Origin: Chloroflexota bacterium
Lineage (GTDB): Bacteria; Chloroflexota; UBA11872
Length of the DNA stretch: 64,000 nt
NCBI GenBank assembly: GCA_022825895.1
Contig: JAJDVX010000022.1
Coordinates: 62,001 to 126,000, forward strand
Direction of reading: 5' to 3'
The notes beneath the pieces were generated by a model that was given only the letters and a program-made list of their open reading frames with translations, was not told where the DNA came from and did no database searches. The position numbers and the translations under genes were made by a program. Position 1 is the first letter of the stretch, and each line of letters starts with the position of its first letter. Shown here piece after piece: positions 1 to 64,000 of this stretch.

Positions 1-1925
<1,925 letters not shown>

Positions 1926-1952
1926 GGGTTGGTGAGCTGAGATTGGGCCGCG

Positions 1953-3152
1953 TCATGAACGGCGGTTGTCGTCGACGAGATCGAGAAAGCGGTCGAAGAG
2001 GTACTGGTTGTCCTGAGGGCCGGGGCTGGCCTCGGGGTGATACTGCACCGAAAAGACGGGCAGCGAGTCGTGAGCCAAACCTTCGACTGAGCCGTCGTTC
2101 AGGTTGACGTGACTTACTCGGAATCCGCTGCCGGGAGGGATGGAGGCAGCATCCACCTGGAAGCCGTGATTCTGGGAGGTGATGTGGGCGCGGCCTGTGT
2201 CGAGGTCCTTGATTGGCTGGTTGGCGCCCCGGTGGCCGTAGGGCAGCCGGCTGGTGGTGGCGCCAATGGCCAGGCCGAGAATCTGGTGTCCCAGGCAGAC
2301 GCCCATGAGCGGGCGGCGGCCGATCAAGTCACGGACCGTCTCAATGGCCTGATCGGCCTGTTCCGGGTCGCCGGGGCCGTTGCAGACGAGGACGCCGTCG
2401 GGATCGGTGCCCTCGACTTCGTGGACGCTGGCCCCGTAGGGAAGGACGTCCACGTGACAACCGCGGCTGACGAGCGAGCGCACGATGTTGGTCTTGACCC
2501 CAACGTCCAGCAGGGCGATGCGCGGCGAGCCGGCTCGCTGCGGCGGCGTTGGCCAGGGCGCCCAGCGCACCGGGCCAGCCACCTGGCGATCCGGAGTAGT
2601 GACTTCGGCCACATAGCGCTGCTCGCTGTACGGGAGCACGCGCCGGGCCGCCTGTACCTGCTCGGCTGCCCATGCCTTCGCGGAGGGCGCCTGGCCGCGA
2701 ATCCAGGTAAAAGGGTCCAACCCGTTAGCAACGGCTGCCGGGGCGCGACGCAGCACGCCCCGCTTGTGCCCCTTGATCCGCAGCGTGCGTGTGAGGGCGC
2801 GTGTGTCGATGCCCTGGATGCCAGGGATCCCATGTTGGGCGAGGAAACTCTGCATGTCGCTCTGCTGGCGCCAGTTGCTGTGGGTCGGCGCCAGTTCGCG
2901 GACGGCCAGGCCCGCAATCCAGGGCCGGCGTGACTCCACGTCGTCGGGATTGACCCCGTAGTTGTCGATCAGGGGGTAGGTCATCACGACGATCTGCCCG
3001 CGATAGGAGGCGTCGGTGGAGATTTCCTGGTAGCCGGTCATGCTGGTGTTGAAAACGACCTCGCCAGCGCCGGGCGCCTCCGCGCCGAAGGCGAAGCCGA
3101 AGAAAGTATCGCCGGTCTCGAGCGCGAGGACGGCGTGGTCGCTAACCGGCAC
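1953..3152 (-). CDS. carA: carbamoyl-phosphate synthase small subunit
   Basis: This glutamine amidotransferase subunit hydrolyses glutamine and passes ammonia to CarB. The 399 residues match the usual CarA length. The N-terminal CPSase_sm_chain domain contains FGAEAPGAGEVVFNTSMTGYQ and the IDTRALTRTLR stretch. The C-terminal class I GATase has the nucleophile in GVCLGHQILGLAIG and the His/Glu pair in QYHPEASPGP. Its start overlaps the end of pyrC by 11 bases, so the two are probably translationally coupled. carB follows after 27 bases. Confidence 0.97.
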   Translation of the reverse strand: MPVSDHAVLALETGDTFFGFAFGAEAPGAGEVVFNTSMTGYQEISTDASYRGQIVVMTYPLIDNYGVNPDDVESRRPWIAGLAVRELAPTHSNWRQQSDMQSFLAQHGIPGIQGIDTRALTRTLRIKGHKRGVLRRAPAAVANGLDPFTWIRGQAPSAKAWAAEQVQAARRVLPYSEQRYVAEVTTPDRQVAGPVRWAPWPTPPQRAGSPRIALLDVGVKTNIVRSLVSRGCHVDVLPYGASVHEVEGTDPDGVLVCNGPGDPEQADQAIETVRDLIGRRPLMGVCLGHQILGLAIGATTSRLPYGHRGANQPIKDLDTGRAHITSQNHGFQVDAASIPPGSGFRVSHVNLNDGSVEGLAHDSLPVFSVQYHPEASPGPQDNQYLFDRFLDLVDDNRRS

Positions 3153-4506
3153 GCGCGCCTACCGGCTCCAGTGAGGCGCGGCTGAAGACCTCAACGCCGT
3201 CCACGAATGTCTGATGTACCACACCATGCATTGGCATTCCGGCCAAGGGTGTGTTCTTGCCCTTCGAGAGCAACAGGGAGGGTTCGACGACGAATTCCTC
3301 GTCGGGGTCGAAGAGAGTGACGTCGGCCGGCTGTCCGGGTTGGAGCGTTCCGCCGGACAGTTTGTAGCAGCGGGCGGGTTCCACGGTGAGGAAGCGCACG
3401 GCGTCACCCAATTCCAAACGGCCGTCGTGGACGAGGGTCAGGACGAGGGGCAGGGCGGTCTCGAGTCCCGTGAAGCCGACGGCAGCGTTGGCGAACTCCA
3501 CGTCCTTGTCGTGCAGCGCGTGCGGGGCGTGGTCGGTTGCGATGCAGTCGATCGTGCCATCGCGCAGCGCCGCGAGCAGGGCGTCACAGTCGCTCTGCTC
3601 GCGCAGCGGCGGCGCGACCTTGGTATTGGCGTCATAGGGGGCCAACGCGGCGCTGACGGGCTCGGTGCGACCGGCAACCAGGTCGTCGGTCAGCGTCAGG
3701 TGGTGCGGCGAAACTTCCGCCGTGACGTTGACGCCGCGATCCTTGGCGCGGCGGATGAAGTCGACGGATCCGCCCGAGGTGACGTGAATGCAGTGGTAAC
3801 GCCCACCGGTGAGTTCGGCCAGGAGCAAGTCGCGCGCCAGCATGATTTCTTCGGCCTGGCGCGGGGTGCCCGGAAGGCCCAGGCGCATGGACGTGGGTCC
3901 CTCGTGCATGGCGGTGCCGGCGGTCAGCGCCAGATCCTCGGCGTGGTTACTGATTGGTCGTCCAAGTTGGGCGGCGTACTCCAGCGCATGACGCATGAGC
4001 TTGGAGCTCGACACCGGGATGCCGTCATCGGTAAATCCGATGGCGCCCGCATCGCTCAAATCGCCCATCTCCACGAGTTGCTTGCCGGCCTGGCCCATGC
4101 TCATTGCGGCGAGCACGTGGACGCGCACGACCGCATCAGCAGCCGCCTGCTCCAGGACGTACTCGACCGCACTGCGCGAGTCGATGACCGGATTGGTGTT
4201 GGGCATGGCGCAGACGGTGGTGAAACCGCCCGCGGCCGCGGCGCGGGTTCCGCTGGCCAGGTCTTCCTTGTATTCGAATCCGGGCACGCGGAGGTGGGCG
4301 TGGATGTCCACGAAGCCCGGCGTGACGACGAGGCCGCGAGCGTCGACGACCATGGGATCGCCCAGCGGCAGCTGACCGTCGGGTGGGTCAATGGCTGCCA
4401 CGAGGCCGCCTTCGATTACCAGGTCGGCAACGCGATCGATTCGCTGAGATGGATCGAGTACACGCCCGCCCCGTATGACGAGCGACCCGTTAGCGGCCAC
4501 CGGCAT
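3142..4506 (-). CDS. pyrC: dihydroorotase
   Basis: Dihydroorotase cyclises carbamoyl-aspartate to dihydroorotate. The 454-residue amidohydrolase has the metal-binding VDIHAHLRVPGFEYKEDL motif near the N-terminus, then GGFTTVCAMPNTNPV, and the IATDHAPH metal/catalytic segment near residue 300. These are typical of the long (class I) bacterial dihydroorotases. I place the start at the ATG at 4506 (MPVAANGSLVIRGG...) because the open frame upstream to 4545 does not resemble the family. This start overlaps the preceding MBL-fold gene by 17 bases. A GTG at 4500 is an alternative. The 3' end overlaps carA by 11 bases. Confidence 0.95.
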   Translation of the reverse strand: MPVAANGSLVIRGGRVLDPSQRIDRVADLVIEGGLVAAIDPPDGQLPLGDPMVVDARGLVVTPGFVDIHAHLRVPGFEYKEDLASGTRAAAAGGFTTVCAMPNTNPVIDSRSAVEYVLEQAAADAVVRVHVLAAMSMGQAGKQLVEMGDLSDAGAIGFTDDGIPVSSSKLMRHALEYAAQLGRPISNHAEDLALTAGTAMHEGPTSMRLGLPGTPRQAEEIMLARDLLLAELTGGRYHCIHVTSGGSVDFIRRAKDRGVNVTAEVSPHHLTLTDDLVAGRTEPVSAALAPYDANTKVAPPLREQSDCDALLAALRDGTIDCIATDHAPHALHDKDVEFANAAVGFTGLETALPLVLTLVHDGRLELGDAVRFLTVEPARCYKLSGGTLQPGQPADVTLFDPDEEFVVEPSLLLSKGKNTPLAGMPMHGVVHQTFVDGVEVFSRASLEPVGARAG

Positions 4507-5107
4507 GCTCCAGGTACATGGCCAAGGCGACCTTGGCCTGATCAAGAATCGGCTCGCCGTGACCGACCGCGATGCTGGTGAAGTCCAGGTCGAGCAGCTG
4601 CTGGAGCGGCGCCGGCGGACGCATGCGCGGATGGGCGCCTAGCTCACCCTCGCCGTGCGTCCAGTAGCTGGTAGTGCCCAAGGCGTCGCCGACGAAGAGC
4701 ACACCGCGGTTTTCCGGCGTGAAGAGTGCGTGCTCGCCGGCGCTGATACCGCCGAGGCCTATCGCTTCAAGGCCGCCCGGCAGGTTGCTTTCGGCCGAAT
4801 AGACATGGTCCGGGGTCAGTGTTTCCAGGTCACCCACATCCCCAGCGGGCGCCCAGACGGGGGCATCGAACCGATGCCGCCAGATCGCGGCGGCCCGCTC
4901 GTGGAAATGGTTGGTGAGGATCACGTGGCGAACGCGGGACAGGACGCCCTGAAGAGCTGTGGGTGACAAGTCCTGCGGGTCGATGGCAATCACCCCGTCG
5001 TCGGTTTCGACGAGGTACGACTCCAGCGGATAGCGGTGCCAGGCCACGGTCCACTGATAGACGCCGGGCAGGATCTCGCGCGGCGGGGCGGCGGCGTAGG
5101 GACTCAT
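4490..5107 (-). CDS. MBL-fold protein embedded in the pyr operon
   Basis: This is a 205-residue metallo-beta-lactamase-fold protein of unknown substrate. Fold markers are the N-terminal YLVETDDGVIAIDP strand pair, LTNHFHERAA (residues 65-73), FVGDALG and VGHGEPI near the C-terminus. The usual HxHxDH motif is H67-F-H69-E-R71-A72, so the Asp and third His are lost. At most part of the metal site remains. The start codon shares a base with the pyrB stop (TGATG), and its end overlaps pyrC, so it is co-transcribed with pyrimidine genes. It is not a recognised step of UMP synthesis. A role tied to carbamoyl-aspartate or another labile intermediate is speculation. Confidence 0.8.
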   Translation of the reverse strand: MSPYAAAPPREILPGVYQWTVAWHRYPLESYLVETDDGVIAIDPQDLSPTALQGVLSRVRHVILTNHFHERAAAIWRHRFDAPVWAPAGDVGDLETLTPDHVYSAESNLPGGLEAIGLGGISAGEHALFTPENRGVLFVGDALGTTSYWTHGEGELGAHPRMRPPAPLQQLLDLDFTSIAVGHGEPILDQAKVALAMYLEHAGGR

Positions 5108-6045
5108 CAGTGCGTTCCTGTCAGCAAGAGATAGAGGATGGCCATGCGTACGGCCACTCCGTTGGTCACTTGTTCGGTAATCACCGACTGCTCGCCGTAG
5201 GCGACTTCGGACGAGATTTCGATGCCCTGGTTCATGGGTCCCGGGTGCATGAGCAGAACCTGGCGGTCGGCGCGACGAAGGCGGGCGGGCGTGATGCCCC
5301 AGCGCCGCGCATATTCGCGGAGATCGGGCAGCAGGCCGCCGGCCATGCGCTCCTTTTGGATGCGAAGAGCCATCACGACGTCGGCACCGTCAATGGCGCG
5401 GTCAAGGTCGTACTCCACGCGCACCATGCCGTCGCCGTTCAGCAGGTTGCCAAAGTCGGGCGGCAGCACGGTGGGCGGGCCGCTGAGATAGACGTGCGCG
5501 CCCATGCGGGCGAAGGCCCAGATGTCAGAGCGGGCGACCCGGCTGTGCAGCATGTCGCCCACGATGACCATCTTCAGCCCTTCCAGGTCGCCGGCGTGCT
5601 CACGGACCGTGAACAGGTCGAGGAGGGCCTGGCTCGGATGGCCGCGCAGGCCGTCGCCGGCGTTTACCACCCCGCAGTTCAGGTGACGAGCAGCCAGGTC
5701 GGGCACACCCGCGCATGCATGGCGAATGATCACCATGTCGGCGCCGAGCGCCTGGATGGTGTGGAACGTGTCGACGAGAGACTCGCCCTTTTCGACGCTG
5801 CTGCCCGAGGCGGCGACGTTGACGACATCGGCGCTCAACGACTTGCCGGCCAGCTCAAACGAGACGCGCGTGCGGGTGCTCGGCTCGAAGAACATGTTGA
5901 CGATGGACTTGCCGCGCAGGGTCGGCACCCGCCGGATCGGACGGTCGAGCACCTGACGCATTGACACTGCGGTATCGAGGACCGTGTCGAACTCGTCGCG
6001 GGAGAAGTCGGCAACGTCGATCAGATGCCTACGATGCAGCGGCAT
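5107..6045 (-). CDS. pyrB: aspartate carbamoyltransferase catalytic subunit
   Basis: ATCase condenses carbamoyl phosphate with aspartate. The 312-residue protein carries the carbamoyl-phosphate-binding [13 protein letters not shown] loop, the [11 protein letters not shown] and [15 protein letters not shown] segments, and [14 protein letters not shown] near the C-terminus. The ATG at 6045 ([18 protein letters not shown]) fits the family start. The open frame extends upstream to 6288 but reads antisense-like sequence. It overlaps pyrR by 17 bases and shares one base with the next gene. No regulatory pyrI is seen. Confidence 0.96.
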
Positions 6046-6613
6046 TGGCGACCTCCGGATTGGCGACGATGCGTACGGCGTCTTCGCCGTCCAGTTCCTC
6101 CAAGCGCACTTCCACGTTCTCGTAGAGCGCGGTGGGGATGTTCTTTCCGGCGTAGTCGGCGCGAATGGGCAGTTCCCGGTGTCCGCGGTCCACGACAACG
6201 GCCAGCTGGATCGTGCTGGGACGCCCAAAGTCGGTGAGGGCGTCCAGGGCGGCACGGGTGGACCGTCCCGTGTGGAGCACGTCGTCAACGAGCACGACGT
6301 CGCGGCCGGTCACATCGACCGGGATGTCGGTTGGGTGCATGGGCGGCGTGGTGGCCCGGCTGACGAGGTCGTCGCGGTACAGCGAGATGTCGACCGCGCC
6401 GGTGGGCACCCGTACGTCCTCGAAGGAAGCAACGGCTTCGGCCAAGCGACGCGCGAGGATGGGACCGGGCCGCGGAACGCCCACGAACACCAGGTTGGTC
6501 GCGCCGCGATTACGTTCAACGATCTCGTGCGCGATGCGCGTCCAGGTCCGGCGCAAGTCGTCAGCCGACATGACCAAGCGGCCGCCGCCGTTCACCGCCA
6601 CGTTGCCTCCCAT
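6029..6613 (-). CDS. pyrR: bifunctional pyr operon regulator / uracil phosphoribosyltransferase-like protein
   Basis: PyrR binds pyr mRNA in a UMP/UTP-dependent way and often has uracil phosphoribosyltransferase activity. The 194-residue protein has the PRPP loop [18 protein letters not shown], the [15 protein letters not shown] segment and the basic [20 protein letters not shown] stretch typical of PyrR. About 15 extra N-terminal residues precede the family start; an in-frame ATG lies at [10 protein letters not shown]. The gene is first in the operon and sits right after a PyrR-type attenuator, which supports autoregulation. Confidence 0.95.
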
Positions 6614-6625
6614 GGCGTGCCGGGC

Positions 6626-6651
6626 AAAAAGAAAGGGCCCGAAAGGCCCCT
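6626..6651 (-). terminator. intrinsic terminator of the pyr leader (attenuator)
   Basis: On the minus strand AGGGGCC pairs with GGCCCTT (one G-U) around a TTTCG loop, followed by a TCTTTTT run. It ends 12 bases before the pyrR start codon. A terminator directly in front of the first gene of an operon is best explained as an attenuator. Bases 6641-6647 (GCCTTTC) are the ones that can instead pair with GAAAGGC at 6684-6690. Confidence 0.75.
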
Positions 6652-6683
6652 AATCCGCCAGACACGGCACGCCGCGAAGAGCA

Positions 6684-6716
6684 GCCTTTCCGCCTCGCCG
6701 GACTGGATTAAAGGCC
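6684..6716 (-). promoter_or_regulatory. PyrR-binding (anti-antiterminator) RNA element
   Basis: The minus-strand sequence begins GGCCTTTAATCCAGTCC and ends GAGGCGGAAAGGC. GCCTTT (6710-6715) pairs with AAAGGC (6684-6689). The interior CCAGTCC / GAGGCGG resembles the conserved CAGUCC...GAGAGGCU core of known PyrR sites (Rfam PyrR binding site). The 3' strand GAAAGGC is perfectly complementary to GCCTTTC in the downstream terminator, so this hairpin and an antiterminator are mutually exclusive. The match to PyrR sites is from memory of the consensus, not from a covariance search. Confidence 0.7.
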
Positions 6717-6722
6717 GGCGAG

Positions 6723-6728
6723 ATTATA
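6723..6728 (-). promoter_or_regulatory. -10 box of the pyr operon promoter
   Basis: A perfect TATAAT lies on the minus strand. The predicted transcription start, about 7 bases on (near 6716), falls at the 5' base of the PyrR hairpin. No convincing -35 hexamer is seen 16-18 bases upstream. The promoter is inferred from the box and its fit to the attenuator. Confidence 0.55.
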
Positions 6729-6785
6729 GCGAACGGCTGACGCCTGAGCGTGCTGTGGATGACTGTACGGTACGGCGAGAGCGGC

Positions 6786-7256
6786 CTAAAGGCCTTCATC
6801 GAGAGCGCCGAGCACCTCGTTAACGTGTTCCCCGGCATCCACGTCGCGGAAGATGCGGCGGACGACGCCGGTGCGGTCCACCAGGACGGTGCTGCGGCGG
6901 AAGCGCTCGCGCGAAAAGGGGCCGAAGCCCTGCCGCACACGAACGCCGTAGTCCGCGGCCACGGTTCCGTCGTCGCTCAGGAGCTCAAAGGCCAGCGCGT
7001 TTGCCGACTGAAAGGTCTTGAGGTCGTCCAGTTCAGCCTTGGCGATCCCAATAACCGTGGCCCGCACCGACCGGAAGATGTCACTCGCATCGCGAAACGA
7101 CGTTGCAATCTCGGTGTCAGTACCACCTGAAGCGTTGTCGAGGAATAGGAGCACCAGGTTGGCGCGTCCGCGCCGAGCGAGTAGCGAGAACGACTCGTCT
7201 TCCGTGGACGCGAGCTGGAAATCAGGCGCTTGTACGCCCTCGGACACCGTGGCCAT
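6786..7256 (-). CDS. peroxiredoxin-like protein without cysteines
   Basis: This 156-residue protein has a thioredoxin-fold AhpC/TSA (BCP/Prx-like) layout: GVQAPDFQLAS at the N-terminus, a central FRDASDIFRSVRATVIGIAKA stretch, FELLSDDGTVAADYGVR, and STVLVDRTGVVRRIFRD at the C-terminus. At the peroxidatic position, where the family has TPxCTxE, this protein reads SGGTDTE (Thr46). The chain has no cysteine at all, so classical peroxidase chemistry is not possible. It lies 60 bases after purA and before the pyr promoter. It may be a binding or structural relic; function unknown. Confidence 0.8.
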   Translation of the reverse strand: MATVSEGVQAPDFQLASTEDESFSLLARRGRANLVLLFLDNASGGTDTEIATSFRDASDIFRSVRATVIGIAKAELDDLKTFQSANALAFELLSDDGTVAADYGVRVRQGFGPFSRERFRRSTVLVDRTGVVRRIFRDVDAGEHVNEVLGALDEGL

Positions 7257-7316
7257 AGCTTCGTCTCCGCCCGGGCGGGATTTCGGCCGCCAGCGTACCG
7301 AACGCGGCTGTCAGGC

Positions 7317-8621
7317 CTAAACCGGCGCGAAGGGGTCCTGCAGGATGATGGCGGCGTCGCGGTGGCGGCCGGTGCCGATCAGACCGAGCGGAATGCCGGT
7401 GATCTGGCTGATGGACTCGACATAGCTGCGGGCATTCGGCGGCAGATCGTCGAGGTCGTTGATCCCCTCGGTCGGGGTCATCCAACCGGGGAAGTCCTCG
7501 TAGATCGGGCGGGCACGATCGAATCTGCGTGTATCGGGCGCCAGTTCCGTGCGCTGCCCGTCAAGTTCGTAGGCGACGGCGACCTTGATGCGCTCGAGAC
7601 CGTCAAGGGCGTCGACCTTGGTCAGGGCCAGCCGGTCAATGCCGCTGAGGGCGGCGGCGGTGCGCACGGCCACGGCGTCAAACCACCCGCAGCGCCTGGG
7701 CCGGCCGGTCGACGCTCCATACTCACCGCCGGCGACTTCCCGCAGATGGGTGCTCGTCTCATCAAATAGCTCAGTTGGAAACGGTCCCTCGCCCACCGAC
7801 GACGAGAATGCCTTGGCCACGCCCCAGACCTGGTCGAGTTCACGCGGCGGAATGCCGGCGCCCACGCAGGCGCCGCCGGCCGACGGACTGGACGAGGTGA
7901 CGTAGGGGTAGTGGCCCCAGTCAAGGTCGCGCATGACGCCAAGCTGGCCTTCGAGCAGGATGCGTCGGTCTTCGGCCAGCGCCGCGCCTACGATCGGCAG
8001 CGTGTCCACGATGAGCGGCGCGAGGGTTTCGCCCCAGGCGAGGGCCTGATCGATCAGCGCCTGGGGATCCTGCGGCGCCACGCCGTAGCCGTTTTCCAAT
8101 TGCCGGTTCTTGGGTTCCAGGATCGCCGGCAGCCATTCCTGTAGAAAGTCGGCGTCGAGCAGGTCGCCCATCCGCACGCCCGATCGGGCCGCCTTGTCGG
8201 CATAGGCCGGGCCGATGCCGCGGAGCGTGGTGCCCTGGGCCAGGTCGCCGCGCTGGGCTTCCTCAGCGGCGTCCAACGCCACGTGGTACGGCATCACGGC
8301 GTGCGCGCGCTCGGCGATCCAGAAGTTGTCAAACGAGAGGCTGGCTCGGGTCTCGAGTTCTTCTAGCTCTTCCAGCAAGGCCGCCGGATTGATGACGGTG
8401 CCCGGTCCAAGGATGTTCGTGACGTTGGGATTGAAGATTCCCGACGGCGCCAGGTGAAGCGCAAACGTGCCTAGATCGTTGATGACGGTATGGCCGGCGT
8501 TGTTTCCGCCTTGAAACCGGATGACCATCTCCGCGTTTTGGGCGAAGCGATCGACAACCTTGCCTTTGCCTTCGTCGCCCCACTGGGCGCCAAGGACGGC
8601 CACGGTGCTCATGGAAGCCAC
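7317..8621 (-). CDS. purA: adenylosuccinate synthetase
   Basis: PurA joins IMP and aspartate with GTP to give adenylosuccinate, the first committed step to AMP. The 434 residues include the GTP-binding GAQWGDEGKGKVVD, FQGGNNAGHT, and GTTLRGIGPAYADKAAR. The segment usually written as EGAQG...DHGTYPFVTSS is here EGQLGVMRDLDWGHYPYVTSS, a variant but in the right place. The C-terminal FPGWMTP and IGTGRHRDAAI segments are also present. An in-frame ATG at 8612 (MSTVAVLGAQW) is an equally likely start. pyrG lies 61 bases upstream in the same direction. Confidence 0.95.
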   Translation of the reverse strand: MASMSTVAVLGAQWGDEGKGKVVDRFAQNAEMVIRFQGGNNAGHTVINDLGTFALHLAPSGIFNPNVTNILGPGTVINPAALLEELEELETRASLSFDNFWIAERAHAVMPYHVALDAAEEAQRGDLAQGTTLRGIGPAYADKAARSGVRMGDLLDADFLQEWLPAILEPKNRQLENGYGVAPQDPQALIDQALAWGETLAPLIVDTLPIVGAALAEDRRILLEGQLGVMRDLDWGHYPYVTSSSPSAGGACVGAGIPPRELDQVWGVAKAFSSSVGEGPFPTELFDETSTHLREVAGGEYGASTGRPRRCGWFDAVAVRTAAALSGIDRLALTKVDALDGLERIKVAVAYELDGQRTELAPDTRRFDRARPIYEDFPGWMTPTEGINDLDDLPPNARSYVESISQITGIPLGLIGTGRHRDAAIILQDPFAPV

Positions 8622-8682
8622 CTTCCAGGGGGCGTGACGGTGTGGAAATGCATAAGTCTCCGCAATTCTGGGATTGGGGTCG

Positions 8683-10335
8683 TTAGGTGACGGTCTCGGA
8701 TCTGGATTCCAGCAGTGAAACCGGCTGACGGCCCTCCGTGTGACGAATTGCCGCCCGAAGCAGGCCGGTGAAGAGTGGATGTGGACGGTTGGGTCGCGAG
8801 GCGAACTCCGGGTGGAATTGGGAGCCGACGAACCAGGGGTGACCTTCGAACTCGATGATCTCGACCAGTTTGCTATCCGGTGAGAGTCCGCTGAAGGTCA
8901 TGCCTTCCGCACGAAGCAACCGGCGGTACCTGTTGTTGAACTCCATGCGGTGGCGGTGACGTTCCCTGATTGAGGGCTGGCCGTAGGCTGCGCGTACCAG
9001 CGTGCCCTCGACGAGTTCGCACGGCCAGAGGCCGAGACGCATGGATCCACCCATATCGGCCACATCGTAGTACTCGGGCATGGGATGGATCACCGGATGA
9101 CGAGTGTCGGGGTTGAACTCAATGCTGTCGCAGTCGTCCGTGCCGAGAACCTTGCGGGCGAACTCAATCACGGCAATCTGCATGCCCAGGCAGAGACCAA
9201 GATACGGGACCTTGTTGACCCGGGCGTAATGGGCGGCCTGAATCTTGCCTTCGATGCCGCGAGGCCCGAAACCACCGGGCACAATAACCGCCGCCACGCC
9301 GTCCAGCAGGTCAGCCGGGTCGCGGTCTTCGAGATCCTCTGAATCGACCCAGCGGATCACGGGATCGATGCCCAGCGCTATGCCCGAATGGCGAACGGCC
9401 TCGATCACGCTGAGGTAGGAGTCCGCCAGCGAGACGTACTTCCCAACGATGGCCACTTCGAGTTGCGGACGAGGCTCGCGTAGCGCAGCGACGATGCCTC
9501 GCCACTCGTTGAGATCCGGCTTGGCGTTCGGTAGCTGCAGGCTCTCGGCGATGAAGGTGCCCAGGCCGGCGGCCTCGAGAGCCAGCGGCACTTCGTAGAT
9601 GGTGTCCACGTCGATATTGGAAATCACAGCACGCGCATCGATGTCGGCAAACAGCGCGATCTTCTCCCGAAGTTCGAGGTTGAGCGGGGCGTCGGATCGA
9701 CAGATCACCACGTCGGGGTGAATGCCGAGTCCCCGAAGCTGCGTCACACTGTGCTGGGTCGGCTTGGTCTTCAGTTCGCCGGTGGCGCCAATGCGCGGGA
9801 CCAGTGTCACGTGCACGTACAGCACGTTTCTGTCGCCCACCTCGCGGCGCATCTGGCGGAGCGCCTCGACAAAGGGAATGTTCTCGATATCACCAACGGT
9901 TCCGCCGACTTCCACGATCACGACGTCGGCATCGTGCGTCTTGCCCACATCGTGGATGCGCGCCTTGATTTCGTCGGTGATGTGGGGAATGACCTGAATG
10001 GTTCCACCGAGAAAGTCGCCGCGCCGCTCGCGGCTAATGACCCTGTCGTAGACGCCGCCCGTGGTGAGATTGCTCACCGCCCGGAGGTTCTCGTCGATAA
10101 ACCGCTCGTAGTGCCCGAGGTCCAGGTCGGTTTCGGCCCCGTCCACGGTCACGAAGACTTCGCCGTGCTGGAGCGGGCTCATGGTGCCGGGATCCACGTT
10201 GATATATGGATCCAGCTTCATCACGGAGACCTTGAGCGAGCGACTCTTGAGCAGGCGGCCAATGCTGGCAACGCTGACACCCTTGCCAACGCCGCTAAGC
10301 ACGCCGCCGGTGACGAAGATGAACTTCCGCGGCAT
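8683..10335 (-). CDS. pyrG: CTP synthase
   Basis: CTP synthase aminates UTP to CTP with glutamine. The 550-residue protein has the N-terminal synthase domain starting MPRKFIFVTGGVLSGVGKG, then KLDPYINVDPGTMSP, the EVGGTVGDIE motif and KTKPTQHSV. The class I GATase half has GGFGPRG, GLCLGMQIA (nucleophile Cys) and the SQFHPEF His/Glu pair. An upstream ATG at 10347 would add four residues; 10335 matches the family start. It separates the pyr operon and purA from the MBL-fold gene upstream. Confidence 0.96.
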   Translation of the reverse strand: MPRKFIFVTGGVLSGVGKGVSVASIGRLLKSRSLKVSVMKLDPYINVDPGTMSPLQHGEVFVTVDGAETDLDLGHYERFIDENLRAVSNLTTGGVYDRVISRERRGDFLGGTIQVIPHITDEIKARIHDVGKTHDADVVIVEVGGTVGDIENIPFVEALRQMRREVGDRNVLYVHVTLVPRIGATGELKTKPTQHSVTQLRGLGIHPDVVICRSDAPLNLELREKIALFADIDARAVISNIDVDTIYEVPLALEAAGLGTFIAESLQLPNAKPDLNEWRGIVAALREPRPQLEVAIVGKYVSLADSYLSVIEAVRHSGIALGIDPVIRWVDSEDLEDRDPADLLDGVAAVIVPGGFGPRGIEGKIQAAHYARVNKVPYLGLCLGMQIAVIEFARKVLGTDDCDSIEFNPDTRHPVIHPMPEYYDVADMGGSMRLGLWPCELVEGTLVRAAYGQPSIRERHRHRMEFNNRYRRLLRAEGMTFSGLSPDSKLVEIIEFEGHPWFVGSQFHPEFASRPNRPHPLFTGLLRAAIRHTEGRQPVSLLESRSETVT

Positions 10336-10402
10336 GTCTCGGCTCATGCGAAGCCCGTGCGCGCGGACGGAGGGCTTGCGCCGAGGTCGCCGCGTGCGGC
10401 CA

Positions 10403-11026
10403 TCAGGCGGCGCGCGGCGCCAGCACGCGCGTCGCTACCGGCTCGGGAAGGTTGGACGCCGTGACGCCAATTGACGTCTCGGGCGTGGGTTCGGCTTCAC
10501 TGAGGGCCCTGGCGGCATCCATCCAGGAGATCCGGCCGTTCTCGGACCGACCAAACGGGATCACGAGGTTGGGTTCGATACGGTTGACGAGTTGGACCAC
10601 GCGCTCAACGCCGTCATCCGCATTCACAATCAGCACCTGGGCGGCACCCAACTCCTCGAGCATCGCGGTGGTCATGTCGGACTCGAGGCTGGCGATCACA
10701 GCTACGGTGACCCGGTCGATGTCAAGCGCAAAGACCGTGCGGGGGGATCCGGCGTCGGGCGCCGGGGATCCGGCAATGCCGTGGAGGTACACGCCGGAAA
10801 CGTCGTATTCGCCCGGGCCAGCGGCCACATACGTCTCGCGACCAGCGTGGTTCGGAAGGACCAGGCGTTCGGCGCCGGGCGGCAATTCAGGGTTCGTGAT
10901 AGCGACCAAATCGGCCTTCGGAAATGTGGATTTACGGGTTTGGCCGGAGGTTTGCGGGTCGGTGACGAGCGCGCCGTCGCGTCCGCGGAATCGAAAGCAA
11001 CTGCCCCCGACCCACGTGATTTCCAT
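10403..11026 (-). CDS. MBL-fold protein lacking zinc ligands (UlaG/YycJ-like relative)
   Basis: The 207-residue protein starts MEITWVGGSCFRFRGRDG and has PGEYDVSGVYLHGI, both typical of small MBL-fold hydrolases of the UlaG-like group. Where these have a THxHxDH zinc motif it reads AITNPELPPGAE. No other histidine cluster replaces it, so it is probably non-hydrolytic. The open frame runs 15 residues further upstream (to 11071), but the family start is the ATG at 11026. It is divergent from the polysaccharide cluster. Confidence 0.7.
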   Translation of the reverse strand: MEITWVGGSCFRFRGRDGALVTDPQTSGQTRKSTFPKADLVAITNPELPPGAERLVLPNHAGRETYVAAGPGEYDVSGVYLHGIAGSPAPDAGSPRTVFALDIDRVTVAVIASLESDMTTAMLEELGAAQVLIVNADDGVERVVQLVNRIEPNLVIPFGRSENGRISWMDAARALSEAEPTPETSIGVTASNLPEPVATRVLAPRAA

Positions 11027-11145
11027 GCGCTGCGCAGGCTCCAACGCCTGTCGGTCTCCGAAGCGTAGCACGGGGCCGGGCCAGCGGCTGTCGGGCAGCC
11101 TCCCGCGCTAGAATAGCCGGCCCCCGAGTTGAGGGGCCCTTATCC

Positions 11146-11988
11146 ATGGGCACCATTGTTGCGAAGGGGCCGTTTGCCCCAGCCCGAAACGTTGTAGCGG
11201 CCACGCGCGAACTGCTTTCGTACGCCGACTTGCTGCAAAACCTGGTCGTACGCGACCTGAAAGTCCGCTATCGCGGCTCCGTGCTTGGGTTTGCCTGGGC
11301 CTTGCTCAACCCCCTGCTGATGATGGGTGTCTTCACGCTGGTCTTTCAGGTCTTGGCCAAAACGGACCCGATCGAGCGATATCCCTTCTTTCTGCTCAGC
11401 GCGTTGGTCCCCTGGCTGTTCACCCAGCACGCGGTGACGACGGCGATGCGCAGCGTGACCTCCAACGCCTTGCTCATCAAGAAGGTCTACTTTCCGCGTG
11501 AATTACTGCCGCTGAGCGCGGTGTTGGCCAGCTTCATCAACTTTGTGCTGGCGTACGTGGTCTTCTGGCTGGTGGCGCTCCCGTTTGGTGTTGGTGTGAC
11601 CCGGACCATGCTGGCCGTGCCGCTGGTGATGCTGCTGCACCTGGTCTTTGTGCTGGGACTCGGCCTGCTGCTGGCGACGGTGAACGTGTTTTTCCGCGAC
11701 ACGGAGCACATCGTTGAGGTTGGAATGCTGGCCTGGTTTTTCCTGACCCCCATCTTCTATGCCATGTCCATCGTTCCAAACAACACGGTGCTGGGACTGG
11801 ACATTCACCGATGGGTGTTCATGCTCAATCCCATGGCGACGCTCGTAACGGACTATCGCTACGCGTTTATGTGGGGCTTCCCGCCGATCCGGCACTCATT
11901 AGTGACGATCGTGACCGCGCTGGTGCTGCTGGGCGTGGGCTGGTGGATGTTCCGCCGGCTGGCGAGTCGCTTCGCGGAAGAGCTCTAG
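11146..11988 (+). CDS. wzm: ABC-2 type polysaccharide/polyol-phosphate export permease (Wzm-like)
   Basis: This is the membrane subunit of an ABC exporter moving lipid-linked polysaccharide across the inner membrane. The 280 residues show an N-terminal amphipathic stretch with LVVRDLKVRYRGSVLGFAWALLNPLL, the signature of this permease family, then about six hydrophobic segments (near residues 50-70, 80-100, 125-150, 160-185, 190-210 and 250-272). The ATPase partner follows at 12665. An opposite-strand gene lies between them, which is unusual. First gene of the polysaccharide cluster. Confidence 0.9.
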   Translation: MGTIVAKGPFAPARNVVAATRELLSYADLLQNLVVRDLKVRYRGSVLGFAWALLNPLLMMGVFTLVFQVLAKTDPIERYPFFLLSALVPWLFTQHAVTTAMRSVTSNALLIKKVYFPRELLPLSAVLASFINFVLAYVVFWLVALPFGVGVTRTMLAVPLVMLLHLVFVLGLGLLLATVNVFFRDTEHIVEVGMLAWFFLTPIFYAMSIVPNNTVLGLDIHRWVFMLNPMATLVTDYRYAFMWGFPPIRHSLVTIVTALVLLGVGWWMFRRLASRFAEEL

Positions 11989-12112
11989 GCCTGATGGGAC
12001 GACGAGCGTGGCCGTGGCGCGCAGGCCACCCTGAACGCCCAGCATCACCTCACGATTGCCGCGTTCCGTCTTTCAGGCCGTGCGTATTCGAGCGGTCAGC
12101 GTGATCGGCCGC

Positions 12113-12574
12113 TCAGCGTACCGGGAAGAAGATGTCGGTCCGCCATTTCGACGTGTCGGGCTCGGCGCCGGGGTCCGTGACGTAGACCTCCCAGGGCGCA
12201 CCGGCAGGTTCGAGCCCTTGCGAACTCATCCACTCGGTCAGTGCCGACCAGGTTTGCGGAAGGCTCTCGTAGGGCCCCATGTGCGTGACCGTGGCGACGG
12301 TTCCGGCGGGCAACTCGCCTGCTTGAACGCGACTCGTGCCCTCCAGGGCCGACGCCACGGGCATTCCGCATTCGAGGTCGACCGTGTGGCCGTCCATGCT
12401 GTGATAGCGGGAGAAGGGCATACCGGCAGGATTCTGGCCGCATTCTTGGATGTATCCGTAAACCTCGCCGAACAACGACCCCATGAGATCACTGAGTTCG
12501 TCCGTGGTGCTGGAGGCTCGGATTCCCAGGATGGGCTGGGATTCAACCTGCCGTGTCTCGAAACTCAGCGACAT
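12113..12574 (-). CDS. GyrI-like / AraC effector-binding domain protein
   Basis: The 153-residue protein is a stand-alone SOUL/GyrI-like small-molecule-binding domain: FETRQVESQPILGIRAS at the N-terminus, PFSRYHSMDGHTVDLECGMPV in the middle, and TVATVTHMGPYESLPQTWSALTEW followed by PWEVYVTDPG towards the C-terminus, as in BmrR/Rob effector domains. No DNA-binding domain is present. The start at 12574 is chosen because GGGGAGAG lies just upstream and the family begins here. The frame is open much further upstream (to 12973), but that part is antisense to the ABC ATPase gene. It runs against the exporter genes on both sides. Confidence 0.8.
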   Translation of the reverse strand: MSLSFETRQVESQPILGIRASSTTDELSDLMGSLFGEVYGYIQECGQNPAGMPFSRYHSMDGHTVDLECGMPVASALEGTSRVQAGELPAGTVATVTHMGPYESLPQTWSALTEWMSSQGLEPAGAPWEVYVTDPGAEPDTSKWRTDIFFPVR

Positions 12575-12664
12575 CGCGCATCTCTCCCCGTCAGTTGCCA
12601 GCTTGGGGCAATTCCATCGCGACCCTTGGCTGGCGTAGGTCGACGATCGGACGTCAGAGTCTAA

Positions 12665-14371
12665 ATGCCTACCGCCATTGAACTTCGAGGGGTTCGCAAG
12701 CGCTTCAGGATTCGACATGAAGCCGCGCGCACCTGGCAGGGCATGGCGCTGGCGCTGCTGGGCCGCCGACGCATTGAGCATGAAGAGTTCTGGGCGCTCG
12801 ACGGCGTTGACCTGGACGTGGCCGCGGGCGAAACGCTGGGCATCATCGGCCCAAACGGCTCGGGTAAGACCACGATACTCAAGCTGCTGGCACGCACCAT
12901 TGAACCGACGACAGGCGACGTGGTCGCGCGCGGCAAGGTATTCGGTCTGCTCGAACTTGGCGCCGGCATGCATCCGGACCTGACCGGGCGCGAGAACATC
13001 TTCCTTAACGGTTCGTTCCTGGGCATCGAGCGTCAGGAAATGCGGCAGCTCTACGACCGCATCGTGGCCTTTGCCGAATTAGACCGATTCATCGACACGC
13101 CGGTTCGCCACTACTCGTCGGGCATGTTCATGCGGCTTGGGTTTTCGATTGCAATCAACGTCGATCCGGACATCTTGCTGATCGACGAGGTGTTGGCGGT
13201 CGGAGACGCGCGCTTCACGGCCAAGTGCTATGAGGCGCTGGCTGAGATCAAGGCCCGCGGGCGCACGCTGGTATTCGTGTCCCACGATCCGATCCAGGTG
13301 CGCCGCTTCTGCGACCGGGTGCTGTGGATCGACCAAGGAAAGATCCAGGCCCTAGGCGACCCGCGCGACGTGATTCAGCAGTATCTGCAGCACATGCGCG
13401 GTTCGGAAGCCTTGACGGAGTCCGAGCAAGCGTCAGCAGCGCCCGACCCAGGCGGCGAGCAACTTCGGATCCGCGCGGCCACGGTCGCCGACAGCGCCAC
13501 CGGGGTCGAGAGCTATGCCTTTCTTCCCGGCGGCGTGATGCGCTTGGAATTGGAGCTGGAGGCGGACGACTACCTTGACGACGTGGTGGTTGGATGCGCC
13601 GTCCGGCGAAGCGACGGCCTGCTCGTGCACGAGACATCCACGGCGGCAACGCTTGGACCGACCGCCGTGCAGCCGGGACGAACGCGCGTGGAGTGCTCAC
13701 TTGGTCCGCTGCCGCTCGGACCTGGAAGCTATCAGCTATCGCTGGGCGTGTGGCCGACCGAGAATCGAAGACGTCCGTACCACATGTGGCCTGACGCCAT
13801 CACGATATTCGTTGGCAAGGCCACGGTCTCCCAACGCGGCGTGGCCGTGGTGCCGTCGCAATGGAGAGTCTCGCTAGCCCCACCCGAGGACGAATTGCAA
13901 TCCGCGTTGGCGCCTATCGCCCAGCCGGACATGCTCACGGAAGCGGCCGGGCCTTTCTGGGCGCCGCCGCCGGAGCAGCTGGTCATGGGCGCGCGTGAGT
14001 CTGAATGGCTCGGCGAAGGCTGGTTTCCGGCGGAAAACTGGCCGCCGCGCGTGCGGTGGACCAGCGAACGCGCCGTGGCCTACGTCTGCCAGGACGTCGG
14101 TCAGGGATCGCTCGTGCTCTCCGCCTGCCGTCCGCTGCATGGCCGGGCACAGGCCGAGGGCCGGGTAAGCCTCAACGGACTTCACATCGCAACGTTTCAA
14201 CTCCACGGGATGGACTTTGAGGACGTAGTCGTGCCGCTGGATCCGGTGACATCGCCGACGTCGCACGAGTTGGTCATAGAAGTCGACGATGCCCTGGTAC
14301 CTGCCGAGGTTGGCCTGGACTCGGACACTCGCCCGCTCGGCATCGCCGTGCGCGCAATCCGGGTGGAATGA
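12665..14371 (+). CDS. wzt: ABC exporter ATPase with long C-terminal carbohydrate-binding region (Wzt-like)
   Basis: This is the ATPase that powers polysaccharide export with the Wzm-like permease. Residues 1-250 form the nucleotide-binding domain: Walker A GPNGSGKT (62-69), signature YSSGMFMRL (150-158), Walker B ILLIDEVLAVGD (170-181) and the SHD switch. Residues ~265-400 resemble the Wzt C-terminal beta-sandwich that reads the glycan end. A further ~140 residues (430-568) look like a second beta-rich module. At 568 residues it is longer than typical Wzt (~400-470). It overlaps the next gene by 4 bases (ATGA). Confidence 0.9.
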   Translation: MPTAIELRGVRKRFRIRHEAARTWQGMALALLGRRRIEHEEFWALDGVDLDVAAGETLGIIGPNGSGKTTILKLLARTIEPTTGDVVARGKVFGLLELGAGMHPDLTGRENIFLNGSFLGIERQEMRQLYDRIVAFAELDRFIDTPVRHYSSGMFMRLGFSIAINVDPDILLIDEVLAVGDARFTAKCYEALAEIKARGRTLVFVSHDPIQVRRFCDRVLWIDQGKIQALGDPRDVIQQYLQHMRGSEALTESEQASAAPDPGGEQLRIRAATVADSATGVESYAFLPGGVMRLELELEADDYLDDVVVGCAVRRSDGLLVHETSTAATLGPTAVQPGRTRVECSLGPLPLGPGSYQLSLGVWPTENRRRPYHMWPDAITIFVGKATVSQRGVAVVPSQWRVSLAPPEDELQSALAPIAQPDMLTEAAGPFWAPPPEQLVMGARESEWLGEGWFPAENWPPRVRWTSERAVAYVCQDVGQGSLVLSACRPLHGRAQAEGRVSLNGLHIATFQLHGMDFEDVVVPLDPVTSPTSHELVIEVDDALVPAEVGLDSDTRPLGIAVRAIRVE

Positions 14372-15729
14372 CCACGGACCATCCGCCCGTTCGGATCGTC
14401 GTGCTGAACTACAACGGCGCCGGGCGGATTGAGCGCTGCCTGGAGCGATTGCTCGCTACTCGTTATCCCGACTTCCGCGTAACGGTGGTGGACAACGCAT
14501 CGAGCGATGGCTCGCCAGCGAGCATCGAACAAGCGTTTCCCGAGGTTGAGCTGATTGAGAACGGTGCCAACCTGGGGTTCTCGCGAGGCAACAACCGCGC
14601 ACTGCGGACGGCAAGCGAGCCATACCTGGGACTGCTCAACCCGGACACCGAGGTGGAGCCCGACTGGCTGCAGCCGCTGGTGGCACGCCTTGCCGGTGAT
14701 CCGCTGGCCGGCGGTGTGGGAGCGAAGCTACTGCATCAGTACGACCGGCTTCCGCTGCGGTTGAACGTCCCGACGTTTTCCCCGCCGCCACCGGACACTC
14801 GCCAGCTTGGCGTCCGCTTCTACGGCGCGGAGTCACGAGCGGGCGCCGCCGACGTGATCGGCGGCGCCCATGGTGTGGAACTGAATGCGTACGGCCACCC
14901 GTTTCGCTGGACAGAGGCCGACCTTGAACTCGCCGTGCCGGTAGGTGACGGGGAAGCGACGTTTTCCGTGGATTTGGCCTCGGGAGACGGACGAGCGCCG
15001 GTGGCGATCAGCGTGAGCGCCGGCGACCAGCCGCTGGTCGAGACCCGGGTGCCTAGCGAGCGCACGACGCTTCAGATTGACTTGAGCGCCGACATGGTGC
15101 GGCGGCTGGCGCGGCCGGCCATTGAATGTGCCGGGATCTGGCCGCTGGCCGACGGTTCGATGCGCGATCGTGGAACGCACCTCCTGGCGGGCGTTCCCTG
15201 GTCGGCCTGGGACGACGCCTCCTACAACCAGCCGCGGGAAGTCTTCGCCGTCAAGGGCGCGGCCGTGCTGTATCGGCGGTCGATGCTGGAGGGGCTGGAC
15301 TACCTGGATGACGGCATCTTTATGTACTACGAGGACGCCGACCTTGCCTGGCGCGCCCGACGCCGCGGCTGGCGGTTCTGGTACGAACCAGCATCCGTCG
15401 TTCGCCACGAACACGCAGCGCTCAGTCGGGAGTGGTCGCCGGGATTCGTTCGCAACGTTGAGTTCGGCAAGCTGCGGATGCTTGGAAAAAATGCGCCGCG
15501 GTCGTGGGTGGGCCGGCACGCGGCGGCCGCATTGAAGTTTGCCTCAGGCGATTTCCGGAATGCGTTGGCGCTGCGTGATGTCGAAGCGGCGCGCCGCGTG
15601 GCGGCGCGACTGCGGGCACTCGGCGACGCCGCCCTCGCCGGGCCGAGCACCTGGCGGCTGCGGGGCCAGGAAGCCCGCCTTGCCCCACTGGACGGTCGGG
15701 AGTTGCGTCCGTTCCTGGAGTCGTCGTGA
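14368..15729 (+). CDS. GT2 family glycosyltransferase with internal beta-rich insert
   Basis: A cytoplasmic GT-A glycosyltransferase that probably adds a sugar to a lipid-linked or polymer acceptor. VVLNYNGAGRIERCLERLL and VVDNASSDGSP mark the nucleotide-sugar site, LGLLNPDTEVEPDW (residues 87-100) the DxD-like metal site, and YYEDADLAWRARRRGW the acceptor-side ED motif. About 120 residues (130-250) between the two halves do not belong to the GT2 fold. They read as alternating strands (ATFSVDLASGDGRAPVAISV), as in a sandwich domain. Overlaps both neighbours by 4 bases. Confidence 0.9.
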   Translation: MTTDHPPVRIVVLNYNGAGRIERCLERLLATRYPDFRVTVVDNASSDGSPASIEQAFPEVELIENGANLGFSRGNNRALRTASEPYLGLLNPDTEVEPDWLQPLVARLAGDPLAGGVGAKLLHQYDRLPLRLNVPTFSPPPPDTRQLGVRFYGAESRAGAADVIGGAHGVELNAYGHPFRWTEADLELAVPVGDGEATFSVDLASGDGRAPVAISVSAGDQPLVETRVPSERTTLQIDLSADMVRRLARPAIECAGIWPLADGSMRDRGTHLLAGVPWSAWDDASYNQPREVFAVKGAAVLYRRSMLEGLDYLDDGIFMYYEDADLAWRARRRGWRFWYEPASVVRHEHAALSREWSPGFVRNVEFGKLRMLGKNAPRSWVGRHAAAALKFASGDFRNALALRDVEAARRVAARLRALGDAALAGPSTWRLRGQEARLAPLDGRELRPFLESS

Positions 15730-17306
15730 AGGCGGCGGTCTACAACCGCTGGCTGCACGAGAAGGGAGGGGGCGAGCGTCACGCCGTCATGGCGGCGCGC
15801 GTCCTGGCCGAGCGCTTCGAGACTGAACTCATCACGCATCGCCCGATTGAGCGGGACGCCCTGGCGGATGCCCTGCACATTGATCTGGATCGGATTGGCG
15901 TGCGCGTGATTCCGGCGCTCCCGCCCAATCGGTTTACCGAGGTCACTCGCGAGTACGACCTGTTCGTCAACTCGTCGTTCATGACCAACCAGCCGTCGGC
16001 GGCGCGCCATAGCGTGATGCTCGTGCTCTTCCCATCCCCAATCGATCGCACCTGGCCCGAACGGGTGCGTCAATCGGTTGGCCGGTTCCTCAAGCGACAG
16101 CTGCTGTTGCCCGAATGGAGCGACGGGTTCTACGACGTCCAAGAGCTTGGCCGCGGGTGGTTTCGGTACACGACCGATCACGCTCGGGTCAGATTGCGCG
16201 TGCCCCGCGGCCGCGGGCCCGTGCCCATCGACATTGTGGCCGGAAACTTCAGGCCCGACGGAAGCTTGCCGGTCTGTTGCCTGGCGGACGGGCACCTGGT
16301 AGCCGAACACGCGTTTGCGCCGCGTCCGGGCAACTTTGAGACGTGGCGCATCAGCCTTGACCGACGATATGTGAAGGACGGATTCGCCAATCTGCTGCTG
16401 ACATCGCCGACCAGGAATCCGGCCAAGGAGACGGCCGAGGCGGACAATCGCGAGATTGGCCTGGCCGTTACCGACGTTCGGGTGCGCCATCCCCGGCACT
16501 TGCTCTATGAGTTGCTGTTCCGTCGTGCGTTGCCGGAATTGGGCTGGCGTCTCGAATGGTTGCCGGAGCCGCACTCACTGGCCAATCTCGATACGTACGA
16601 TCTGATCTGTCCAATCTCGGCGTACAGTCGCACGTGGATGGAAAGCTACTGGCAACGTAGCGGGCCACTGCTGTATCCGCCGGTGGATACGAGTTGGGCC
16701 GAACCTCGGGCCAAGTCGCCGTCGATTCTGAGCGTCGGTCGCTTTTTTCGAGGCTCGCACGAAAAAAAGCACGGCGTGCTGATCGATCAATTCAAGCAGA
16801 TGTGCCGGGATGGTCTGGAGGGCTGGACGCTGCGATTGGCCGGCCATCAGAGTCGACGAGATGCAGATCTGCACTACACCGACGACTTACGCCGGCGCGC
16901 GGACGGGTATCCGGTTGAGTTTGCCGTCGATGCCCCGTTTGAAGACTTGCAGCGCTTCTACGGTGAAGCGCAGGTCTACTGGCACGCCGCCGGGTACGGT
17001 GAGAAGGTCAATCGCCATCCGATCAAGTTTGAGCACTTTGGGATTTCCGTGGTCGAGGCCATGGCCAACGCGGTCGTGCCAGTCGTGCTGAATCAGGGTG
17101 GACCACCTGAAGTCATTCACGATGGACAGGACGGCTTTCTGTGGACCACGACCAGCGAGCTGCGCGAGCGGACGTGGAGCCTGATCCGGGATCAGGAGCT
17201 GCGAGGTCGCATGGCGACTCGCGCCAGGCGCTCGAGCCAGCGCTTCAGCACATCGGCGTTTCGGGATCGACTTAACGAACTGGTCACGGATCTCGTTGGC
17301 CAGTAG
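15726..17306 (+). CDS. GT4-type glycosyltransferase with internal beta-rich insert
   Basis: This 526-residue GT-B enzyme starts VKAAVYNRWLHEKGGGERHA (GTG start overlapping the previous stop). The C-terminal half has SVGRFFRGSHEKKH and the EHFGISVVEAMANAVVPVVLNQGGPPEVI donor-binding block with the GT4 E-x7-E pattern. Residues ~130-255 form a non-GT-B insert of predicted beta strands (ARVRLRVPRGRGPVPIDIVA), so it is longer than a usual GT4 (~380). The preceding GT2 and the Wzt-like gene also carry extra beta modules. Confidence 0.88.
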   Translation: MKAAVYNRWLHEKGGGERHAVMAARVLAERFETELITHRPIERDALADALHIDLDRIGVRVIPALPPNRFTEVTREYDLFVNSSFMTNQPSAARHSVMLVLFPSPIDRTWPERVRQSVGRFLKRQLLLPEWSDGFYDVQELGRGWFRYTTDHARVRLRVPRGRGPVPIDIVAGNFRPDGSLPVCCLADGHLVAEHAFAPRPGNFETWRISLDRRYVKDGFANLLLTSPTRNPAKETAEADNREIGLAVTDVRVRHPRHLLYELLFRRALPELGWRLEWLPEPHSLANLDTYDLICPISAYSRTWMESYWQRSGPLLYPPVDTSWAEPRAKSPSILSVGRFFRGSHEKKHGVLIDQFKQMCRDGLEGWTLRLAGHQSRRDADLHYTDDLRRRADGYPVEFAVDAPFEDLQRFYGEAQVYWHAAGYGEKVNRHPIKFEHFGISVVEAMANAVVPVVLNQGGPPEVIHDGQDGFLWTTTSELRERTWSLIRDQELRGRMATRARRSSQRFSTSAFRDRLNELVTDLVGQ

Positions 17307-17330
17307 CCGCGCCCACATCCGGGCTGTCGA

Positions 17331-19577
17331 ATGACGCAGGTGCGCCGCCTGATGGGTTGGAGCCGGGCGCGCCCCGTGTTTCTCCTGTTCCTCGTCGCCT
17401 TCACGTTCTACTCGATGAGCCTGGGCCCGGCGCGCAACGGCTCGGGCTACAGCGCGGACGGAACGTTTGCGTTCGAAATGGCCAAGAGCGTGATGATTGA
17501 TCGAGGTCACGCGTATCTGCGCGACCAGAACAGAAACTTCGCTCGCTGGGGCGTGGGCTTGCCGACAGCCTTCATGCCGATCGTCGCGTTTGCCGAGCCG
17601 CTGGCCAGAATGGCGCCGCAGCGGGACCGCATTCCCCTGGGCGAGTACGACGTGCTGCTGGTGAATCAACCCGCACTCGGCGGGACACCGGGACCTGATG
17701 TCCGGCGAGAGCTTCTTCTCGAAATCGAACCCGGGGCCTACGACCGCCTTGCGCTGGTGTCGCACAGCGGGCTGAGCGCCGGCTTTACCCAGGGGACTGA
17801 AATCGCGCGGCTCGAGCTCACCGACACCACGGGATTATCCACCGAGCATCCAATTCGAGTCGGCATCGAAACCGCAGAGTGGGCCTACGACCGCGGCGAC
17901 GTGCGCGCCGTGATTCAGCACGATCAACCGCCGCCGGTGGCACGGCACATCGGCAACGCACGCGCCTATTACTACGGGGCGACGTGGCGCTTCGACTCGC
18001 CGCGGGAACTCGAGTCGGCGCGAATCACCTATCTGCTGCCGGACGGCAATTTCTATGTCGACGGACTGGCCCTGCGTTCACCCGACGGAGATTGGATCGA
18101 CGGGCCTGGGGTTGGACGCGTCTGGTCGGAACGGCAAAACCGCGAGTTCTTCCGACGCATCTGGGTCGCGTTAGCGAACGCGTTCGTATCGGCCCTTGGA
18201 GTCGTCCTCGTGGCGCGGATTGTGCGACGGCTGAATTACAGCGAGCGCGTGGCGCTTGTCAGCGGACTGATCTACGCGGTCGGAACGATGGCGTGGCCCT
18301 ACGCCAAGTTCGACTTCTCCGAGCCGCTGGTTACCACGCTGCTACTAGCGGCGGTGTGGCTCTTGCTGATACACGGCTCGAGCGGACGGCAACGCTACGC
18401 ACTATTGGCCGGATCTGTGGCGTTCGCGGCCGTGCTTACCAAGTACGTCAGTGTGATCGCCGTGCCGATCCTGCTGGCCGGACTTGTGATTGGCGCCAGG
18501 TCGGAGCGTACGTGGAGGGAGACCCTCCGGCACTCGATTCGACCGGCGCTTCTGTTTTCAGCGCCGTTTCTGGTCGTCATTCCGCCAGCCCTCGTCGCGG
18601 CGGCGTTGCTGTTCGACTTCCATCTGCTGTACGTGAGTGAACTCATCGGCGGTCTGCAGCGGGGTTGGCTGGAACTGCCGTTTCGGCTGGGACTTGTCGG
18701 CCTCATCAGCAGTTGGGGCAAAGGCGTGCTCTGGTACAACCCAATTCTGCTGGTCACGTTGCCGGTGCTGCCCTGGTTCATTCGTCGGCATGGCTGGCGG
18801 TCGCTCGTATTCGTCGGCATCCCGCTTGCCTACGCCCTGCTCTACAGTCGCAAGCAAGTCTGGTACGGCGGCAACACCTGGGGCCCGCGCTATCTGGTTC
18901 CGGCGCTTCCGTTGCTGGTGATCGTGGGGGCCCCGCTGTTTGAGCGAGTTCTTGAGCGAGCGCGTAGCTGGCTGCCAGGTGTGGCCCTGGCCGGTGTGGT
19001 GCTCGTCAGCGCCAGCGTGCAATTCATGGGCGTCGCCAAGGACTTTATCTCCTACCTGGATCTCTTTCAGCAGCAGGTTGCGGGAGCGGTGCCGCAGAAT
19101 GGCGCCATCTATGGCGGCGCTGACTATCAGCCGTGGTCGTCGATCCAGCCTGAAGGCGACTTCGCGGCGGTGCTCTATGCGTACCAGTTCTCACCGTTGC
19201 TGGCCCATGCCTGGCTCCTTAGAGCCGACGCCGTCAACCTGATTGCGCCCGATCGAACGGACTGGTTGGCCGACGCCCTGGGCCGCACGCCATGGCTGCG
19301 CTTCGGGATCGATGCCGTGCCCGCGAATCCCGAACATGGCCTGGGGCTGGACTTCTGGTCGCTAAGCCTCACGGAGAGTTTCCTGGCCTATCCGGGATTC
19401 CTGTTCTGGGTGGCTGCCCTCCTGCTGGTCCTGCAATTCACCGCGCTGGGGGCCTGGGTGGGCCTGAGCGGTCGAATCTGGCCCTCCGCGCGCGGCGTGT
19501 GGTCATTCCGTTTTCTTTCGATTGGCGCCTTTGCCGCGCTGTTGATTAGCTTTGACACGCTACATTTCATGCTCTAG
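17331..19577 (+). CDS. large polytopic membrane protein, GT-C/GT39-like
   Basis: This 748-residue protein probably uses polyprenyl-phosphate sugars at the outer face of the membrane. It has one N-terminal membrane segment (about residues 14-32), a long exported region (~35-280) rich in beta strands and acidic residues, then about ten membrane segments. The GNTWGPRYLVPALPLLVIVG segment is characteristic of bacterial GT39/GT83-like transferases. No specific donor can be named. It starts 24 bases after the preceding GT4. Confidence 0.75.
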   Translation: MTQVRRLMGWSRARPVFLLFLVAFTFYSMSLGPARNGSGYSADGTFAFEMAKSVMIDRGHAYLRDQNRNFARWGVGLPTAFMPIVAFAEPLARMAPQRDRIPLGEYDVLLVNQPALGGTPGPDVRRELLLEIEPGAYDRLALVSHSGLSAGFTQGTEIARLELTDTTGLSTEHPIRVGIETAEWAYDRGDVRAVIQHDQPPPVARHIGNARAYYYGATWRFDSPRELESARITYLLPDGNFYVDGLALRSPDGDWIDGPGVGRVWSERQNREFFRRIWVALANAFVSALGVVLVARIVRRLNYSERVALVSGLIYAVGTMAWPYAKFDFSEPLVTTLLLAAVWLLLIHGSSGRQRYALLAGSVAFAAVLTKYVSVIAVPILLAGLVIGARSERTWRETLRHSIRPALLFSAPFLVVIPPALVAAALLFDFHLLYVSELIGGLQRGWLELPFRLGLVGLISSWGKGVLWYNPILLVTLPVLPWFIRRHGWRSLVFVGIPLAYALLYSRKQVWYGGNTWGPRYLVPALPLLVIVGAPLFERVLERARSWLPGVALAGVVLVSASVQFMGVAKDFISYLDLFQQQVAGAVPQNGAIYGGADYQPWSSIQPEGDFAAVLYAYQFSPLLAHAWLLRADAVNLIAPDRTDWLADALGRTPWLRFGIDAVPANPEHGLGLDFWSLSLTESFLAYPGFLFWVAALLLVLQFTALGAWVGLSGRIWPSARGVWSFRFLSIGAFAALLISFDTLHFML

Positions 19578-19605
19578 CTTCAAATGAAGGGAGCAGGCGA
19601 CACTC

Positions 19606-19836
19606 ATGGCTGATTCGGACGCGCCGTCCGCGCCGCCGCTCATTCCAGACGACTTTCTCGCGATCCTGCGCTGCGTAAACGACGATCATCCGCGCGATGA
19701 CGGCGTATTGCGCATCGAGGGCGACTTCCTGGTCTGTACGGTCTGCGGTTATCGATACAAAGTCGAGGACGGGATTCCCAACATGCTGTGGGAAGACGCG
19801 ATCCCACCGAGACGCGAAGAAGCCGCCCGCTCGTGA
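19606..19836 (+). CDS. Trm112-like zinc-ribbon small protein
   Basis: The 76-residue protein resembles the Trm112/YcaR (UPF0434) family: DDFLAILRCVNDD, then FLVCTVCGYRYKVEDGIPNML. Family members carry two CxxC pairs; here only C23, C44 and C47 remain, so the first pair is incomplete. A good GAAGGGAG ribosome site precedes the ATG. It overlaps the radical SAM gene by 4 bases (GTGA), which suggests the two products work together. In other systems Trm112-type proteins activate methyltransferases; the role here is unknown. Confidence 0.75.
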   Translation: MADSDAPSAPPLIPDDFLAILRCVNDDHPRDDGVLRIEGDFLVCTVCGYRYKVEDGIPNMLWEDAIPPRREEAARS

Positions 19837-20954
19837 ATTCGATCAGCCAGGCGAAAGACCTGCTGGTCAAGTACCGTCGGCATCGGGCCATCCTGCGTCC
19901 GTCGCTTGGTCGATTTGCGTATCACTGGATGCGCGGCTCGACGGACCTGCCGTACGGGCCGATCAAGCTGCACATCGAACCGACCAGCGCCTGCAACCTG
20001 CGCTGTCCCATGTGTCCGCAGAGCGTGCTCGCCGAGGAACTCAAGAAGCAAAAGCCGTTCATGGACATGGGCCTGTTCCGCAAGATCATCGACGAGGCAC
20101 GGTCGTCGGTGCAGGAGGCCAACCTGTTCTTCCGCGGCGAGTCGCTGATGCACCCGGACATCTACGAAATGATTGAAGTCTGCGAGCGCGCCGGAATCGC
20201 CGCCCACATCAACACGAACGCCACCCTGTTGCGTGACGAAAAGATCGAGCAGTTGCTAGACGCCGCGCCGAGCAAGCTGACCATCAGCTTCGACTCGGGC
20301 GAACCGGAACAGTACGAGGTGATGCGAGCAGGTGCGCAGTTTGACCGGACGCTGGAGCGGGTTCTGCGACTGCTGGAGTCCAGAAAGCGCCGGTCCGGCC
20401 CGAAGCCTTACTTCGTGATGCAGGTAATTCAACTCTGGGACTCGAGCTTTCCCACGGGTGCGGCGCCAGTCGTTCCGGAGCACTTCCGGCAGCGATTCGA
20501 CGGACTACCCGTGGATGAGTGGGACACATTCTGGGCGCACGGCTGGGCCGGACAGATGGACTCGTCCGACTTCTACACGGCACGCCCGCACGGGCCGAAT
20601 TACTACCCCTGCAACTGGCTCTGGAAGTCGATGGCGATCTACTGGGACGGCAAGGTCCCCTCGTGCTGCGCGGACTTCGGCGAGGACCAGATCATGGGCG
20701 ATCTGGCCAATGAGTCGCTGCTGGACATCTGGAACAATCCGGCCTATCGCGCAATTCGCGAGGCCCACGTGAGCGGCAAGCTGGACGATTACAAGCTCTG
20801 CCGCGGCTGTGACGCGATCTGGCAGGACGGGGATTCAAGCTGGAACCTGTTTGCCGGCGCCCGCAGCGTGGTGACGGGGGATCCGCTGCCGGTGATCCAG
20901 CCCTCGACCAACGGCTCGCACGCAACCAACGGGCAAGAGACGCCCGACCACTGA
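19833..20954 (+). CDS. radical SAM / SPASM domain protein
   Basis: The 373-residue protein has the 4Fe-4S motif C54-x3-C58-x2-C61 (EPTSACNLRCPMCPQ), FFRGESLMHPDIYEM, and INTNATLL, all standard for the radical SAM TIM barrel. The C-terminal SPASM-like region has YYPCNWLWKSMAIYWDGKVP, SCCADFGED and LCRGCD, able to bind extra clusters. The GTG start at 19833 overlaps the previous stop by 4 bases. An upstream ATG at 19788 lies inside the Trm112-like gene and is less likely. In a polysaccharide cluster it might modify a sugar or lipid; substrate unknown. Confidence 0.88.
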   Translation: MNSISQAKDLLVKYRRHRAILRPSLGRFAYHWMRGSTDLPYGPIKLHIEPTSACNLRCPMCPQSVLAEELKKQKPFMDMGLFRKIIDEARSSVQEANLFFRGESLMHPDIYEMIEVCERAGIAAHINTNATLLRDEKIEQLLDAAPSKLTISFDSGEPEQYEVMRAGAQFDRTLERVLRLLESRKRRSGPKPYFVMQVIQLWDSSFPTGAAPVVPEHFRQRFDGLPVDEWDTFWAHGWAGQMDSSDFYTARPHGPNYYPCNWLWKSMAIYWDGKVPSCCADFGEDQIMGDLANESLLDIWNNPAYRAIREAHVSGKLDDYKLCRGCDAIWQDGDSSWNLFAGARSVVTGDPLPVIQPSTNGSHATNGQETPDH

Positions 20955-21041
20955 TTGCCAGGCGGAGTGCAATGCTCCGCCACTCGGCGAACGCCGCTGG
21001 TGCCGTTGTCCCGTGCCGAAGCCGGTGCTAGCGTCCGAGCA

Positions 21042-22205
21042 ATGCGCATCACCTTTGTCTCAAACATCTTTCCACCGACGGTCGGTGGGCCCGCAACGCA
21101 CATCTACAACCTTGCGCTGACGCTGCACAACCGCGGCCACACGGTTCGGGCGGTGGTTTGCCCGGACGATCCGGAGGGGCTGGTTCGTCCGCCGTTTCCG
21201 ATTGTGCGCGTCTCCTGGAACGCCCCGATTCCGCTGCGCTACGCCTTGGTCTGGTGGCATACGTTGCGAGCCGCGCTGCGCTCGGACGTGGTTTACATCA
21301 ACGGTATCGAGGCGCCCTCAACGCTGGCCGCGCTGATGGCCGGTCGGCCCCGGGTGCTCAAGATCGTGGGCGACTGGGCCTGGGAGTCCGCGCACCGGCG
21401 GGGTATGACGTCGCTGGGCATCGAGGAGTTTCAGCGGACCCGTCACGGGCCGCTCACGCGGGCGTTCCAATTCATCCAACGCATGTATACGACGCTGGCC
21501 AATGTGATCGTGGTTCCCAGCGGATACGTGGGCGCGTTCGTGCGCACCTGGGGCGCCAGGCCGCAGAAGATCCGGGTGGTCCACAACGCGTTGACCGAGA
21601 TTCCGGAGATCCACCTCCCCCGCGAGGAAGCCAAGCGGCAGCTCGGATTTGAAGGCCCGCTGGTCTGCACGGTGTCCCGACTCTATGGATGGAAACGGGT
21701 CGACGACCTGCTGCGCATGGTTCCCGACTTCGCGAACGACGCCGTGCTGGCCATCGTTGGCGACGGGCCGGAGCAGCCGGCCCTGGAACGCTACGCGGCC
21801 GAGTTGGGCCTGGGCGACCGGGTTCGTTTCGTCGGTCGGGTGCCGCACCGGGACGTTGGCATGTACCTGCGTGCCGCCGACGTGTTTGTGCTGAACACGT
21901 CGTACGAAGGTCTGTCACACACGCTGGTTGAGGCTCGCGTTATTGGAACGCCGATTGTTACGACGGACATCGGCGGAAACCGGGAGATCCTCACCCACGG
22001 GCACAACGCGCTGCTGACGCCGCTCGGCGACCATCGCGCATTCGTGACGGCCGTGAACCAACTGCTGACGGACCGCGAGCTTGCCGACCGTCTGGTGAGC
22101 AAGGGGTCGGAGGGACTCGATCACTTCACGTGGGACCGGCTGGTGGATGAAACGATGGAGATCCTGTCCGAGGTCACCGGCTCAACGTCGCGCGCCTGGC
22201 CGTGA
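21042..22205 (+). CDS. GT4 family glycosyltransferase
   Basis: This 387-residue GT-B retaining glycosyltransferase opens MRITFVSNIFPPTVGGPATH, the classic GT4 N-terminus. The C-terminal domain has VCTVSRLYGWKRVDDLL, IVGDGPEQPALE and YEGLSHTLVEARVIGTPIVTTDIGGNREIL (donor-binding E-x7-E region). The open frame begins 29 codons upstream, but the family start is the ATG at 21042. It overlaps the next gene by 4 bases. Sugar specificity cannot be read from sequence. Confidence 0.9.
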   Translation: MRITFVSNIFPPTVGGPATHIYNLALTLHNRGHTVRAVVCPDDPEGLVRPPFPIVRVSWNAPIPLRYALVWWHTLRAALRSDVVYINGIEAPSTLAALMAGRPRVLKIVGDWAWESAHRRGMTSLGIEEFQRTRHGPLTRAFQFIQRMYTTLANVIVVPSGYVGAFVRTWGARPQKIRVVHNALTEIPEIHLPREEAKRQLGFEGPLVCTVSRLYGWKRVDDLLRMVPDFANDAVLAIVGDGPEQPALERYAAELGLGDRVRFVGRVPHRDVGMYLRAADVFVLNTSYEGLSHTLVEARVIGTPIVTTDIGGNREILTHGHNALLTPLGDHRAFVTAVNQLLTDRELADRLVSKGSEGLDHFTWDRLVDETMEILSEVTGSTSRAWP

Positions 22206-23332
22206 GCGCCAAACTGCTGATGCTCAGCGGTGATCGGGATCTCACGACAGGCCGACGTGGGCCTTTTCACACAACCCTCGAAGGCCTTGCAACCGAATTC
22301 GATCGTATCGACGTGCTTTCGCCGCGAGCCGACGGTGCGCGGACGGTGGAGCCGCATCCGGGCGTACGCATCGAACCTGCGCCAACCTCGCGCGTGCGCC
22401 AGTCGGCCTGGATGCGTCGCCGGGGCGCCGAACTGTTGCACCACCACAGGCATGGTCTGATCGTCAGCCACGACTACGGCATCTTTGCCAACGGACGGGC
22501 CGCGGCGCGGCTGTCGGACCGCTTTGGGACGCCTTATGTCAGCGAAATTCACCACGTACCGGGTCACCCGAAGCGGGCCCAGTGGTGGGAACCGCTGGCG
22601 CAGATGGTCTATCGCGCGTATGTGACGCGCGTGGCACGCCGCGCGGCCGCCATTCGCGTGGTCAATCGGCGGGAAGTTCCCGACCTGCTGGCGAAATGGG
22701 GCGTGCCCGCGGAGCGGGTTCTGGTGCTGCCGTCGGCTTACATCGATCGCGATGTATTCGCACCCAAAGATTCGACAAAGGACTACGCCCTCGGTTTTGT
22801 TGGGCGACTGGTCGCGAACAAGAACCTGGACTACGTCATTCAGGTCTTCGCCGGAGTTGCAGCCGGGAATTCCAAAGCCCGGTTTGCCGTCGCCGGCCAG
22901 GGGCCGGGGATTCGTGCGTTTCGTCGAGGGCTCGCGCGCTCCGGCATCCTGGACCGCGTCCGGTTTATTGATTGGCTGGACCGTCCCGCCGATCTGGCCG
23001 ATCTCTATCGACGCATGGGCGCGCTCATCGCGCCATCGCTCAGCGAGGGAGGCCCACGGGTGTGCCTGGAAGCCATGGCCTGCGGCACGCCGGTCTTTGC
23101 CACGCCGGTTGGCGTGATGCCGGAGACCATCGAACACGGCGCGAACGGCTGGCTGCTGCCATGGAGTGCCGAGGCCGGCGCGGCGATGGTCGAGCGCGTG
23201 CTTCGTGACTCCGATGAGGTGCGCGAGGCAGGCCACGCCGCTCGGGCGGCCACGGCTCAGTTTGAAAAGTCCTCCGTGCTTGGCGCCTACGCTGCTTCGT
23301 ATCGTCGGCTCGCCGAGAGCGGGGTGACGTGA
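22202..23332 (+). CDS. GT4 family glycosyltransferase
   Basis: This 376-residue protein begins at a GTG overlapping the previous stop. Features are KLLMLSGDRDLTTGRRGPFH at the N-terminus, GFVGRLVANKNLDYVIQVF, AVAGQGPGI, and SEGGPRVCLEAMACGTPVFATPVGVMPETI in the donor domain. It is the second of three consecutive GT4 genes with 4-base overlaps, which suggests sequential sugar additions to one repeat unit. Confidence 0.88.
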   Translation: MSAKLLMLSGDRDLTTGRRGPFHTTLEGLATEFDRIDVLSPRADGARTVEPHPGVRIEPAPTSRVRQSAWMRRRGAELLHHHRHGLIVSHDYGIFANGRAAARLSDRFGTPYVSEIHHVPGHPKRAQWWEPLAQMVYRAYVTRVARRAAAIRVVNRREVPDLLAKWGVPAERVLVLPSAYIDRDVFAPKDSTKDYALGFVGRLVANKNLDYVIQVFAGVAAGNSKARFAVAGQGPGIRAFRRGLARSGILDRVRFIDWLDRPADLADLYRRMGALIAPSLSEGGPRVCLEAMACGTPVFATPVGVMPETIEHGANGWLLPWSAEAGAAMVERVLRDSDEVREAGHAARAATAQFEKSSVLGAYAASYRRLAESGVT

Positions 23333-24468
23333 GCCGGCCATCGGACAGCGACCTTCGGCTGCTGTTCGTGACCCAGGAACTCGACCGATCGAGCACCAAC
23401 CTGGCAGTTACTCACACTTGGGCGGCGGAATTGAGTCAGAGGACCGCCGCCGTTCACGTGGTGGCCGCGCGGGTGGGTGACGTTGACCTCCCGTCCAACG
23501 TCTTCGTCCACGGTCTTGGCCGCGAGCGTGGACGGTCACGCCGGTCGACGGCGATGGCGTTCGCTTGGGTTTGCGCGAAGCTCATCGTTCAACGTCGAGT
23601 GAATGTGGCGCTGGCTCACATGGTGCCCGCCTACGCCGTGGCCATGTCGCCAATCACTCGCATGAGCCGTACACCGTTGGTGCTCTGGTACACGAGCCAC
23701 GGGTCGACCGCAATGTTGCGACGGGCCGACCGGCTGATAAACGCCGCGGTTACCGCCTCGCCCGATAGCTACCCAATACGTAGCGATCGAGCATTCGTCA
23801 TAGGGCACGGGATTGCTACCAAGCGGTTTCGGCCACCGGCCGCGCGCAGGCAGGGGACCGGCCCGGTGATCGGGATGGCCGGACGCCTGACGCCGCTCAA
23901 GGGCTTTGAGCCGGGAATCCGGGCTCTCGCGGAGTTGCGACGCGCCAAATACCCCGAAGCCACGCTGCGAATCGCCGGCGAGCCCTTTTATTCGTCAGAT
24001 CGCTCATACGTCGACGAGTTGCGGGATCTCGCCGATAGGCTAGGCGTGCGTAACGCGGTGGACTTTGCAGGCGCTGTACGCGGTGACGAGATGGCGGGGT
24101 TTTACGGATCGCTGGATGTGTTTGTGAATTGGCGTGCGCAACCTGCACTGGATAAGACCGGCCTGGAGGCTTTGGCTTGCGCCACACCGTTGGTGACCAA
24201 CAACGGCGCCTACCGCGGAGTGTTGGGTGAGTTCGCCGCTGACAGCCTCGTCGGCGACTCCGGTTCGGAGCTGGCTGCCGGACTGACTCGTCTGCTCGGT
24301 AAGCAGGCTGAACAACGGCGGGAATCCGTCGAGCATTGGCGTTCGACCGTAGTGCACGAACACGGCGCGGCCGGTTGGGCCGATCGCTTGGTACGCGTTT
24401 GCAACGCGCTGTGCGCGCGCGAGCGCCCGCCATACCCGTCAGTGGCCGAATCGGAAAACGCGCAATGA
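23329..24468 (+). CDS. GT4-like glycosyltransferase
   Basis: The 379-residue GT-B protein starts at a GTG overlapping the previous stop. LLFVTQELDRSSTNLAVTHTW opens the acceptor domain. IGMAGRLTPLKGFEPGIRAL, RIAGEPFYSSDRSYVDELRD and KTGLEALACATPLVTNNGAY mark the donor domain. It is more divergent than its neighbours; the usual E-x7-E is only partly recognisable (GLEALACATPLV). Confidence 0.85.
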   Translation: MSRPSDSDLRLLFVTQELDRSSTNLAVTHTWAAELSQRTAAVHVVAARVGDVDLPSNVFVHGLGRERGRSRRSTAMAFAWVCAKLIVQRRVNVALAHMVPAYAVAMSPITRMSRTPLVLWYTSHGSTAMLRRADRLINAAVTASPDSYPIRSDRAFVIGHGIATKRFRPPAARRQGTGPVIGMAGRLTPLKGFEPGIRALAELRRAKYPEATLRIAGEPFYSSDRSYVDELRDLADRLGVRNAVDFAGAVRGDEMAGFYGSLDVFVNWRAQPALDKTGLEALACATPLVTNNGAYRGVLGEFAADSLVGDSGSELAAGLTRLLGKQAEQRRESVEHWRSTVVHEHGAAGWADRLVRVCNALCARERPPYPSVAESENAQ

Positions 24469-25070
24469 ACCTGGATCTGTCGCGACAACTTGCCCGTCTT
24501 GTTGGCCAGCTGCCGGACCTGCAGATCATCCCCCCGTACCAGCGCCTGCTCTGGACACTTCGAGCGATGCTGCTGCGGCGGGCGTCCGGTGTGACCTGCG
24601 GCGAGCGAGTCCGAGTGGACAGTCGCTTCTACTACCCGGCCGGCCTGCGACTGAACCTGGGCGACGGCGCGCGCGTTAAGCGTGACGTGCGTGCCGGGTG
24701 GGAGCCGGGGCGTGCGCCCAACGCCGAACTCTCGATCGGGCCTGGAACGGAGATCCTCTCGGAAACGCGCCTTGATTGCACCGGCGGCATTCAGGTGGGC
24801 GAGCGATCACACATCGGACGGCGGTCGACCATCTATACCCACCGTCATGTGCTGGACTGTCGGGACACGCCAGCGTTGGATGCGCCCATCGAGACGGCGC
24901 CGGTGATCATTGGCGACCAGGTCATGCTCTACAGCGAGGTCGTGGTGCTTCCCGGCGTGACCATCGGCGACGGAGCGGTGGTGGCCGTGCGTTCCGTCGT
25001 GTCCGACGACGTGCCGCCGTACGCAATCGTGGCCGGGATGCCCGCACGGGTCATTCGGGAGCGAGCGTAG
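24465..25070 (+). CDS. hexapeptide-repeat (LbetaH) acyltransferase
   Basis: This 201-residue left-handed beta-helix acyltransferase probably O-acetylates a sugar of the polysaccharide. Repeats are visible from residue ~45 (GVTCGERVRVDSRFY, GIQVGERSHIGRRSTIY, VIIGDQVMLYSEVVVLPGVTIGDGAVVAVRSVV) and end with YAIVAGMPARVIRERA, the standard family ending. His in YTHRHVLD may be the catalytic base. The ATG at 24465 overlaps the preceding GT4 by 4 bases; the open frame continues upstream to 24336. Confidence 0.88.
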   Translation: MNLDLSRQLARLVGQLPDLQIIPPYQRLLWTLRAMLLRRASGVTCGERVRVDSRFYYPAGLRLNLGDGARVKRDVRAGWEPGRAPNAELSIGPGTEILSETRLDCTGGIQVGERSHIGRRSTIYTHRHVLDCRDTPALDAPIETAPVIIGDQVMLYSEVVVLPGVTIGDGAVVAVRSVVSDDVPPYAIVAGMPARVIRERA

Positions 25071-25074
25071 GGTC

Positions 25075-26883
25075 GTGATGGTTGATGTCATTCAGTCGTC
25101 CACGCTGACCGCGCGCGCCGCATGGGTGCTGGCAACAGCGTCATCTGCATTTGAACGCCTGCGGGACAACAACGGCTACACGCCCTGCCCGGAACACAGG
25201 GTCGACCATACCGGTAAGACAGCGCGAAGCATCGTGATCAACTGTGCGCTGCACGCGCACACGAATCAGGATCGGTATCTGACAAGGGCCGTGGCAACGG
25301 CCAATCGCGTGGCGGCGCGCCTCGCGCCCGACCCAGGCGCAGACGGAGCTTGGGTGTTTTTTCCAGGCCTTCACGATCCTCGCAACAACTCGACCAACAT
25401 CATCGACGCCGGCGAATGCGTGGACGCCCTGGCAACGCTGTTGCTACACGCGGACGATGAGTTGGCGGCGGCTGACCGGCTGTCGATCGAACAGGCGATT
25501 CGGCTCTGCTGCGACACCTATCTGCGGAGCAACGTCATCGACAAGCCGGTCGTCAATCAGCGGCTCTGGGGCGCCATGGGATTGGCGGCAGCTTCGGCCG
25601 CGCTGGACGAGCCGGCCTGGGCACGGGCCGTCGTGGACTCGGTGAGCGGCGCGCTGGCCGAAATGCGGTCGGATGGATCGTTTGCCTACGTGCGCGATGC
25701 GGCCTTGTTGGGGGAGGGCGTCGGAATATCCGACCTGACGGTCTACTACCACAGCCGCTGTGTGGCCTTTGCTCGCTACGCCCTACGGCACATCGATGCG
25801 GAAGCGTCGTTCGAGGACCGCCTGCGTGACGGCGCTGATTTTCTGGCGTTTGTGCTTCGGCCCGACGGTGTGATGCCGCTGGGCCTTGAAGGCAAGCGGT
25901 GGTTTTGGGACGCGGACGCGGAGGTCGGCTCGGCGCCGTACGGCGCGTACGTGCTGGCGGCCGACGGTCGTTCGTCGCTGTTGCCGCTGGCCGGGCGCGT
26001 CGCGGCCCAGAGCGCCGCCGCGCTTGGCGAAGGCGGGCTGATTGATGCGACCCCGGGCGCCCGGGCCTTCGTCTGCCGCTACATGCACACGGCAGACCTC
26101 GCCTGGCTGGCGCGGGCTCACGCGGCGGCCGACCTGGACGACCTGCCGAGCAACCCGCCAACCGGCGAACGCTCCGCGCCGGCCGTAGCGTGCGACGCCG
26201 GCGTGGCCCGGCTGGAGTCGCCGCGTCGGTGCGCGCTGGTTCGAACACACAAACAACCGGCCGACCGGCTGGTCGGCGGCCGCATTGGCGGTGGCGGCCT
26301 GGTCTACGTAGGGAACGCCCGTGCCGGCTGGCGGAACGAGCTGCGCTTTCGCTCAGAGCCGGACGTTCCGGAGGCAACCTGGGAGGTTCTGCCAGAACCT
26401 CGGCGTCGAATGCTGCCGGACATCCGGCGCGTCCTGGCTCGTCGCGAATCGCGCTTTCTCCTGCACATCGCACGCTCACACGTGTATGCCGGGCGCTGGC
26501 CGTACGCGCTCAAGTTCCTGTGGCGTCACGTTGGTCCGCCGGCCTGGCGTGCAAGCCGCCGTTGGCTGTCCAGCCATGCCCTTCAGGGCGACGTCGAAGT
26601 CACGGATGACGAATTGACGGTCGCATCCGGTGTGGCGCTTGCCGACGGACATGCACACGACGGGGTGCGAACCAGGCGAACCTATCGGGTTGAGGCAAGC
26701 GACCTTGCAGTCCGTGACCAAATTGAGACTTCCAAACGCGTGCCTGATGTTCGGTACTGGCTGCCGGCCGCGACGCGGGAGCTGCAGGTCGACTCGGATG
26801 CTCCCTGGCGCCGGGCGGGGAACGTCATCGAGATTTGCCCGCTCCCGGCGGACGCCACGGTGTGCGTCGAGTATCGGATCTAG
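25075..26883 (+). CDS. alpha-toroid plus beta-sandwich protein, heparinase II/III- or polysaccharide-lyase-like
   Basis: The 602-residue protein has no signal peptide that I can see. Residues ~1-370 are helix-rich with regular hydrophobic helices, like an (alpha/alpha) toroid (HTNQDRYLTRAVATANRVAA, VVNQRLWGAMGLAAASAALD, ISDLTVYYHSRCVAFARYAL). Residues ~380-602 are beta-rich (GGRIGGGGLVYVGNARAGWRN, GVALADGHAHDGVRTRRTYR, LAVRDQIETSKRVPDVRYW), like a heparinase II/III C-terminal sandwich. Similar bifolds occur in glycan lyases and in uncharacterised genes of polysaccharide loci. GTG at 25075 and ATG at 25078 are both possible starts. Confidence 0.6.
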   Translation: MMVDVIQSSTLTARAAWVLATASSAFERLRDNNGYTPCPEHRVDHTGKTARSIVINCALHAHTNQDRYLTRAVATANRVAARLAPDPGADGAWVFFPGLHDPRNNSTNIIDAGECVDALATLLLHADDELAAADRLSIEQAIRLCCDTYLRSNVIDKPVVNQRLWGAMGLAAASAALDEPAWARAVVDSVSGALAEMRSDGSFAYVRDAALLGEGVGISDLTVYYHSRCVAFARYALRHIDAEASFEDRLRDGADFLAFVLRPDGVMPLGLEGKRWFWDADAEVGSAPYGAYVLAADGRSSLLPLAGRVAAQSAAALGEGGLIDATPGARAFVCRYMHTADLAWLARAHAAADLDDLPSNPPTGERSAPAVACDAGVARLESPRRCALVRTHKQPADRLVGGRIGGGGLVYVGNARAGWRNELRFRSEPDVPEATWEVLPEPRRRMLPDIRRVLARRESRFLLHIARSHVYAGRWPYALKFLWRHVGPPAWRASRRWLSSHALQGDVEVTDDELTVASGVALADGHAHDGVRTRRTYRVEASDLAVRDQIETSKRVPDVRYWLPAATRELQVDSDAPWRRAGNVIEICPLPADATVCVEYRI

Positions 26884-26885
26884 GC

Positions 26886-28094
26886 GTGGACGCCTCGCCG
26901 CGCATCGTGATGGTTGCGAACGCGCGGATTCCCAGCGAACGCGCCCATCCGCTGCAGATCATGCACATGGCCGCTGGCTTTGCGGCAGGCGGGGCCACCG
27001 TATTGCTCGCCTACGCCCGCCGTGCGAACACGGCGGCCATGCGCGCCGTGAGCGACCCGTTCCAGTTTGCCGGCGTATCCAAGACATTCGCATTGGTCGG
27101 ACTGCCGACGGTCGACGCCATTAAGCGCGTCACGATCGACTGGCCGATCCTCAATCACGGCCCGATCAGGCTTGCCGCGCACCTGCTGCAGCTCTGGTCG
27201 TTCGCCGTCGCCGCGCTCACCGTCGTGCGTCGGTGGAAGCCGCACGTGGTCTACAGCCGCGATCTGTTGCCGCTGACGGTCCTGCGGCTGCTGTTGGGAC
27301 ATCCCGCCCGCTTTTGCTTTGAGGTGCATACCGTGCCTCGCTCGCGATTGTCGGCAGTCCTGCACCTGTGGGCCGCACGTCGCATGGATGCGGTGATTGC
27401 CATAACCCAAGGCCTGCGGCGGTGGTATGTCGAGGCTGGATTCGAACCGAATCGACTGTACGTTGCGCCGGACGCCGTGGACATCGAGGCGTTTGCAGAT
27501 CGCGACCGTGGCGCGGCTCGGACCGAAGTCGGTATACCCGACGACGCGCCCGTGGTCTGCTATCTGGGCCACCTGTATCCATGGAAGGGCGTGGATACGC
27601 TGGTTGAGGCGGCGCGCTGCGCGTCGACGGACGTCCAGTGGATCATCGTGGGAGGGATTCCGCCGGACCTTGATCGCATCAGGACCGCTGCCTCGGACCT
27701 TCCAAACGTTCACGTCACCGGCCACCTGGCTCCCGACGATGCGCGGATGTACCTGGTCGCCGCGGACGTGGCGGTGATCCCATTCAGCGCTCGGCAGGTC
27801 ATCTCCCGCGAACACACGTCGCCCCTGAAACTGTTCGAATACATGGCCGCCGAGCGTCCGATCGTGGCCAGTGACTTACCCTCACTGCGCGAGGTCTTGC
27901 ACGATGAACGCAACGCCCTGCTCGTGGCGCCCGACGAGCCGAGCGCGCTGGCAGGTGCCGTCAATCGTCTGCTGACCGACAAGGCGCTGGCTGCCCGCCT
28001 GGCCAGCGCTGCTCGTCTGGAGGTGGAGAGCCGTACATGGACGCAGCGCGCCGCGGCTATCCGCGAGTTTCTGGAATCTGTGCCGGCTTCTTGA
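26886..28094 (+). CDS. GT4 family glycosyltransferase
   Basis: The 402-residue GT-B protein starts VDASPRIVMVANARIPSERA (GTG, two bases after the previous stop). RKPH-like VYSRDLLPL, FEVHTVPRSRLS, CYLGHLYPWKGVDTLVEAA, and SPLKLFEYMAAERPIVASDLPSLREVL are GT4 hallmarks. An ATG upstream at 26835 lies inside the previous gene and is unlikely. Confidence 0.9.
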   Translation: MDASPRIVMVANARIPSERAHPLQIMHMAAGFAAGGATVLLAYARRANTAAMRAVSDPFQFAGVSKTFALVGLPTVDAIKRVTIDWPILNHGPIRLAAHLLQLWSFAVAALTVVRRWKPHVVYSRDLLPLTVLRLLLGHPARFCFEVHTVPRSRLSAVLHLWAARRMDAVIAITQGLRRWYVEAGFEPNRLYVAPDAVDIEAFADRDRGAARTEVGIPDDAPVVCYLGHLYPWKGVDTLVEAARCASTDVQWIIVGGIPPDLDRIRTAASDLPNVHVTGHLAPDDARMYLVAADVAVIPFSARQVISREHTSPLKLFEYMAAERPIVASDLPSLREVLHDERNALLVAPDEPSALAGAVNRLLTDKALAARLASAARLEVESRTWTQRAAAIREFLESVPAS

Positions 28095-30664
28095 CCCAAC
28101 TGAGCCGAACCCTGGCCCGGCTCGTCGGTGGGCTTGAACATACTTCGATCGCGCAACGTCGCGCGCTCGTAGCCTCTGGCCTCTTGGCTCCGCTGCTGGT
28201 GCTTTATCGAGATCTGCTCTTTGCCGGCGCTCCCTGGCTGGACCTTGACCTGCTGTTGAGTTACCAGCCCCGGTATGCCCTGCTTGCCGAGGGCGTCCGC
28301 GAAGGGCGAATCCCGCTGTGGGCCGACGGCATGCTAGCGGGGTTCCCGGTCGCGTTTTCCGAATTCGGCTGGTTCTACCCGCTGACCTGGCTGCTGCTGT
28401 GGATCTTCGAGCCGCTGCGCGCCTATTTCATTGAACTGGCGCTGGGCCTGGCCCTCGCGTCGGCGGCGGCCTATTGGCTGGGCCGGGTGTGGGGGCTGAC
28501 CCGGCCCGGCGCCTTCGTGGCCGCGTTTCTCTTCACCTACGGCGGTTTCGTTTTCGCAACGTCTCGATTCCTCAACTACGCCGATATTTTCTTTGCCCTC
28601 CCGGCCGGCGTCGGCGCCATTGAGTTGATCTCGCGAGGCCAGCGCCGCTACACCGGGCTGCTGGCGATCAGCGCTGCGATCACCGTGCTGGCCGGCCATC
28701 CGCAGATTGCGTTGCTGTGGGGCTTCGTCTGGCTGCTCTTCGCCGCCACGCGATTCTGGTGGAACTGGGGTGACCTTGGACTTGCACGGGCGGCGAAGGA
28801 CGTGGGATGGATTGGTGTCGCCGCCGTCGTGGGCCTGGCCGTCGGCGCCGTCCGACTCCTGCCAACGCTTACAACCACGGATCTCTCCGCTCGCGCTGGC
28901 GGGCTTGACTTTGCCACCGCGTCGCAAGGGTCGATTCCGCCATGGAGCCTCATTGTGGGCTACCTGTATCCGTCATTCGAGATTCCCCGAGTGCTGAATG
29001 ACACCCTCAATGCCGAAGAACTTCTCTACCTCGGGCTTGCCGGGCCGGCGCTGGCGCTGATCGCGGTGGTAACCGGTTGGCGGCGGCGGCTCATCTGGTT
29101 CCTGAGCGGTCTTGTCCTGCTGACCTGGATCCTGTCCATGGGCTCGTACAGCCTCGGCTTTCCCTTGCTCCATAAGCTGCCGCTCTTTGAGTTCTTCCGC
29201 CAGCCAGCACGTTTCGGAATCGTGGCGTCGTTCGGTTTGGCATTCCTGGCGGCGATCGGGATTGAGCGGATCGGCGCCGACGATCTCCGCTCGAGCCTGC
29301 TGGTGCGCTGGATCGGCCGCGCCTGGGTGTGGCTGGCCGGGCTGATCGGAGCGGGAACGGTCGCTGCCACGATCGTGCTCTCCGGATTTGCCTTCCTGAT
29401 TGTTCCCTACGCCTACGACTACATCGATCGGGCCATCGTCGGCTCGGAAGGGCGATTCCTGACCGCCGAACGCTATTACCGCACGTTCGATCAGCTGTAC
29501 GAACAAATGACGGCCGCGTTCAGCCTTGAGTTTTGGGCGCCGCGCTGGACGCTGTTGGCGGCGCTGCTTACCGCCCTGGTGTTCTGGCGCTATCTGCGTG
29601 GCCGGATTGCACCGACCAGTACCCGGGCCGCGCTTGGCGTGGTGCTGGCGTTTGACGTGTTGCTGGCGCCGTTCCACGGGATTCCAACCGTGCCCGGTGA
29701 CTGGTACGCCCGAGATCCGCAGGCCGCCAGCGTGGTGCCGGCGGACTCCGACAGCGACTGGCGGGTGTTCTCGTACCGCAGCCAGGCACAGAAGTTTGAG
29801 CTGTCAACCGCCGCGGGAACGGAGTTGGATCGAACGCGCCGCGATCTGCTGGAGTACGTCTTTCTCAATGAAACGCTCGCGCCCAACCTCCCCATGGCGG
29901 GTGGGCGTGCGTCAATCGACGGCTACGAGAACCTGATGCCGCGGGCCACCGCCGAGTACCTTGCCCATGTCGGCAGCGAGCGCTCCACGGTTGCCGGCTT
30001 CGCATCGGACGCGGCCCTGGATGCCGATGCGCGCACCGAGATGCTGCGGCGTCGTGCGCCTGCCCTGGCGGCCGCGAACGTGCGCTTCGTGACCTCAGGC
30101 GTGCCGGTTGATGTACCCGCCCTGCGCCAGGTCCGGGTGGAAGACCTTGCACTGCCGCCGTGGGCATCGGTTAACCAGAATCTGTACGTATATGAAGTTG
30201 CGGACTGGGCTCCGCGCGCGTGGGTCGCGCATGACTGGCGGATCATCGAGCCGGGGGCGTCAACGTCTTCCATGCTGGATGCTCTCGCCGATCGTCCGGA
30301 CCTGCCGATGGTTGATCGTGATCCCGGGATTCGTGCGACGAACGGCGACGGCATCGACGTGGTGCATCCCCCGGAACGCAGCGCAGGCGCGGTAATCGTG
30401 CGAGTGGAACTGAGCGAGCCTGGCCTGCTGGTGTTCAACGAGGCGATGTTTCCGGGGTGGACGGCGAGCGTGGACGGGCGCCCGACGGAAATGGTCACGG
30501 TGAACGCGCTTATGCGCGGGGTGCCGATCGACAGCGCCGGTACGCACACCGTCGCGATGACCTACGAGCCGCCGGGCTTTGCTGCCGGTCTCGTGGTCTC
30601 CTTCGTGGCACTGGGAGCGATGGTCGTGCTGGCCGCCGCGGGCTTCTGGGCCGACCGCCGGTGA
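28091..30664 (+). CDS. YfhO-like polytopic membrane protein (GT-C superfamily)
   Basis: This roughly 857-residue membrane protein has about 12 hydrophobic segments in its first ~530 residues, a DxD-like acidic pair (WLDLDLLLSYQPRY) in the first outer loop as in YfhO/GT-C enzymes, and a C-terminal exported region of ~300 residues ending with one membrane helix (VVSFVALGAMVVLAAAGFW). YfhO-type proteins glycosylate envelope polymers using lipid-linked sugars. The TTG at 28091 would overlap the previous stop by 4 bases like its neighbours. An ATG at 28037 is the alternative and adds 18 residues. Confidence 0.8.
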   Translation: MTQLSRTLARLVGGLEHTSIAQRRALVASGLLAPLLVLYRDLLFAGAPWLDLDLLLSYQPRYALLAEGVREGRIPLWADGMLAGFPVAFSEFGWFYPLTWLLLWIFEPLRAYFIELALGLALASAAAYWLGRVWGLTRPGAFVAAFLFTYGGFVFATSRFLNYADIFFALPAGVGAIELISRGQRRYTGLLAISAAITVLAGHPQIALLWGFVWLLFAATRFWWNWGDLGLARAAKDVGWIGVAAVVGLAVGAVRLLPTLTTTDLSARAGGLDFATASQGSIPPWSLIVGYLYPSFEIPRVLNDTLNAEELLYLGLAGPALALIAVVTGWRRRLIWFLSGLVLLTWILSMGSYSLGFPLLHKLPLFEFFRQPARFGIVASFGLAFLAAIGIERIGADDLRSSLLVRWIGRAWVWLAGLIGAGTVAATIVLSGFAFLIVPYAYDYIDRAIVGSEGRFLTAERYYRTFDQLYEQMTAAFSLEFWAPRWTLLAALLTALVFWRYLRGRIAPTSTRAALGVVLAFDVLLAPFHGIPTVPGDWYARDPQAASVVPADSDSDWRVFSYRSQAQKFELSTAAGTELDRTRRDLLEYVFLNETLAPNLPMAGGRASIDGYENLMPRATAEYLAHVGSERSTVAGFASDAALDADARTEMLRRRAPALAAANVRFVTSGVPVDVPALRQVRVEDLALPPWASVNQNLYVYEVADWAPRAWVAHDWRIIEPGASTSSMLDALADRPDLPMVDRDPGIRATNGDGIDVVHPPERSAGAVIVRVELSEPGLLVFNEAMFPGWTASVDGRPTEMVTVNALMRGVPIDSAGTHTVAMTYEPPGFAAGLVVSFVALGAMVVLAAAGFWADRR

Positions 30665-31791
30665 AGCTGGCGCTGGTCAGCGACGCACTCGATCCAACCA
30701 ATGGATGGGGACGTTACGCGGGCGAGCTGGCACGGGAGTTAATCGCCGCGGGAGTTGACCTGCGTCTCGTGAGTCCCCGCAGCCTGTCGACGATGGCCGA
30801 CTTACGCGATTACCGCGACCACGTAGCCATCCCCTCGTTTCAGCACGGGCGCCGCCATCCGGTTCGGATCCTCCAGCGCACGTTTCCGCCGCTGCAAAGA
30901 GCCCTCCGAGGCGTGAATGTCATTCACTGCCTCGTGGAGCCGTACGCGCCAGCGGTAGCACTGGCGGCGGGTCGACGTCCGTACCTCGTGTCGCTGGTTG
31001 GAACGTATTCCATCCCCTCCGGGCGGCCGAAGTTGGAGCGCTGGGCGCTGCGCTGGGCGCTGCGGCGGGCGCGAGGCCTGCCTGCCATCAGCGGCTACAC
31101 GCGACGGCGGGTCGAGAGCGACGTGGACGTGACGCAAACGAGCGTCGTACCTCTGGCGGTGCGGACCGAGGACTTTCGGCGCGCGCATCCGCCGCCTCGG
31201 GAGCCTGGCCTCATCCTGTCGGTCGGTGAATGCAAACCTCGCAAGGGATTCGACCTGGCGCTCGAGGCATTTGCGCAACTCAAGTCCGAGGGCGTTGCCG
31301 ACCGGTACGTAATGGTTGGCCCGGTCAATCCGTCCTCGCCATACGTCGTTGGGCTGCGCGGCAGGATCCGCGAGCTTGGGCTCGATAGGGACGTCACGCT
31401 GACCGGCGTGGTCAGCGAGGACGAACTCGTGGATTGGTACTACCGCGCACGCGTCGTGACGATGCCGTACCGGCTGGCAGGATCCGATTTCGACGGATTT
31501 GGCCTGGTGCTGCTGGAAGCGAACGCCTGCGGGACGCCCGTCGTCAGCGCCCGCGACTCCGGGGCCGAGGAGCCGGTCGTGCACGGCGAGAACGGTCTGC
31601 TCGTTCAACCGGACAGCGTTCCAGCCCTGACCGATGCGCTTCGCACCGTGCTGACCGATGCGATCTACTGGCAAGCGCTGGCCGAGGGGGCGCGATGCCG
31701 GGCGGCCGCCATGTCGTGGCGCCGGTCCGCGGAGCGGCTGCTGGAGGTCTACGCCGACGTACTGGGGCGTCGCCTGGAGGCGCGAGCGTGA
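30661..31791 (+). CDS. GT4 family glycosyltransferase
   Basis: The 376-residue protein begins VKLALVSDALDPTNGWGRYA at a GTG overlapping the previous stop. VGECKPRKGFDLALEAFAQL, MVGPVNPSSPY and FDGFGLVLLEANACGTPVVSARDSGAEEPV form the donor site with E-x7-E. The open frame extends upstream to 30457 inside the YfhO-like gene, which is not a credible start. It overlaps the flippase gene by 4 bases. Confidence 0.9.
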   Translation: MKLALVSDALDPTNGWGRYAGELARELIAAGVDLRLVSPRSLSTMADLRDYRDHVAIPSFQHGRRHPVRILQRTFPPLQRALRGVNVIHCLVEPYAPAVALAAGRRPYLVSLVGTYSIPSGRPKLERWALRWALRRARGLPAISGYTRRRVESDVDVTQTSVVPLAVRTEDFRRAHPPPREPGLILSVGECKPRKGFDLALEAFAQLKSEGVADRYVMVGPVNPSSPYVVGLRGRIRELGLDRDVTLTGVVSEDELVDWYYRARVVTMPYRLAGSDFDGFGLVLLEANACGTPVVSARDSGAEEPVVHGENGLLVQPDSVPALTDALRTVLTDAIYWQALAEGARCRAAAMSWRRSAERLLEVYADVLGRRLEARA

Positions 31792-33263
31792 GCGGTCCCG
31801 CGGCTTCCGAGGCCCGCGCCGGGAACCTTGAGGACCGCGCGCTCCGCGGCGTGGTGTCGCTCGGCGTGCGCGAAGGCGGCATGAAGCTCGTTTCCTTCCT
31901 GGGGAGCATCGCGCTCTTCCGTCTGCTGACGCCGGCCGACTTCGGAGTCATTGTTCCGATCGCCACGTTCGCCGGCCTGGTCAAGCAGTTTGCTGATCTC
32001 GGACTCCAACCCAGCCTGATTCAGCGCGGTAGTGAGCCTCAGACCCGCGACCTGCGAGCGGTATTCACCGGTCAATTGCTCCTGGTTTTTGCAGGAGGGG
32101 TCGTCGTCTTTCTGGCCGGGCCATTTGTGGTCGATGCTCTGCTCAATGATCAGATCGATCCCTGGATGACCCGGGTATTCGCATTCTCGGTCTTCTTCAC
32201 GGCGTTTCGAATCGTTCCGGCGGCGCTGCTTGAACGACATCTGCAGTTTGGCCGCCTGGCCGCCGCCGATATTGCCGGGACCTTGTTCTACTACAGCGCC
32301 GGCATCGGTTTCGCTATCGGCGCAGCCGGCGTGTGGAGCCTGGTCATTGCCCATGTCGGCGCCAGTCTGGTCTCGACGCTGGCCGTGGTGATGGCGCGTC
32401 CATGGCTGCCGGTGCCAACCCGGAAGCTGAGCGTCCTGGCCCCGCACGTTGGTTTCGGAGCGAGATTTCAAGGATCGCGGCTGGCCATAACGGTCAAGGA
32501 CTCGCTCATCCCCCTCTTTACGCCGCGGGCGTATGGGGCTACCGCAACCGGATATCTCAATTGGGCGAATCGCGTCTCTGCGCAGCCGCTGGCGCTCACG
32601 CAGTGGGTAGCGCGCGTGAGCCTGCCAACGTTTGCACGGATCCAGGACGCGCCCGATCAGGTTCGTCGAGGCGCCGAACTTACGCTGAAGTGGAACGCCA
32701 TCGTGACGCTCCCGGGTTTCGTCGCCGTCATCGCCTTCGGGCCGGAGATTGCCAGCCTGATTTACGGCGAACAGTGGCTGCCAGCCGTTCCGGCCCTGCT
32801 CATCCTGGCGGTCAACAACGCGCTCATTCCCATCAACGGTCTGATTACTCCCATCTTGAACGCGGTGGGCAAGACGAAGACCGTGCTGATCGTGTCGATC
32901 GGATGGGCCGCCGCCGCGTGGGGCTTGGCCGGAATCCTCACAGCTCTGGGCGCCGGTTTCCTGGCGGTTCCGATTGGCCTGGCGGCATCGCAGGGGCTGG
33001 CGGCCCTGGTCTTGCTGCCAATCGCGCGCCGTGAATTCAATCTGCGACTGCTGCACCACCTGGCCCGTCCGCTCGCGGCCGCAGTCGGGGCCGGGTTGTT
33101 TGGACGATTCATCCTGCTGCCTATGCTGACCGATGCGGTATTGCTGATTCAGGGTGGCGTGGTGGTCGTGCTGGTCTACGCGGGCCTTCTCTACGTCATT
33201 GATCGCAGCGCGCTGCGATCCGAACTCGGCGCCCTGTGGCGGCGGCGAGCCGCGGCAGTTTGA
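31788..33263 (+). CDS. wzx: Wzx-like polysaccharide flippase (MOP superfamily, PST type)
   Basis: The 491-residue protein flips a lipid-linked oligosaccharide across the inner membrane. It has about 12-14 hydrophobic segments starting after GVREGGMKLVSFLGSIALFR, and the ADFGVIVPIATFAGLVKQFADLG block common to PST flippases. The start GTG (31788) overlaps the previous stop. An exporter of the other type (Wzm/Wzt) lies in the same cluster. Confidence 0.88.
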   Translation: MSGPAASEARAGNLEDRALRGVVSLGVREGGMKLVSFLGSIALFRLLTPADFGVIVPIATFAGLVKQFADLGLQPSLIQRGSEPQTRDLRAVFTGQLLLVFAGGVVVFLAGPFVVDALLNDQIDPWMTRVFAFSVFFTAFRIVPAALLERHLQFGRLAAADIAGTLFYYSAGIGFAIGAAGVWSLVIAHVGASLVSTLAVVMARPWLPVPTRKLSVLAPHVGFGARFQGSRLAITVKDSLIPLFTPRAYGATATGYLNWANRVSAQPLALTQWVARVSLPTFARIQDAPDQVRRGAELTLKWNAIVTLPGFVAVIAFGPEIASLIYGEQWLPAVPALLILAVNNALIPINGLITPILNAVGKTKTVLIVSIGWAAAAWGLAGILTALGAGFLAVPIGLAASQGLAALVLLPIARREFNLRLLHHLARPLAAAVGAGLFGRFILLPMLTDAVLLIQGGVVVVLVYAGLLYVIDRSALRSELGALWRRRAAAV

Positions 33264-33270
33264 ACGCGTC

Positions 33271-34320
33271 GTGCGTGTATTGCTGATCGGGCCGCACTGG
33301 GACACCGGACTTTGGACCGAGTACTGCGGCCAGGGGCTGCGCGCCGCCGGGCATGACGTGCGGATCCACCGCTATAGCGAGCGACTTGAGCGGCCGGTTG
33401 GTCTCCGGGCGCGAATTCGCCGGCGGCTGTCTGGACCCGATCGGTTTCATATCGGCCGGGTATTCGAGTCGGCCCGAGCCGACAACCTGGACGTACTACG
33501 GCTCGCAGCGGAATGGCGTCCGGAGTTCACGCTGGTCCTCAAGGGCGAAGTTCTCGTTCCGGAAACCGTTGAGCGCCTGCGCAACCTGACCAACGGGCCA
33601 GTCGTTCAGTGGTGTGGCGACGACCCGAGCTGGTTTCCGAACATCATTGGTGCGGCGCATCTCTATGAACGCTTCTATCTGGCGGATTCCACCTACGCCG
33701 CGGACCTCGAGCCGCGCGGTGTCCGTGCGAGATTCATGCCGCATGCCGTCGAGCCGTCGGCCTGGGCAGGGCACGACGCGGACGACATGCCGGTGGATGT
33801 GATCTTCGTTGGCGATTCGCGCCATAACATGGGTCACCTGCCGGCCAACCGGTCCAGGGTTGAGGTTCTCGAAGCGATCGCTCGATCCGGCGTACGTCTG
33901 GCCATCTGGGGCCGCGGCTGGGAGAAGCTAGAGGCCGAGTATCGGGCGCGTGAAGCGCATCGCGGTCTAACGCTCCTTCCAGCGTCAGCCGTGGCGCGGG
34001 CCTATCGCGGCGCCAAGATCGTGTTGAACGTCCACCATGCCCAGATGCGCGAGGGTCCAAACATGCGAACGTTTGAGATCCCGGCCGCCGGCGCGTTCCA
34101 GCTCACGGACTTTAAGGCTCGAATGGACGACCTGTTCGACATCGGAACCGAGCTTGCGGTCTACCAGGATGTCAATGACGTAGTACCGACAATTGAGCGA
34201 TACCTCAACGACGAGTCCGCCCGGAGCGCCATCACGCGAGCGGGAAAGCACCGGGTGGAGCGTGATCACACCTACGAAGTCCGCATGCGGCAACTTATCG
34301 ACGACGTACGCGATGGTTGA
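33271..34320 (+). CDS. CgeB-like glycosyltransferase
   Basis: The 349-residue protein resembles the DUF3880/CgeB plus Glyco_trans_1_2 group. VRVLLIGPHWDTGLWTEYCG opens the N-terminal Rossmann half. VLKGEVLVPETVERL, PVVQWCGDDPSWF and YLADSTYAADLEPRG are typical middle motifs. HAQMREGPNMRTFEIPAAGAFQLTD is the donor-domain signature of this group. The GTG start at 33271 lies 7 bases after the flippase stop. It overlaps the methyltransferase gene by 8 bases. Confidence 0.85.
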   Translation: MRVLLIGPHWDTGLWTEYCGQGLRAAGHDVRIHRYSERLERPVGLRARIRRRLSGPDRFHIGRVFESARADNLDVLRLAAEWRPEFTLVLKGEVLVPETVERLRNLTNGPVVQWCGDDPSWFPNIIGAAHLYERFYLADSTYAADLEPRGVRARFMPHAVEPSAWAGHDADDMPVDVIFVGDSRHNMGHLPANRSRVEVLEAIARSGVRLAIWGRGWEKLEAEYRAREAHRGLTLLPASAVARAYRGAKIVLNVHHAQMREGPNMRTFEIPAAGAFQLTDFKARMDDLFDIGTELAVYQDVNDVVPTIERYLNDESARSAITRAGKHRVERDHTYEVRMRQLIDDVRDG

Positions 34321-35131
34321 CGATCGCTTTCCAACGGCGCTGGTGGCTCGAAGCGATGCCGAATTGCTGCGTCTGGCGTTGCGCGCGCATCCGCATCAGC
34401 CGGCCATTGCGCTTTGGCGGGCAACCGAATTCGCCATGCTGCGCGACGTCAGATTCGCCGCGCCCGTGCTGGACCTCGGTTGCGGAACCGGCGAAGTCGC
34501 ACGTTCGGTGTTGCGGTCGCACTGGCCGGTCGATGGGCTTGAGTTCGTGTCCTCCGAAGCTCGGGTCGCACACGCATCAGGCGTGTACCGGTCTGTCATG
34601 CGAGCGGACGGCGCGAAGCTGCCGTTGGCTTCGGCCACGTACGGCACCGTCTATAGCCATAGCGTGCTTGAGCACATCCCGGACGATCTGGGCGCTGTCG
34701 AGGAAGCTGCACGGGTCTTGCGGCCTGGCGGGCGTCTGGTGTTCACGGTTCCCGCGCCGGCCTTTGCCGAGCGAATCGAGTCTGAGTCCGGGTCCGACGC
34801 CCTGACGGTAACGAACGCTCGACTTGGCCACTTTCACTATCGCTCGCTTGAGGAATGGACGGCGCATCTCCACCGTTTCGGTCTTACAGTCGTGGCAAGT
34901 CGGGGGCATCTGCCGGACGCGACACAACGAACCTGGCGGCGGTTGGACGAACTCATGGTTCGGCGAATTGCCGGACGCCGTGTGCTGGACTGGTTCCGCG
35001 GTCTTCATCGGCGCCGGCTCGTGCCGATGCCGCTCTGGGTTGCCCTGTGGTCAGCGCTGCTTCGACGACCGTTTCGGCGACCGATCGACGAACCGGGGGG
35101 CCAATTGATCGTGGCTGAACAGCCTTCGTGA
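34313..35131 (+). CDS. class I SAM-dependent methyltransferase
   Basis: The 272-residue protein has the SAM-binding VLDLGCGTGEVARSVL, an acidic DGLEF strand 2, SHSVLEHIPDDL (motif IV region) and VLRPGGRLVFTVPAP. It may methylate a sugar or a glycan end. The ATG at 34313 lies inside the end of the CgeB-like gene; an earlier in-frame start at 34193 is antisense-like. It overlaps the next GT4 by 4 bases. Confidence 0.88.
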   Translation: MVDDRFPTALVARSDAELLRLALRAHPHQPAIALWRATEFAMLRDVRFAAPVLDLGCGTGEVARSVLRSHWPVDGLEFVSSEARVAHASGVYRSVMRADGAKLPLASATYGTVYSHSVLEHIPDDLGAVEEAARVLRPGGRLVFTVPAPAFAERIESESGSDALTVTNARLGHFHYRSLEEWTAHLHRFGLTVVASRGHLPDATQRTWRRLDELMVRRIAGRRVLDWFRGLHRRRLVPMPLWVALWSALLRRPFRRPIDEPGGQLIVAEQPS

Positions 35132-36198
35132 GCGACCTGCGCGTTCTGCACCTTTCCCCAACCTGGTTCGGCGACGAGTCGGTGCGCGGCGGCGGCGAGC
35201 GCTATCCGTTGGAACTGGCAATTGCCATGCGGAAGCGCTCGCCGACGCGGCTGGTCTCGTTTGGCGACAAGCCCGGAACTCGCCGGGTGAACGGGTTTGA
35301 TATCGAGGTGCATCGAACCTGGCGGCGGCTGCGAGGACGAATGTACGACGCGGTCGGTCCCGGATTCCTGCCCGCGCTTTCGTGGGCGAATGTCGTCCAC
35401 TGCCACCAGGCCAGGTCGGGTCTCACGGCGCTTGTCGCGCTGCTGGCGCGTCCGCTGGGTAAGCGGGTCTTTGTTACGGATCACGGTGGCGGAGGGGTGA
35501 ACTGGGTTCGCCGGCTGCGCATCGGTCGCTGGATCGACGGCCAACTGGCGCAGAGCCAATTCGCGGCCGCCACGCTTCCCTATGTCGGACGCCGGACGGA
35601 GGTGATTTACGCGGGCGTCGATACGTCCAAGTACTCGCCCGGCGGTGACAAGTCGCCGGGTCGGGTCGTCTACGTGGGTCGTCTGCTGCCGCACAAAGGC
35701 ATCGAGACTGCGATTCGCGGGCTACCGTCCGACGCGTCGCTGGACATCTACGGGCGTCCTTATGACGCGGACTACCTTGACTTCATTCGTTCGGAGGCGT
35801 CGTCCCGTCAAGTGCGGATCCACATCAGCGCGTCGGACGACGAGGTGATCGCCGCCCTGCAGTCGGCCTGCGCGTTTGTCATGCCATCGGTCTATGAGGA
35901 CTATCGTGGGCGCCATCAGGCCCTGCCGGAACTGGTGGGCCTGGCCCCACTGGAAGCCATGGCGTGCGGGACTGCGGCGGTGGTCTCCGACGTGGCTGGC
36001 ATGCCTGAGATCATTCCACCGGTGGGAGGCATCGTTGTGCCGCCGAGCGATCCCGACGCGCTGCGGCGCGCCCTGGCGACGCTTACGGCATCGGTCGAGA
36101 CGGCGTCGTCCCGGGGTAAGGCCGCACGAGAGCACGTGATGTCCCGCTTTACGTGGTCCGCTGTGGCCGATCGCTGTCTGACCGCCTACACCGCCTAG
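35128..36198 (+). CDS. GT4 family glycosyltransferase
   Basis: The 356-residue protein starts at a GTG overlapping the previous stop. RVLHLSPTWFGDESVRGGGE, VFVTDHGGGGVNW, VVYVGRLLPHKGIETAIRGL, and ELVGLAPLEAMACGTAAVVSDVAGMPEII define the GT4 fold and donor site. Between residues 260 and 275 VYEDYRGRHQALPE replaces the more usual ExFG spacing. Confidence 0.9.
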   Translation: MSDLRVLHLSPTWFGDESVRGGGERYPLELAIAMRKRSPTRLVSFGDKPGTRRVNGFDIEVHRTWRRLRGRMYDAVGPGFLPALSWANVVHCHQARSGLTALVALLARPLGKRVFVTDHGGGGVNWVRRLRIGRWIDGQLAQSQFAAATLPYVGRRTEVIYAGVDTSKYSPGGDKSPGRVVYVGRLLPHKGIETAIRGLPSDASLDIYGRPYDADYLDFIRSEASSRQVRIHISASDDEVIAALQSACAFVMPSVYEDYRGRHQALPELVGLAPLEAMACGTAAVVSDVAGMPEIIPPVGGIVVPPSDPDALRRALATLTASVETASSRGKAAREHVMSRFTWSAVADRCLTAYTA

Positions 36199-36230
36199 AA
36201 TCGGTTCGCCGATCCGTCGGACCGCTTCAC

Positions 36231-37451
36231 ATGCGCATCGCCCTTCTTGCTGACACGTACCCCCCTGAGAATCGCGGCGGGGCAGGGGTGGTGGTTGAGC
36301 GGCTGGCCGGCGCCTTCGTCAAAGCCGGGCATGCGGTTTGCGTTATTGCAACCACGTCGGGGGCTGGGTCGATCAGCGACCAGGGCGGGGTGCGGGTGCG
36401 TCGGCTGCGATCGCGCTATCCGGAACGGTTTCGAAATACGGTAGCCATGGCCAACTCGATGGTTCTGCCGGGCGTCGGTCGGGAATTAGGAGAATTCGGG
36501 CCGGATGTGGTGCATGCCCACAACGTGCATCAGCACCTGTCATTTGCCTCGCTCTCCGTGGCTGCCCGATTTGACGCGCCGGTGCTCTACACAGCCCACG
36601 ACTACCTCCTGTTCTGTTGCATCAAGTTCATTTGCACCGGCGGGCCGGTGGATTTCCGCCAGCGCTGGTTCAACTGCGCCAAGTGCCAGCGATTCCGCTG
36701 GAATCCGGCGCGCAACCTGGTCATAGACCGGCAGATGGCCAAGCGTGTGAGTCACCTGTTTGCCATCAGCCGAACGCTAAAAACCGCGTTGCGCGCCAAC
36801 GGCTTCGGGGGCGCCGAAGTCGTCTACAACGGTGTGGACCCGGACTGGTGGGGGGGCGGCGACGGCGCAATGTTTCGCTCGTCGCATGGTCTCGACGGAG
36901 CGCCGCTCGCTCTTCTGGCGGCCCGCGTCTCGCGCGAGAAGGGCGCCGAGGCCGCGCTGCATGCGCTCGCGCGTTCGCAACATCGGGATCTGCACTTGCT
37001 GATCGCCGGCGAGAATCCACGCTACGCGCCAAAGCTCAAGCGACTGGCCGACGAGCTAGGCGTCGGGGAACGACTACTGCTGCCGGGGTGGATGCAGCCA
37101 GAGGCTCTGCGCGATGCCTATGCAGCCGCGACCGTGACGCTGGCGCCCTCGACGTATCCCGATCCGTTCAACCTGACGCTCATCGAATCCATGGCGGCCG
37201 GTCGCCCGGCCATTGCCTCCACGCTCGGCGCCGGTCCCGAAATCGTGAAGGACGGCGCCTGGGGATACACCGTGGACCCCAACGACGCTCTGGCCCTGGC
37301 CGACCGGATCGACCTGATAGTTGGCGATCCCGAGCACGCACAGGCGCTCGGGACGGCCGCGCGCCGACGCGCGGCCTCCAGGTTTTCGCTCCAGCGACAG
37401 GTCGATCAGACGCTGTCGCGCTACGCCGCCGTGCTGACCGCGCACACGTGA
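36231..37451 (+). CDS. GT4 family glycosyltransferase with Cys-rich segment
   Basis: The 406-residue protein starts MRIALLADTYPPENRGGAGV. TAHDYLLFCC, KFICTGG and NCAKCQRFRW form a cysteine-rich insertion (C-C-x4-C then C-x2-C, about residues 125-160) seen in some GT4 enzymes and possibly metal binding. ALLAARVSREKGAEAAL, LLIAGENPRYAPKLK and PFNLTLIESMAAGRPAIASTLGAGPEIV complete the donor domain. It starts 32 bases after the previous stop and overlaps the next gene by 4. Confidence 0.9.
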   Translation: MRIALLADTYPPENRGGAGVVVERLAGAFVKAGHAVCVIATTSGAGSISDQGGVRVRRLRSRYPERFRNTVAMANSMVLPGVGRELGEFGPDVVHAHNVHQHLSFASLSVAARFDAPVLYTAHDYLLFCCIKFICTGGPVDFRQRWFNCAKCQRFRWNPARNLVIDRQMAKRVSHLFAISRTLKTALRANGFGGAEVVYNGVDPDWWGGGDGAMFRSSHGLDGAPLALLAARVSREKGAEAALHALARSQHRDLHLLIAGENPRYAPKLKRLADELGVGERLLLPGWMQPEALRDAYAAATVTLAPSTYPDPFNLTLIESMAAGRPAIASTLGAGPEIVKDGAWGYTVDPNDALALADRIDLIVGDPEHAQALGTAARRRAASRFSLQRQVDQTLSRYAAVLTAHT

Positions 37452-38584
37452 CCCAAAGCCGGCCACGCGTTCTTCAGATCGTTACGTCGCTCGCGGTCGG
37501 TGGAGCACAGCGCCATCTCCTTGAACTGTTGCCGGGGCTGCGCCAGTTCGCGGACATTGACTTGGTCTACTTTCGCGATCACGACTTGCGGCCGGAGTTT
37601 GAGGCATGCATCGAACGCATAGCTCATCTCCCGATGGCCGGACCGTTTGGCGCCGTCCGGTTACCCCATCTGGCGGCATTTATCAGGCGCGGGCGATATG
37701 CGCTCGTGCACACACACCTGTTACGCGCGGATATGTACGGCGCGCTGGCGGCGCGGGCGGTCGGCGTTCGCGCCATCGTGTCCACCAAGCACAACATCGA
37801 AGCTCGGCTCGAATCGTCGTCGGCGCGGGCCCTGCACGCGCTGGCTACCCGTCCCACGCGGCGCACCATTGCCATTTCAGAAGCCGTCGCACGGTGGGCG
37901 ACTCAGCATCTCGGGGTTCCGCCAAACCGGATCGAAGTCATCCGATACGGTCTGGATCCCGAGCCCTTCAGCGGCCTGGATCGAGAGGCCGTGCGTCGAG
38001 AGCTGGGATTCCAGGCGCAGGTTCCGGTGGTGTTGTGTCCTGCCCGGCTCGATCCGCAGAAACGCCACGACGTTCTTCTGCGGGCGTTTGCGCAGGTGCG
38101 ACGGGAGCTCGGTAACGCCCAGTTGCTTTGCGCCGGCGAGACGCAGTTGGGCGGCCCCGCGTACCGGACTCGGCTGCTCAAGCTATCCAGCGACCTGGGC
38201 CTGCAAGACACGGTGCACTGGCTGGGTATTCGCTCCGACATGCCCAATCTGATGGCCGCGGCCGACCTGGTGGTGCTGGCGTCGGACTGGGAGGGGCTGG
38301 GTCTCGTGGTGATGGAAGCTGCGATGGCAGGTCGTCCTGTCGTCGCGACCGCCGTCGGAGGCGTGCCGGAAATCGTGAAGCACCAAGTCACCGGGCTGCT
38401 GGTTCCTCAGAGCGATGAGCAAGCGCTGGCCTCGGAAATGACCACGATGCTGCGCAATCCGGACCAACGGGCGCGAATGGGCGCTGACGCGCGACGACAT
38501 GCCGCCAAGGCGTTCGACCTTGAGCGCATGCACGCTGCCACGCGCTCGCTCTATGCCGAGGTTTTGCAGGAGGCCCGGGCGTAA
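37448..38584 (+). CDS. GT4 family glycosyltransferase
   Basis: The 378-residue protein starts VTQSRPRVLQIVTSLAVGGA at a GTG overlapping the previous stop. LVHTHLLRADMYGALAARAV, VLCPARLDPQKRHDVLLRAF, LLCAGETQLGGPAY, and WEGLGLVVMEAAMAGRPVVATAVGGVPEIV are GT4 hallmarks. It is followed by the first sizeable gap (69 bases) for many genes. Confidence 0.9.
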   Translation: MTQSRPRVLQIVTSLAVGGAQRHLLELLPGLRQFADIDLVYFRDHDLRPEFEACIERIAHLPMAGPFGAVRLPHLAAFIRRGRYALVHTHLLRADMYGALAARAVGVRAIVSTKHNIEARLESSSARALHALATRPTRRTIAISEAVARWATQHLGVPPNRIEVIRYGLDPEPFSGLDREAVRRELGFQAQVPVVLCPARLDPQKRHDVLLRAFAQVRRELGNAQLLCAGETQLGGPAYRTRLLKLSSDLGLQDTVHWLGIRSDMPNLMAAADLVVLASDWEGLGLVVMEAAMAGRPVVATAVGGVPEIVKHQVTGLLVPQSDEQALASEMTTMLRNPDQRARMGADARRHAAKAFDLERMHAATRSLYAEVLQEARA

Positions 38585-38653
38585 CGGCGGCACGAACCCG
38601 CCGATATACTCTCGCAGCGCGCGGCTGACGCGCTCTCTTCACGTGGGACTTTG

Positions 38654-39628
38654 ATGCCAGAGGCCAGCGGCCGCCCAACGACTCTTGTTACCGGGGCTTC
38701 TGGGTTTATTGCTTCTCATCTCTGCGAGTCGTTGCTTGCGCGGGGCCATCGCGTGGTCGGCCTCGACGGCATGACGGACAGCTATGACCTTGACCAGAAG
38801 CGCGCAAATCTCGACACGCTCCACCAGCACGCAGGCTTCGAGTTTGTGGAAGCCCACGTCATGGACTCCGATCTCGACCTTGACCAGGTGTTCGAAGGCG
38901 TGGAGTACGTGTTTCACTTGGCAGCGCGCGCGGGCGTCCGCGAGGGTTGGACTCCGACGAATTTCCAGCGCTACATGCAGGACAACAGTCGCTCGACCCA
39001 GCGGCTGGCCGACGCCGCCTTGCGCGCTGGCGTCAAGCTCTTCAGCTTCGCGTCCACCTCCTCCATTTACGGCTTCAATCCCAGGATGCCGACTCCGGAA
39101 GACCATCCGCTGGAGCCCCGGTCGTTCTACGCCATGACCAAACTGCTGGACGAACACCTGCTCGGTTCCTATCACCGCCTGTTCGGTCTGCCGGTGGTGA
39201 TGCTGCGCTATTACACGCTGTTCGGACCTCGCCAGCGGCCCGACATGCTTGTCCACATTGGTCTGAAGGCCATAGCCACGGGGCAGCCAATCACGATCTA
39301 CGGCGATGGTGAGCAAACGCGGGAGCTCACGTATGTGGCCGACGCGGTCGACGCACAGGTGCGAGTGCTTGATGCGCTGCCGATTGGCGAGACTTTCAAC
39401 ATCGGCAGCGGTCCCACGGCCTCAGTCAACGAGTTGATCGACACGATGGAACGGGTCGTGGGCAAGCCCGCCGAGCGCATTTACGGCGAGGCGCACCCCG
39501 CCGACCAACTCCACAGTCAGGCCGACACGTCCAAAGCGCGCCGTGTGCTTGGTTTCGACCCGTCCACCACGATCGAGGAGGGAATCGCGGCGGAGTACGC
39601 ATGGATGCGACGGGCGGTGCTGCGCTAG
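38654..39628 (+). CDS. NAD-dependent nucleotide-sugar epimerase/dehydratase
   Basis: The 324-residue extended SDR has the NAD-binding TLVTGASGFIASHLCESLL, a FHLAARAGVREGW segment, FASTSSIYG (catalytic Ser region), SFYAMTKLLDE (catalytic Tyr-x3-Lys) and DGEQTRELTYVADAVDA. These features fit UDP-glucose/UDP-glucuronate/UDP-GlcNAc 4-epimerases, which supply the donor sugars for the cluster. ATG at 38654 is preferred over the TTG just before it. Confidence 0.9.
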   Translation: MPEASGRPTTLVTGASGFIASHLCESLLARGHRVVGLDGMTDSYDLDQKRANLDTLHQHAGFEFVEAHVMDSDLDLDQVFEGVEYVFHLAARAGVREGWTPTNFQRYMQDNSRSTQRLADAALRAGVKLFSFASTSSIYGFNPRMPTPEDHPLEPRSFYAMTKLLDEHLLGSYHRLFGLPVVMLRYYTLFGPRQRPDMLVHIGLKAIATGQPITIYGDGEQTRELTYVADAVDAQVRVLDALPIGETFNIGSGPTASVNELIDTMERVVGKPAERIYGEAHPADQLHSQADTSKARRVLGFDPSTTIEEGIAAEYAWMRRAVLR

Positions 39629-39636
39629 CGCTGCCG

Positions 39637-40788
39637 ATGTCCGACCGGCCGATTCGAGTCCTCCAGGTCATGGAGGCCACGATTGGCGGCACCAAGCGCC
39701 ACCTGCTTGATTTGGCGGCGGCTGCCGATGGCCGGGCATTTCAGTTTGAGGTGGCGTGCCCCCGTGTGCGGTCCGAACCGCGCGGCGACACGTCTTTTTT
39801 CGACGACATGTCCGCACTGCAGGTTGAGATGCATGTCGTGCCCATGGTTCGAGCCATTCGACCCATCCACGACCTCCGGGCGACTTGGGATCTCATCGCG
39901 CTGATTCGCCAGGGGCGTTACGACATCGTGCATACCCACAGCACCAAGGCCGGTGTGGTTGGCCGCGTGGCCGCAGCACTATTTCCGCAAGTGCGGACCG
40001 TTCACACGCCGCACGGGTTCTACTTCCTTAACTTCGACGCTCCGTTTGCTCGCACGACGCTGCGATGGCTGGAAATGGCGCTGGGACGCATAACCGCGAG
40101 TCTCATCGCCCTGTCTGAAGGCGAAAAGCAAGTCGCCGGCGAAATCGTGGCGCCCCAAAAGATTCGGAAGATTCCGCTTACCTTCGCCCCCTTCGTGCCT
40201 GAGCCGCGCACGGTGGCCCGCCGACGACTCGACTTGCCCGCTGACGCGCCGATTATTGGAACCACGGCGCGGTTCACCGAGCAAAAGGCGCCATTTGACA
40301 TCGCGGAGACGTTCGCGGCGATCTACCGACAGCGTCCCGACGCTCGATTCCTCTGGACGAACGACGGTGAACTACGCACGCAGGTGGAAGCTCGCCTTCG
40401 TGCGCTGGGCGTCCACGAGGCGACGGCGCTTCCCGGGTTTGTTACCAACGCACGGACCCTGTTAACGGCTCTGGACGTCTACTTGCACATGGCCCGCTGG
40501 GAAGGCGTGCCCTACTCGATCATGGAAGTCATGACGGCGGGCGTTCCAATTGTCGCCGCTCGGGCCGTCGGAACCACCGACCTGATTGAGCACGGTCGCA
40601 CCGGGCTTCTGGTCGATCCAGGCGACATTCCAGCCGCCGCCACGGCAACGCTGCGCTTGTTGACACACCTGGACGAGGCTCGCACGCTAGCAGCGAATGC
40701 TTGTGCGGCTGTAGCGGCGTATCACGACGCCGGTGCGATGGCTCGCGCGACGGAGGCCGTATACCGCGAAATGGTGGGAGAGCGCTGA
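39637..40788 (+). CDS. GT4 family glycosyltransferase (EpsD/PssF-like)
   Basis: The 383-residue protein opens MSDRPIRVLQVMEATIGGTKRH. YDIVHTHSTKAGVVGRVAA and VRTVHTPHGFYFLNF are typical of exopolysaccharide GT4 enzymes next to sugar phosphotransferases. GTTARFTEQKAPFDIAETF and EGVPYSIMEVMTAGVPIVAARAVGTTDLI mark the donor domain. An earlier ATG at 39601 overlaps the epimerase gene. One base separates its stop from the next start. Confidence 0.9.
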   Translation: MSDRPIRVLQVMEATIGGTKRHLLDLAAAADGRAFQFEVACPRVRSEPRGDTSFFDDMSALQVEMHVVPMVRAIRPIHDLRATWDLIALIRQGRYDIVHTHSTKAGVVGRVAAALFPQVRTVHTPHGFYFLNFDAPFARTTLRWLEMALGRITASLIALSEGEKQVAGEIVAPQKIRKIPLTFAPFVPEPRTVARRRLDLPADAPIIGTTARFTEQKAPFDIAETFAAIYRQRPDARFLWTNDGELRTQVEARLRALGVHEATALPGFVTNARTLLTALDVYLHMARWEGVPYSIMEVMTAGVPIVAARAVGTTDLIEHGRTGLLVDPGDIPAAATATLRLLTHLDEARTLAANACAAVAAYHDAGAMARATEAVYREMVGER

Positions 40789-40789
40789 G

Positions 40790-42205
40790 GTGAGAGAGCG
40801 CGCGCGCCTCTTCGGCGGCACGCTGGCCGTCATTGACATTGCGCTCACGCTCCTGGCGCTCTATCTGGCCGACATCCTTCGGCACACTCTGCCGATTGGC
40901 GCCGGCGACGCCAGCCTTCTCTCCTGGCTAACGATTCGCGAGTACGTGGTCGTCGGATTCGTGTGGGCATTCTTCTTCCGAATAGTCCACCTCTACGATC
41001 ACCGGCGGCTGCTGCGGGTCGTGGACGAAATCCGCGTGCTGATTCCGGCCATCATCTTTGCCACCGTCGTTCTCTTTGCGGCCTTCTTCGTCCTCAAAGT
41101 CGAATTCCTTTCGCGCCTGCTGTTCCTTTACTTCATTGCGCTCGATGCGCTGTTACTCATAAACCTCCGCTGGCTGCTCAACCTCGTGATGCGAAACCGT
41201 CGAATCTCCGGCCGCGGCGCGACTCGGGTCCTGGTGGTCGGCGCCGGACCCGTCGGCGAACGCGTTGCAACCATGATTCGGGAACGTCCGTGGTCAGGTT
41301 TTCAGGTCGTCGGATTCGCTGACGACGACGCGGACAAGCTCGGCGAGCGGATTCATGACGCCCGGGTGTTGGGCGCTTGTAACGAGCTTGAGGCTCTGAT
41401 TGAGCGCCATGAAGTGGACGACGTGCTGGTTGCCTTGCCAATGCACGCCCACGAGCGGATTCGCGAAATCGTCGTGGCGCTGGATAGCGTTCCTGTCAGA
41501 GTCCGGCTGGTCCCCGACGTGTTCCACCTCACGGCAGGGCGCGCGATGGCCGAGGACGTGTGGGGCCTCCCCTTGATCAGCGTGCGGGCGCCCGTCATCA
41601 CCGGCTTCGACCGCTTCGTCAAACGAGTGTTCGACCTGGTCCTGGCCGGCGTGTCGCTTGTGCTGATGGCTCCGCTGCTCGCCGTCCTGGCGCTCGCGGT
41701 CTACTTGGACGGCGGACGGCCGGTCGTTTTTGCCCAGCGGCGCGTTGGCGAGACCGGCCGAATGTTCACCATGTTCAAGCTGCGCACGATGGTGCCGGAC
41801 GCCGAGAGCCGTCAGGAAGCCGCGCTGCAGGGCGGCGCCGCGGTCAACGCGGTCTACAAGCCGCTCAACGATCCACGAGTGACTCGCGTCGGCCGTTTCC
41901 TGCGACGAACCAGCCTGGACGAACTGCCCCAGCTATGGAACGTGTTGCGCGGCGAAATGAGCCTGGTCGGCCCACGTCCCGAACTGCCCTGGGTTGTGGA
42001 GCGCTACGAGTCCTGGCAGCGGCAGCGATTGGCGGTGCTACCGGGGATCACTGGCTGGTGGCAGGTCAGCGGCCGCGGCGAACTCCCCTTGCACGAGAAC
42101 GTCGAATACGACCTCTACTACATCCAGAACTACTCGCCGCTGCTCGACCTCACCATCCTGCTGCGCACCCTATGGGTGGTCGCGCGAGGTCGGGGCGCCT
42201 ACTAG
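40790..42205 (+). CDS. polyprenyl-phosphate sugar-1-phosphate transferase (initiating PHPT)
   Basis: This 471-residue inner-membrane enzyme transfers the first sugar-1-phosphate to undecaprenyl phosphate. It has about four N-terminal membrane segments, a CoA_binding_3 Rossmann part ([17 protein letters not shown] near residue 150) and the bacterial sugar-transferase core: [48 protein letters not shown] and [14 protein letters not shown]. The GTG at 40790 is chosen because the open frame upstream lies within the preceding gene. It is the last gene of the cluster. Confidence 0.93.
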
Positions 42206-42340
42206 CCGGAAGGCCGCGCGGAAAGCCCAGCTCAGGTAGCCCAGCCCCGAGTCTCAGGCGCGAGGACCGAAACTTATGGGCGTGGGCCCAGGCACCGAGC
42301 ATCCGCCCCTCATGCGCGGCCAAAGTTAGCCCCCTGTCGA

Positions 42341-43630
42341 CTAGTCGTCCTCGGGGATCGTGCGACCGTGGCTCAGGCGTCCTTCGAAGGTGTAGAAGGG
42401 GTCATCCTTGGCCAGCGGCAGGGCAACCGTCTGGCCAGTCTCCTGTGACTTGTAGACCGCGCGCGTGAATTCGGCGTGGTGATGGGGCACGCGTAGAGGC
42501 GCCGGCGTGTCCGAATCACCCAGGATCGACTCCAACCAAATCTGGCTCTGGTACATCTCGGTGGCGCGCACAGGTGCGTCCGACACCTCGGCTTCCAGCG
42601 CCTCCAGCCGCTGAACCAGGGTCGGGTCGTGATTTGACCCAAACTTCACCTTGGCTTCCCAACCGTTCTCGCGCGAGCCGAGCATCACTGCAGGCGCGCT
42701 GGGCGGCGAGTACTCCTGGTGAAGAACCATCGAAGCCTCGCTCCCAATCACCTCGATCCGATAGGTCGGGTTGAGCGGGTTGTTGTGATGGAGCAGCGAA
42801 GACTGCACCAGGCCACGAGCGCCGTTGGCGAATTTCACGAGCGAGAGGGTCATGTCGTCGGTTTCGATGTAGCGCAGCATGGCGCCGGCATACGAGGTCA
42901 CTTCGACGATCGGTGAACCGACAACGAACAGAAACGGATCGATGATGTAGCGCCCGTGGTGGAACACCGACGTTCCGCCTTCGCCGCCCCACGTGCCATG
43001 CCAATGTGTTGATCGGAAATAGGGCGACTGCGGTCGGAAGAGGTTCAACTCCACGCGGGCCATGGCCATCTGGCCCATCAGGCCGCTGGCGACGGCCCGT
43101 TGGGCGTGCCGCATCCCGCGGCTGTAGCGCGAACCGACTTGCACGTGCAACTTGATGCCCGAGGCTTCCGCCGCTTCAAGCATGGCGTCGGCTTCCTCCA
43201 CGCTGCGAGCCATCGGCCCCTGCGTAAAGACGTGGACGCCTTGGGCAGCGGCCTCAACCGTCGGCCCACCTCGTACGGAAGGCGCCGTAAGCAGCACGAT
43301 GGCGTCCACGTCGGCTCCGGCCAGCAGTTCGGTATGACTCGAAAACTGCTGGATCGAGTTCGAGGCGGCGTCTTCGGCCGACTCGGCCTTGGCCAGCGCG
43401 TCGTCTCGCTCGCCCTCGCTGCGGGCGCCCGTGGCTATGGCCTGCTGGCGGGCGGCTTCGGCTCGATAGCCGTGCGTCAGTCCCTCGGCCCGATCGCGTG
43501 CCAGCTCCGGGACCAGATCCGCCACGGCGACGACCTGCGCCAATTCGTGGAGCCCGAGGTAGATGTCCGTATAAAGGCGCGATATCCCGCCGCAACCTAC
43601 AAAGCCAACTCTCAGTGGCGCCGTTGCCAT
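42341..43630 (-). CDS. Gfo/Idh/MocA oxidoreductase with helical insert and no EKP motif
   Basis: The 429-residue protein opens RVGFVGCGGISRLYTDIYLG (Rossmann fold). The usual catalytic-site EKP is TQGPMARS. Between strand 2 and the next Rossmann element lies an extra Ala/Glu-rich helical stretch of ~45 residues (about 51-95). The C-terminal sheet domain has GGTSVFHHGRYIIDPFLFVV and TPAPLRVPHHHAEFTRAVY. Loss of the catalytic-site lysine suggests altered chemistry or none. It runs convergent to the polysaccharide cluster. Confidence 0.85.
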   Translation of the reverse strand: MATAPLRVGFVGCGGISRLYTDIYLGLHELAQVVAVADLVPELARDRAEGLTHGYRAEAARQQAIATGARSEGERDDALAKAESAEDAASNSIQQFSSHTELLAGADVDAIVLLTAPSVRGGPTVEAAAQGVHVFTQGPMARSVEEADAMLEAAEASGIKLHVQVGSRYSRGMRHAQRAVASGLMGQMAMARVELNLFRPQSPYFRSTHWHGTWGGEGGTSVFHHGRYIIDPFLFVVGSPIVEVTSYAGAMLRYIETDDMTLSLVKFANGARGLVQSSLLHHNNPLNPTYRIEVIGSEASMVLHQEYSPPSAPAVMLGSRENGWEAKVKFGSNHDPTLVQRLEALEAEVSDAPVRATEMYQSQIWLESILGDSDTPAPLRVPHHHAEFTRAVYKSQETGQTVALPLAKDDPFYTFEGRLSHGRTIPEDD

Positions 43631-43675
43631 GTCGTCATCTCCAGGGACCCGACTCCCGCCGTATCGTATCGGAGG

Positions 43676-44416
43676 CTAGGCGCGCCGCACCCCGGCCGCG
43701 ATCAGGACCGGCCAGTCGAAGCGGCGTGAGTCCGCCGTCTCGCGCACGTTGAAGGCTGCGCGGACCTTCTCGCTACCGTTGAAACCACCCCACAGCTGGC
43801 CTCGAAGCTCGTTGGATACGCCCGTGCGGCTGCACCAGGAATCAAAGTCCTGCTCGGTGTGCGTGTGGACGGCGCGCTCGATAACGAGGCCAGCCTCTGT
43901 CATCAACTCGAGCACCTGGGCCGCGTAGCGATTGCAGACGTGGGACGGATCGCGTGCCAGCTCGATCGCGTGCATGGCCTCGGCCACTTCGACGTCGTCG
44001 GGTGAGATCGTGTCCGCAATCACCACCCGTCCGCCCACCCGAACGACGCGGGCCATTTCTGCGATGGCGAGATTGCCGTCGAGATAGTGATGGAAGGCAT
44101 GGCGGCATGTCACAACGTCGAACGTCTGCTCGCCGAACGCCAGCGCGAGCGTGTCGGTCTGAACGACTTGGAGGGCCGTCGGCGCTGTGGTCCGTGTGTG
44201 CCGCAGCATGTTGGTGGCAATGTCGGCCGCCACCACGCGGGCCGACTGAGCCGCAAGCGCATGGGCGGTAAAGCCCGTGCCCGTACTTACATCCAGCACC
44301 AGGTCGCCCGGACGCGCCTGTGCCAACTCGCGCGTGAGATCCAGGGTCGGGCCTTCGCGATGGCTCGCCGACTGCGCATACGCGGCTACGCGGTCGTCAA
44401 ATGCCGCCTGGCTCAC
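43676..44416 (-). CDS. class I SAM-dependent methyltransferase (Ubie/Coq5-like)
   Basis: The 246-residue protein has GDLVLDVSTGTGFTAHAL (SAM motif I, with STGTG instead of GCGTG), VVAADIATNML, VTCRHAFHHYLD and VVRVGGRVVIADTISPDD, the small-molecule methyltransferase layout. Its start overlaps the stop of the aminotransferase gene by 4 bases, so both belong to one transcript. Confidence 0.88.
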   Translation of the reverse strand: MSQAAFDDRVAAYAQSASHREGPTLDLTRELAQARPGDLVLDVSTGTGFTAHALAAQSARVVAADIATNMLRHTRTTAPTALQVVQTDTLALAFGEQTFDVVTCRHAFHHYLDGNLAIAEMARVVRVGGRVVIADTISPDDVEVAEAMHAIELARDPSHVCNRYAAQVLELMTEAGLVIERAVHTHTEQDFDSWCSRTGVSNELRGQLWGGFNGSEKVRAAFNVRETADSRRFDWPVLIAAGVRRA

Positions 44417-45819
44417 TCCTCGAACGTCTCCAGGGTCTCCGCGATCGACGCGTCAAGGATGTCCAGCATCTCGTCGATCTCTTCCGCCGTTGAAGTCAGC
44501 GGCGGCGCCAGGACATACGTGTGGTCCCCCATGCGCCCGATCAGGCCATTGCTTCTGGCGGTTCGGCCCACCGCGCGGCAGAGCAGATTATGGTCGGGAT
44601 AGGGCGAGCGCGTGGCCCGATCGCTCACGAACTCCACGCCCTGCAACATGCCGATCCCGGCCACGCGTCCGATGTGCTCGTATCGAGACATCAACGCATC
44701 CATACCAGCCCGGAGTTGCCGGCCGCGTTCGCGGCCGTTGTCCAGCGCGCCGCCCTCCACGATCTGTCGAACGGCTTCCAGTCCCGCCGCGCAGGCAACC
44801 GGGTTCCCCGAGTAGGTGTGCCCGGCATTGAAATGCACCCCGTCGCCGAGTTCGCCCCAGAACGCGCTGGCAACGCGCTCGGTCATCATCACGGCGGCCA
44901 GCGCCGCGTAGCCGCCGCTGATGCCCTTGCCGACCGACATGATGTCGGGGCACGTCTCGTAGACATCCGCTGCAAACAGCTCGCCGAGACGACCAAAGCC
45001 CGTGATGATCTCGTCGAAGATCAGCAGCACGTTGTGGCGATCGCAGACCTCACGCAGGATCTTGAAGTACTCGATCGGCGGCGCGATCAATCCCTCGGCC
45101 GACATTACGACCGGGTCTGCAATCAGCGCGGCAACTGTTTCCGGACCCTCACCAACGATGACGTGGTCTACGAGTTCGGCGCAGCGGATCGCGCTCTCCA
45201 CTTCGTCGAGCCCAAACGGTGAGCGATACCCGTCCGGCGGGAGGACATGCACGAAGCCGGTCGGAAACGGTTCGTAGGGCAGCTTGCGGGAGGCGCCCCC
45301 GCTGGCGGCCAACGCTCCCATGGTGGCGCCGTGGTAGCTCTTGTAGCGCGAGATGATCTTGTACTTGCCGGGGTTGCCGGTTTGGGCGTGGAACTGCCGC
45401 GCGAGCTTGAAGGCGGTCTCGTTGGCCTCTGAGCCGCCGCTGGTGAACTTCACGTGAGTCAACGGTTCGGGCGTTATCTCGGCCAGCCGCTCCGCCAACG
45501 CAATTGCCGGCTCGGAGGCCGCGTAGAGGGGGAGGGTGAGCGCAATTCGATTCAGTTGCGCGGTCATCGCGTCGATGATTCCCTGGTTGCGATGGCCGAC
45601 CTGAACTGCCGCGACCCCGGCCAGTCCGTCGATGTACCACTGTCCCGTGTGGTCGCGAACCCGAACGCCATCGCCCTCGACAAGCACCAGCGGGTCGTCC
45701 ATGAAACTCTTCATCTGGTTGAAGTCGACAACCAGGTTGTTCAGGCCCGGATAGGTATCCGTGATTTGCGTGTCCGCCAGCTTCGCGTCTTGCATTGGTG
45801 CCTCGGTCTCCCGCGTCAT
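44413..45819 (-). CDS. class III (omega-amino-acid) aminotransferase
   Basis: This 468-residue PLP enzyme has KFTSGGSEANETAFKLAR, YHGATMGALAASGG, LIFDEIITGFGR (PLP-ring Asp) and SVGKGISGGYAALAAVM (Schiff-base Lys). The order and length fit omega-amino-acid:pyruvate / GABA-type transaminases. It is transcribed divergently from the LanC-like gene 90 bases away. Substrate is unknown. Confidence 0.93.
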   Translation of the reverse strand: MTRETEAPMQDAKLADTQITDTYPGLNNLVVDFNQMKSFMDDPLVLVEGDGVRVRDHTGQWYIDGLAGVAAVQVGHRNQGIIDAMTAQLNRIALTLPLYAASEPAIALAERLAEITPEPLTHVKFTSGGSEANETAFKLARQFHAQTGNPGKYKIISRYKSYHGATMGALAASGGASRKLPYEPFPTGFVHVLPPDGYRSPFGLDEVESAIRCAELVDHVIVGEGPETVAALIADPVVMSAEGLIAPPIEYFKILREVCDRHNVLLIFDEIITGFGRLGELFAADVYETCPDIMSVGKGISGGYAALAAVMMTERVASAFWGELGDGVHFNAGHTYSGNPVACAAGLEAVRQIVEGGALDNGRERGRQLRAGMDALMSRYEHIGRVAGIGMLQGVEFVSDRATRSPYPDHNLLCRAVGRTARSNGLIGRMGDHTYVLAPPLTSTAEEIDEMLDILDASIAETLETFEE

Positions 45820-45909
45820 TGGCTGAGACTACGTGCCCCACGCCAGCTTGTCGCGCCGGGTCAAAAGTGATCGGGTACCGTGAGGCCGCTCGCAGCGCCC
45901 TGAATCGCT

Positions 45910-47121
45910 ATGCCCGACGACGGATTCCTGGCAGCCGCCCAGAACGTGGCCGATAGCATCGCTGCGCAGGCGCGTCCCGCCGTTGGCGGCGCGCGCTGGG
46001 AAACGCGCAGCTACACCGGCAGGTCGCAGTACTCGACCGCCGTGTTTGGCGGGACGGCCGGTGTGGTGTTCTTGTTCGCCGACCTGTTCCGCGTGACCGG
46101 CGATCCGAAAGCCCGCGAAGTGGCCGAAGCGGCGGCGATGTGGGTGGAAGGCCAGTCCAAGGCCGACCTCCGAGATCCCAGCGCCGACGCGGGCTTGTAC
46201 TTCGGCATGTCGGGCCACGGTCAGATGTGCCTGCACCTCTATGAAGCCACCGGACGCGAGCGCTGGCTGCGCGACGCGCAGGCGCGGGCCAGGGCCGTGT
46301 CCCGTGCATCCTGGCCGGACGCGCACGTGCTGAGTGGGTCGGCCGGCAGCGTGATCTTTCTCCTCCGCCTTCACCAGGCCACGCAGGATCAGGGCGTGCT
46401 GGATGCCGCGGTGCTGGCCGGAAACCACATTGCCGAGACGGTTGAACGCGACACGGAAGGCGCGCGCTGGGATTGGTTGCGGGAAGACCAGGTTCGCTTC
46501 AGCGCCGGCTTCGTCCACGGCGCCAGCGGCATCGCCTACGCGCTGGCCGAGCTTTGGCGGTTCACGGGCAAGGACATGCTCAAGGACCTCGCGTTCCAGG
46601 CCTGGAAGTGGATTGGAGCTGTCTCGCTGAAAGACGATCGCGGCATCTGCTGGAACCGCTGGCCGGGCGACCCGCACCGCCCACGGGTGCAGTGGTGCCA
46701 CGGCGCGCCGGGTATCGGGCTGTTTGCCGCACGGGCCGCTGAGATCTTCGAGGACCACGACCTGCGCCGCTTTGCCGAGCGCTGCGCTCAGGCGACGCTG
46801 GCCGCCGGGGACATCCGCAACAACCCCAGCCAGTGCCACGGCCTGGCCGGCAACGCCGAGCTGTTCATCGAACTGGCCCGCGTGACAGGGAACGATTCCT
46901 GGCTGGCTCATGCGCGCGCCTTTGGGAACCAGGCGCTCACCTATCGAGAAGCGCATGACGGCGAAGTGCGATGGATGGGTGACGAGCCAGGCAACTACAG
47001 TCCGGATTTCATGCTGGGGTCGGCCGGGCTCGGGCACTTTTTCCTGCGGCTCGCACGACCTGCCGAGGTGCAAATGCCGCTCATGATCCGACCGAATTCC
47101 ACGGAGGAGCGTCTATCGTGA
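45910..47121 (+). CDS. stand-alone LanC-like protein with zinc ligands
   Basis: The 403-residue protein has the alpha-toroid with repeated Gly-rich turns of the LanC family: GMSGHG (99-104), LSGSAGS (141-147), GFVHGASGIA (200-209), QWCHGAPGIG (261-270), QCHGLAGN (308-315), FMLGSAGLG (367-375). C263, C309 and H310 match the three zinc ligands of NisC-type cyclases, and H203 the conserved catalytic-site His. No LanB, LanM, precursor-like small ORF or transporter lies nearby. It overlaps the following oxidoreductase by 4 bases. It could be a glutathione/Cys-adduct LanC-like enzyme or a glycan-handling toroid. Confidence 0.8.
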   Translation: MPDDGFLAAAQNVADSIAAQARPAVGGARWETRSYTGRSQYSTAVFGGTAGVVFLFADLFRVTGDPKAREVAEAAAMWVEGQSKADLRDPSADAGLYFGMSGHGQMCLHLYEATGRERWLRDAQARARAVSRASWPDAHVLSGSAGSVIFLLRLHQATQDQGVLDAAVLAGNHIAETVERDTEGARWDWLREDQVRFSAGFVHGASGIAYALAELWRFTGKDMLKDLAFQAWKWIGAVSLKDDRGICWNRWPGDPHRPRVQWCHGAPGIGLFAARAAEIFEDHDLRRFAERCAQATLAAGDIRNNPSQCHGLAGNAELFIELARVTGNDSWLAHARAFGNQALTYREAHDGEVRWMGDEPGNYSPDFMLGSAGLGHFFLRLARPAEVQMPLMIRPNSTEERLS

Positions 47122-48146
47122 GCAATCAGTCAGTACGTCTTGGTGTGCTCGGCGCGCAGCATGGCCACGCCGCGGGCAAGTTGCGCTGGCTGCGGGATCT
47201 TTCGGAAATCGACCTTGCTGGCGTTTACGAGCCGTGCTTCGCCACTCGCGCCGCAAATGAAGGCGAGCCCAACTCGGCAGGGGTTCCCTATCTCGATAGC
47301 ATCGACCGGCTTCTGGACGACGCCTCGGTGCTCGGCATCGTCATAGGCGGCGCCGAGCGCCAGAACCCGTCCTACGCCCGCAGCGCGCTGCGGGCGGGCA
47401 AGCACCTCCTGATGGAGAAGGCCTGCGGCTGGACCCACGCCCATGTCGACGAACTCACTGGCCTGGCAGAGTCGGCGGGCCTCCTATTCCAGATGGGCTA
47501 CAACAACCGCCTGACGCCGCACTTCCGGCGCATGCTGGACATGGTGGATCGCGGCGACTTCGGCGACATCTACCGGGTGCGCTCGCACATGTGCAGCCCC
47601 TACCGTCCCTTGGCCGACACGTATCTCGGACGCGACCGTTACTTCGAGGGCGGCATCTTCTACAACCTCGGTTCGCACGCGCTGGACATGGCGATGGCCG
47701 TGCTGGGGACGCCCGCCACGGTCCACTCGTTCCTGCGCTGCGACCGCTTTGTCGAGTCGGGATATATCGACAACGCCACGGTGGTGCTGGAATACCCGAG
47801 CGCTATCGCCACCCTGGAATCCAGCCACCTGGAAACCGAGCAGGTTCGCCCGCGCAGCTTCGAGGTCTACGGTTCCGAGGCCCAGGCCATCGTCTCCCCC
47901 TGGGCGTCCATCGGCGACCGCGCGCCGGCCGTGGCGGTTCACCGCGGCGGACCCGGCGCCGGCGCGGACGGCTGGAAGGTATACGGCACTGGCCGCGAAG
48001 CCCCGTTCCGCGACGACGTCGAGCACTTCGTGGCCTGCATCCGCGGCGAACGCAAACCCCGCTTCAGCTACGCCCACGACCGAGCGGTCCACCACACCCT
48101 CATGGACATATGCGGCGAGACCGACGTCGAGGAAGAGGTTGTCTAG
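47118..48146 (+). CDS. Gfo/Idh/MocA family oxidoreductase
   Basis: The 342-residue protein starts at a GTG overlapping the LanC-like stop. VRLGVLGAQHGHAAGKLRWL opens the Rossmann fold. KHLLMEKACGWTHAH holds the EK(P) site with Ala for Pro. YFEGGIFYNLGSHALDMAMAV is the sheet-domain signature with the catalytic-region His. Coupled translation suggests it acts with the LanC-like protein. Confidence 0.9.
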   Translation: MSNQSVRLGVLGAQHGHAAGKLRWLRDLSEIDLAGVYEPCFATRAANEGEPNSAGVPYLDSIDRLLDDASVLGIVIGGAERQNPSYARSALRAGKHLLMEKACGWTHAHVDELTGLAESAGLLFQMGYNNRLTPHFRRMLDMVDRGDFGDIYRVRSHMCSPYRPLADTYLGRDRYFEGGIFYNLGSHALDMAMAVLGTPATVHSFLRCDRFVESGYIDNATVVLEYPSAIATLESSHLETEQVRPRSFEVYGSEAQAIVSPWASIGDRAPAVAVHRGGPGAGADGWKVYGTGREAPFRDDVEHFVACIRGERKPRFSYAHDRAVHHTLMDICGETDVEEEVV

Positions 48147-48186
48147 CATCGGCATCCCGTTCCGGGCTGCAACTCGGACAGGGCAC

Positions 48187-48215
48187 TTGATGCATGAGTA
48201 AATCGTAGTTACAAT
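48187..48215 (+). promoter_or_regulatory. promoter of the brnTA operon
   Basis: TTGATG (48187-48192) and TACAAT (48210-48215) are separated by 17 bases, a good sigma70-type promoter in an AT-rich patch. The expected start point, 7 bases after the -10, is base 48222, exactly the first base of the BrnT GTG. This predicts a leaderless or nearly leaderless message. Confidence 0.6.
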
Positions 48216-48221
48216 ATAAAC

Positions 48222-48482
48222 GTGCAGTACGAGTGGGATGAGGCGAAGCGTCAGTCGAATGCGCAGAAGCATGGGATCGACTTCGCGGAGGTCGAAGCGT
48301 TCGACTGGGAAAGCGCGCTGGTCGCACGTTCCGATCGCGGAGGCGAGGTTCGCTACGTGGCCATCGGCTACATCGACGTCCGGCTCTGCTGCATCGTGTT
48401 CACGGAACGCCGCGCGCGGATTCGAGTGATCAGCCTGCGCTGTGCCAGCCGACGGGAGGAACGGAAATATGCCCAAGCTTAA
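48222..48482 (+). CDS. brnT: BrnT family type II toxin (RelE-like RNase)
   Basis: The 86-residue protein shows the BrnT pattern: YEWDEAKRQSNAQKHGIDFAEV at the N-terminus, R-x-D-RGGEVRYVAIGYI in the middle, and FTERRARIRVISLRCASRRE near the end. BrnT is a ribosome-independent RNase neutralised by BrnA. It starts at a GTG. The antitoxin gene overlaps its end by 14 bases, the usual toxin-first order. Confidence 0.9.
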   Translation: MQYEWDEAKRQSNAQKHGIDFAEVEAFDWESALVARSDRGGEVRYVAIGYIDVRLCCIVFTERRARIRVISLRCASRREERKYAQA

Positions 48483-48783
48483 GCCGGGCCACGTCAGCCC
48501 GACGCCTGACGAAGACTACGAGATCAACGTTGCCGTTGCCGCCGACCCCGAGACGTCCGAGCTGGATGACGCCTGGTTCAAGCGCGCCAGGCCCGCCAGC
48601 GAGGTCATGCCGCACGTCGTGCAGCGGTACCGGCGCACGCGCGGCAAGCAGCGGGCGCCCACGAAGTCTCAGATCACCTTGCGGCTCGACGCGGATCTGG
48701 TCCTCCACTTCCGCGAGACCGGGAAGGGGTGGCAGACGCGTATCAATGACACCTTGCGCGAGGCGGTATTCGAGGACGAATAA
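48469..48783 (+). CDS. brnA: BrnA family antitoxin / autorepressor
   Basis: The 104-residue protein has the BrnA C-terminal ribbon-helix-helix: KSQITLRLDADLVLHFRETG followed by KGWQTRINDTLREAV, preceded by ARPASEVMPHVVQRYRRTRG. The ATG at 48469 is chosen because GGGAGGA lies 8 bases upstream, inside brnT. BrnA normally represses its own promoter with BrnT. Confidence 0.9.
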   Translation: MPKLKPGHVSPTPDEDYEINVAVAADPETSELDDAWFKRARPASEVMPHVVQRYRRTRGKQRAPTKSQITLRLDADLVLHFRETGKGWQTRINDTLREAVFEDE

Positions 48784-48828
48784 CGCCCAGAGTCGATCCG
48801 CTGAAGTACCCGGTCGACCTGCGTCCGG

Positions 48829-49923
48829 CTAGTTGACGTCGTCCTTGGCGTAGACGAGTGGGCGGCGGATGTCGTAGGCGCCCGGGTAGCGGACCTTCAA
48901 CGACCCTTCGTTAATCGCGGCTTCGAGAGGGGCGAGCTTGGTCTGGATGGGTACCTGGACCAGCGTGTGGGTACGCGCGCTCTCGTAGAGCCCCATCAGG
49001 ATCGACTGCGACTTGATCGCGTGGTGCGCGTTTTGGCGGTGGTCGTCGATGTCGCCGTTGAGCCAGGCCACAAGCTCGTTGGCCTGTTCGAGCATGAAGT
49101 TCGGCTGCACGCCGTCCCATGGCTCGTGCAGGTCGCCGCGGCCGCCTGAAATCAGCTTGATGCCAAACGACATCGAAATCTCGGGAACTTCCGGTTCCAC
49201 GATCAGTACTCCGTCGTCGCCAGTGACGACAAACGACCGATTGCCCAGATCGCCATGCGGACCGATGTCGTTGTCGTAGACGATCCGCGCGCCGCCTTCG
49301 ACGGCGGCGATGCAGAAGCAGAGGTCTTCGCAGACGTAGCCGCGCTCGTAGCGGTCGGTCTCGCGTTGCACCTGGCCAAGCACCCAGAGCGGTTCGGGGT
49401 CGCCCAGCAGATACAGAGCGCGGTCGATCAGGTGTGAGCCCTGGTTGAGCAGGCCGCCCTCGTCCACGCTAACCTTCACCGCCAACGGCTTTCCGATGGC
49501 GCCGTCGGCGATCAGGCCGCGGGCGCGTTCAAAGGCGCGCATGTGGCGGCCCTGGTAGCCGCAGAGCAGCTTGATGCCGGCGGCGTCGCAGGTGGCCAGC
49601 ATGGCGTCGGCTTCGCCCATCGAGTTGGCCAGCGGCTTCTCGGAGATGATCGCCTGGACCGGGTACCGTGCGGCCAGCAGGGTCATCATGGGATGCAGCG
49701 CCGCCGGCGTGGTGACGCTGACGATGTCCAGTGACTCGGTCTCAAGCATGGCCTGGGCGTCGGTGTAGCGACCGGGTACGTCGTATCGGTCGGCAACTTC
49801 CTCAAGCCGTGGTTCGTCGATGTCGCAGACGGCCGCGACCTCAACCCCGTCGGCCTCGTCGAACCCGCGAACGTGCGACTGGCCGAGATTCAGTCCGATG
49901 ACTCCAGCGCGGTATGTCGTCAT
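48829..49923 (-). CDS. Gfo/Idh/MocA family oxidoreductase (tandem copy 3)
   Basis: The 364-residue protein opens YRAGVIGLNLGQSHVRGFDE, with VQAIISEKPLANSMGEADAM containing the intact EKP site and GGLLNQGSHLIDRALYLLGD in the sheet domain. The C-terminal SARTHTLVQVPIQTKLAPLE and RYPGAYDIRRPLVY are shared with the two genes upstream, so they are paralogues. It lies 11 bases after the previous gene of the tandem. Probable NAD(P)-dependent sugar or inositol dehydrogenase; substrate unknown. Confidence 0.92.
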   Translation of the reverse strand: MTTYRAGVIGLNLGQSHVRGFDEADGVEVAAVCDIDEPRLEEVADRYDVPGRYTDAQAMLETESLDIVSVTTPAALHPMMTLLAARYPVQAIISEKPLANSMGEADAMLATCDAAGIKLLCGYQGRHMRAFERARGLIADGAIGKPLAVKVSVDEGGLLNQGSHLIDRALYLLGDPEPLWVLGQVQRETDRYERGYVCEDLCFCIAAVEGGARIVYDNDIGPHGDLGNRSFVVTGDDGVLIVEPEVPEISMSFGIKLISGGRGDLHEPWDGVQPNFMLEQANELVAWLNGDIDDHRQNAHHAIKSQSILMGLYESARTHTLVQVPIQTKLAPLEAAINEGSLKVRYPGAYDIRRPLVYAKDDVN

Positions 49924-49934
49924 GTCAGCGGCCC

Positions 49935-51023
49935 CTAGTCTGGCGTGGCGGACTTGTGGCGGATGTCGTAGTGACCCGGATAGCGGACCGGCAGATCGCC
50001 GGCGTCGATCATGGCGGTCAGCGGCGACCCCTTGGTCTTGAGCGGCAGCCGAACCAGGCTGTGCGTCCGAGCCGACTCGTAGATACCCATCAGGATTTCG
50101 AGGGTGTGGATGGCTAGGTTGGCGTCGCCGCGGTGCTCGTCGATCCCACCGGTTGCCCAGGCCGCCAGCGCGTCGAGTTCAAGCGTGCGTGCGTCGCTGA
50201 ACTCGGCCTCGCTGGCCTCGATGGTCTCCCAGCCCGGGGCGCCGTGGCGCAGGAGCCGAATGACGTTGCCGGCGGTCCCGCCGGCCAGCCAGATCACGCC
50301 TTCGGTTCCGGTGATCACGCGCAGGTCCCGCTCCAGGCCTTCCGGCGGCGTGTCGCTCTCCATTGAGAGGCGGATTCCGCCTTCGAACTCCACCAGCAGT
50401 CCCGCCAGGTCCTCGGCCGGCCAGCCGCGCTCGTAGCGGTCGGTCTGGCGCTGCACGTTGGCCAGCACCCAAAGCGGCGTGGGGTCGCCCAGCAAGTACT
50501 GCCAGTAATTCAACTGGTGAGTGGCGATGTTCATGAGGCCCGCGTCCGGCTTGGGCGGCCCGGCAAAGCCGGTGAGCACCGTGCCGATCGCGCCGTCGGC
50601 GATCAGTTGCCGGACCTTCTCGTGCCGCGGCATCCAGCGGCCCTGGTGTCCGATGGCCAGCTTCACGCCGTTCCGCTCACAGGCCGCCAGCATGGCGTAA
50701 CCCTCGCCGGTGCTGCTGGCCATGGGCTTTTCGCAGACGATGGCGCGCGGGGTATAGCGCGTGGCCGCCAGGATCGTCATTGAGGCGTGGAGCTGCTGCG
50801 GCGTGCCGATGCTGACGAGGTCCGGCTCTTCCTCGCGCAGCATGGTTTCGTAGTCGGTATAGCGATTCTCGACGTCAAACTCGTCGCCGAACGCTTCCAG
50901 CGTGTTGGGATCGATGTCGCAGACGGCGACAAGGTCGATTCGGTCGCTTGCCAGGTAGCCCATGGCGTGGCTGCGGCCGATGTGGCCGCCGACGATGACG
51001 GCGCGGAGGGGTGTGGCGCTCAC
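49935..51023 (-). CDS. Gfo/Idh/MocA family oxidoreductase (tandem copy 2)
   Basis: The 362-residue protein opens RAVIVGGHIGRSHAMGYLAS. RAIVCEKPMASSTGEGYAM holds the EKP site. GLMNIATHQLNYWQYLLGDP replaces the usual H-x3-D region, and SARTHSLVRLPLKTKGSPLT and RYPGHYDIRHKSA match the sister genes. It overlaps tandem copy 1 by 4 bases. Confidence 0.92.
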   Translation of the reverse strand: MSATPLRAVIVGGHIGRSHAMGYLASDRIDLVAVCDIDPNTLEAFGDEFDVENRYTDYETMLREEEPDLVSIGTPQQLHASMTILAATRYTPRAIVCEKPMASSTGEGYAMLAACERNGVKLAIGHQGRWMPRHEKVRQLIADGAIGTVLTGFAGPPKPDAGLMNIATHQLNYWQYLLGDPTPLWVLANVQRQTDRYERGWPAEDLAGLLVEFEGGIRLSMESDTPPEGLERDLRVITGTEGVIWLAGGTAGNVIRLLRHGAPGWETIEASEAEFSDARTLELDALAAWATGGIDEHRGDANLAIHTLEILMGIYESARTHSLVRLPLKTKGSPLTAMIDAGDLPVRYPGHYDIRHKSATPD

Positions 51024-52156
51024 GAGTTCCCTCCGCCGTAATCGACCGGCGCAATTCTCGCGCCGTGCCGAATGTCGTGCCAGCCGGGATTACTGACCGG
51101 CAACGCGCCGCTGTTGATCATCTCGATCAGCGGCGATGACTGGGTCTTCATTGGCAGTTGCACCAGGCCGTGGGTCCGCGCCGACTCGTAGATGGCCATC
51201 AGGATCTCCTGCGTTTGCACGCACAAGTGCGCGTCCTGGTAGTGGCTGTCCAGTTCGCCGCCGGCCCAGCGGGCGAAGGCGTCGATTTCACGATGGCGGG
51301 CGTCCAGGTAGGGGTCGTTGTGAAACTCGATTGCCTCGACACTGCCGTCGCCGCGCTGAATCCGAAGGCCAATCGGATCCTCGGGCACGGTGCCCGGTGG
51401 CCGGACTTCGCCTTCGGTGCGCACGTAGAGCGTGCCTTCGTCGCCGACGAAGGTCAGCCGGTGCTTTTCGACCTGGTCGCCGCCGGGAGTTTCGCCTTCC
51501 AGGATCAGGCGCGAGCCGTCGGCGAAGCCGACGACGCCGACCGCCATTTCCTCACAGGGCCAACTGCGCTCCCAGACGTCGGAATTGCGCTGGATGTTGC
51601 CCATCACCCATTGCGGCTCGGGGTCGCCCAGGACGAACAGGGCGCGGTCGCAGCCGTGGCACATCTGGTTCAGCATGCCGCCCTGGTCGTACCAGCCGTG
51701 TACCAGGCGCACCTTGCCGATCGCGCCACCGGTGATCAGTTCGCGCGCCTGTTGGATCTGGGTCAGGTAGCGCGACTCGTGGCCGATGGCCAGCTTCACG
51801 CCGTTGCGGTCGCAGGCGGCCAGCATGGCGCGGGCCTCGCCCATGTTGTTGGCCATGCCCTTCTCGCAAAGGATGCCCTTGGGCGTGTACTGCGTGGCCG
51901 CCAGGACGGTCATGTCCACGTGCAGCGGCTGCGCCGTGGCGATGTTGACCAGGTCCGGCCGCTGCTCGCGCAGCATCGTCTCGTAGTCGGTGTAGCGGGC
52001 TTCGACGTCATTCGCGTCGGCTACCCGGTTGAGGGGAACTTCGTCGATATCGCACAGGGCCACCAGTTCGGCGGCGTCCGAATGCGTGTAGGCGTCGGCG
52101 TGGTTGCGCCCCACACCGCAACCCACCACTACTGCCCGGAGCGTTTCAGCGGCCAT
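51020..52156 (-). CDS. Gfo/Idh/MocA family oxidoreductase (tandem copy 1)
   Basis: The 378-residue protein opens MAAETLRAVVVGCGVGRNHA. GILCEKGMANNMGEARAM carries EKG instead of EKP. GGMLNQMCHGCDRALFVLGD and SARTHGLVQLPMKTQSSPLI match its two downstream paralogues. The ATG at 52156 fits the family better than an ATG six codons upstream. It is first in the three-gene set and faces the unusual 52157-52889 spacer. Confidence 0.92.
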   Translation of the reverse strand: MAAETLRAVVVGCGVGRNHADAYTHSDAAELVALCDIDEVPLNRVADANDVEARYTDYETMLREQRPDLVNIATAQPLHVDMTVLAATQYTPKGILCEKGMANNMGEARAMLAACDRNGVKLAIGHESRYLTQIQQARELITGGAIGKVRLVHGWYDQGGMLNQMCHGCDRALFVLGDPEPQWVMGNIQRNSDVWERSWPCEEMAVGVVGFADGSRLILEGETPGGDQVEKHRLTFVGDEGTLYVRTEGEVRPPGTVPEDPIGLRIQRGDGSVEAIEFHNDPYLDARHREIDAFARWAGGELDSHYQDAHLCVQTQEILMAIYESARTHGLVQLPMKTQSSPLIEMINSGALPVSNPGWHDIRHGARIAPVDYGGGNS

Positions 52157-52278
52157 GCATAGGGCCTTTCGCACCTCTGGCGCTCGCCATATTGGTCAGG
52201 TTGCGTCGCCGCGGTCAACCGGCCGGGGCCGCGCAACGTGGTCCGGGAGCATATTGAGGCGTGGGGGATGAAGGGGGG

Positions 52279-52332
52279 AACCCTCTCTCGCCAGCCCGAC
52301 CCCTTAAGGGGTCGGGCTGGCGAGAGAGGGTT
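52279..52332. repeat. perfect 54-base palindrome (27-base arms, no loop)
   Basis: Bases 52279-52305 are the exact reverse complement of 52306-52332 (arm contains CTCTCGCCAGCCCGACCCC). On the plus strand it is followed by TTTTGGCGG and a 7-T run. It lies between two divergent genes, where a read-through terminator is not needed. It may be a REP/MITE-like element, a fossil insertion end or a cruciform-forming site. Confidence 0.9.
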
Positions 52333-52531
52333 TTGGCGGATTTTTTTGGTGAATCTTGGAACTTCCGGGAGCGCGGGGAGGGGTGCGGGAGCGAGAGATT
52401 TGGGCATAACGGCAATGGTGCGGGCAGGCGGGAGGGGTGAGGGAAGGCGCCGGGTGGGGAGGAGGGTTGGCAGCGCGAGGCGGGCAGGGGCATGGACGAT
52501 TCAGGGATGGGCGGCGGACGCAGGTCTAGTG

Positions 52532-52537
52532 TATACT
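52532..52537 (+). promoter_or_regulatory. putative -10 box in AT-rich island
   Basis: TATACT sits in a short AT-rich island (TCTAGTGTATACTATATGAG, 52525-52544) in very GC-rich DNA, around a GTATAC palindrome of the kind found at toxin-antitoxin operators. No clear -35 is seen. The next coding sequence is HigA, about 350 bases downstream. Confidence 0.3.
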
Positions 52538-52548
52538 ATATGAGCACT

Positions 52549-52580
52549 CCCGGCAAGGCCGCGGGGGGCGGCCGGGTTTT
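52549..52580 (+). terminator. hairpin followed by TTTT
   Basis: CCCGGC (52549-52554) pairs with GCCGGG (52571-52576), with an alternative inner stem GGCCGC/GCGGCC, then TTTT. It could be a weak intrinsic terminator just after the AT-rich promoter-like island. The T-run is short, so this is tentative. Confidence 0.3.
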
Positions 52581-52607
52581 CGGGGTGGGCGTTCAGGGTT
52601 GCCGCCC

Positions 52608-52701
52608 AACGTGTTCAGTTTTTTGGAGGTGTGCCTAGTTTTTCGGCCAATGTGTCCAGTTTCTGGGCGAATGTATCCACTTTTCGAGCCGATGTGTCCT
52701 G
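52608..52701. repeat. imperfect 21-base tandem repeats (about 4.5 copies)
   Basis: Four consecutive units of 20-21 bases and a partial fifth share the pattern ATGTGTCCAGTTTTCGG. Units start near 52608, 52629, 52649, 52670 and 52691. They are degenerate but in phase. Similar TGTCCAGTTT-type repeats occur at ends of some IS21-like elements. No transposase is present here. Confidence 0.65.
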
Positions 52702-52707
52702 CGAGGA

Positions 52708-52735
52708 AGGGGAGAGGGGAGAGGGGAGAGGGGAG
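52708..52735 (+). repeat. four tandem AGGGGAG units; G-quadruplex motif
   Basis: Four exact 7-base units AGGGGAG place four GGGG runs separated by AGA (52709-52733), which fits a four-tetrad G-quadruplex with 3-base loops. The purine tract continues to about 52760. Confidence 0.8.
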
Positions 52736-52889
52736 AGAAGGAGGGGGAGGAGAGGAGGGACGGCCTCTTGAGGAGATTGACATTGCACGCCCGTCCCTCG
52801 GGTTACGCCAAGGTTTCCCAGGAGAGGCAAGATGGGGCGCGCCTTCAGGAAGAGGGAGTTGTGCAAAGGTCTCGGATGAGGAATGCAGC

Positions 52890-53201
52890 ATGAGTGTGAG
52901 CAACGGGATGCGGGCGGTGCATCCGGGTGAGGTGTTGGGGGAGGAACTGGCGGAACTCGGCCTATCGGCCAGTGCATTGGCCAGGGCGCTGGATGTGCCG
53001 ACCAATCGCGTTACCGCGATTCTGAATGGGCAGCGGGGAATCAGCGCCGACACGGCGCTCCGCCTGTCTCGCTACTTCGGCACCACGCCGCAGTTGTGGC
53101 TGAACCTCCAGAAGACGTTCGAGCTGCGCGTGGCGCAGACCGCATCCGGGCGGGAGATCGCTGCACGGGTCCGACCCCGAGCGATGCGCCAACGCGCCTA
53201 G
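52890..53201 (+). CDS. higA: HigA-type antitoxin (HTH, VapI-like), no partner toxin seen
   Basis: The 103-residue protein has the HigA layout: AVHPGEVLGEELAELGLSAS, the helix-turn-helix ALARALDVPTNRVTAILNGQ, ISADTALRLSRYFGT and PQLWLNLQKTFELRVA. The start at 52890 follows a GAGGAA ribosome site and matches the family. HigB normally lies directly upstream in the same operon, but nothing RelE-like is encoded in the preceding 733 bases. It may be an orphan antitoxin/regulator. Confidence 0.9.
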   Translation: MSVSNGMRAVHPGEVLGEELAELGLSASALARALDVPTNRVTAILNGQRGISADTALRLSRYFGTTPQLWLNLQKTFELRVAQTASGREIAARVRPRAMRQRA

Positions 53202-53204
53202 ACC

Positions 53205-53942
53205 GTGGAGTTGATGGAAAGACCTCGCGTCGCGGTCGTGACCGGCGGGGCGAATGGGTTGGGGCGGGCTTCGGCGTTGCGGTTGGCGGAGGACGGGCGG
53301 GCGATTGCGATCTGGGACCGGGACGCCGCCGCCGCGAAACGGACGATGGCGGAGCTGAACCGGCGCGATGCGAAGGCACTGGCGGTGGAGGTTGACGTGG
53401 CTTCGCCGGAGTCGCTGGAGGCCGCACTGATCACCACCCGCGACTTCCTTGGCCCGGTCGACATCCTGATCAACGCCGCGGCCATCATCGGCGTGGACGC
53501 CAGCGTGCTGGAGACGCCGCTGGACGAGTGGGACCGGGTGCTGGCGGTGAACCTGACGGGGACGTACCTGGCTTCGCGACTGGTGGTGGGCGAGATGGCG
53601 GAGCGGGGGTGGGGACGGATCGTGAACTTCACGTCGGGCGCCCGGCACGGGACGCCCGCGCTGATTCCCTACGCGGTGAGCAAGGCGGGCATCGTGCCGA
53701 TTACGCGGGCGTTCGCGCGGGAGTTCACCTCGCGCGGTGTGCTGGTGAACGCCGTGCTGCCGGGCCGGGCGCTGACGAACATGGTGGTTTCGCGAGTCCC
53801 CGAAGAGATCGTGCGCAATCCGCCGGTCGCGATCGGCCGCTACGCGGATCCCGAGGAGGTGGCGGAGGTGGTGGCATTCCTGACCAGCGAGCGGAATACG
53901 TACATGTCCGGGGGCATGGTGCCGGTGGATGGGGGAGGCTGA
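53205..53942 (+). CDS. short-chain dehydrogenase/reductase
   Basis: The 245-residue classical SDR has VAVVTGGANGLGRASAL (NAD(P) site), NAAAIIG, the catalytic Ser in FTSGARHG, Tyr-x3-Lys in IPYAVSKAG, and the C-terminal MSGGMVPVDGGG. The GTG at 53205 or ATG at 53214 can start it. It lies two bases before the sugar-isomerase-like gene, suggesting a joint polyol/sugar oxidation path. Confidence 0.92.
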   Translation: MELMERPRVAVVTGGANGLGRASALRLAEDGRAIAIWDRDAAAAKRTMAELNRRDAKALAVEVDVASPESLEAALITTRDFLGPVDILINAAAIIGVDASVLETPLDEWDRVLAVNLTGTYLASRLVVGEMAERGWGRIVNFTSGARHGTPALIPYAVSKAGIVPITRAFAREFTSRGVLVNAVLPGRALTNMVVSRVPEEIVRNPPVAIGRYADPEEVAEVVAFLTSERNTYMSGGMVPVDGGG

Positions 53943-53944
53943 CG

Positions 53945-54808
53945 ATGCGACTTGGGATATCGGGGACGTTGCTGCCGGACGACCTGCGGGACCTGACCCC
54001 CGAAACGGCGCGCAGGTTGCGCTCGTGGGGATATACCGGCGTGTTTACACGGCTGGGCGGGAACGACCCTCTCGATCCGCCGTCGGACGCCGAGTGCCGG
54101 CATTTCCGCGAGATCCTGGCCGACGCAGGGCTGGATCACGTGATGGGTACGGGGTACTGGCAGAACCTGGTTCACCCCGATGCCGAGAGCCGGGAGCGCA
54201 GCGTCCGGGTGCTATGCGCCGGCCTGCGGCTGGCGGCCAAGCTGGGCGCGGCCTGCATCGACACCGGTCCCGGCAGCATGAGCACGAGCGGCCCCTGGGC
54301 GCCGCACCCCGATAACTGGGAACCCTGGGCCGAGGCCAACCTGATCGACTCGCTGGGCCGGGCCGCCGAAGTCGCCGCGGAGGCTGGCGTGCGGATTCAC
54401 CTGGAGGGGCACCAGCTTGTGACCCTGAGCGACGCATCAGTTACCCGGCGGGTGGTTGATGCGGTCGGGTCGCCGTGGGTGCGGGTGGACATGGATCCGG
54501 TGAACTGGATCACATTGGATACCTACTACGACACGGGCGCGGCAATCGACGCCATGTTCGACACGCTGGGCGACCGCATCGGCAGCGGGCACAGCAAGGA
54601 CATCGACCTCTGGGACCGGCATACGGTGCACCTGGATACGGTGACCACCGGCCAAGGGGCCATCGACCACCAGCGGTACATGCAGCGGCTGGAAGCGCTG
54701 GATCCTGAGATTTACTTGATCGTGGAGGGCTGCTCGACGGAGGACGCGCCTGGGGTCTACTCCTTCCTTGCTGACCAAGCAGCTCAGACGGGCGTGACGA
54801 TCAAGTGA
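53945..54808 (+). CDS. TIM-barrel sugar phosphate isomerase/epimerase-like protein
   Basis: The 287-residue AP-endonuclease-2-like (xylose isomerase-like) TIM barrel begins MRLGISGTLLPDDLRDLTPE. Metal-ligand candidates are Glu in VRIHLEGHQ, Asp/His around VRVDMDPVNW and GSGHSKDIDL, and Glu in LIVEGCS, in the usual order. It probably isomerises or epimerises a keto sugar with its SDR neighbour. The frame is open far upstream inside the SDR gene, which is not the start. Confidence 0.88.
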   Translation: MRLGISGTLLPDDLRDLTPETARRLRSWGYTGVFTRLGGNDPLDPPSDAECRHFREILADAGLDHVMGTGYWQNLVHPDAESRERSVRVLCAGLRLAAKLGAACIDTGPGSMSTSGPWAPHPDNWEPWAEANLIDSLGRAAEVAAEAGVRIHLEGHQLVTLSDASVTRRVVDAVGSPWVRVDMDPVNWITLDTYYDTGAAIDAMFDTLGDRIGSGHSKDIDLWDRHTVHLDTVTTGQGAIDHQRYMQRLEALDPEIYLIVEGCSTEDAPGVYSFLADQAAQTGVTIK

Positions 54809-54862
54809 TTGTCAACGTGTCGTCATCGCCTTTGGGTACGCAGCAACAAGTGGGACTAATCA

Positions 54863-55288
54863 ATGGCGCCTGAATCGCGGAAGGCCATGATTGTTCCGAG
54901 CTTGCGTTACCGCGATGCCCCGGCGGCGATTGAATTCCTGTGCGACGTGTTTGGGTTTGCGAGGCACCTGGTCATAGCGGGTCCGGAGGGAACCATCCGT
55001 CACGCCCAACTCACGCTGGGCGACGGCATGATCATGCTGGGGTCGGCGCAGAACCGGGACTTCGGCCCGCACGTCCGGACGCCCCACGAAGTAGGCGCCA
55101 ATACGCAGAGCGCCTATGTGATCGTGCCCGAAATCGACGCCCACTATGAGCACGCCAAGGCCGCCGGCGCGGAGATCGTGCTGGAAATCCAGGACGCGTC
55201 CTACGGCGGCCGCCTGTATTTCGCGCTGGATCCCGAGGGCAACCTCTGGCACTTCGGGTCCTACGACCCCTGGGCGGAGTCCACTTAG
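54863..55288 (+). CDS. VOC (glyoxalase-like) family protein
   Basis: The 141-residue protein opens IVPSLRYRDAPAAIEFLCDV FGF-style and has MIMLGSAQNRDFG, SAYVIVPEIDAHYEHAKAAG and FALDPEGNLWHFGSY at the end, matching PhnB/glyoxalase-like VOC proteins. Its last four bases overlap the stop of the convergent sulfatase gene. Confidence 0.88.
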   Translation: MAPESRKAMIVPSLRYRDAPAAIEFLCDVFGFARHLVIAGPEGTIRHAQLTLGDGMIMLGSAQNRDFGPHVRTPHEVGANTQSAYVIVPEIDAHYEHAKAAGAEIVLEIQDASYGGRLYFALDPEGNLWHFGSYDPWAEST

Positions 55289-56559
55289 GCCAGAATCTCG
55301 CTCATGGTCTTGCGGTAGAAGGGCGATTGCACCGGACCATCCAGCAGCGGATCGCCGGTGGCGCGCATCCAGTCGATGACCCTGGCGCCGAGTTCGGCCT
55401 GGATGGCGGCGGTTTCGGAGTGACCGCCGAGGTTGGTTTGTTCGTTGGGGTCGGCGTGCAGGTCGTACAGCTCGACTTCGACATGGTGCGAGGGGTCCAT
55501 GCGGCCGGCCAGGTCGCGGTAGGCGCCGCTGCCGGCGATGTCGCTGGGGATTTCGACGCCGAGGCCGGTCTCGAAGTTGCGGATGTACTTCCAGCGGTCG
55601 GTGCGGATGCCGCGCATGGGGTCGTAGTAGCTGTGGTAGGTCTTTTCCACGAAGAGTTGGGCGTGGCCGGAGGCGGTGCCCGCAGCCACCGGCAGCAGCG
55701 AGGTTCCGTGCAGGTAGGGCGGTTCTTTGGCGCCGGTGAGTTCGATAAGGGTTGGGACCACATCCAGGTTGCTGACCATGCCGGCCGGCGCGACGCCGCC
55801 GCTGAAGGGGCTGCCGGGCAGGCGGGCGATGAGGGAAATCTCGATTCCGGGGTCGTACAGCGTGCACTTGGCCCGTGGGAAGGCGATGCCGTGGTCGCCG
55901 ACGTAGATCACCAACGTCTGGTCGAGCAGGTCCCGGTCCTTCAGGATTGCGAGCAGCCGACCGATATAGGCGTCGGCGCGGTTGACGCAACCCTGGAAGT
56001 CGGCCAGGTCGGCGCGGGTGTCGGGGGCGTCGACCAGGTACGGCGGCACCGTGATGCCCTTCTCGTCGTAGGGCCGGCCGCCGAAGCCGTGGCCCCCCAC
56101 CCGGTGGGTCTCGCCAAAGCCGACCTGCACCACGAACGGGCGAGAGTCGCCGGCGTCGATGAACTGCGTGACGCCCGTGACGATCGAGTCGATGTCGCGC
56201 GTCTCGTCGAAGACGTCGTTGCCGATGCGGCGCGGGTCGCGGGCGGCGTGTTCGACGCCCCAGTGGCCGCTGCGGTAGCCGGCGGTGCGCAGGATCTGCG
56301 GGATGGTGCGCTCGTCGGGGTGCAGATCCCAGCGAAAGTCGCGATGCGTCAGGCCCATGGTGCCGTTGGCGTGGGGGTAGCGGCCGGTGGTGAGGCTGGC
56401 GCGGCTGGGGGAGCACTGGGGGGCGGTGGTGTAGGCGTTGAAGCGCGCGCCCTCGGCCGCCAGCCGGTTCAGGTTGGGCGTGTCCACCGTCGTGACGCCG
56501 TACGGCTCGATGAAGCGGCCGGTGTCGTGGGTCGTGATGATCAGGACGTTGGGCGGCAT
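55285..56559 (-). CDS. sulfatase (Cys-type, arylsulfatase superfamily)
   Basis: The 424-residue protein has the formylglycine signature C49-S-P-S-R (PQCSPSRASLTTGR), so it needs a formylglycine-generating enzyme, not seen in the window. VLIITTHDTG gives a single Asp of the usual DD metal pair. YVGDHGIAFPRAK holds the second metal pair with Gly before Asp. The C-terminal YDLHADPNEQTNLGG is typical. No signal peptide is visible, so it may act in the cytoplasm on a sulfated sugar or aryl sulfate. Confidence 0.93.
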   Translation of the reverse strand: MPPNVLIITTHDTGRFIEPYGVTTVDTPNLNRLAAEGARFNAYTTAPQCSPSRASLTTGRYPHANGTMGLTHRDFRWDLHPDERTIPQILRTAGYRSGHWGVEHAARDPRRIGNDVFDETRDIDSIVTGVTQFIDAGDSRPFVVQVGFGETHRVGGHGFGGRPYDEKGITVPPYLVDAPDTRADLADFQGCVNRADAYIGRLLAILKDRDLLDQTLVIYVGDHGIAFPRAKCTLYDPGIEISLIARLPGSPFSGGVAPAGMVSNLDVVPTLIELTGAKEPPYLHGTSLLPVAAGTASGHAQLFVEKTYHSYYDPMRGIRTDRWKYIRNFETGLGVEIPSDIAGSGAYRDLAGRMDPSHHVEVELYDLHADPNEQTNLGGHSETAAIQAELGARVIDWMRATGDPLLDGPVQSPFYRKTMSEILA

Positions 56560-56659
56560 TGGGAATTGCTTCCGAGCGGTGGGCTGGAGAGTCTAGCCAG
56601 CGGCGGTTTCAACTGGTGCCATAATCGCCGCGCGCAACGAATGCCTGCGAGGGAATCCG

Positions 56660-56959
56660 ATGCCTCACTACATCAGCATGGTCAGCATGTCCGGCGAGCC
56701 GGCGGAGCCTGGAACGGTAGCCGACGCCATCGGCGAAGGCGCACCGGAAACTCGTAAGTTGGTGGAGGCGCATGGCGGCACCCTGCACGAGGTCTACCTG
56801 ACCATGGGCGCGTTCGACGTGCTGATGGTGATGGAGTTCGACAGCACGCAGGCCTGCGCGCAGGCGATGCTGGCGATGCGCGAGCAGTTTGGCGGCGTGA
56901 CGCAGACGATTGAGGTGTTCCCCGAGAGCCAGTGGTCGGAGATTGCCGGGGGCGTCTGA
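56660..56959 (+). CDS. GYD domain protein
   Basis: The 99-residue protein opens MPHYISMVSMSGEPAEP, with ETRKLVEAHGGTLHEVYLTM, GAFDVLMVMEFDSTQACAQA and GVTQTIEVFPESQW, the ferredoxin-like GYD pattern. Function of this family is not established. It precedes the epimerase-like gene by 25 bases and is probably co-transcribed. Confidence 0.88.
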   Translation: MPHYISMVSMSGEPAEPGTVADAIGEGAPETRKLVEAHGGTLHEVYLTMGAFDVLMVMEFDSTQACAQAMLAMREQFGGVTQTIEVFPESQWSEIAGGV

Positions 56960-56984
56960 GACGTGACTCCTTGCTGATTTGCTG

Positions 56985-58025
56985 ATGGCTGATTCGCTCC
57001 CGGACTCGATTCCGGACGAGGCGACGCTGGATGAGGTGATGTCGCGTCCGAGCGCGGGCCTGGTCGAGTCCGTGGGCCGGGGCTCCGGCGATCTGCTGGT
57101 GCTGGGGGCCGGGGGCAAGATGGGTCCCACGGTCGCTCGCATGGCCCAGCGCGCCTTTGAGGCTGCCGGACGCGAAGGGCAAGTGATTGCCGTATCCCGT
57201 TTCAGCGATCCCGCCGCGCGCGCCGGGCTGGAGGCCGCGGGCGTGGCGACGCTGGCGGGCGACCTGCTGGAACCAGACTTTCTGCTCGAGTTGCCAGATG
57301 CGCCGGACGTGGTGTTCATGGCCGGGCGCAAGTTCGGCTCGACCGGGGCCGAGCACCTGACCTGGGCCATGAACGCGCACCTGCCTGGACTGGTGGCGCG
57401 GCGCTTTCGAAAGGCGCGCTGTGTGGTGTTCTCCACGGCGGCGGTGTACCCGTTCGTGCCGACCGACGGGGCCGGGGCGGATGAAGACCTGGTGCCCGAA
57501 CCGATTGGCGAGTACGCGCAGTCGTGCCTGGCGCGGGAGCGGATGTTCGAATATGCGGCGCATACCTGGGGGACGCGCTCGGCGCTGATCCGGCTGTCGT
57601 ACGCACTGGATCTGCGCTACGGCGTGATGCACGACGTGGGGGCGAGCGTGCGCGACGGCCAGCCGGTGAATGTCGGCATGAGCACGGCGAGCGTGATCTG
57701 GCAGGGCGACGCCTGCGACCTGATCCTGCGGACGCTGGAGCACACGAGCGCGCCGCCGCTGACGCTCAACGTCTCAGGGCTGGAACCGATTCGGATTCGC
57801 GAGGTCGCCGTTGCGATGGGCGAATTGCTGGACATTGAGCCGGAGTTCGAGGGCACTGAGTCGGACAGCGCGCTGTTCGTGGACTGCCGGCGGATGGCAG
57901 GACTGGTGGGCGAGCCAACGACGCCGCTGGCGACGGTGCTGGGCTGGACGGCCGACTGGCTGCTAGCCGGCGGCCGCACACTGGCCAAACCTACGCACTT
58001 CGAGGTCCGCGACGGACGCTTCTAG
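56985..58025 (+). CDS. NAD-dependent epimerase-like protein without the catalytic lysine
   Basis: The 346-residue extended SDR has LLVLGAGGKMGPTVARMAQR (NAD site), DVVFMAGRKFGSTG and VVFSTAAVYPFVP. The expected Tyr-x3-Lys reads EYAQSCLARE (Tyr177, Cys181), so the lysine is absent. The substrate half (IWQGDACDLILRTLEH, LTLNVSGLEPIRIREVAVAM) is normal. The ATG at 56985 is preferred to a TTG two codons earlier. Confidence 0.88.
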   Translation: MADSLPDSIPDEATLDEVMSRPSAGLVESVGRGSGDLLVLGAGGKMGPTVARMAQRAFEAAGREGQVIAVSRFSDPAARAGLEAAGVATLAGDLLEPDFLLELPDAPDVVFMAGRKFGSTGAEHLTWAMNAHLPGLVARRFRKARCVVFSTAAVYPFVPTDGAGADEDLVPEPIGEYAQSCLARERMFEYAAHTWGTRSALIRLSYALDLRYGVMHDVGASVRDGQPVNVGMSTASVIWQGDACDLILRTLEHTSAPPLTLNVSGLEPIRIREVAVAMGELLDIEPEFEGTESDSALFVDCRRMAGLVGEPTTPLATVLGWTADWLLAGGRTLAKPTHFEVRDGRF

Positions 58026-58039
58026 CAAAGCCCGCCCCC

Positions 58040-58071
58040 AGACTTGACACCCTGGGTCAACCAAGGGGTCT
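58040..58071. terminator. possible bidirectional hairpin between convergent genes
   Basis: TTGAC (58044-58048) pairs with GTCAA (58056-58060), flanked by AGAC and GTCT with a bulge. It lies between two convergent stops. There is no clear T-run, so support is weak. Confidence 0.25.
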
Positions 58072-59116
58072 ACAGGCGGTAGACGGTGAACCGGTTATCG
58101 CTGGGCGGGCCGTAGCTGAGGTGGAGGGTTTGGGTGTGGGGGACGGCAATGAGGGCGGCGATGGTGGCGAAGGGGTCGCCGGAACGGAAGGGACGGCAGA
58201 CGGGTTCGGGGCGGCCCGATTGGTCGCTGAGGAGTTGCCGGCAGACCTCCGTATCGACCGAGCCGGCGTGTCGTTCGAGTCCAGCCTGGAGGGACTGTCG
58301 GCGGCCTTCGGAGTGAGGCAGAGGCCGCCGGGTGGCTTCGTGGGGTTTGAGGGTGCGGGTGACGCAGTTGTTGGCGTGGGCGTAGACGCCGTCGTCGACA
58401 TTGGTGACTTCGAGGCCTTCGGCCAGGATTTCGAGGTTGCGTGCGTGTTTGGCGTCGGCGATGAGGAAGTTGCCGACGGCGGGGCCGGGCATGGCCTGGA
58501 TTCGCTGGACGGCAGCCTGCGCTGAGTCGGACTCGAGGGCCGCACGGCGGAGGATGGGCGGGGCCATCCAGGTGCGGCCGGATCTGCCCCAGAGGGAGTT
58601 GGCAAAGACGCAGACCCCGTGGCTGTTGAGGCCGACGCCGCCGAGTTCGCCGGGGACACAGTGCATGAGGATGTGGGGGCCGTGGGTGGGCCTGAACGCG
58701 GCGAGGAACATGCGGTGGAGGTAGGGCTCGCCCAGGTCGCGGTTCTGGCCGGCGATGGTCTCTCCATCGGCAGTGGCCTGGCCCACCGCGGCGAATGAGG
58801 TACAGCCTTCGGGCAGGCCGCCGGTTCCGGGGCGAAGCTGGACCGCGAGGGCTTCGTCAAACCGAATGCCGGCGCCGTGGGCGAGGCCTTGAAGCTCATC
58901 CATCCAGTGGGGGGCGATGGCTTCAACGCGGGCTTGCCGTTCCAGGGTCCATTCAAGGGCCTCGGCGGCGGTGAGGCCGCTGTCGGCAGCCGCCTGCATC
59001 GTTTCGGCGAGTTGCAGGCGGACGAGGTCGCGGAAGCTTTGCCCGTGCTGAAGGCCAAGGTCGTACGGGGTTCCAGAGAATTCCGCGAAGGGAAAGTGGA
59101 TGAGAACGACTCGCAA
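58070..59116 (-). CDS. C45 family Ntn-hydrolase (acyl-CoA:6-APA acyltransferase-like)
   Basis: The 348-residue protein resembles isopenicillin N acyltransferase-type peptidases: FAEFSGTPYDLGLQHGQSFR at the N-terminus, GLAHGAGIRFDEALAVQL, and GCTSFA, where the Gly104-Cys105 bond would be autocleaved to expose a catalytic N-terminal Cys. GQNRDLGEPYLHRM and GGVGLNSHGVCVFANSLWG follow as in the family. Possible roles are amide hydrolysis or acyl transfer on a small molecule. Confidence 0.9.
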   Translation of the reverse strand: MRVVLIHFPFAEFSGTPYDLGLQHGQSFRDLVRLQLAETMQAAADSGLTAAEALEWTLERQARVEAIAPHWMDELQGLAHGAGIRFDEALAVQLRPGTGGLPEGCTSFAAVGQATADGETIAGQNRDLGEPYLHRMFLAAFRPTHGPHILMHCVPGELGGVGLNSHGVCVFANSLWGRSGRTWMAPPILRRAALESDSAQAAVQRIQAMPGPAVGNFLIADAKHARNLEILAEGLEVTNVDDGVYAHANNCVTRTLKPHEATRRPLPHSEGRRQSLQAGLERHAGSVDTEVCRQLLSDQSGRPEPVCRPFRSGDPFATIAALIAVPHTQTLHLSYGPPSDNRFTVYRL

Positions 59117-59260
59117 GGGTTCCGGTCCCAGCAGGATACGCGGCTGACGGAATCAAGGCTCCGGGAACGAACGGGACTCCGGCAGGTCGTGATGGGTCTT
59201 CACGGGCGCCGGGTGCGGGAACGCCCTGCCCGGGCGTGGGAGACTGGGTGACTGCCGATT

Positions 59261-59264
59261 GGAG
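59261..59264 (+). promoter_or_regulatory. ribosome binding site of the selenoprotein candidate
   Basis: GGAG lies 5 bases before the ATG at 59270. It supports translation starting upstream of the in-frame UGA and not at the TTG at 59429. Confidence 0.6.
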
Positions 59265-59269
59265 CGCTT

Positions 59270-60742
59270 ATGGCGACGCAGACGCCGATTCCGGCGCCGG
59301 AGTTTCCGGATGGGTTGGAGTGGGCCAACACGCGGCGGCCGGTTCGCATGGCGGACCTGCAGGGCCGGCTGGTGATCCTGGACTTCTGGACGTTCTGCTG
59401 AATTAACTGCCTGCAGCTATTTCCGCAGTTGCGGAAACTCGAAGAGAAGCACGGTCCGGCGCTGGCGGCGGTGGGCGTGCACACGCCCAAGTTCCCGGCG
59501 GAGCGCGAGACCTTCAACGTGCGCTACGCGGCGCGGCGTCACCGGCTGGAACACCCGGTGGTGAACGACCGGGATTTCCAGATCTGGCAGACGTACGGGG
59601 TGCGGGCGTGGCCGACGATGGTGTTCGTGGACCCGCTGGGGCACGTGATCGGGTTCCATTCGGGCGAGGCGCCGTTCGAGGCGCTGGACCGGGCGGTAAC
59701 CCGCATCCTGAACGAGCACCGGCCGAACGGGGTGGTGACGGACGCGCCGCTGGACTTGATGGAGCGGGCGCCGGACTCGGAGACGGGCCTGGCGTTTCCG
59801 GGGAAGGTGCTGGCCACCGAGGACGCGCTGTATATCGCGGATTCGGGACATCACCGAATTATCGAGACGGACCATGACGGCGTGGTGCGGCGGGTGTTTG
59901 GGTCGTCGCAGGAAGGGCATCGGGACGGATCGGCTTCCGAGGCACGGTTTACGTATCCGCAGGGGCTGGCGGTGGTCGGCGACGACTTGTTCGTGGCGGA
60001 TACGGAGAACCACCGGATTCGCCGGATCGAGCTTGGGTCGGGCGAGGTGTCGACGGTGGCGGGGACTGGGGCGCGGGGGTATCCGGCGCCGGGATCGCAT
60101 CCGGCGCTGACGGCCGAACTGGCCTCGCCGTGGGACCTGGCCTGGCACGACGGGCGGCTGTTCATCGCGATGGCGGGGATGCACCAGGTCTGGGTGATGG
60201 ATCCGGCGGACGGAGTGCTCGGGCCGTATGCGGGGTCGGGGATCGAGAACCTGCAGGACGGGCCGCTGGACACCGCGCAACTGGCTCAGCCGAGCGGGCT
60301 GGCGGTGCATGGGGACCGGCTGCTGGTGGCGGATAGCGAGACGAGTGCGATTCGGACGCTGCCGCTGGACGGCCGGGGCGACGCGCGGACGATTGCGGGG
60401 GTTGGGCTGTTCGACTTCGGGGACGTGGACGGACAGGGCACGTCGATCCGGTTGCAGCATCCGCTGGGGGTGGCAGCAGGGACCGAGGGCGTGTTTATTG
60501 CCGACACCTACAACAACAAGATCAAGGTGGTGGATCCGGCGCGGCGGTTGATTACGTCATTTGCCGGCGATACGGAGCACGGCGATGCGGACGGCGGGCT
60601 GGCGGAGGCCAGATTTCATGAGCCGGGCGGGGTGTCGCTGGTGGACGGGATGCTCTTTGTGGCGGATACGAATAATCACGTGGTGCGGCGGGTGGATTTG
60701 GCTGCCCAGATCGTCAGCACGGTGGAGTTGAGCGGCCTTTAG
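59270..60742 (+). CDS. thioredoxin-NHL repeat protein (NHLRC2-like), probable selenoprotein
   Basis: Read through one in-frame UGA, this encodes 490 residues. The N-terminal thioredoxin fold has [16 protein letters not shown] (C43, U44, C47), [32 protein letters not shown] and the cis-Pro region [11 protein letters not shown]. The C-terminal ~330 residues form an NHL propeller ([36 protein letters not shown]). Cys relatives such as human NHLRC2 have CCINC here, so UGA replaces the first Cys of the CxxC. The frame is intact on both sides. A single-base nonsense change or sequencing error is the alternative. Confidence 0.8.
59399..59401 (+). other. in-frame UGA, predicted selenocysteine codon
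   Basis: Codon 44 of the thioredoxin-NHL gene is TGA. It sits exactly at the resolving-pair nucleophile of the CxxC motif (C-U-I-N-C), with open frame and conserved sequence before and after. Confidence 0.7.
59402..59437 (+). promoter_or_regulatory. candidate bacterial SECIS hairpin
   Basis: TTTCCGC (59420-59426) pairs perfectly with GCGGAAA (59431-59437) around the 4-base loop AGUU. The stem starts 18 bases after the UGA and the loop carries G-U, as in known bacterial SECIS hairpins, which lie inside the coding region just after UGA. The stem also encodes conserved residues, so it could in part be coincidental. Confidence 0.55.
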
Positions 60743-60846
60743 GCAGAACAACTAAAGACTCGGTAGCGGCCAGGAAGCTATCGCGTGTCGCCCCGGCTGC
60801 GTCTATTCTTGAGCAGTCAGCGTCGACACCCGGGGGATTGATACGA

Positions 60847-61701
60847 ATGTTCGCGACGTTTGGACGGACGTGGCAGCTCACGAAGATGAGCTGGGGCGTG
60901 TTGCAGAGCGATCGGAAGCTGATTGCGTTTCCGATCATGTCGGGCGTGGCGCTGGTGATTCTGGCGGCCCTGTTGACGGGCGTGGGCGCCGGAGTCGGCA
61001 CGCTGGACCGGTTGGGCGGCGCCGGATCGGCTGGGCTGGCGGAGGCGGACATCGTGCTGCTGGGGATTACCTACTTCCTGCTGGCGTTCGTGATCATCTA
61101 CTTCAACGCGGCGCTGATCGGGGCCGCGATGGTGCGGCTGGCCGGCGGGACGCCGACGCTGGGCGACGGGTTCCGGCTGGCGAATTCGCGCCTGCCGCAG
61201 ATCGCGGGCTGGGCGCTGATTTCGGCGACGGTTGGCCTGATCCTGCAGATCCTGCGGAACCAGTCGCGTGACAACTTCCTGGGGCAGATTGCCCTGTCGA
61301 TCGTGGGCGGCGTGTGGGCGTACCTGACGTTTTTCGTGGTGCCGGTGCTGGTGGCGGAGGAGACGGGGCCAATCACGGCGATAAAGCGGTCGAGTTCGCT
61401 ATTCAAGCGGACGTGGGGTGAGCAGGTGGTGGCGAATTTCGGGTTCGGCATCGTTGGATTCGTGGCCGCGCTGATCGGGCTGGTGCCGGCCATCCTGGTT
61501 GCCTCGCTGTCGCCGATGGCCGGGCTGGTTGTTGGCGTGGTGACGGTTGGCCTGGCGATTGCGACGGTTTCGACGCTGGAGGCGATTTTCAAGGCGGCGC
61601 TGTACGGCTACGTGGCCGACGGACGCGTGGGCGAGGGATTCGAGCGCACGACGCTGGAAGGCGCCTATGGACCCGGTCACGGCGCGCAGCGCGGCTTCTA
61701 G
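60847..61701 (+). CDS. integral membrane protein, DUF6159-like
   Basis: The 284-residue protein begins MFATFGRTWQLTKMSWGVLQ. It has about five or six membrane segments (residues ~30-52, 70-95, 120-140, 150-175, 195-220, 225-245). The pattern of an N-terminal amphipathic start plus FFVVPVLVAEETGPITAIKR SSSLFKRTW-type loop is shared with DUF6159 proteins. Function is unknown. The ATG at 60847 follows a GGGGG tract; a TTG at 60838 is possible. Confidence 0.8.
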   Translation: MFATFGRTWQLTKMSWGVLQSDRKLIAFPIMSGVALVILAALLTGVGAGVGTLDRLGGAGSAGLAEADIVLLGITYFLLAFVIIYFNAALIGAAMVRLAGGTPTLGDGFRLANSRLPQIAGWALISATVGLILQILRNQSRDNFLGQIALSIVGGVWAYLTFFVVPVLVAEETGPITAIKRSSSLFKRTWGEQVVANFGFGIVGFVAALIGLVPAILVASLSPMAGLVVGVVTVGLAIATVSTLEAIFKAALYGYVADGRVGEGFERTTLEGAYGPGHGAQRGF

Positions 61702-61707
61702 ACGCCG

Positions 61708-62442
61708 ATGAGTTCCTGCCACGCCGGGAAGCGGGCGGCGGTCTACGGCGCCAGCAGCGGTATGGGACGAGCCACGGCGCTGGCGCTTGCCAGGGCCGGC
61801 GCGGACGTGGCGGTGCTGGCGCGGACCGAGGATGCGCTGGACGAGGTCGCGAGCGAGATTCGGGAAGCCGGGCGCAAGGGTGTCGTAATGCCAGTCGATA
61901 TCCAGGACTCCTCGGCCGCGCGGGCGTCCGTGGATGCCGTGGTGGAGGCGTTGGGCGGGATTGACATCCTGGTCTATGCGACCGGCTGGAATATTCCGGG
62001 GCGGGCGCTGGAGATGCTGAGTCCGTCGGATTGGGAGCTGATGCAGCGGACGAACCTGTGGGGGCTGTATGACGTGACGCAGGCGGCGCTGCCGGCGCTG
62101 CGCGAAGCCGGGGCGCGGGTGGTGGTGATTTCGTCGGCCGCCGTGCAGCTTCCGGACATGTCGGGCGTGGCCTACCAGAGCACGAAGCACGGGGAAGCCG
62201 GGTTCGTGTACGGAATGATGCACGAGGAGGCCGGAAACGGGATCCGGGCAACGATGATCTTCCCGGGGCTGACCGAGACGCCGATGATCGACCGGCGGCC
62301 GGCGCCGACGCCGCCGGAGATGATTGCGAACGCGCTGCAGCCGGAAGACGTGGCCGAAGCGGTGCTGTTCGTGACGTCGCTGCCGCCGCGGGCGTACGTG
62401 CCGGAGCTGGTTCTGCTGCCGGCGGCGATTCAGCAGCGCTGA
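61708..62442 (+). CDS. short-chain dehydrogenase/reductase
   Basis: The 244-residue SDR has AAVYGASSGMGRATALALA, ILVYATGWN (instead of NNAG), the catalytic Ser in VVISSAAVQ and Tyr-x3-Lys in AYQSTKHGE. It begins 6 bases after the membrane-protein gene and probably shares its transcript. Substrate unknown. Confidence 0.92.
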   Translation: MSSCHAGKRAAVYGASSGMGRATALALARAGADVAVLARTEDALDEVASEIREAGRKGVVMPVDIQDSSAARASVDAVVEALGGIDILVYATGWNIPGRALEMLSPSDWELMQRTNLWGLYDVTQAALPALREAGARVVVISSAAVQLPDMSGVAYQSTKHGEAGFVYGMMHEEAGNGIRATMIFPGLTETPMIDRRPAPTPPEMIANALQPEDVAEAVLFVTSLPPRAYVPELVLLPAAIQQR

Positions 62443-62509
62443 CCCGCAAGCGGCCGCCCGGCGCGGCTGCGTATGCTGGCGGGGCGGTTTGAGGTCGCGA
62501 GGTTTAGCC

Positions 62510-63892
62510 ATGCCGTACGACCCTTCGCTCCACTTGTTTTGTCACCCCTGGGAACTGCAGACGGTGGTGCACATGCGCCGGACCTGGAATCGTCCGGGGC
62601 GGGTGCAAATGGACCCGGTGCTGTCGCCTACCGAACCCTGGGAAGGCACGTCGGTCGTGACCTGGGGGACGGCGCACTACGACCCGGAGACGAAGCTCTT
62701 CAAGCTCTGGTACGAGGCATGGAACGCCGAACGGCCGGAGCCGCTGGACTCAATGGTCTGCTATTCGACCTCAGCCGACGGGGTGACCTGGGACAAGCCG
62801 GATCTTGGGCTATTCGAGTGGGAGGGGAGCCGCGCGAACAACATCTGCTGGGTGATGCGGGAGAGCGCACCGTGGAATTACCTGGACAGCCCGCGGGTGT
62901 TCGTTGACCCGGAAGCCCCGGGCGACGAGCGGTACCGGATGGTGATCTATGCGCGTGACCGGGCGGCGCGACGCCATGCGTTTTTCGTGTTGACCAGTCC
63001 CGACGGGTTGCATTGGACCTGGCGCAACGAGCCGTTCCTGACCGAGTCGGGCGATCGGTTTCACTGCGTTCATGACGACAGGCGGGGGGAGTACTGGCTG
63101 ACCTCACGCCGCGCGCACATGGACCGGGATACCCAGGCGGATCCGCCGCTTCCGCGCATTCGCAGCGTGGAGCGCTGGCGCAGCCCGGACCTGCGCGAGT
63201 GGACGGGTCCGGAGATCCTGATGCGGCCGGACGATGCCGACCCGGTGGACACCGAGTTCTACAGCATGTATCCCATGACGGCGGGGAACGGCTACCTGGG
63301 GTACCTGGAGTTCTACGACCGGTTCGTGGAGCGCCTGCACACGGAGCTGATCGTGAGCCGGGACGGAGACCACTGGCAGCGCGTGGAGCGGACGCCGTGG
63401 CTGGACCGGGGCACCGAGGGGGCGTGGGATGACATGTGGGTGTTTCCATCCAGCAACGACCCGCTGGTCGTGGGGGACCGGATGCTGGTGCCGTTTGGCG
63501 GGCGCGGGACGGCGCACGCGGGACGGCGCTACCGGATGCGGCCGGCGCGGTGCCGCATTGGGCTGCTTGAGTTCGGGCGCGACCGCTGGGCGGCGCTCAC
63601 GGCGGGGCAGGACGGCGGGGAGTTCGTAACCGAGCCGGCGGAGGTACGCGGCGACCGTCTGACACTCAACGTGGATGCGGAGTTCGGGGACGTGCGAGTG
63701 GCGGTGCTGAACGAGCATGGCGGGGCGCTGGAGGGGTTCGGCCACGATGCGGCCGTGCCAATTGAACGCGACGCGATCGAGGCGCGGGTTTGCTGGGACA
63801 CCGGCGATTCGCTGGAGGCCTTGCGTGGCCGTCGGGTGCGCCTGCACGTCACGGCGGCGCGAGCCAGCGTGTACGGCTACAGGTTCGACTAG
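62510..63892 (+). CDS. beta-propeller protein resembling GH32/GH43/GH130-type glycosidases
   Basis: The 460-residue protein is rich in propeller-blade repeats: GTAHYDPETKLFKLWYEAW, YSTSADGVTWDKPDLGLFEW, LDSPRVFVDPEAPGDERYRM, LTSPDGLHWTWRNEPF and VSRDGDHWQRVERTPWL. This blade pattern occurs in five-bladed GH families and in related uncharacterised proteins. No clear catalytic acid pair can be assigned. The ATG at 62510 (MPYDPSLHLF) is preferred to one seven codons upstream. No signal peptide is seen. Confidence 0.75.
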   Translation: MPYDPSLHLFCHPWELQTVVHMRRTWNRPGRVQMDPVLSPTEPWEGTSVVTWGTAHYDPETKLFKLWYEAWNAERPEPLDSMVCYSTSADGVTWDKPDLGLFEWEGSRANNICWVMRESAPWNYLDSPRVFVDPEAPGDERYRMVIYARDRAARRHAFFVLTSPDGLHWTWRNEPFLTESGDRFHCVHDDRRGEYWLTSRRAHMDRDTQADPPLPRIRSVERWRSPDLREWTGPEILMRPDDADPVDTEFYSMYPMTAGNGYLGYLEFYDRFVERLHTELIVSRDGDHWQRVERTPWLDRGTEGAWDDMWVFPSSNDPLVVGDRMLVPFGGRGTAHAGRRYRMRPARCRIGLLEFGRDRWAALTAGQDGGEFVTEPAEVRGDRLTLNVDAEFGDVRVAVLNEHGGALEGFGHDAAVPIERDAIEARVCWDTGDSLEALRGRRVRLHVTAARASVYGYRFD

Positions 63893-64000
63893 CCCGGGCT
63901 TGCCGCACGGCGCGGATGCCCTAACATGGGGTCGGGTGGCACTGTGACTTCGCCGGGAGGGCCGGTGGGCGGGGTCTTGCCGCAGAGGAGCGTGTAACCA
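63893..64000. other. intergenic end of window
   Basis: These 108 bases hold no recognisable gene or site. A short frame from an ATG near 63925 stops within about 25 codons and resembles nothing. Confidence 0.5.

Follow-up and report, generated by a model that had tools for sequence, protein, structure and literature searches.

NHLRC2 has been described as an essential protein that is mutated in FINCA disease and whose function is unknown (PMC6107167, PMC10173003). Plant SOQ1 belongs to the same family, and both human NHLRC2 (6gc1) and the lumenal region of SOQ1 (7djj, 7djk) combine a thioredoxin-like domain with a six-bladed NHL propeller. Human NHLRC2 showed no insulin-reductase activity (PMC6107167), for SOQ1, redox activity has likewise been described as undetermined, and both the activity of the family and the redox role of its CCINC motif are regarded as open (PMC6107167, PMC10173003). 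A second group relevant here comprises the thioredoxin-fold selenoproteins with a UxxC motif, which include thioredoxin, Prx-like, thiol-disulfide isomerase-like, redoxin family, and UGC TlpA proteins (PMC13188914, Table 1). Like the protein analyzed below, they have a thioredoxin fold in which selenocysteine (Sec) occupies the first position of the redox motif or one close to it, and a bacterial SECIS element (bSECIS) lies downstream. However, judged by their descriptions, none of the 119 families in that compilation is listed with an NHL propeller or with a CCINC or CUINC motif.

The locus studied here lies on the forward strand of a 64,000-nucleotide stretch (the window) from the metagenome-assembled genome (MAG) of a Chloroflexota bacterium (G000; 3.54 Mb, 94% complete). 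A single frame runs from the ATG at 59270 to a TAG stop ending at 60742, and the TGA at 59399–59401 is its sole break. The likely Shine-Dalgarno sequence GGAG (59261–59264) ends five bases upstream of the ATG, as had been noted in the preliminary description together with the otherwise clean frame, and G-rich stretches precede the same ATG in the orthologues of the genus. Read through the TGA, the gene (59270–60742), delimited by sequence, homology, and a structural model, would encode a protein of 490 amino acids with selenocysteine at residue 44. Residues 39 to 47 would then read FWTFC-U-INC (C43-U44-I-N-C47).

Over its full length, the encoded protein is orthologous to human NHLRC2 and to SOQ1 of plants. 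In phmmer searches, it matched SOQ1 (E 1e-107) and human NHLRC2 (E 5e-102) over almost the full length. The thioredoxin-like domain (residues ~1–156; 59270–59737) was assigned from Pfam Thioredoxin_8 and AhpC-TSA matches, the alignment with human NHLRC2, and the model; it is marked by UxxC at 44–47, Trp-Pro at 114–115, and Asp100. It is followed by an NHL-repeat β-propeller (residues ~173–490; 59786–60739), supported by Pfam NHL matches and by model strands starting at residue 177. The AlphaFold2 model was of high confidence (pLDDT 93, pTM 0.91), and Foldseek aligned it with both 6gc1 and 7djk at a TM score of 0.93. Thus, the N-terminal thioredoxin-like domain and the six-bladed propeller typical of the family are both present, and the sequence identity to NHLRC2 and SOQ1 in the structural alignment is 38–39%. 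The CC(I/V)NC motif of the family is found at the same position as CUINC, with U44 aligned to the second cysteine of CCINC, which is the first cysteine of CxxC. This residue corresponds to human Cys90 (CCINC 89–93; PMC6107167), so that Cys90 or its equivalent in NHLRC2 and SOQ1 is replaced by Sec in the bacterial family; the alignment to both proteins thus agrees with the initial assignment of the TGA to this cysteine. Asp100 is invariant in a 16-sequence alignment and matches human Asp148, the residue affected in FINCA disease, the human number being an offset from CCINC 89–93.

Relative to the bacterial protein, NHLRC2 is extended by a C-terminal domain, and SOQ1 by a HAD part, a transmembrane part, and a C-terminal part (PMC6107167). 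By sequence, the nearest bacterial relative of known structure for the thioredoxin domain is the C-terminal domain of DipZ (2hyx, 5cyy; E ~6e-22), which differs in having cysteine at this site (SCINC, PMC6107167) and in lacking the NHL propeller. We also considered whether the neighboring genes point to a role, but the adjoining AAT acyltransferase-like, DUF6159, and SDR genes offered no obvious functional link; PMC6107167 reports an absence of conserved neighbors. Searches of phage records for the family returned weak partial matches only.

The assignment of U44 was based on this alignment and on conservation of the codon. In 61 genomes, comprising G000 and its relatives, all 24 full-length orthologues found carried TGA at the same site, and one of these came from a single-contig genome. 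Among 80 loci from named genomes, the column held exclusively cysteine codons (TGC in 55, TGT in 14) or TGA (11), while in a Sphaerobacter-like family TGA was present in all 18 readable copies. With presumed duplicates allowed for, TGA carriers amount to ~47 genomes. The TGA is a stop codon under the standard reading, and it could in principle be a nonsense mutation in a decaying gene or an assembly mistake. Recurrence of the same in-frame TGA among the orthologues, the named genomes, and the Sphaerobacter family leads us to reject assembly error or chance, as these are independent assemblies. Moreover, all close homologues have TGA, and the gene shows no other decay, its flanks being intact and under purifying selection. 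We therefore consider a pseudogene or sequencing error extremely improbable.

Downstream of this conserved codon, we found a canonical bSECIS element that the preliminary description had not mentioned. The apical hairpin (59420–59437), UUUCCGC-AGUU-GCGGAAA, has a 7-bp stem and a 4-nt AGUU loop with G in second position; the loop lies 25 nt after the UGA, and the predicted energy is −8.7 kcal/mol. All these values fall within the published bSECIS model, which specifies a loop of 3–9 nt, a stem of 4–16 bp, G in one of the first two loop positions, a spacing of 16–37 nt, and a minimum free energy of −7.5 or lower (PMC13188914). Hairpins of the bSECIS type with an energy of −7.5 kcal/mol or lower followed the codon in 31 of 35 TGA copies as compared to 2 of 69 cysteine copies (p ~2e-16, uncorrected for relatedness). 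Three stem pairs were changed on both sides in concert, and 97% of stem cells retained pairing versus 88% in shuffles. Across 14 divergent Sec orthologues, the codons were invariant in four consecutive columns only at CCG-CAG-TTG-CGG, which the stem spans. Part of the Sphaerobacter group has GCGTTGC in the loop region and a changed stem. Three copies (L043, L056, and L074) failed the strict single-helix test; their full folds showed a stem around the AGUU loop when a mismatch or bulge was allowed. The whole 47-nt stretch 3′ of the UGA was only slightly more stable than shuffled sequences (z −1.0), and the argument for the hairpin is therefore one of conservation and covariation.

The position of the hairpin also bears on whether the UGA is a true stop, with a short peptide made from the 5′ part and the NHL propeller translated separately. 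The longest standard ORF indeed begins at the TTG at 59429–59431, the start that a standard gene caller is expected to choose, as had been predicted. However, this TTG sits at the SECIS loop, and a product started there loses the active site together with the first strand. In addition, the CxxC motif and the 43 upstream codons are conserved as in the cysteine homologues. These 43 codons evolve as coding sequence under purifying selection, with a pooled pN/pS of 0.065 for codons 1–43 versus 0.135 downstream of the TGA. Separate translation from the TTG is thus a reading to which we give almost no weight.

Decoding of UGA as selenocysteine depends on dedicated machinery, and the search for it that had been called for recovered every component in G000: SelA (contig C25, 448 bits), SelB (C5, 338 bits), SelD (C33, 373 bits), and tRNA-Sec with anticodon TCA (C19, 71 bits). 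ARAGORN did not find tRNA-Sec at the selA and selB loci, and the gene is located on a separate contig. The catalytic loop of SelD itself contains an in-frame TGA (GAG-U-ACKL), and thus G000 has a second selenoprotein, which belongs to a known family. In the relatives set, SelB scored above the cut-off in 22 of the 24 genomes with TGA, and the two exceptions are MAGs of 83 and 77% completeness; among named genomes with TGA, it did so in all 11. It was also present in 11 of 15 cysteine-type genomes tested, and finding SelB is thus not diagnostic by itself.

Some bacteria have recoding tRNAs with a UCA anticodon, and UGA could thus be read as cysteine or another residue by such a non-Sec tRNA or through near-cognate read-through. 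Among the tRNA hits of G000, however, the sole UCA-anticodon tRNA was tRNA-Sec, while tRNA-Cys had the anticodon GCA and tRNA-Trp CCA. The covarying SECIS, which follows the UGA and not the cysteine codons, also speaks against this possibility, and we find it very unlikely. With a UGA, a bSECIS at the canonical distance, and the whole Sec machinery in place, decoding by SelB is expected, and SelB with Sec-tRNA-Sec would insert selenocysteine at 59399–59401. Together, the conservation of the UGA, the machinery, and the covarying bSECIS uphold the original proposal of a new selenoprotein. On sequence grounds this call is very secure, and the gene almost certainly encodes a bacterial selenoprotein orthologous to NHLRC2 and SOQ1.

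We also considered how the Sec form may have arisen. In a 94-row tree, 23 of the 25 Sec rows fell into one clade of Chloroflexota and Thermomicrobiota (SH-aLRT 97), which also holds five cysteine rows, three from Ktedonobacter (L092, L102, and L105) and two from other Chloroflexota. The three Ktedonobacter genomes retain SelB, and their cysteine forms are likely to be Sec-to-Cys reversions. L092 and L105 contain CCCAGTTGCG, a remnant of the SECIS region. Apparently, two reversions to cysteine occurred within the clade, one in Ktedonobacter and one in the other pair, the direction of change being read from an unrooted tree. Sec would most likely have originated in an ancestor of this clade, with reversion to cysteine following later. 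Two Sec rows lie outside it. The planctomycete sequence (L116) has a different bSECIS, with a GGUC loop at 29 nt, and therefore probably represents an independent gain. The other (L096, bacterium Bin_57_9) has TGA at the same column (FWTFG-U-VNC) in a genome with SelB; no canonical bSECIS was found after its TGA, and its status is uncertain, an unusual SECIS, a recent mutation, or an error being conceivable.

In-frame TGA codons were also observed in other thioredoxin-like genes. Three relatives (G033, G029, and G025) encode free-standing DipZ/TlpA-like thioredoxins with FWTYG-UGA-INC (L131, L132, and L133), and no full-length TGA-bearing thioredoxin-NHL gene was among the matches listed for these genomes. 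L131, the one searched against NCBIfam, matched no model above its cut-off. Thioredoxin-like genes with FWTYT-UGA-PVC (L135, and L134, which occurs twice, once on each strand) possibly represent another undescribed selenoprotein subfamily. The contig of the window also carries, outside it, a cysteine-containing DipZ-like thioredoxin with FWTFGCINC (L137; G000:C11:156614-157039). In the Sphaerobacter family, distant thioredoxin-like matches with one in-frame TGA were found on G089:C38, G090:C90, G091:C225, G064:C11, and G088:C487.

We compared the family with described selenoproteins. None of the 119 prokaryotic families tabulated in the 2026 catalogue (PMC13188914) is entered as NHL or NHLRC2; its generic entries were compared by description, and a few of them could hide NHLRC2-type members. 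Open-licence full texts contained nothing relevant linking NHLRC2, NHL, or SOQ1 with selenium, and no NCBIfam model covers a Sec-containing NHLRC2/SOQ1-type family. The main texts of the GOS, 2016, and 2025 selenoproteome papers do not mention an NHL family. In PMC5330540, an "AhpC" UAG-Sec protein of Blastococcus is aligned with proteins from Sphaerobacter and Ktedonobacter, and it is possible that this is an earlier mention of an NHLRC2-like family.

The position of Sec suggests a biochemical function for the protein, namely a Sec/Cys redox center facing the propeller cleft. The U44/C47 pair would lie where the first thioredoxin helix starts and would face the cleft formed with the NHL propeller. 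Given that Sec occupies the Cys90 position, and in view of the general chemistry of Sec (PMC13188914), we infer that U44 would be the attacking residue, nucleophilic or redox, with C47 as the resolving cysteine. The propeller would select the substrate, and the activity of the enzyme would be that of a two-electron selenol/thiol oxidoreductase specific to a particular partner, not that of a general disulfide reductase. By extension, we lean slightly toward the view that the presence of Sec singles out the Cys90-type residue of NHLRC2 and SOQ1 as their catalytic nucleophile, making them dedicated redox enzymes that act on a specific partner presented by the propeller and are silent in the insulin assay.

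These findings add a selenoprotein family, truncated by standard ORF calling, in Chloroflexota and Thermomicrobiota. That selenium is spent on one cysteine of CCINC, with cysteine as the sole alternative seen elsewhere, is strong natural evidence for chemistry at this site, and the position of Sec tells which cysteine of the motif performs it. If the proposed role is correct, the bacterial Sec versions would provide a high-activity member of the family for the identification of substrates. Some members of the Chloroflexota and Thermomicrobiota may be culturable.
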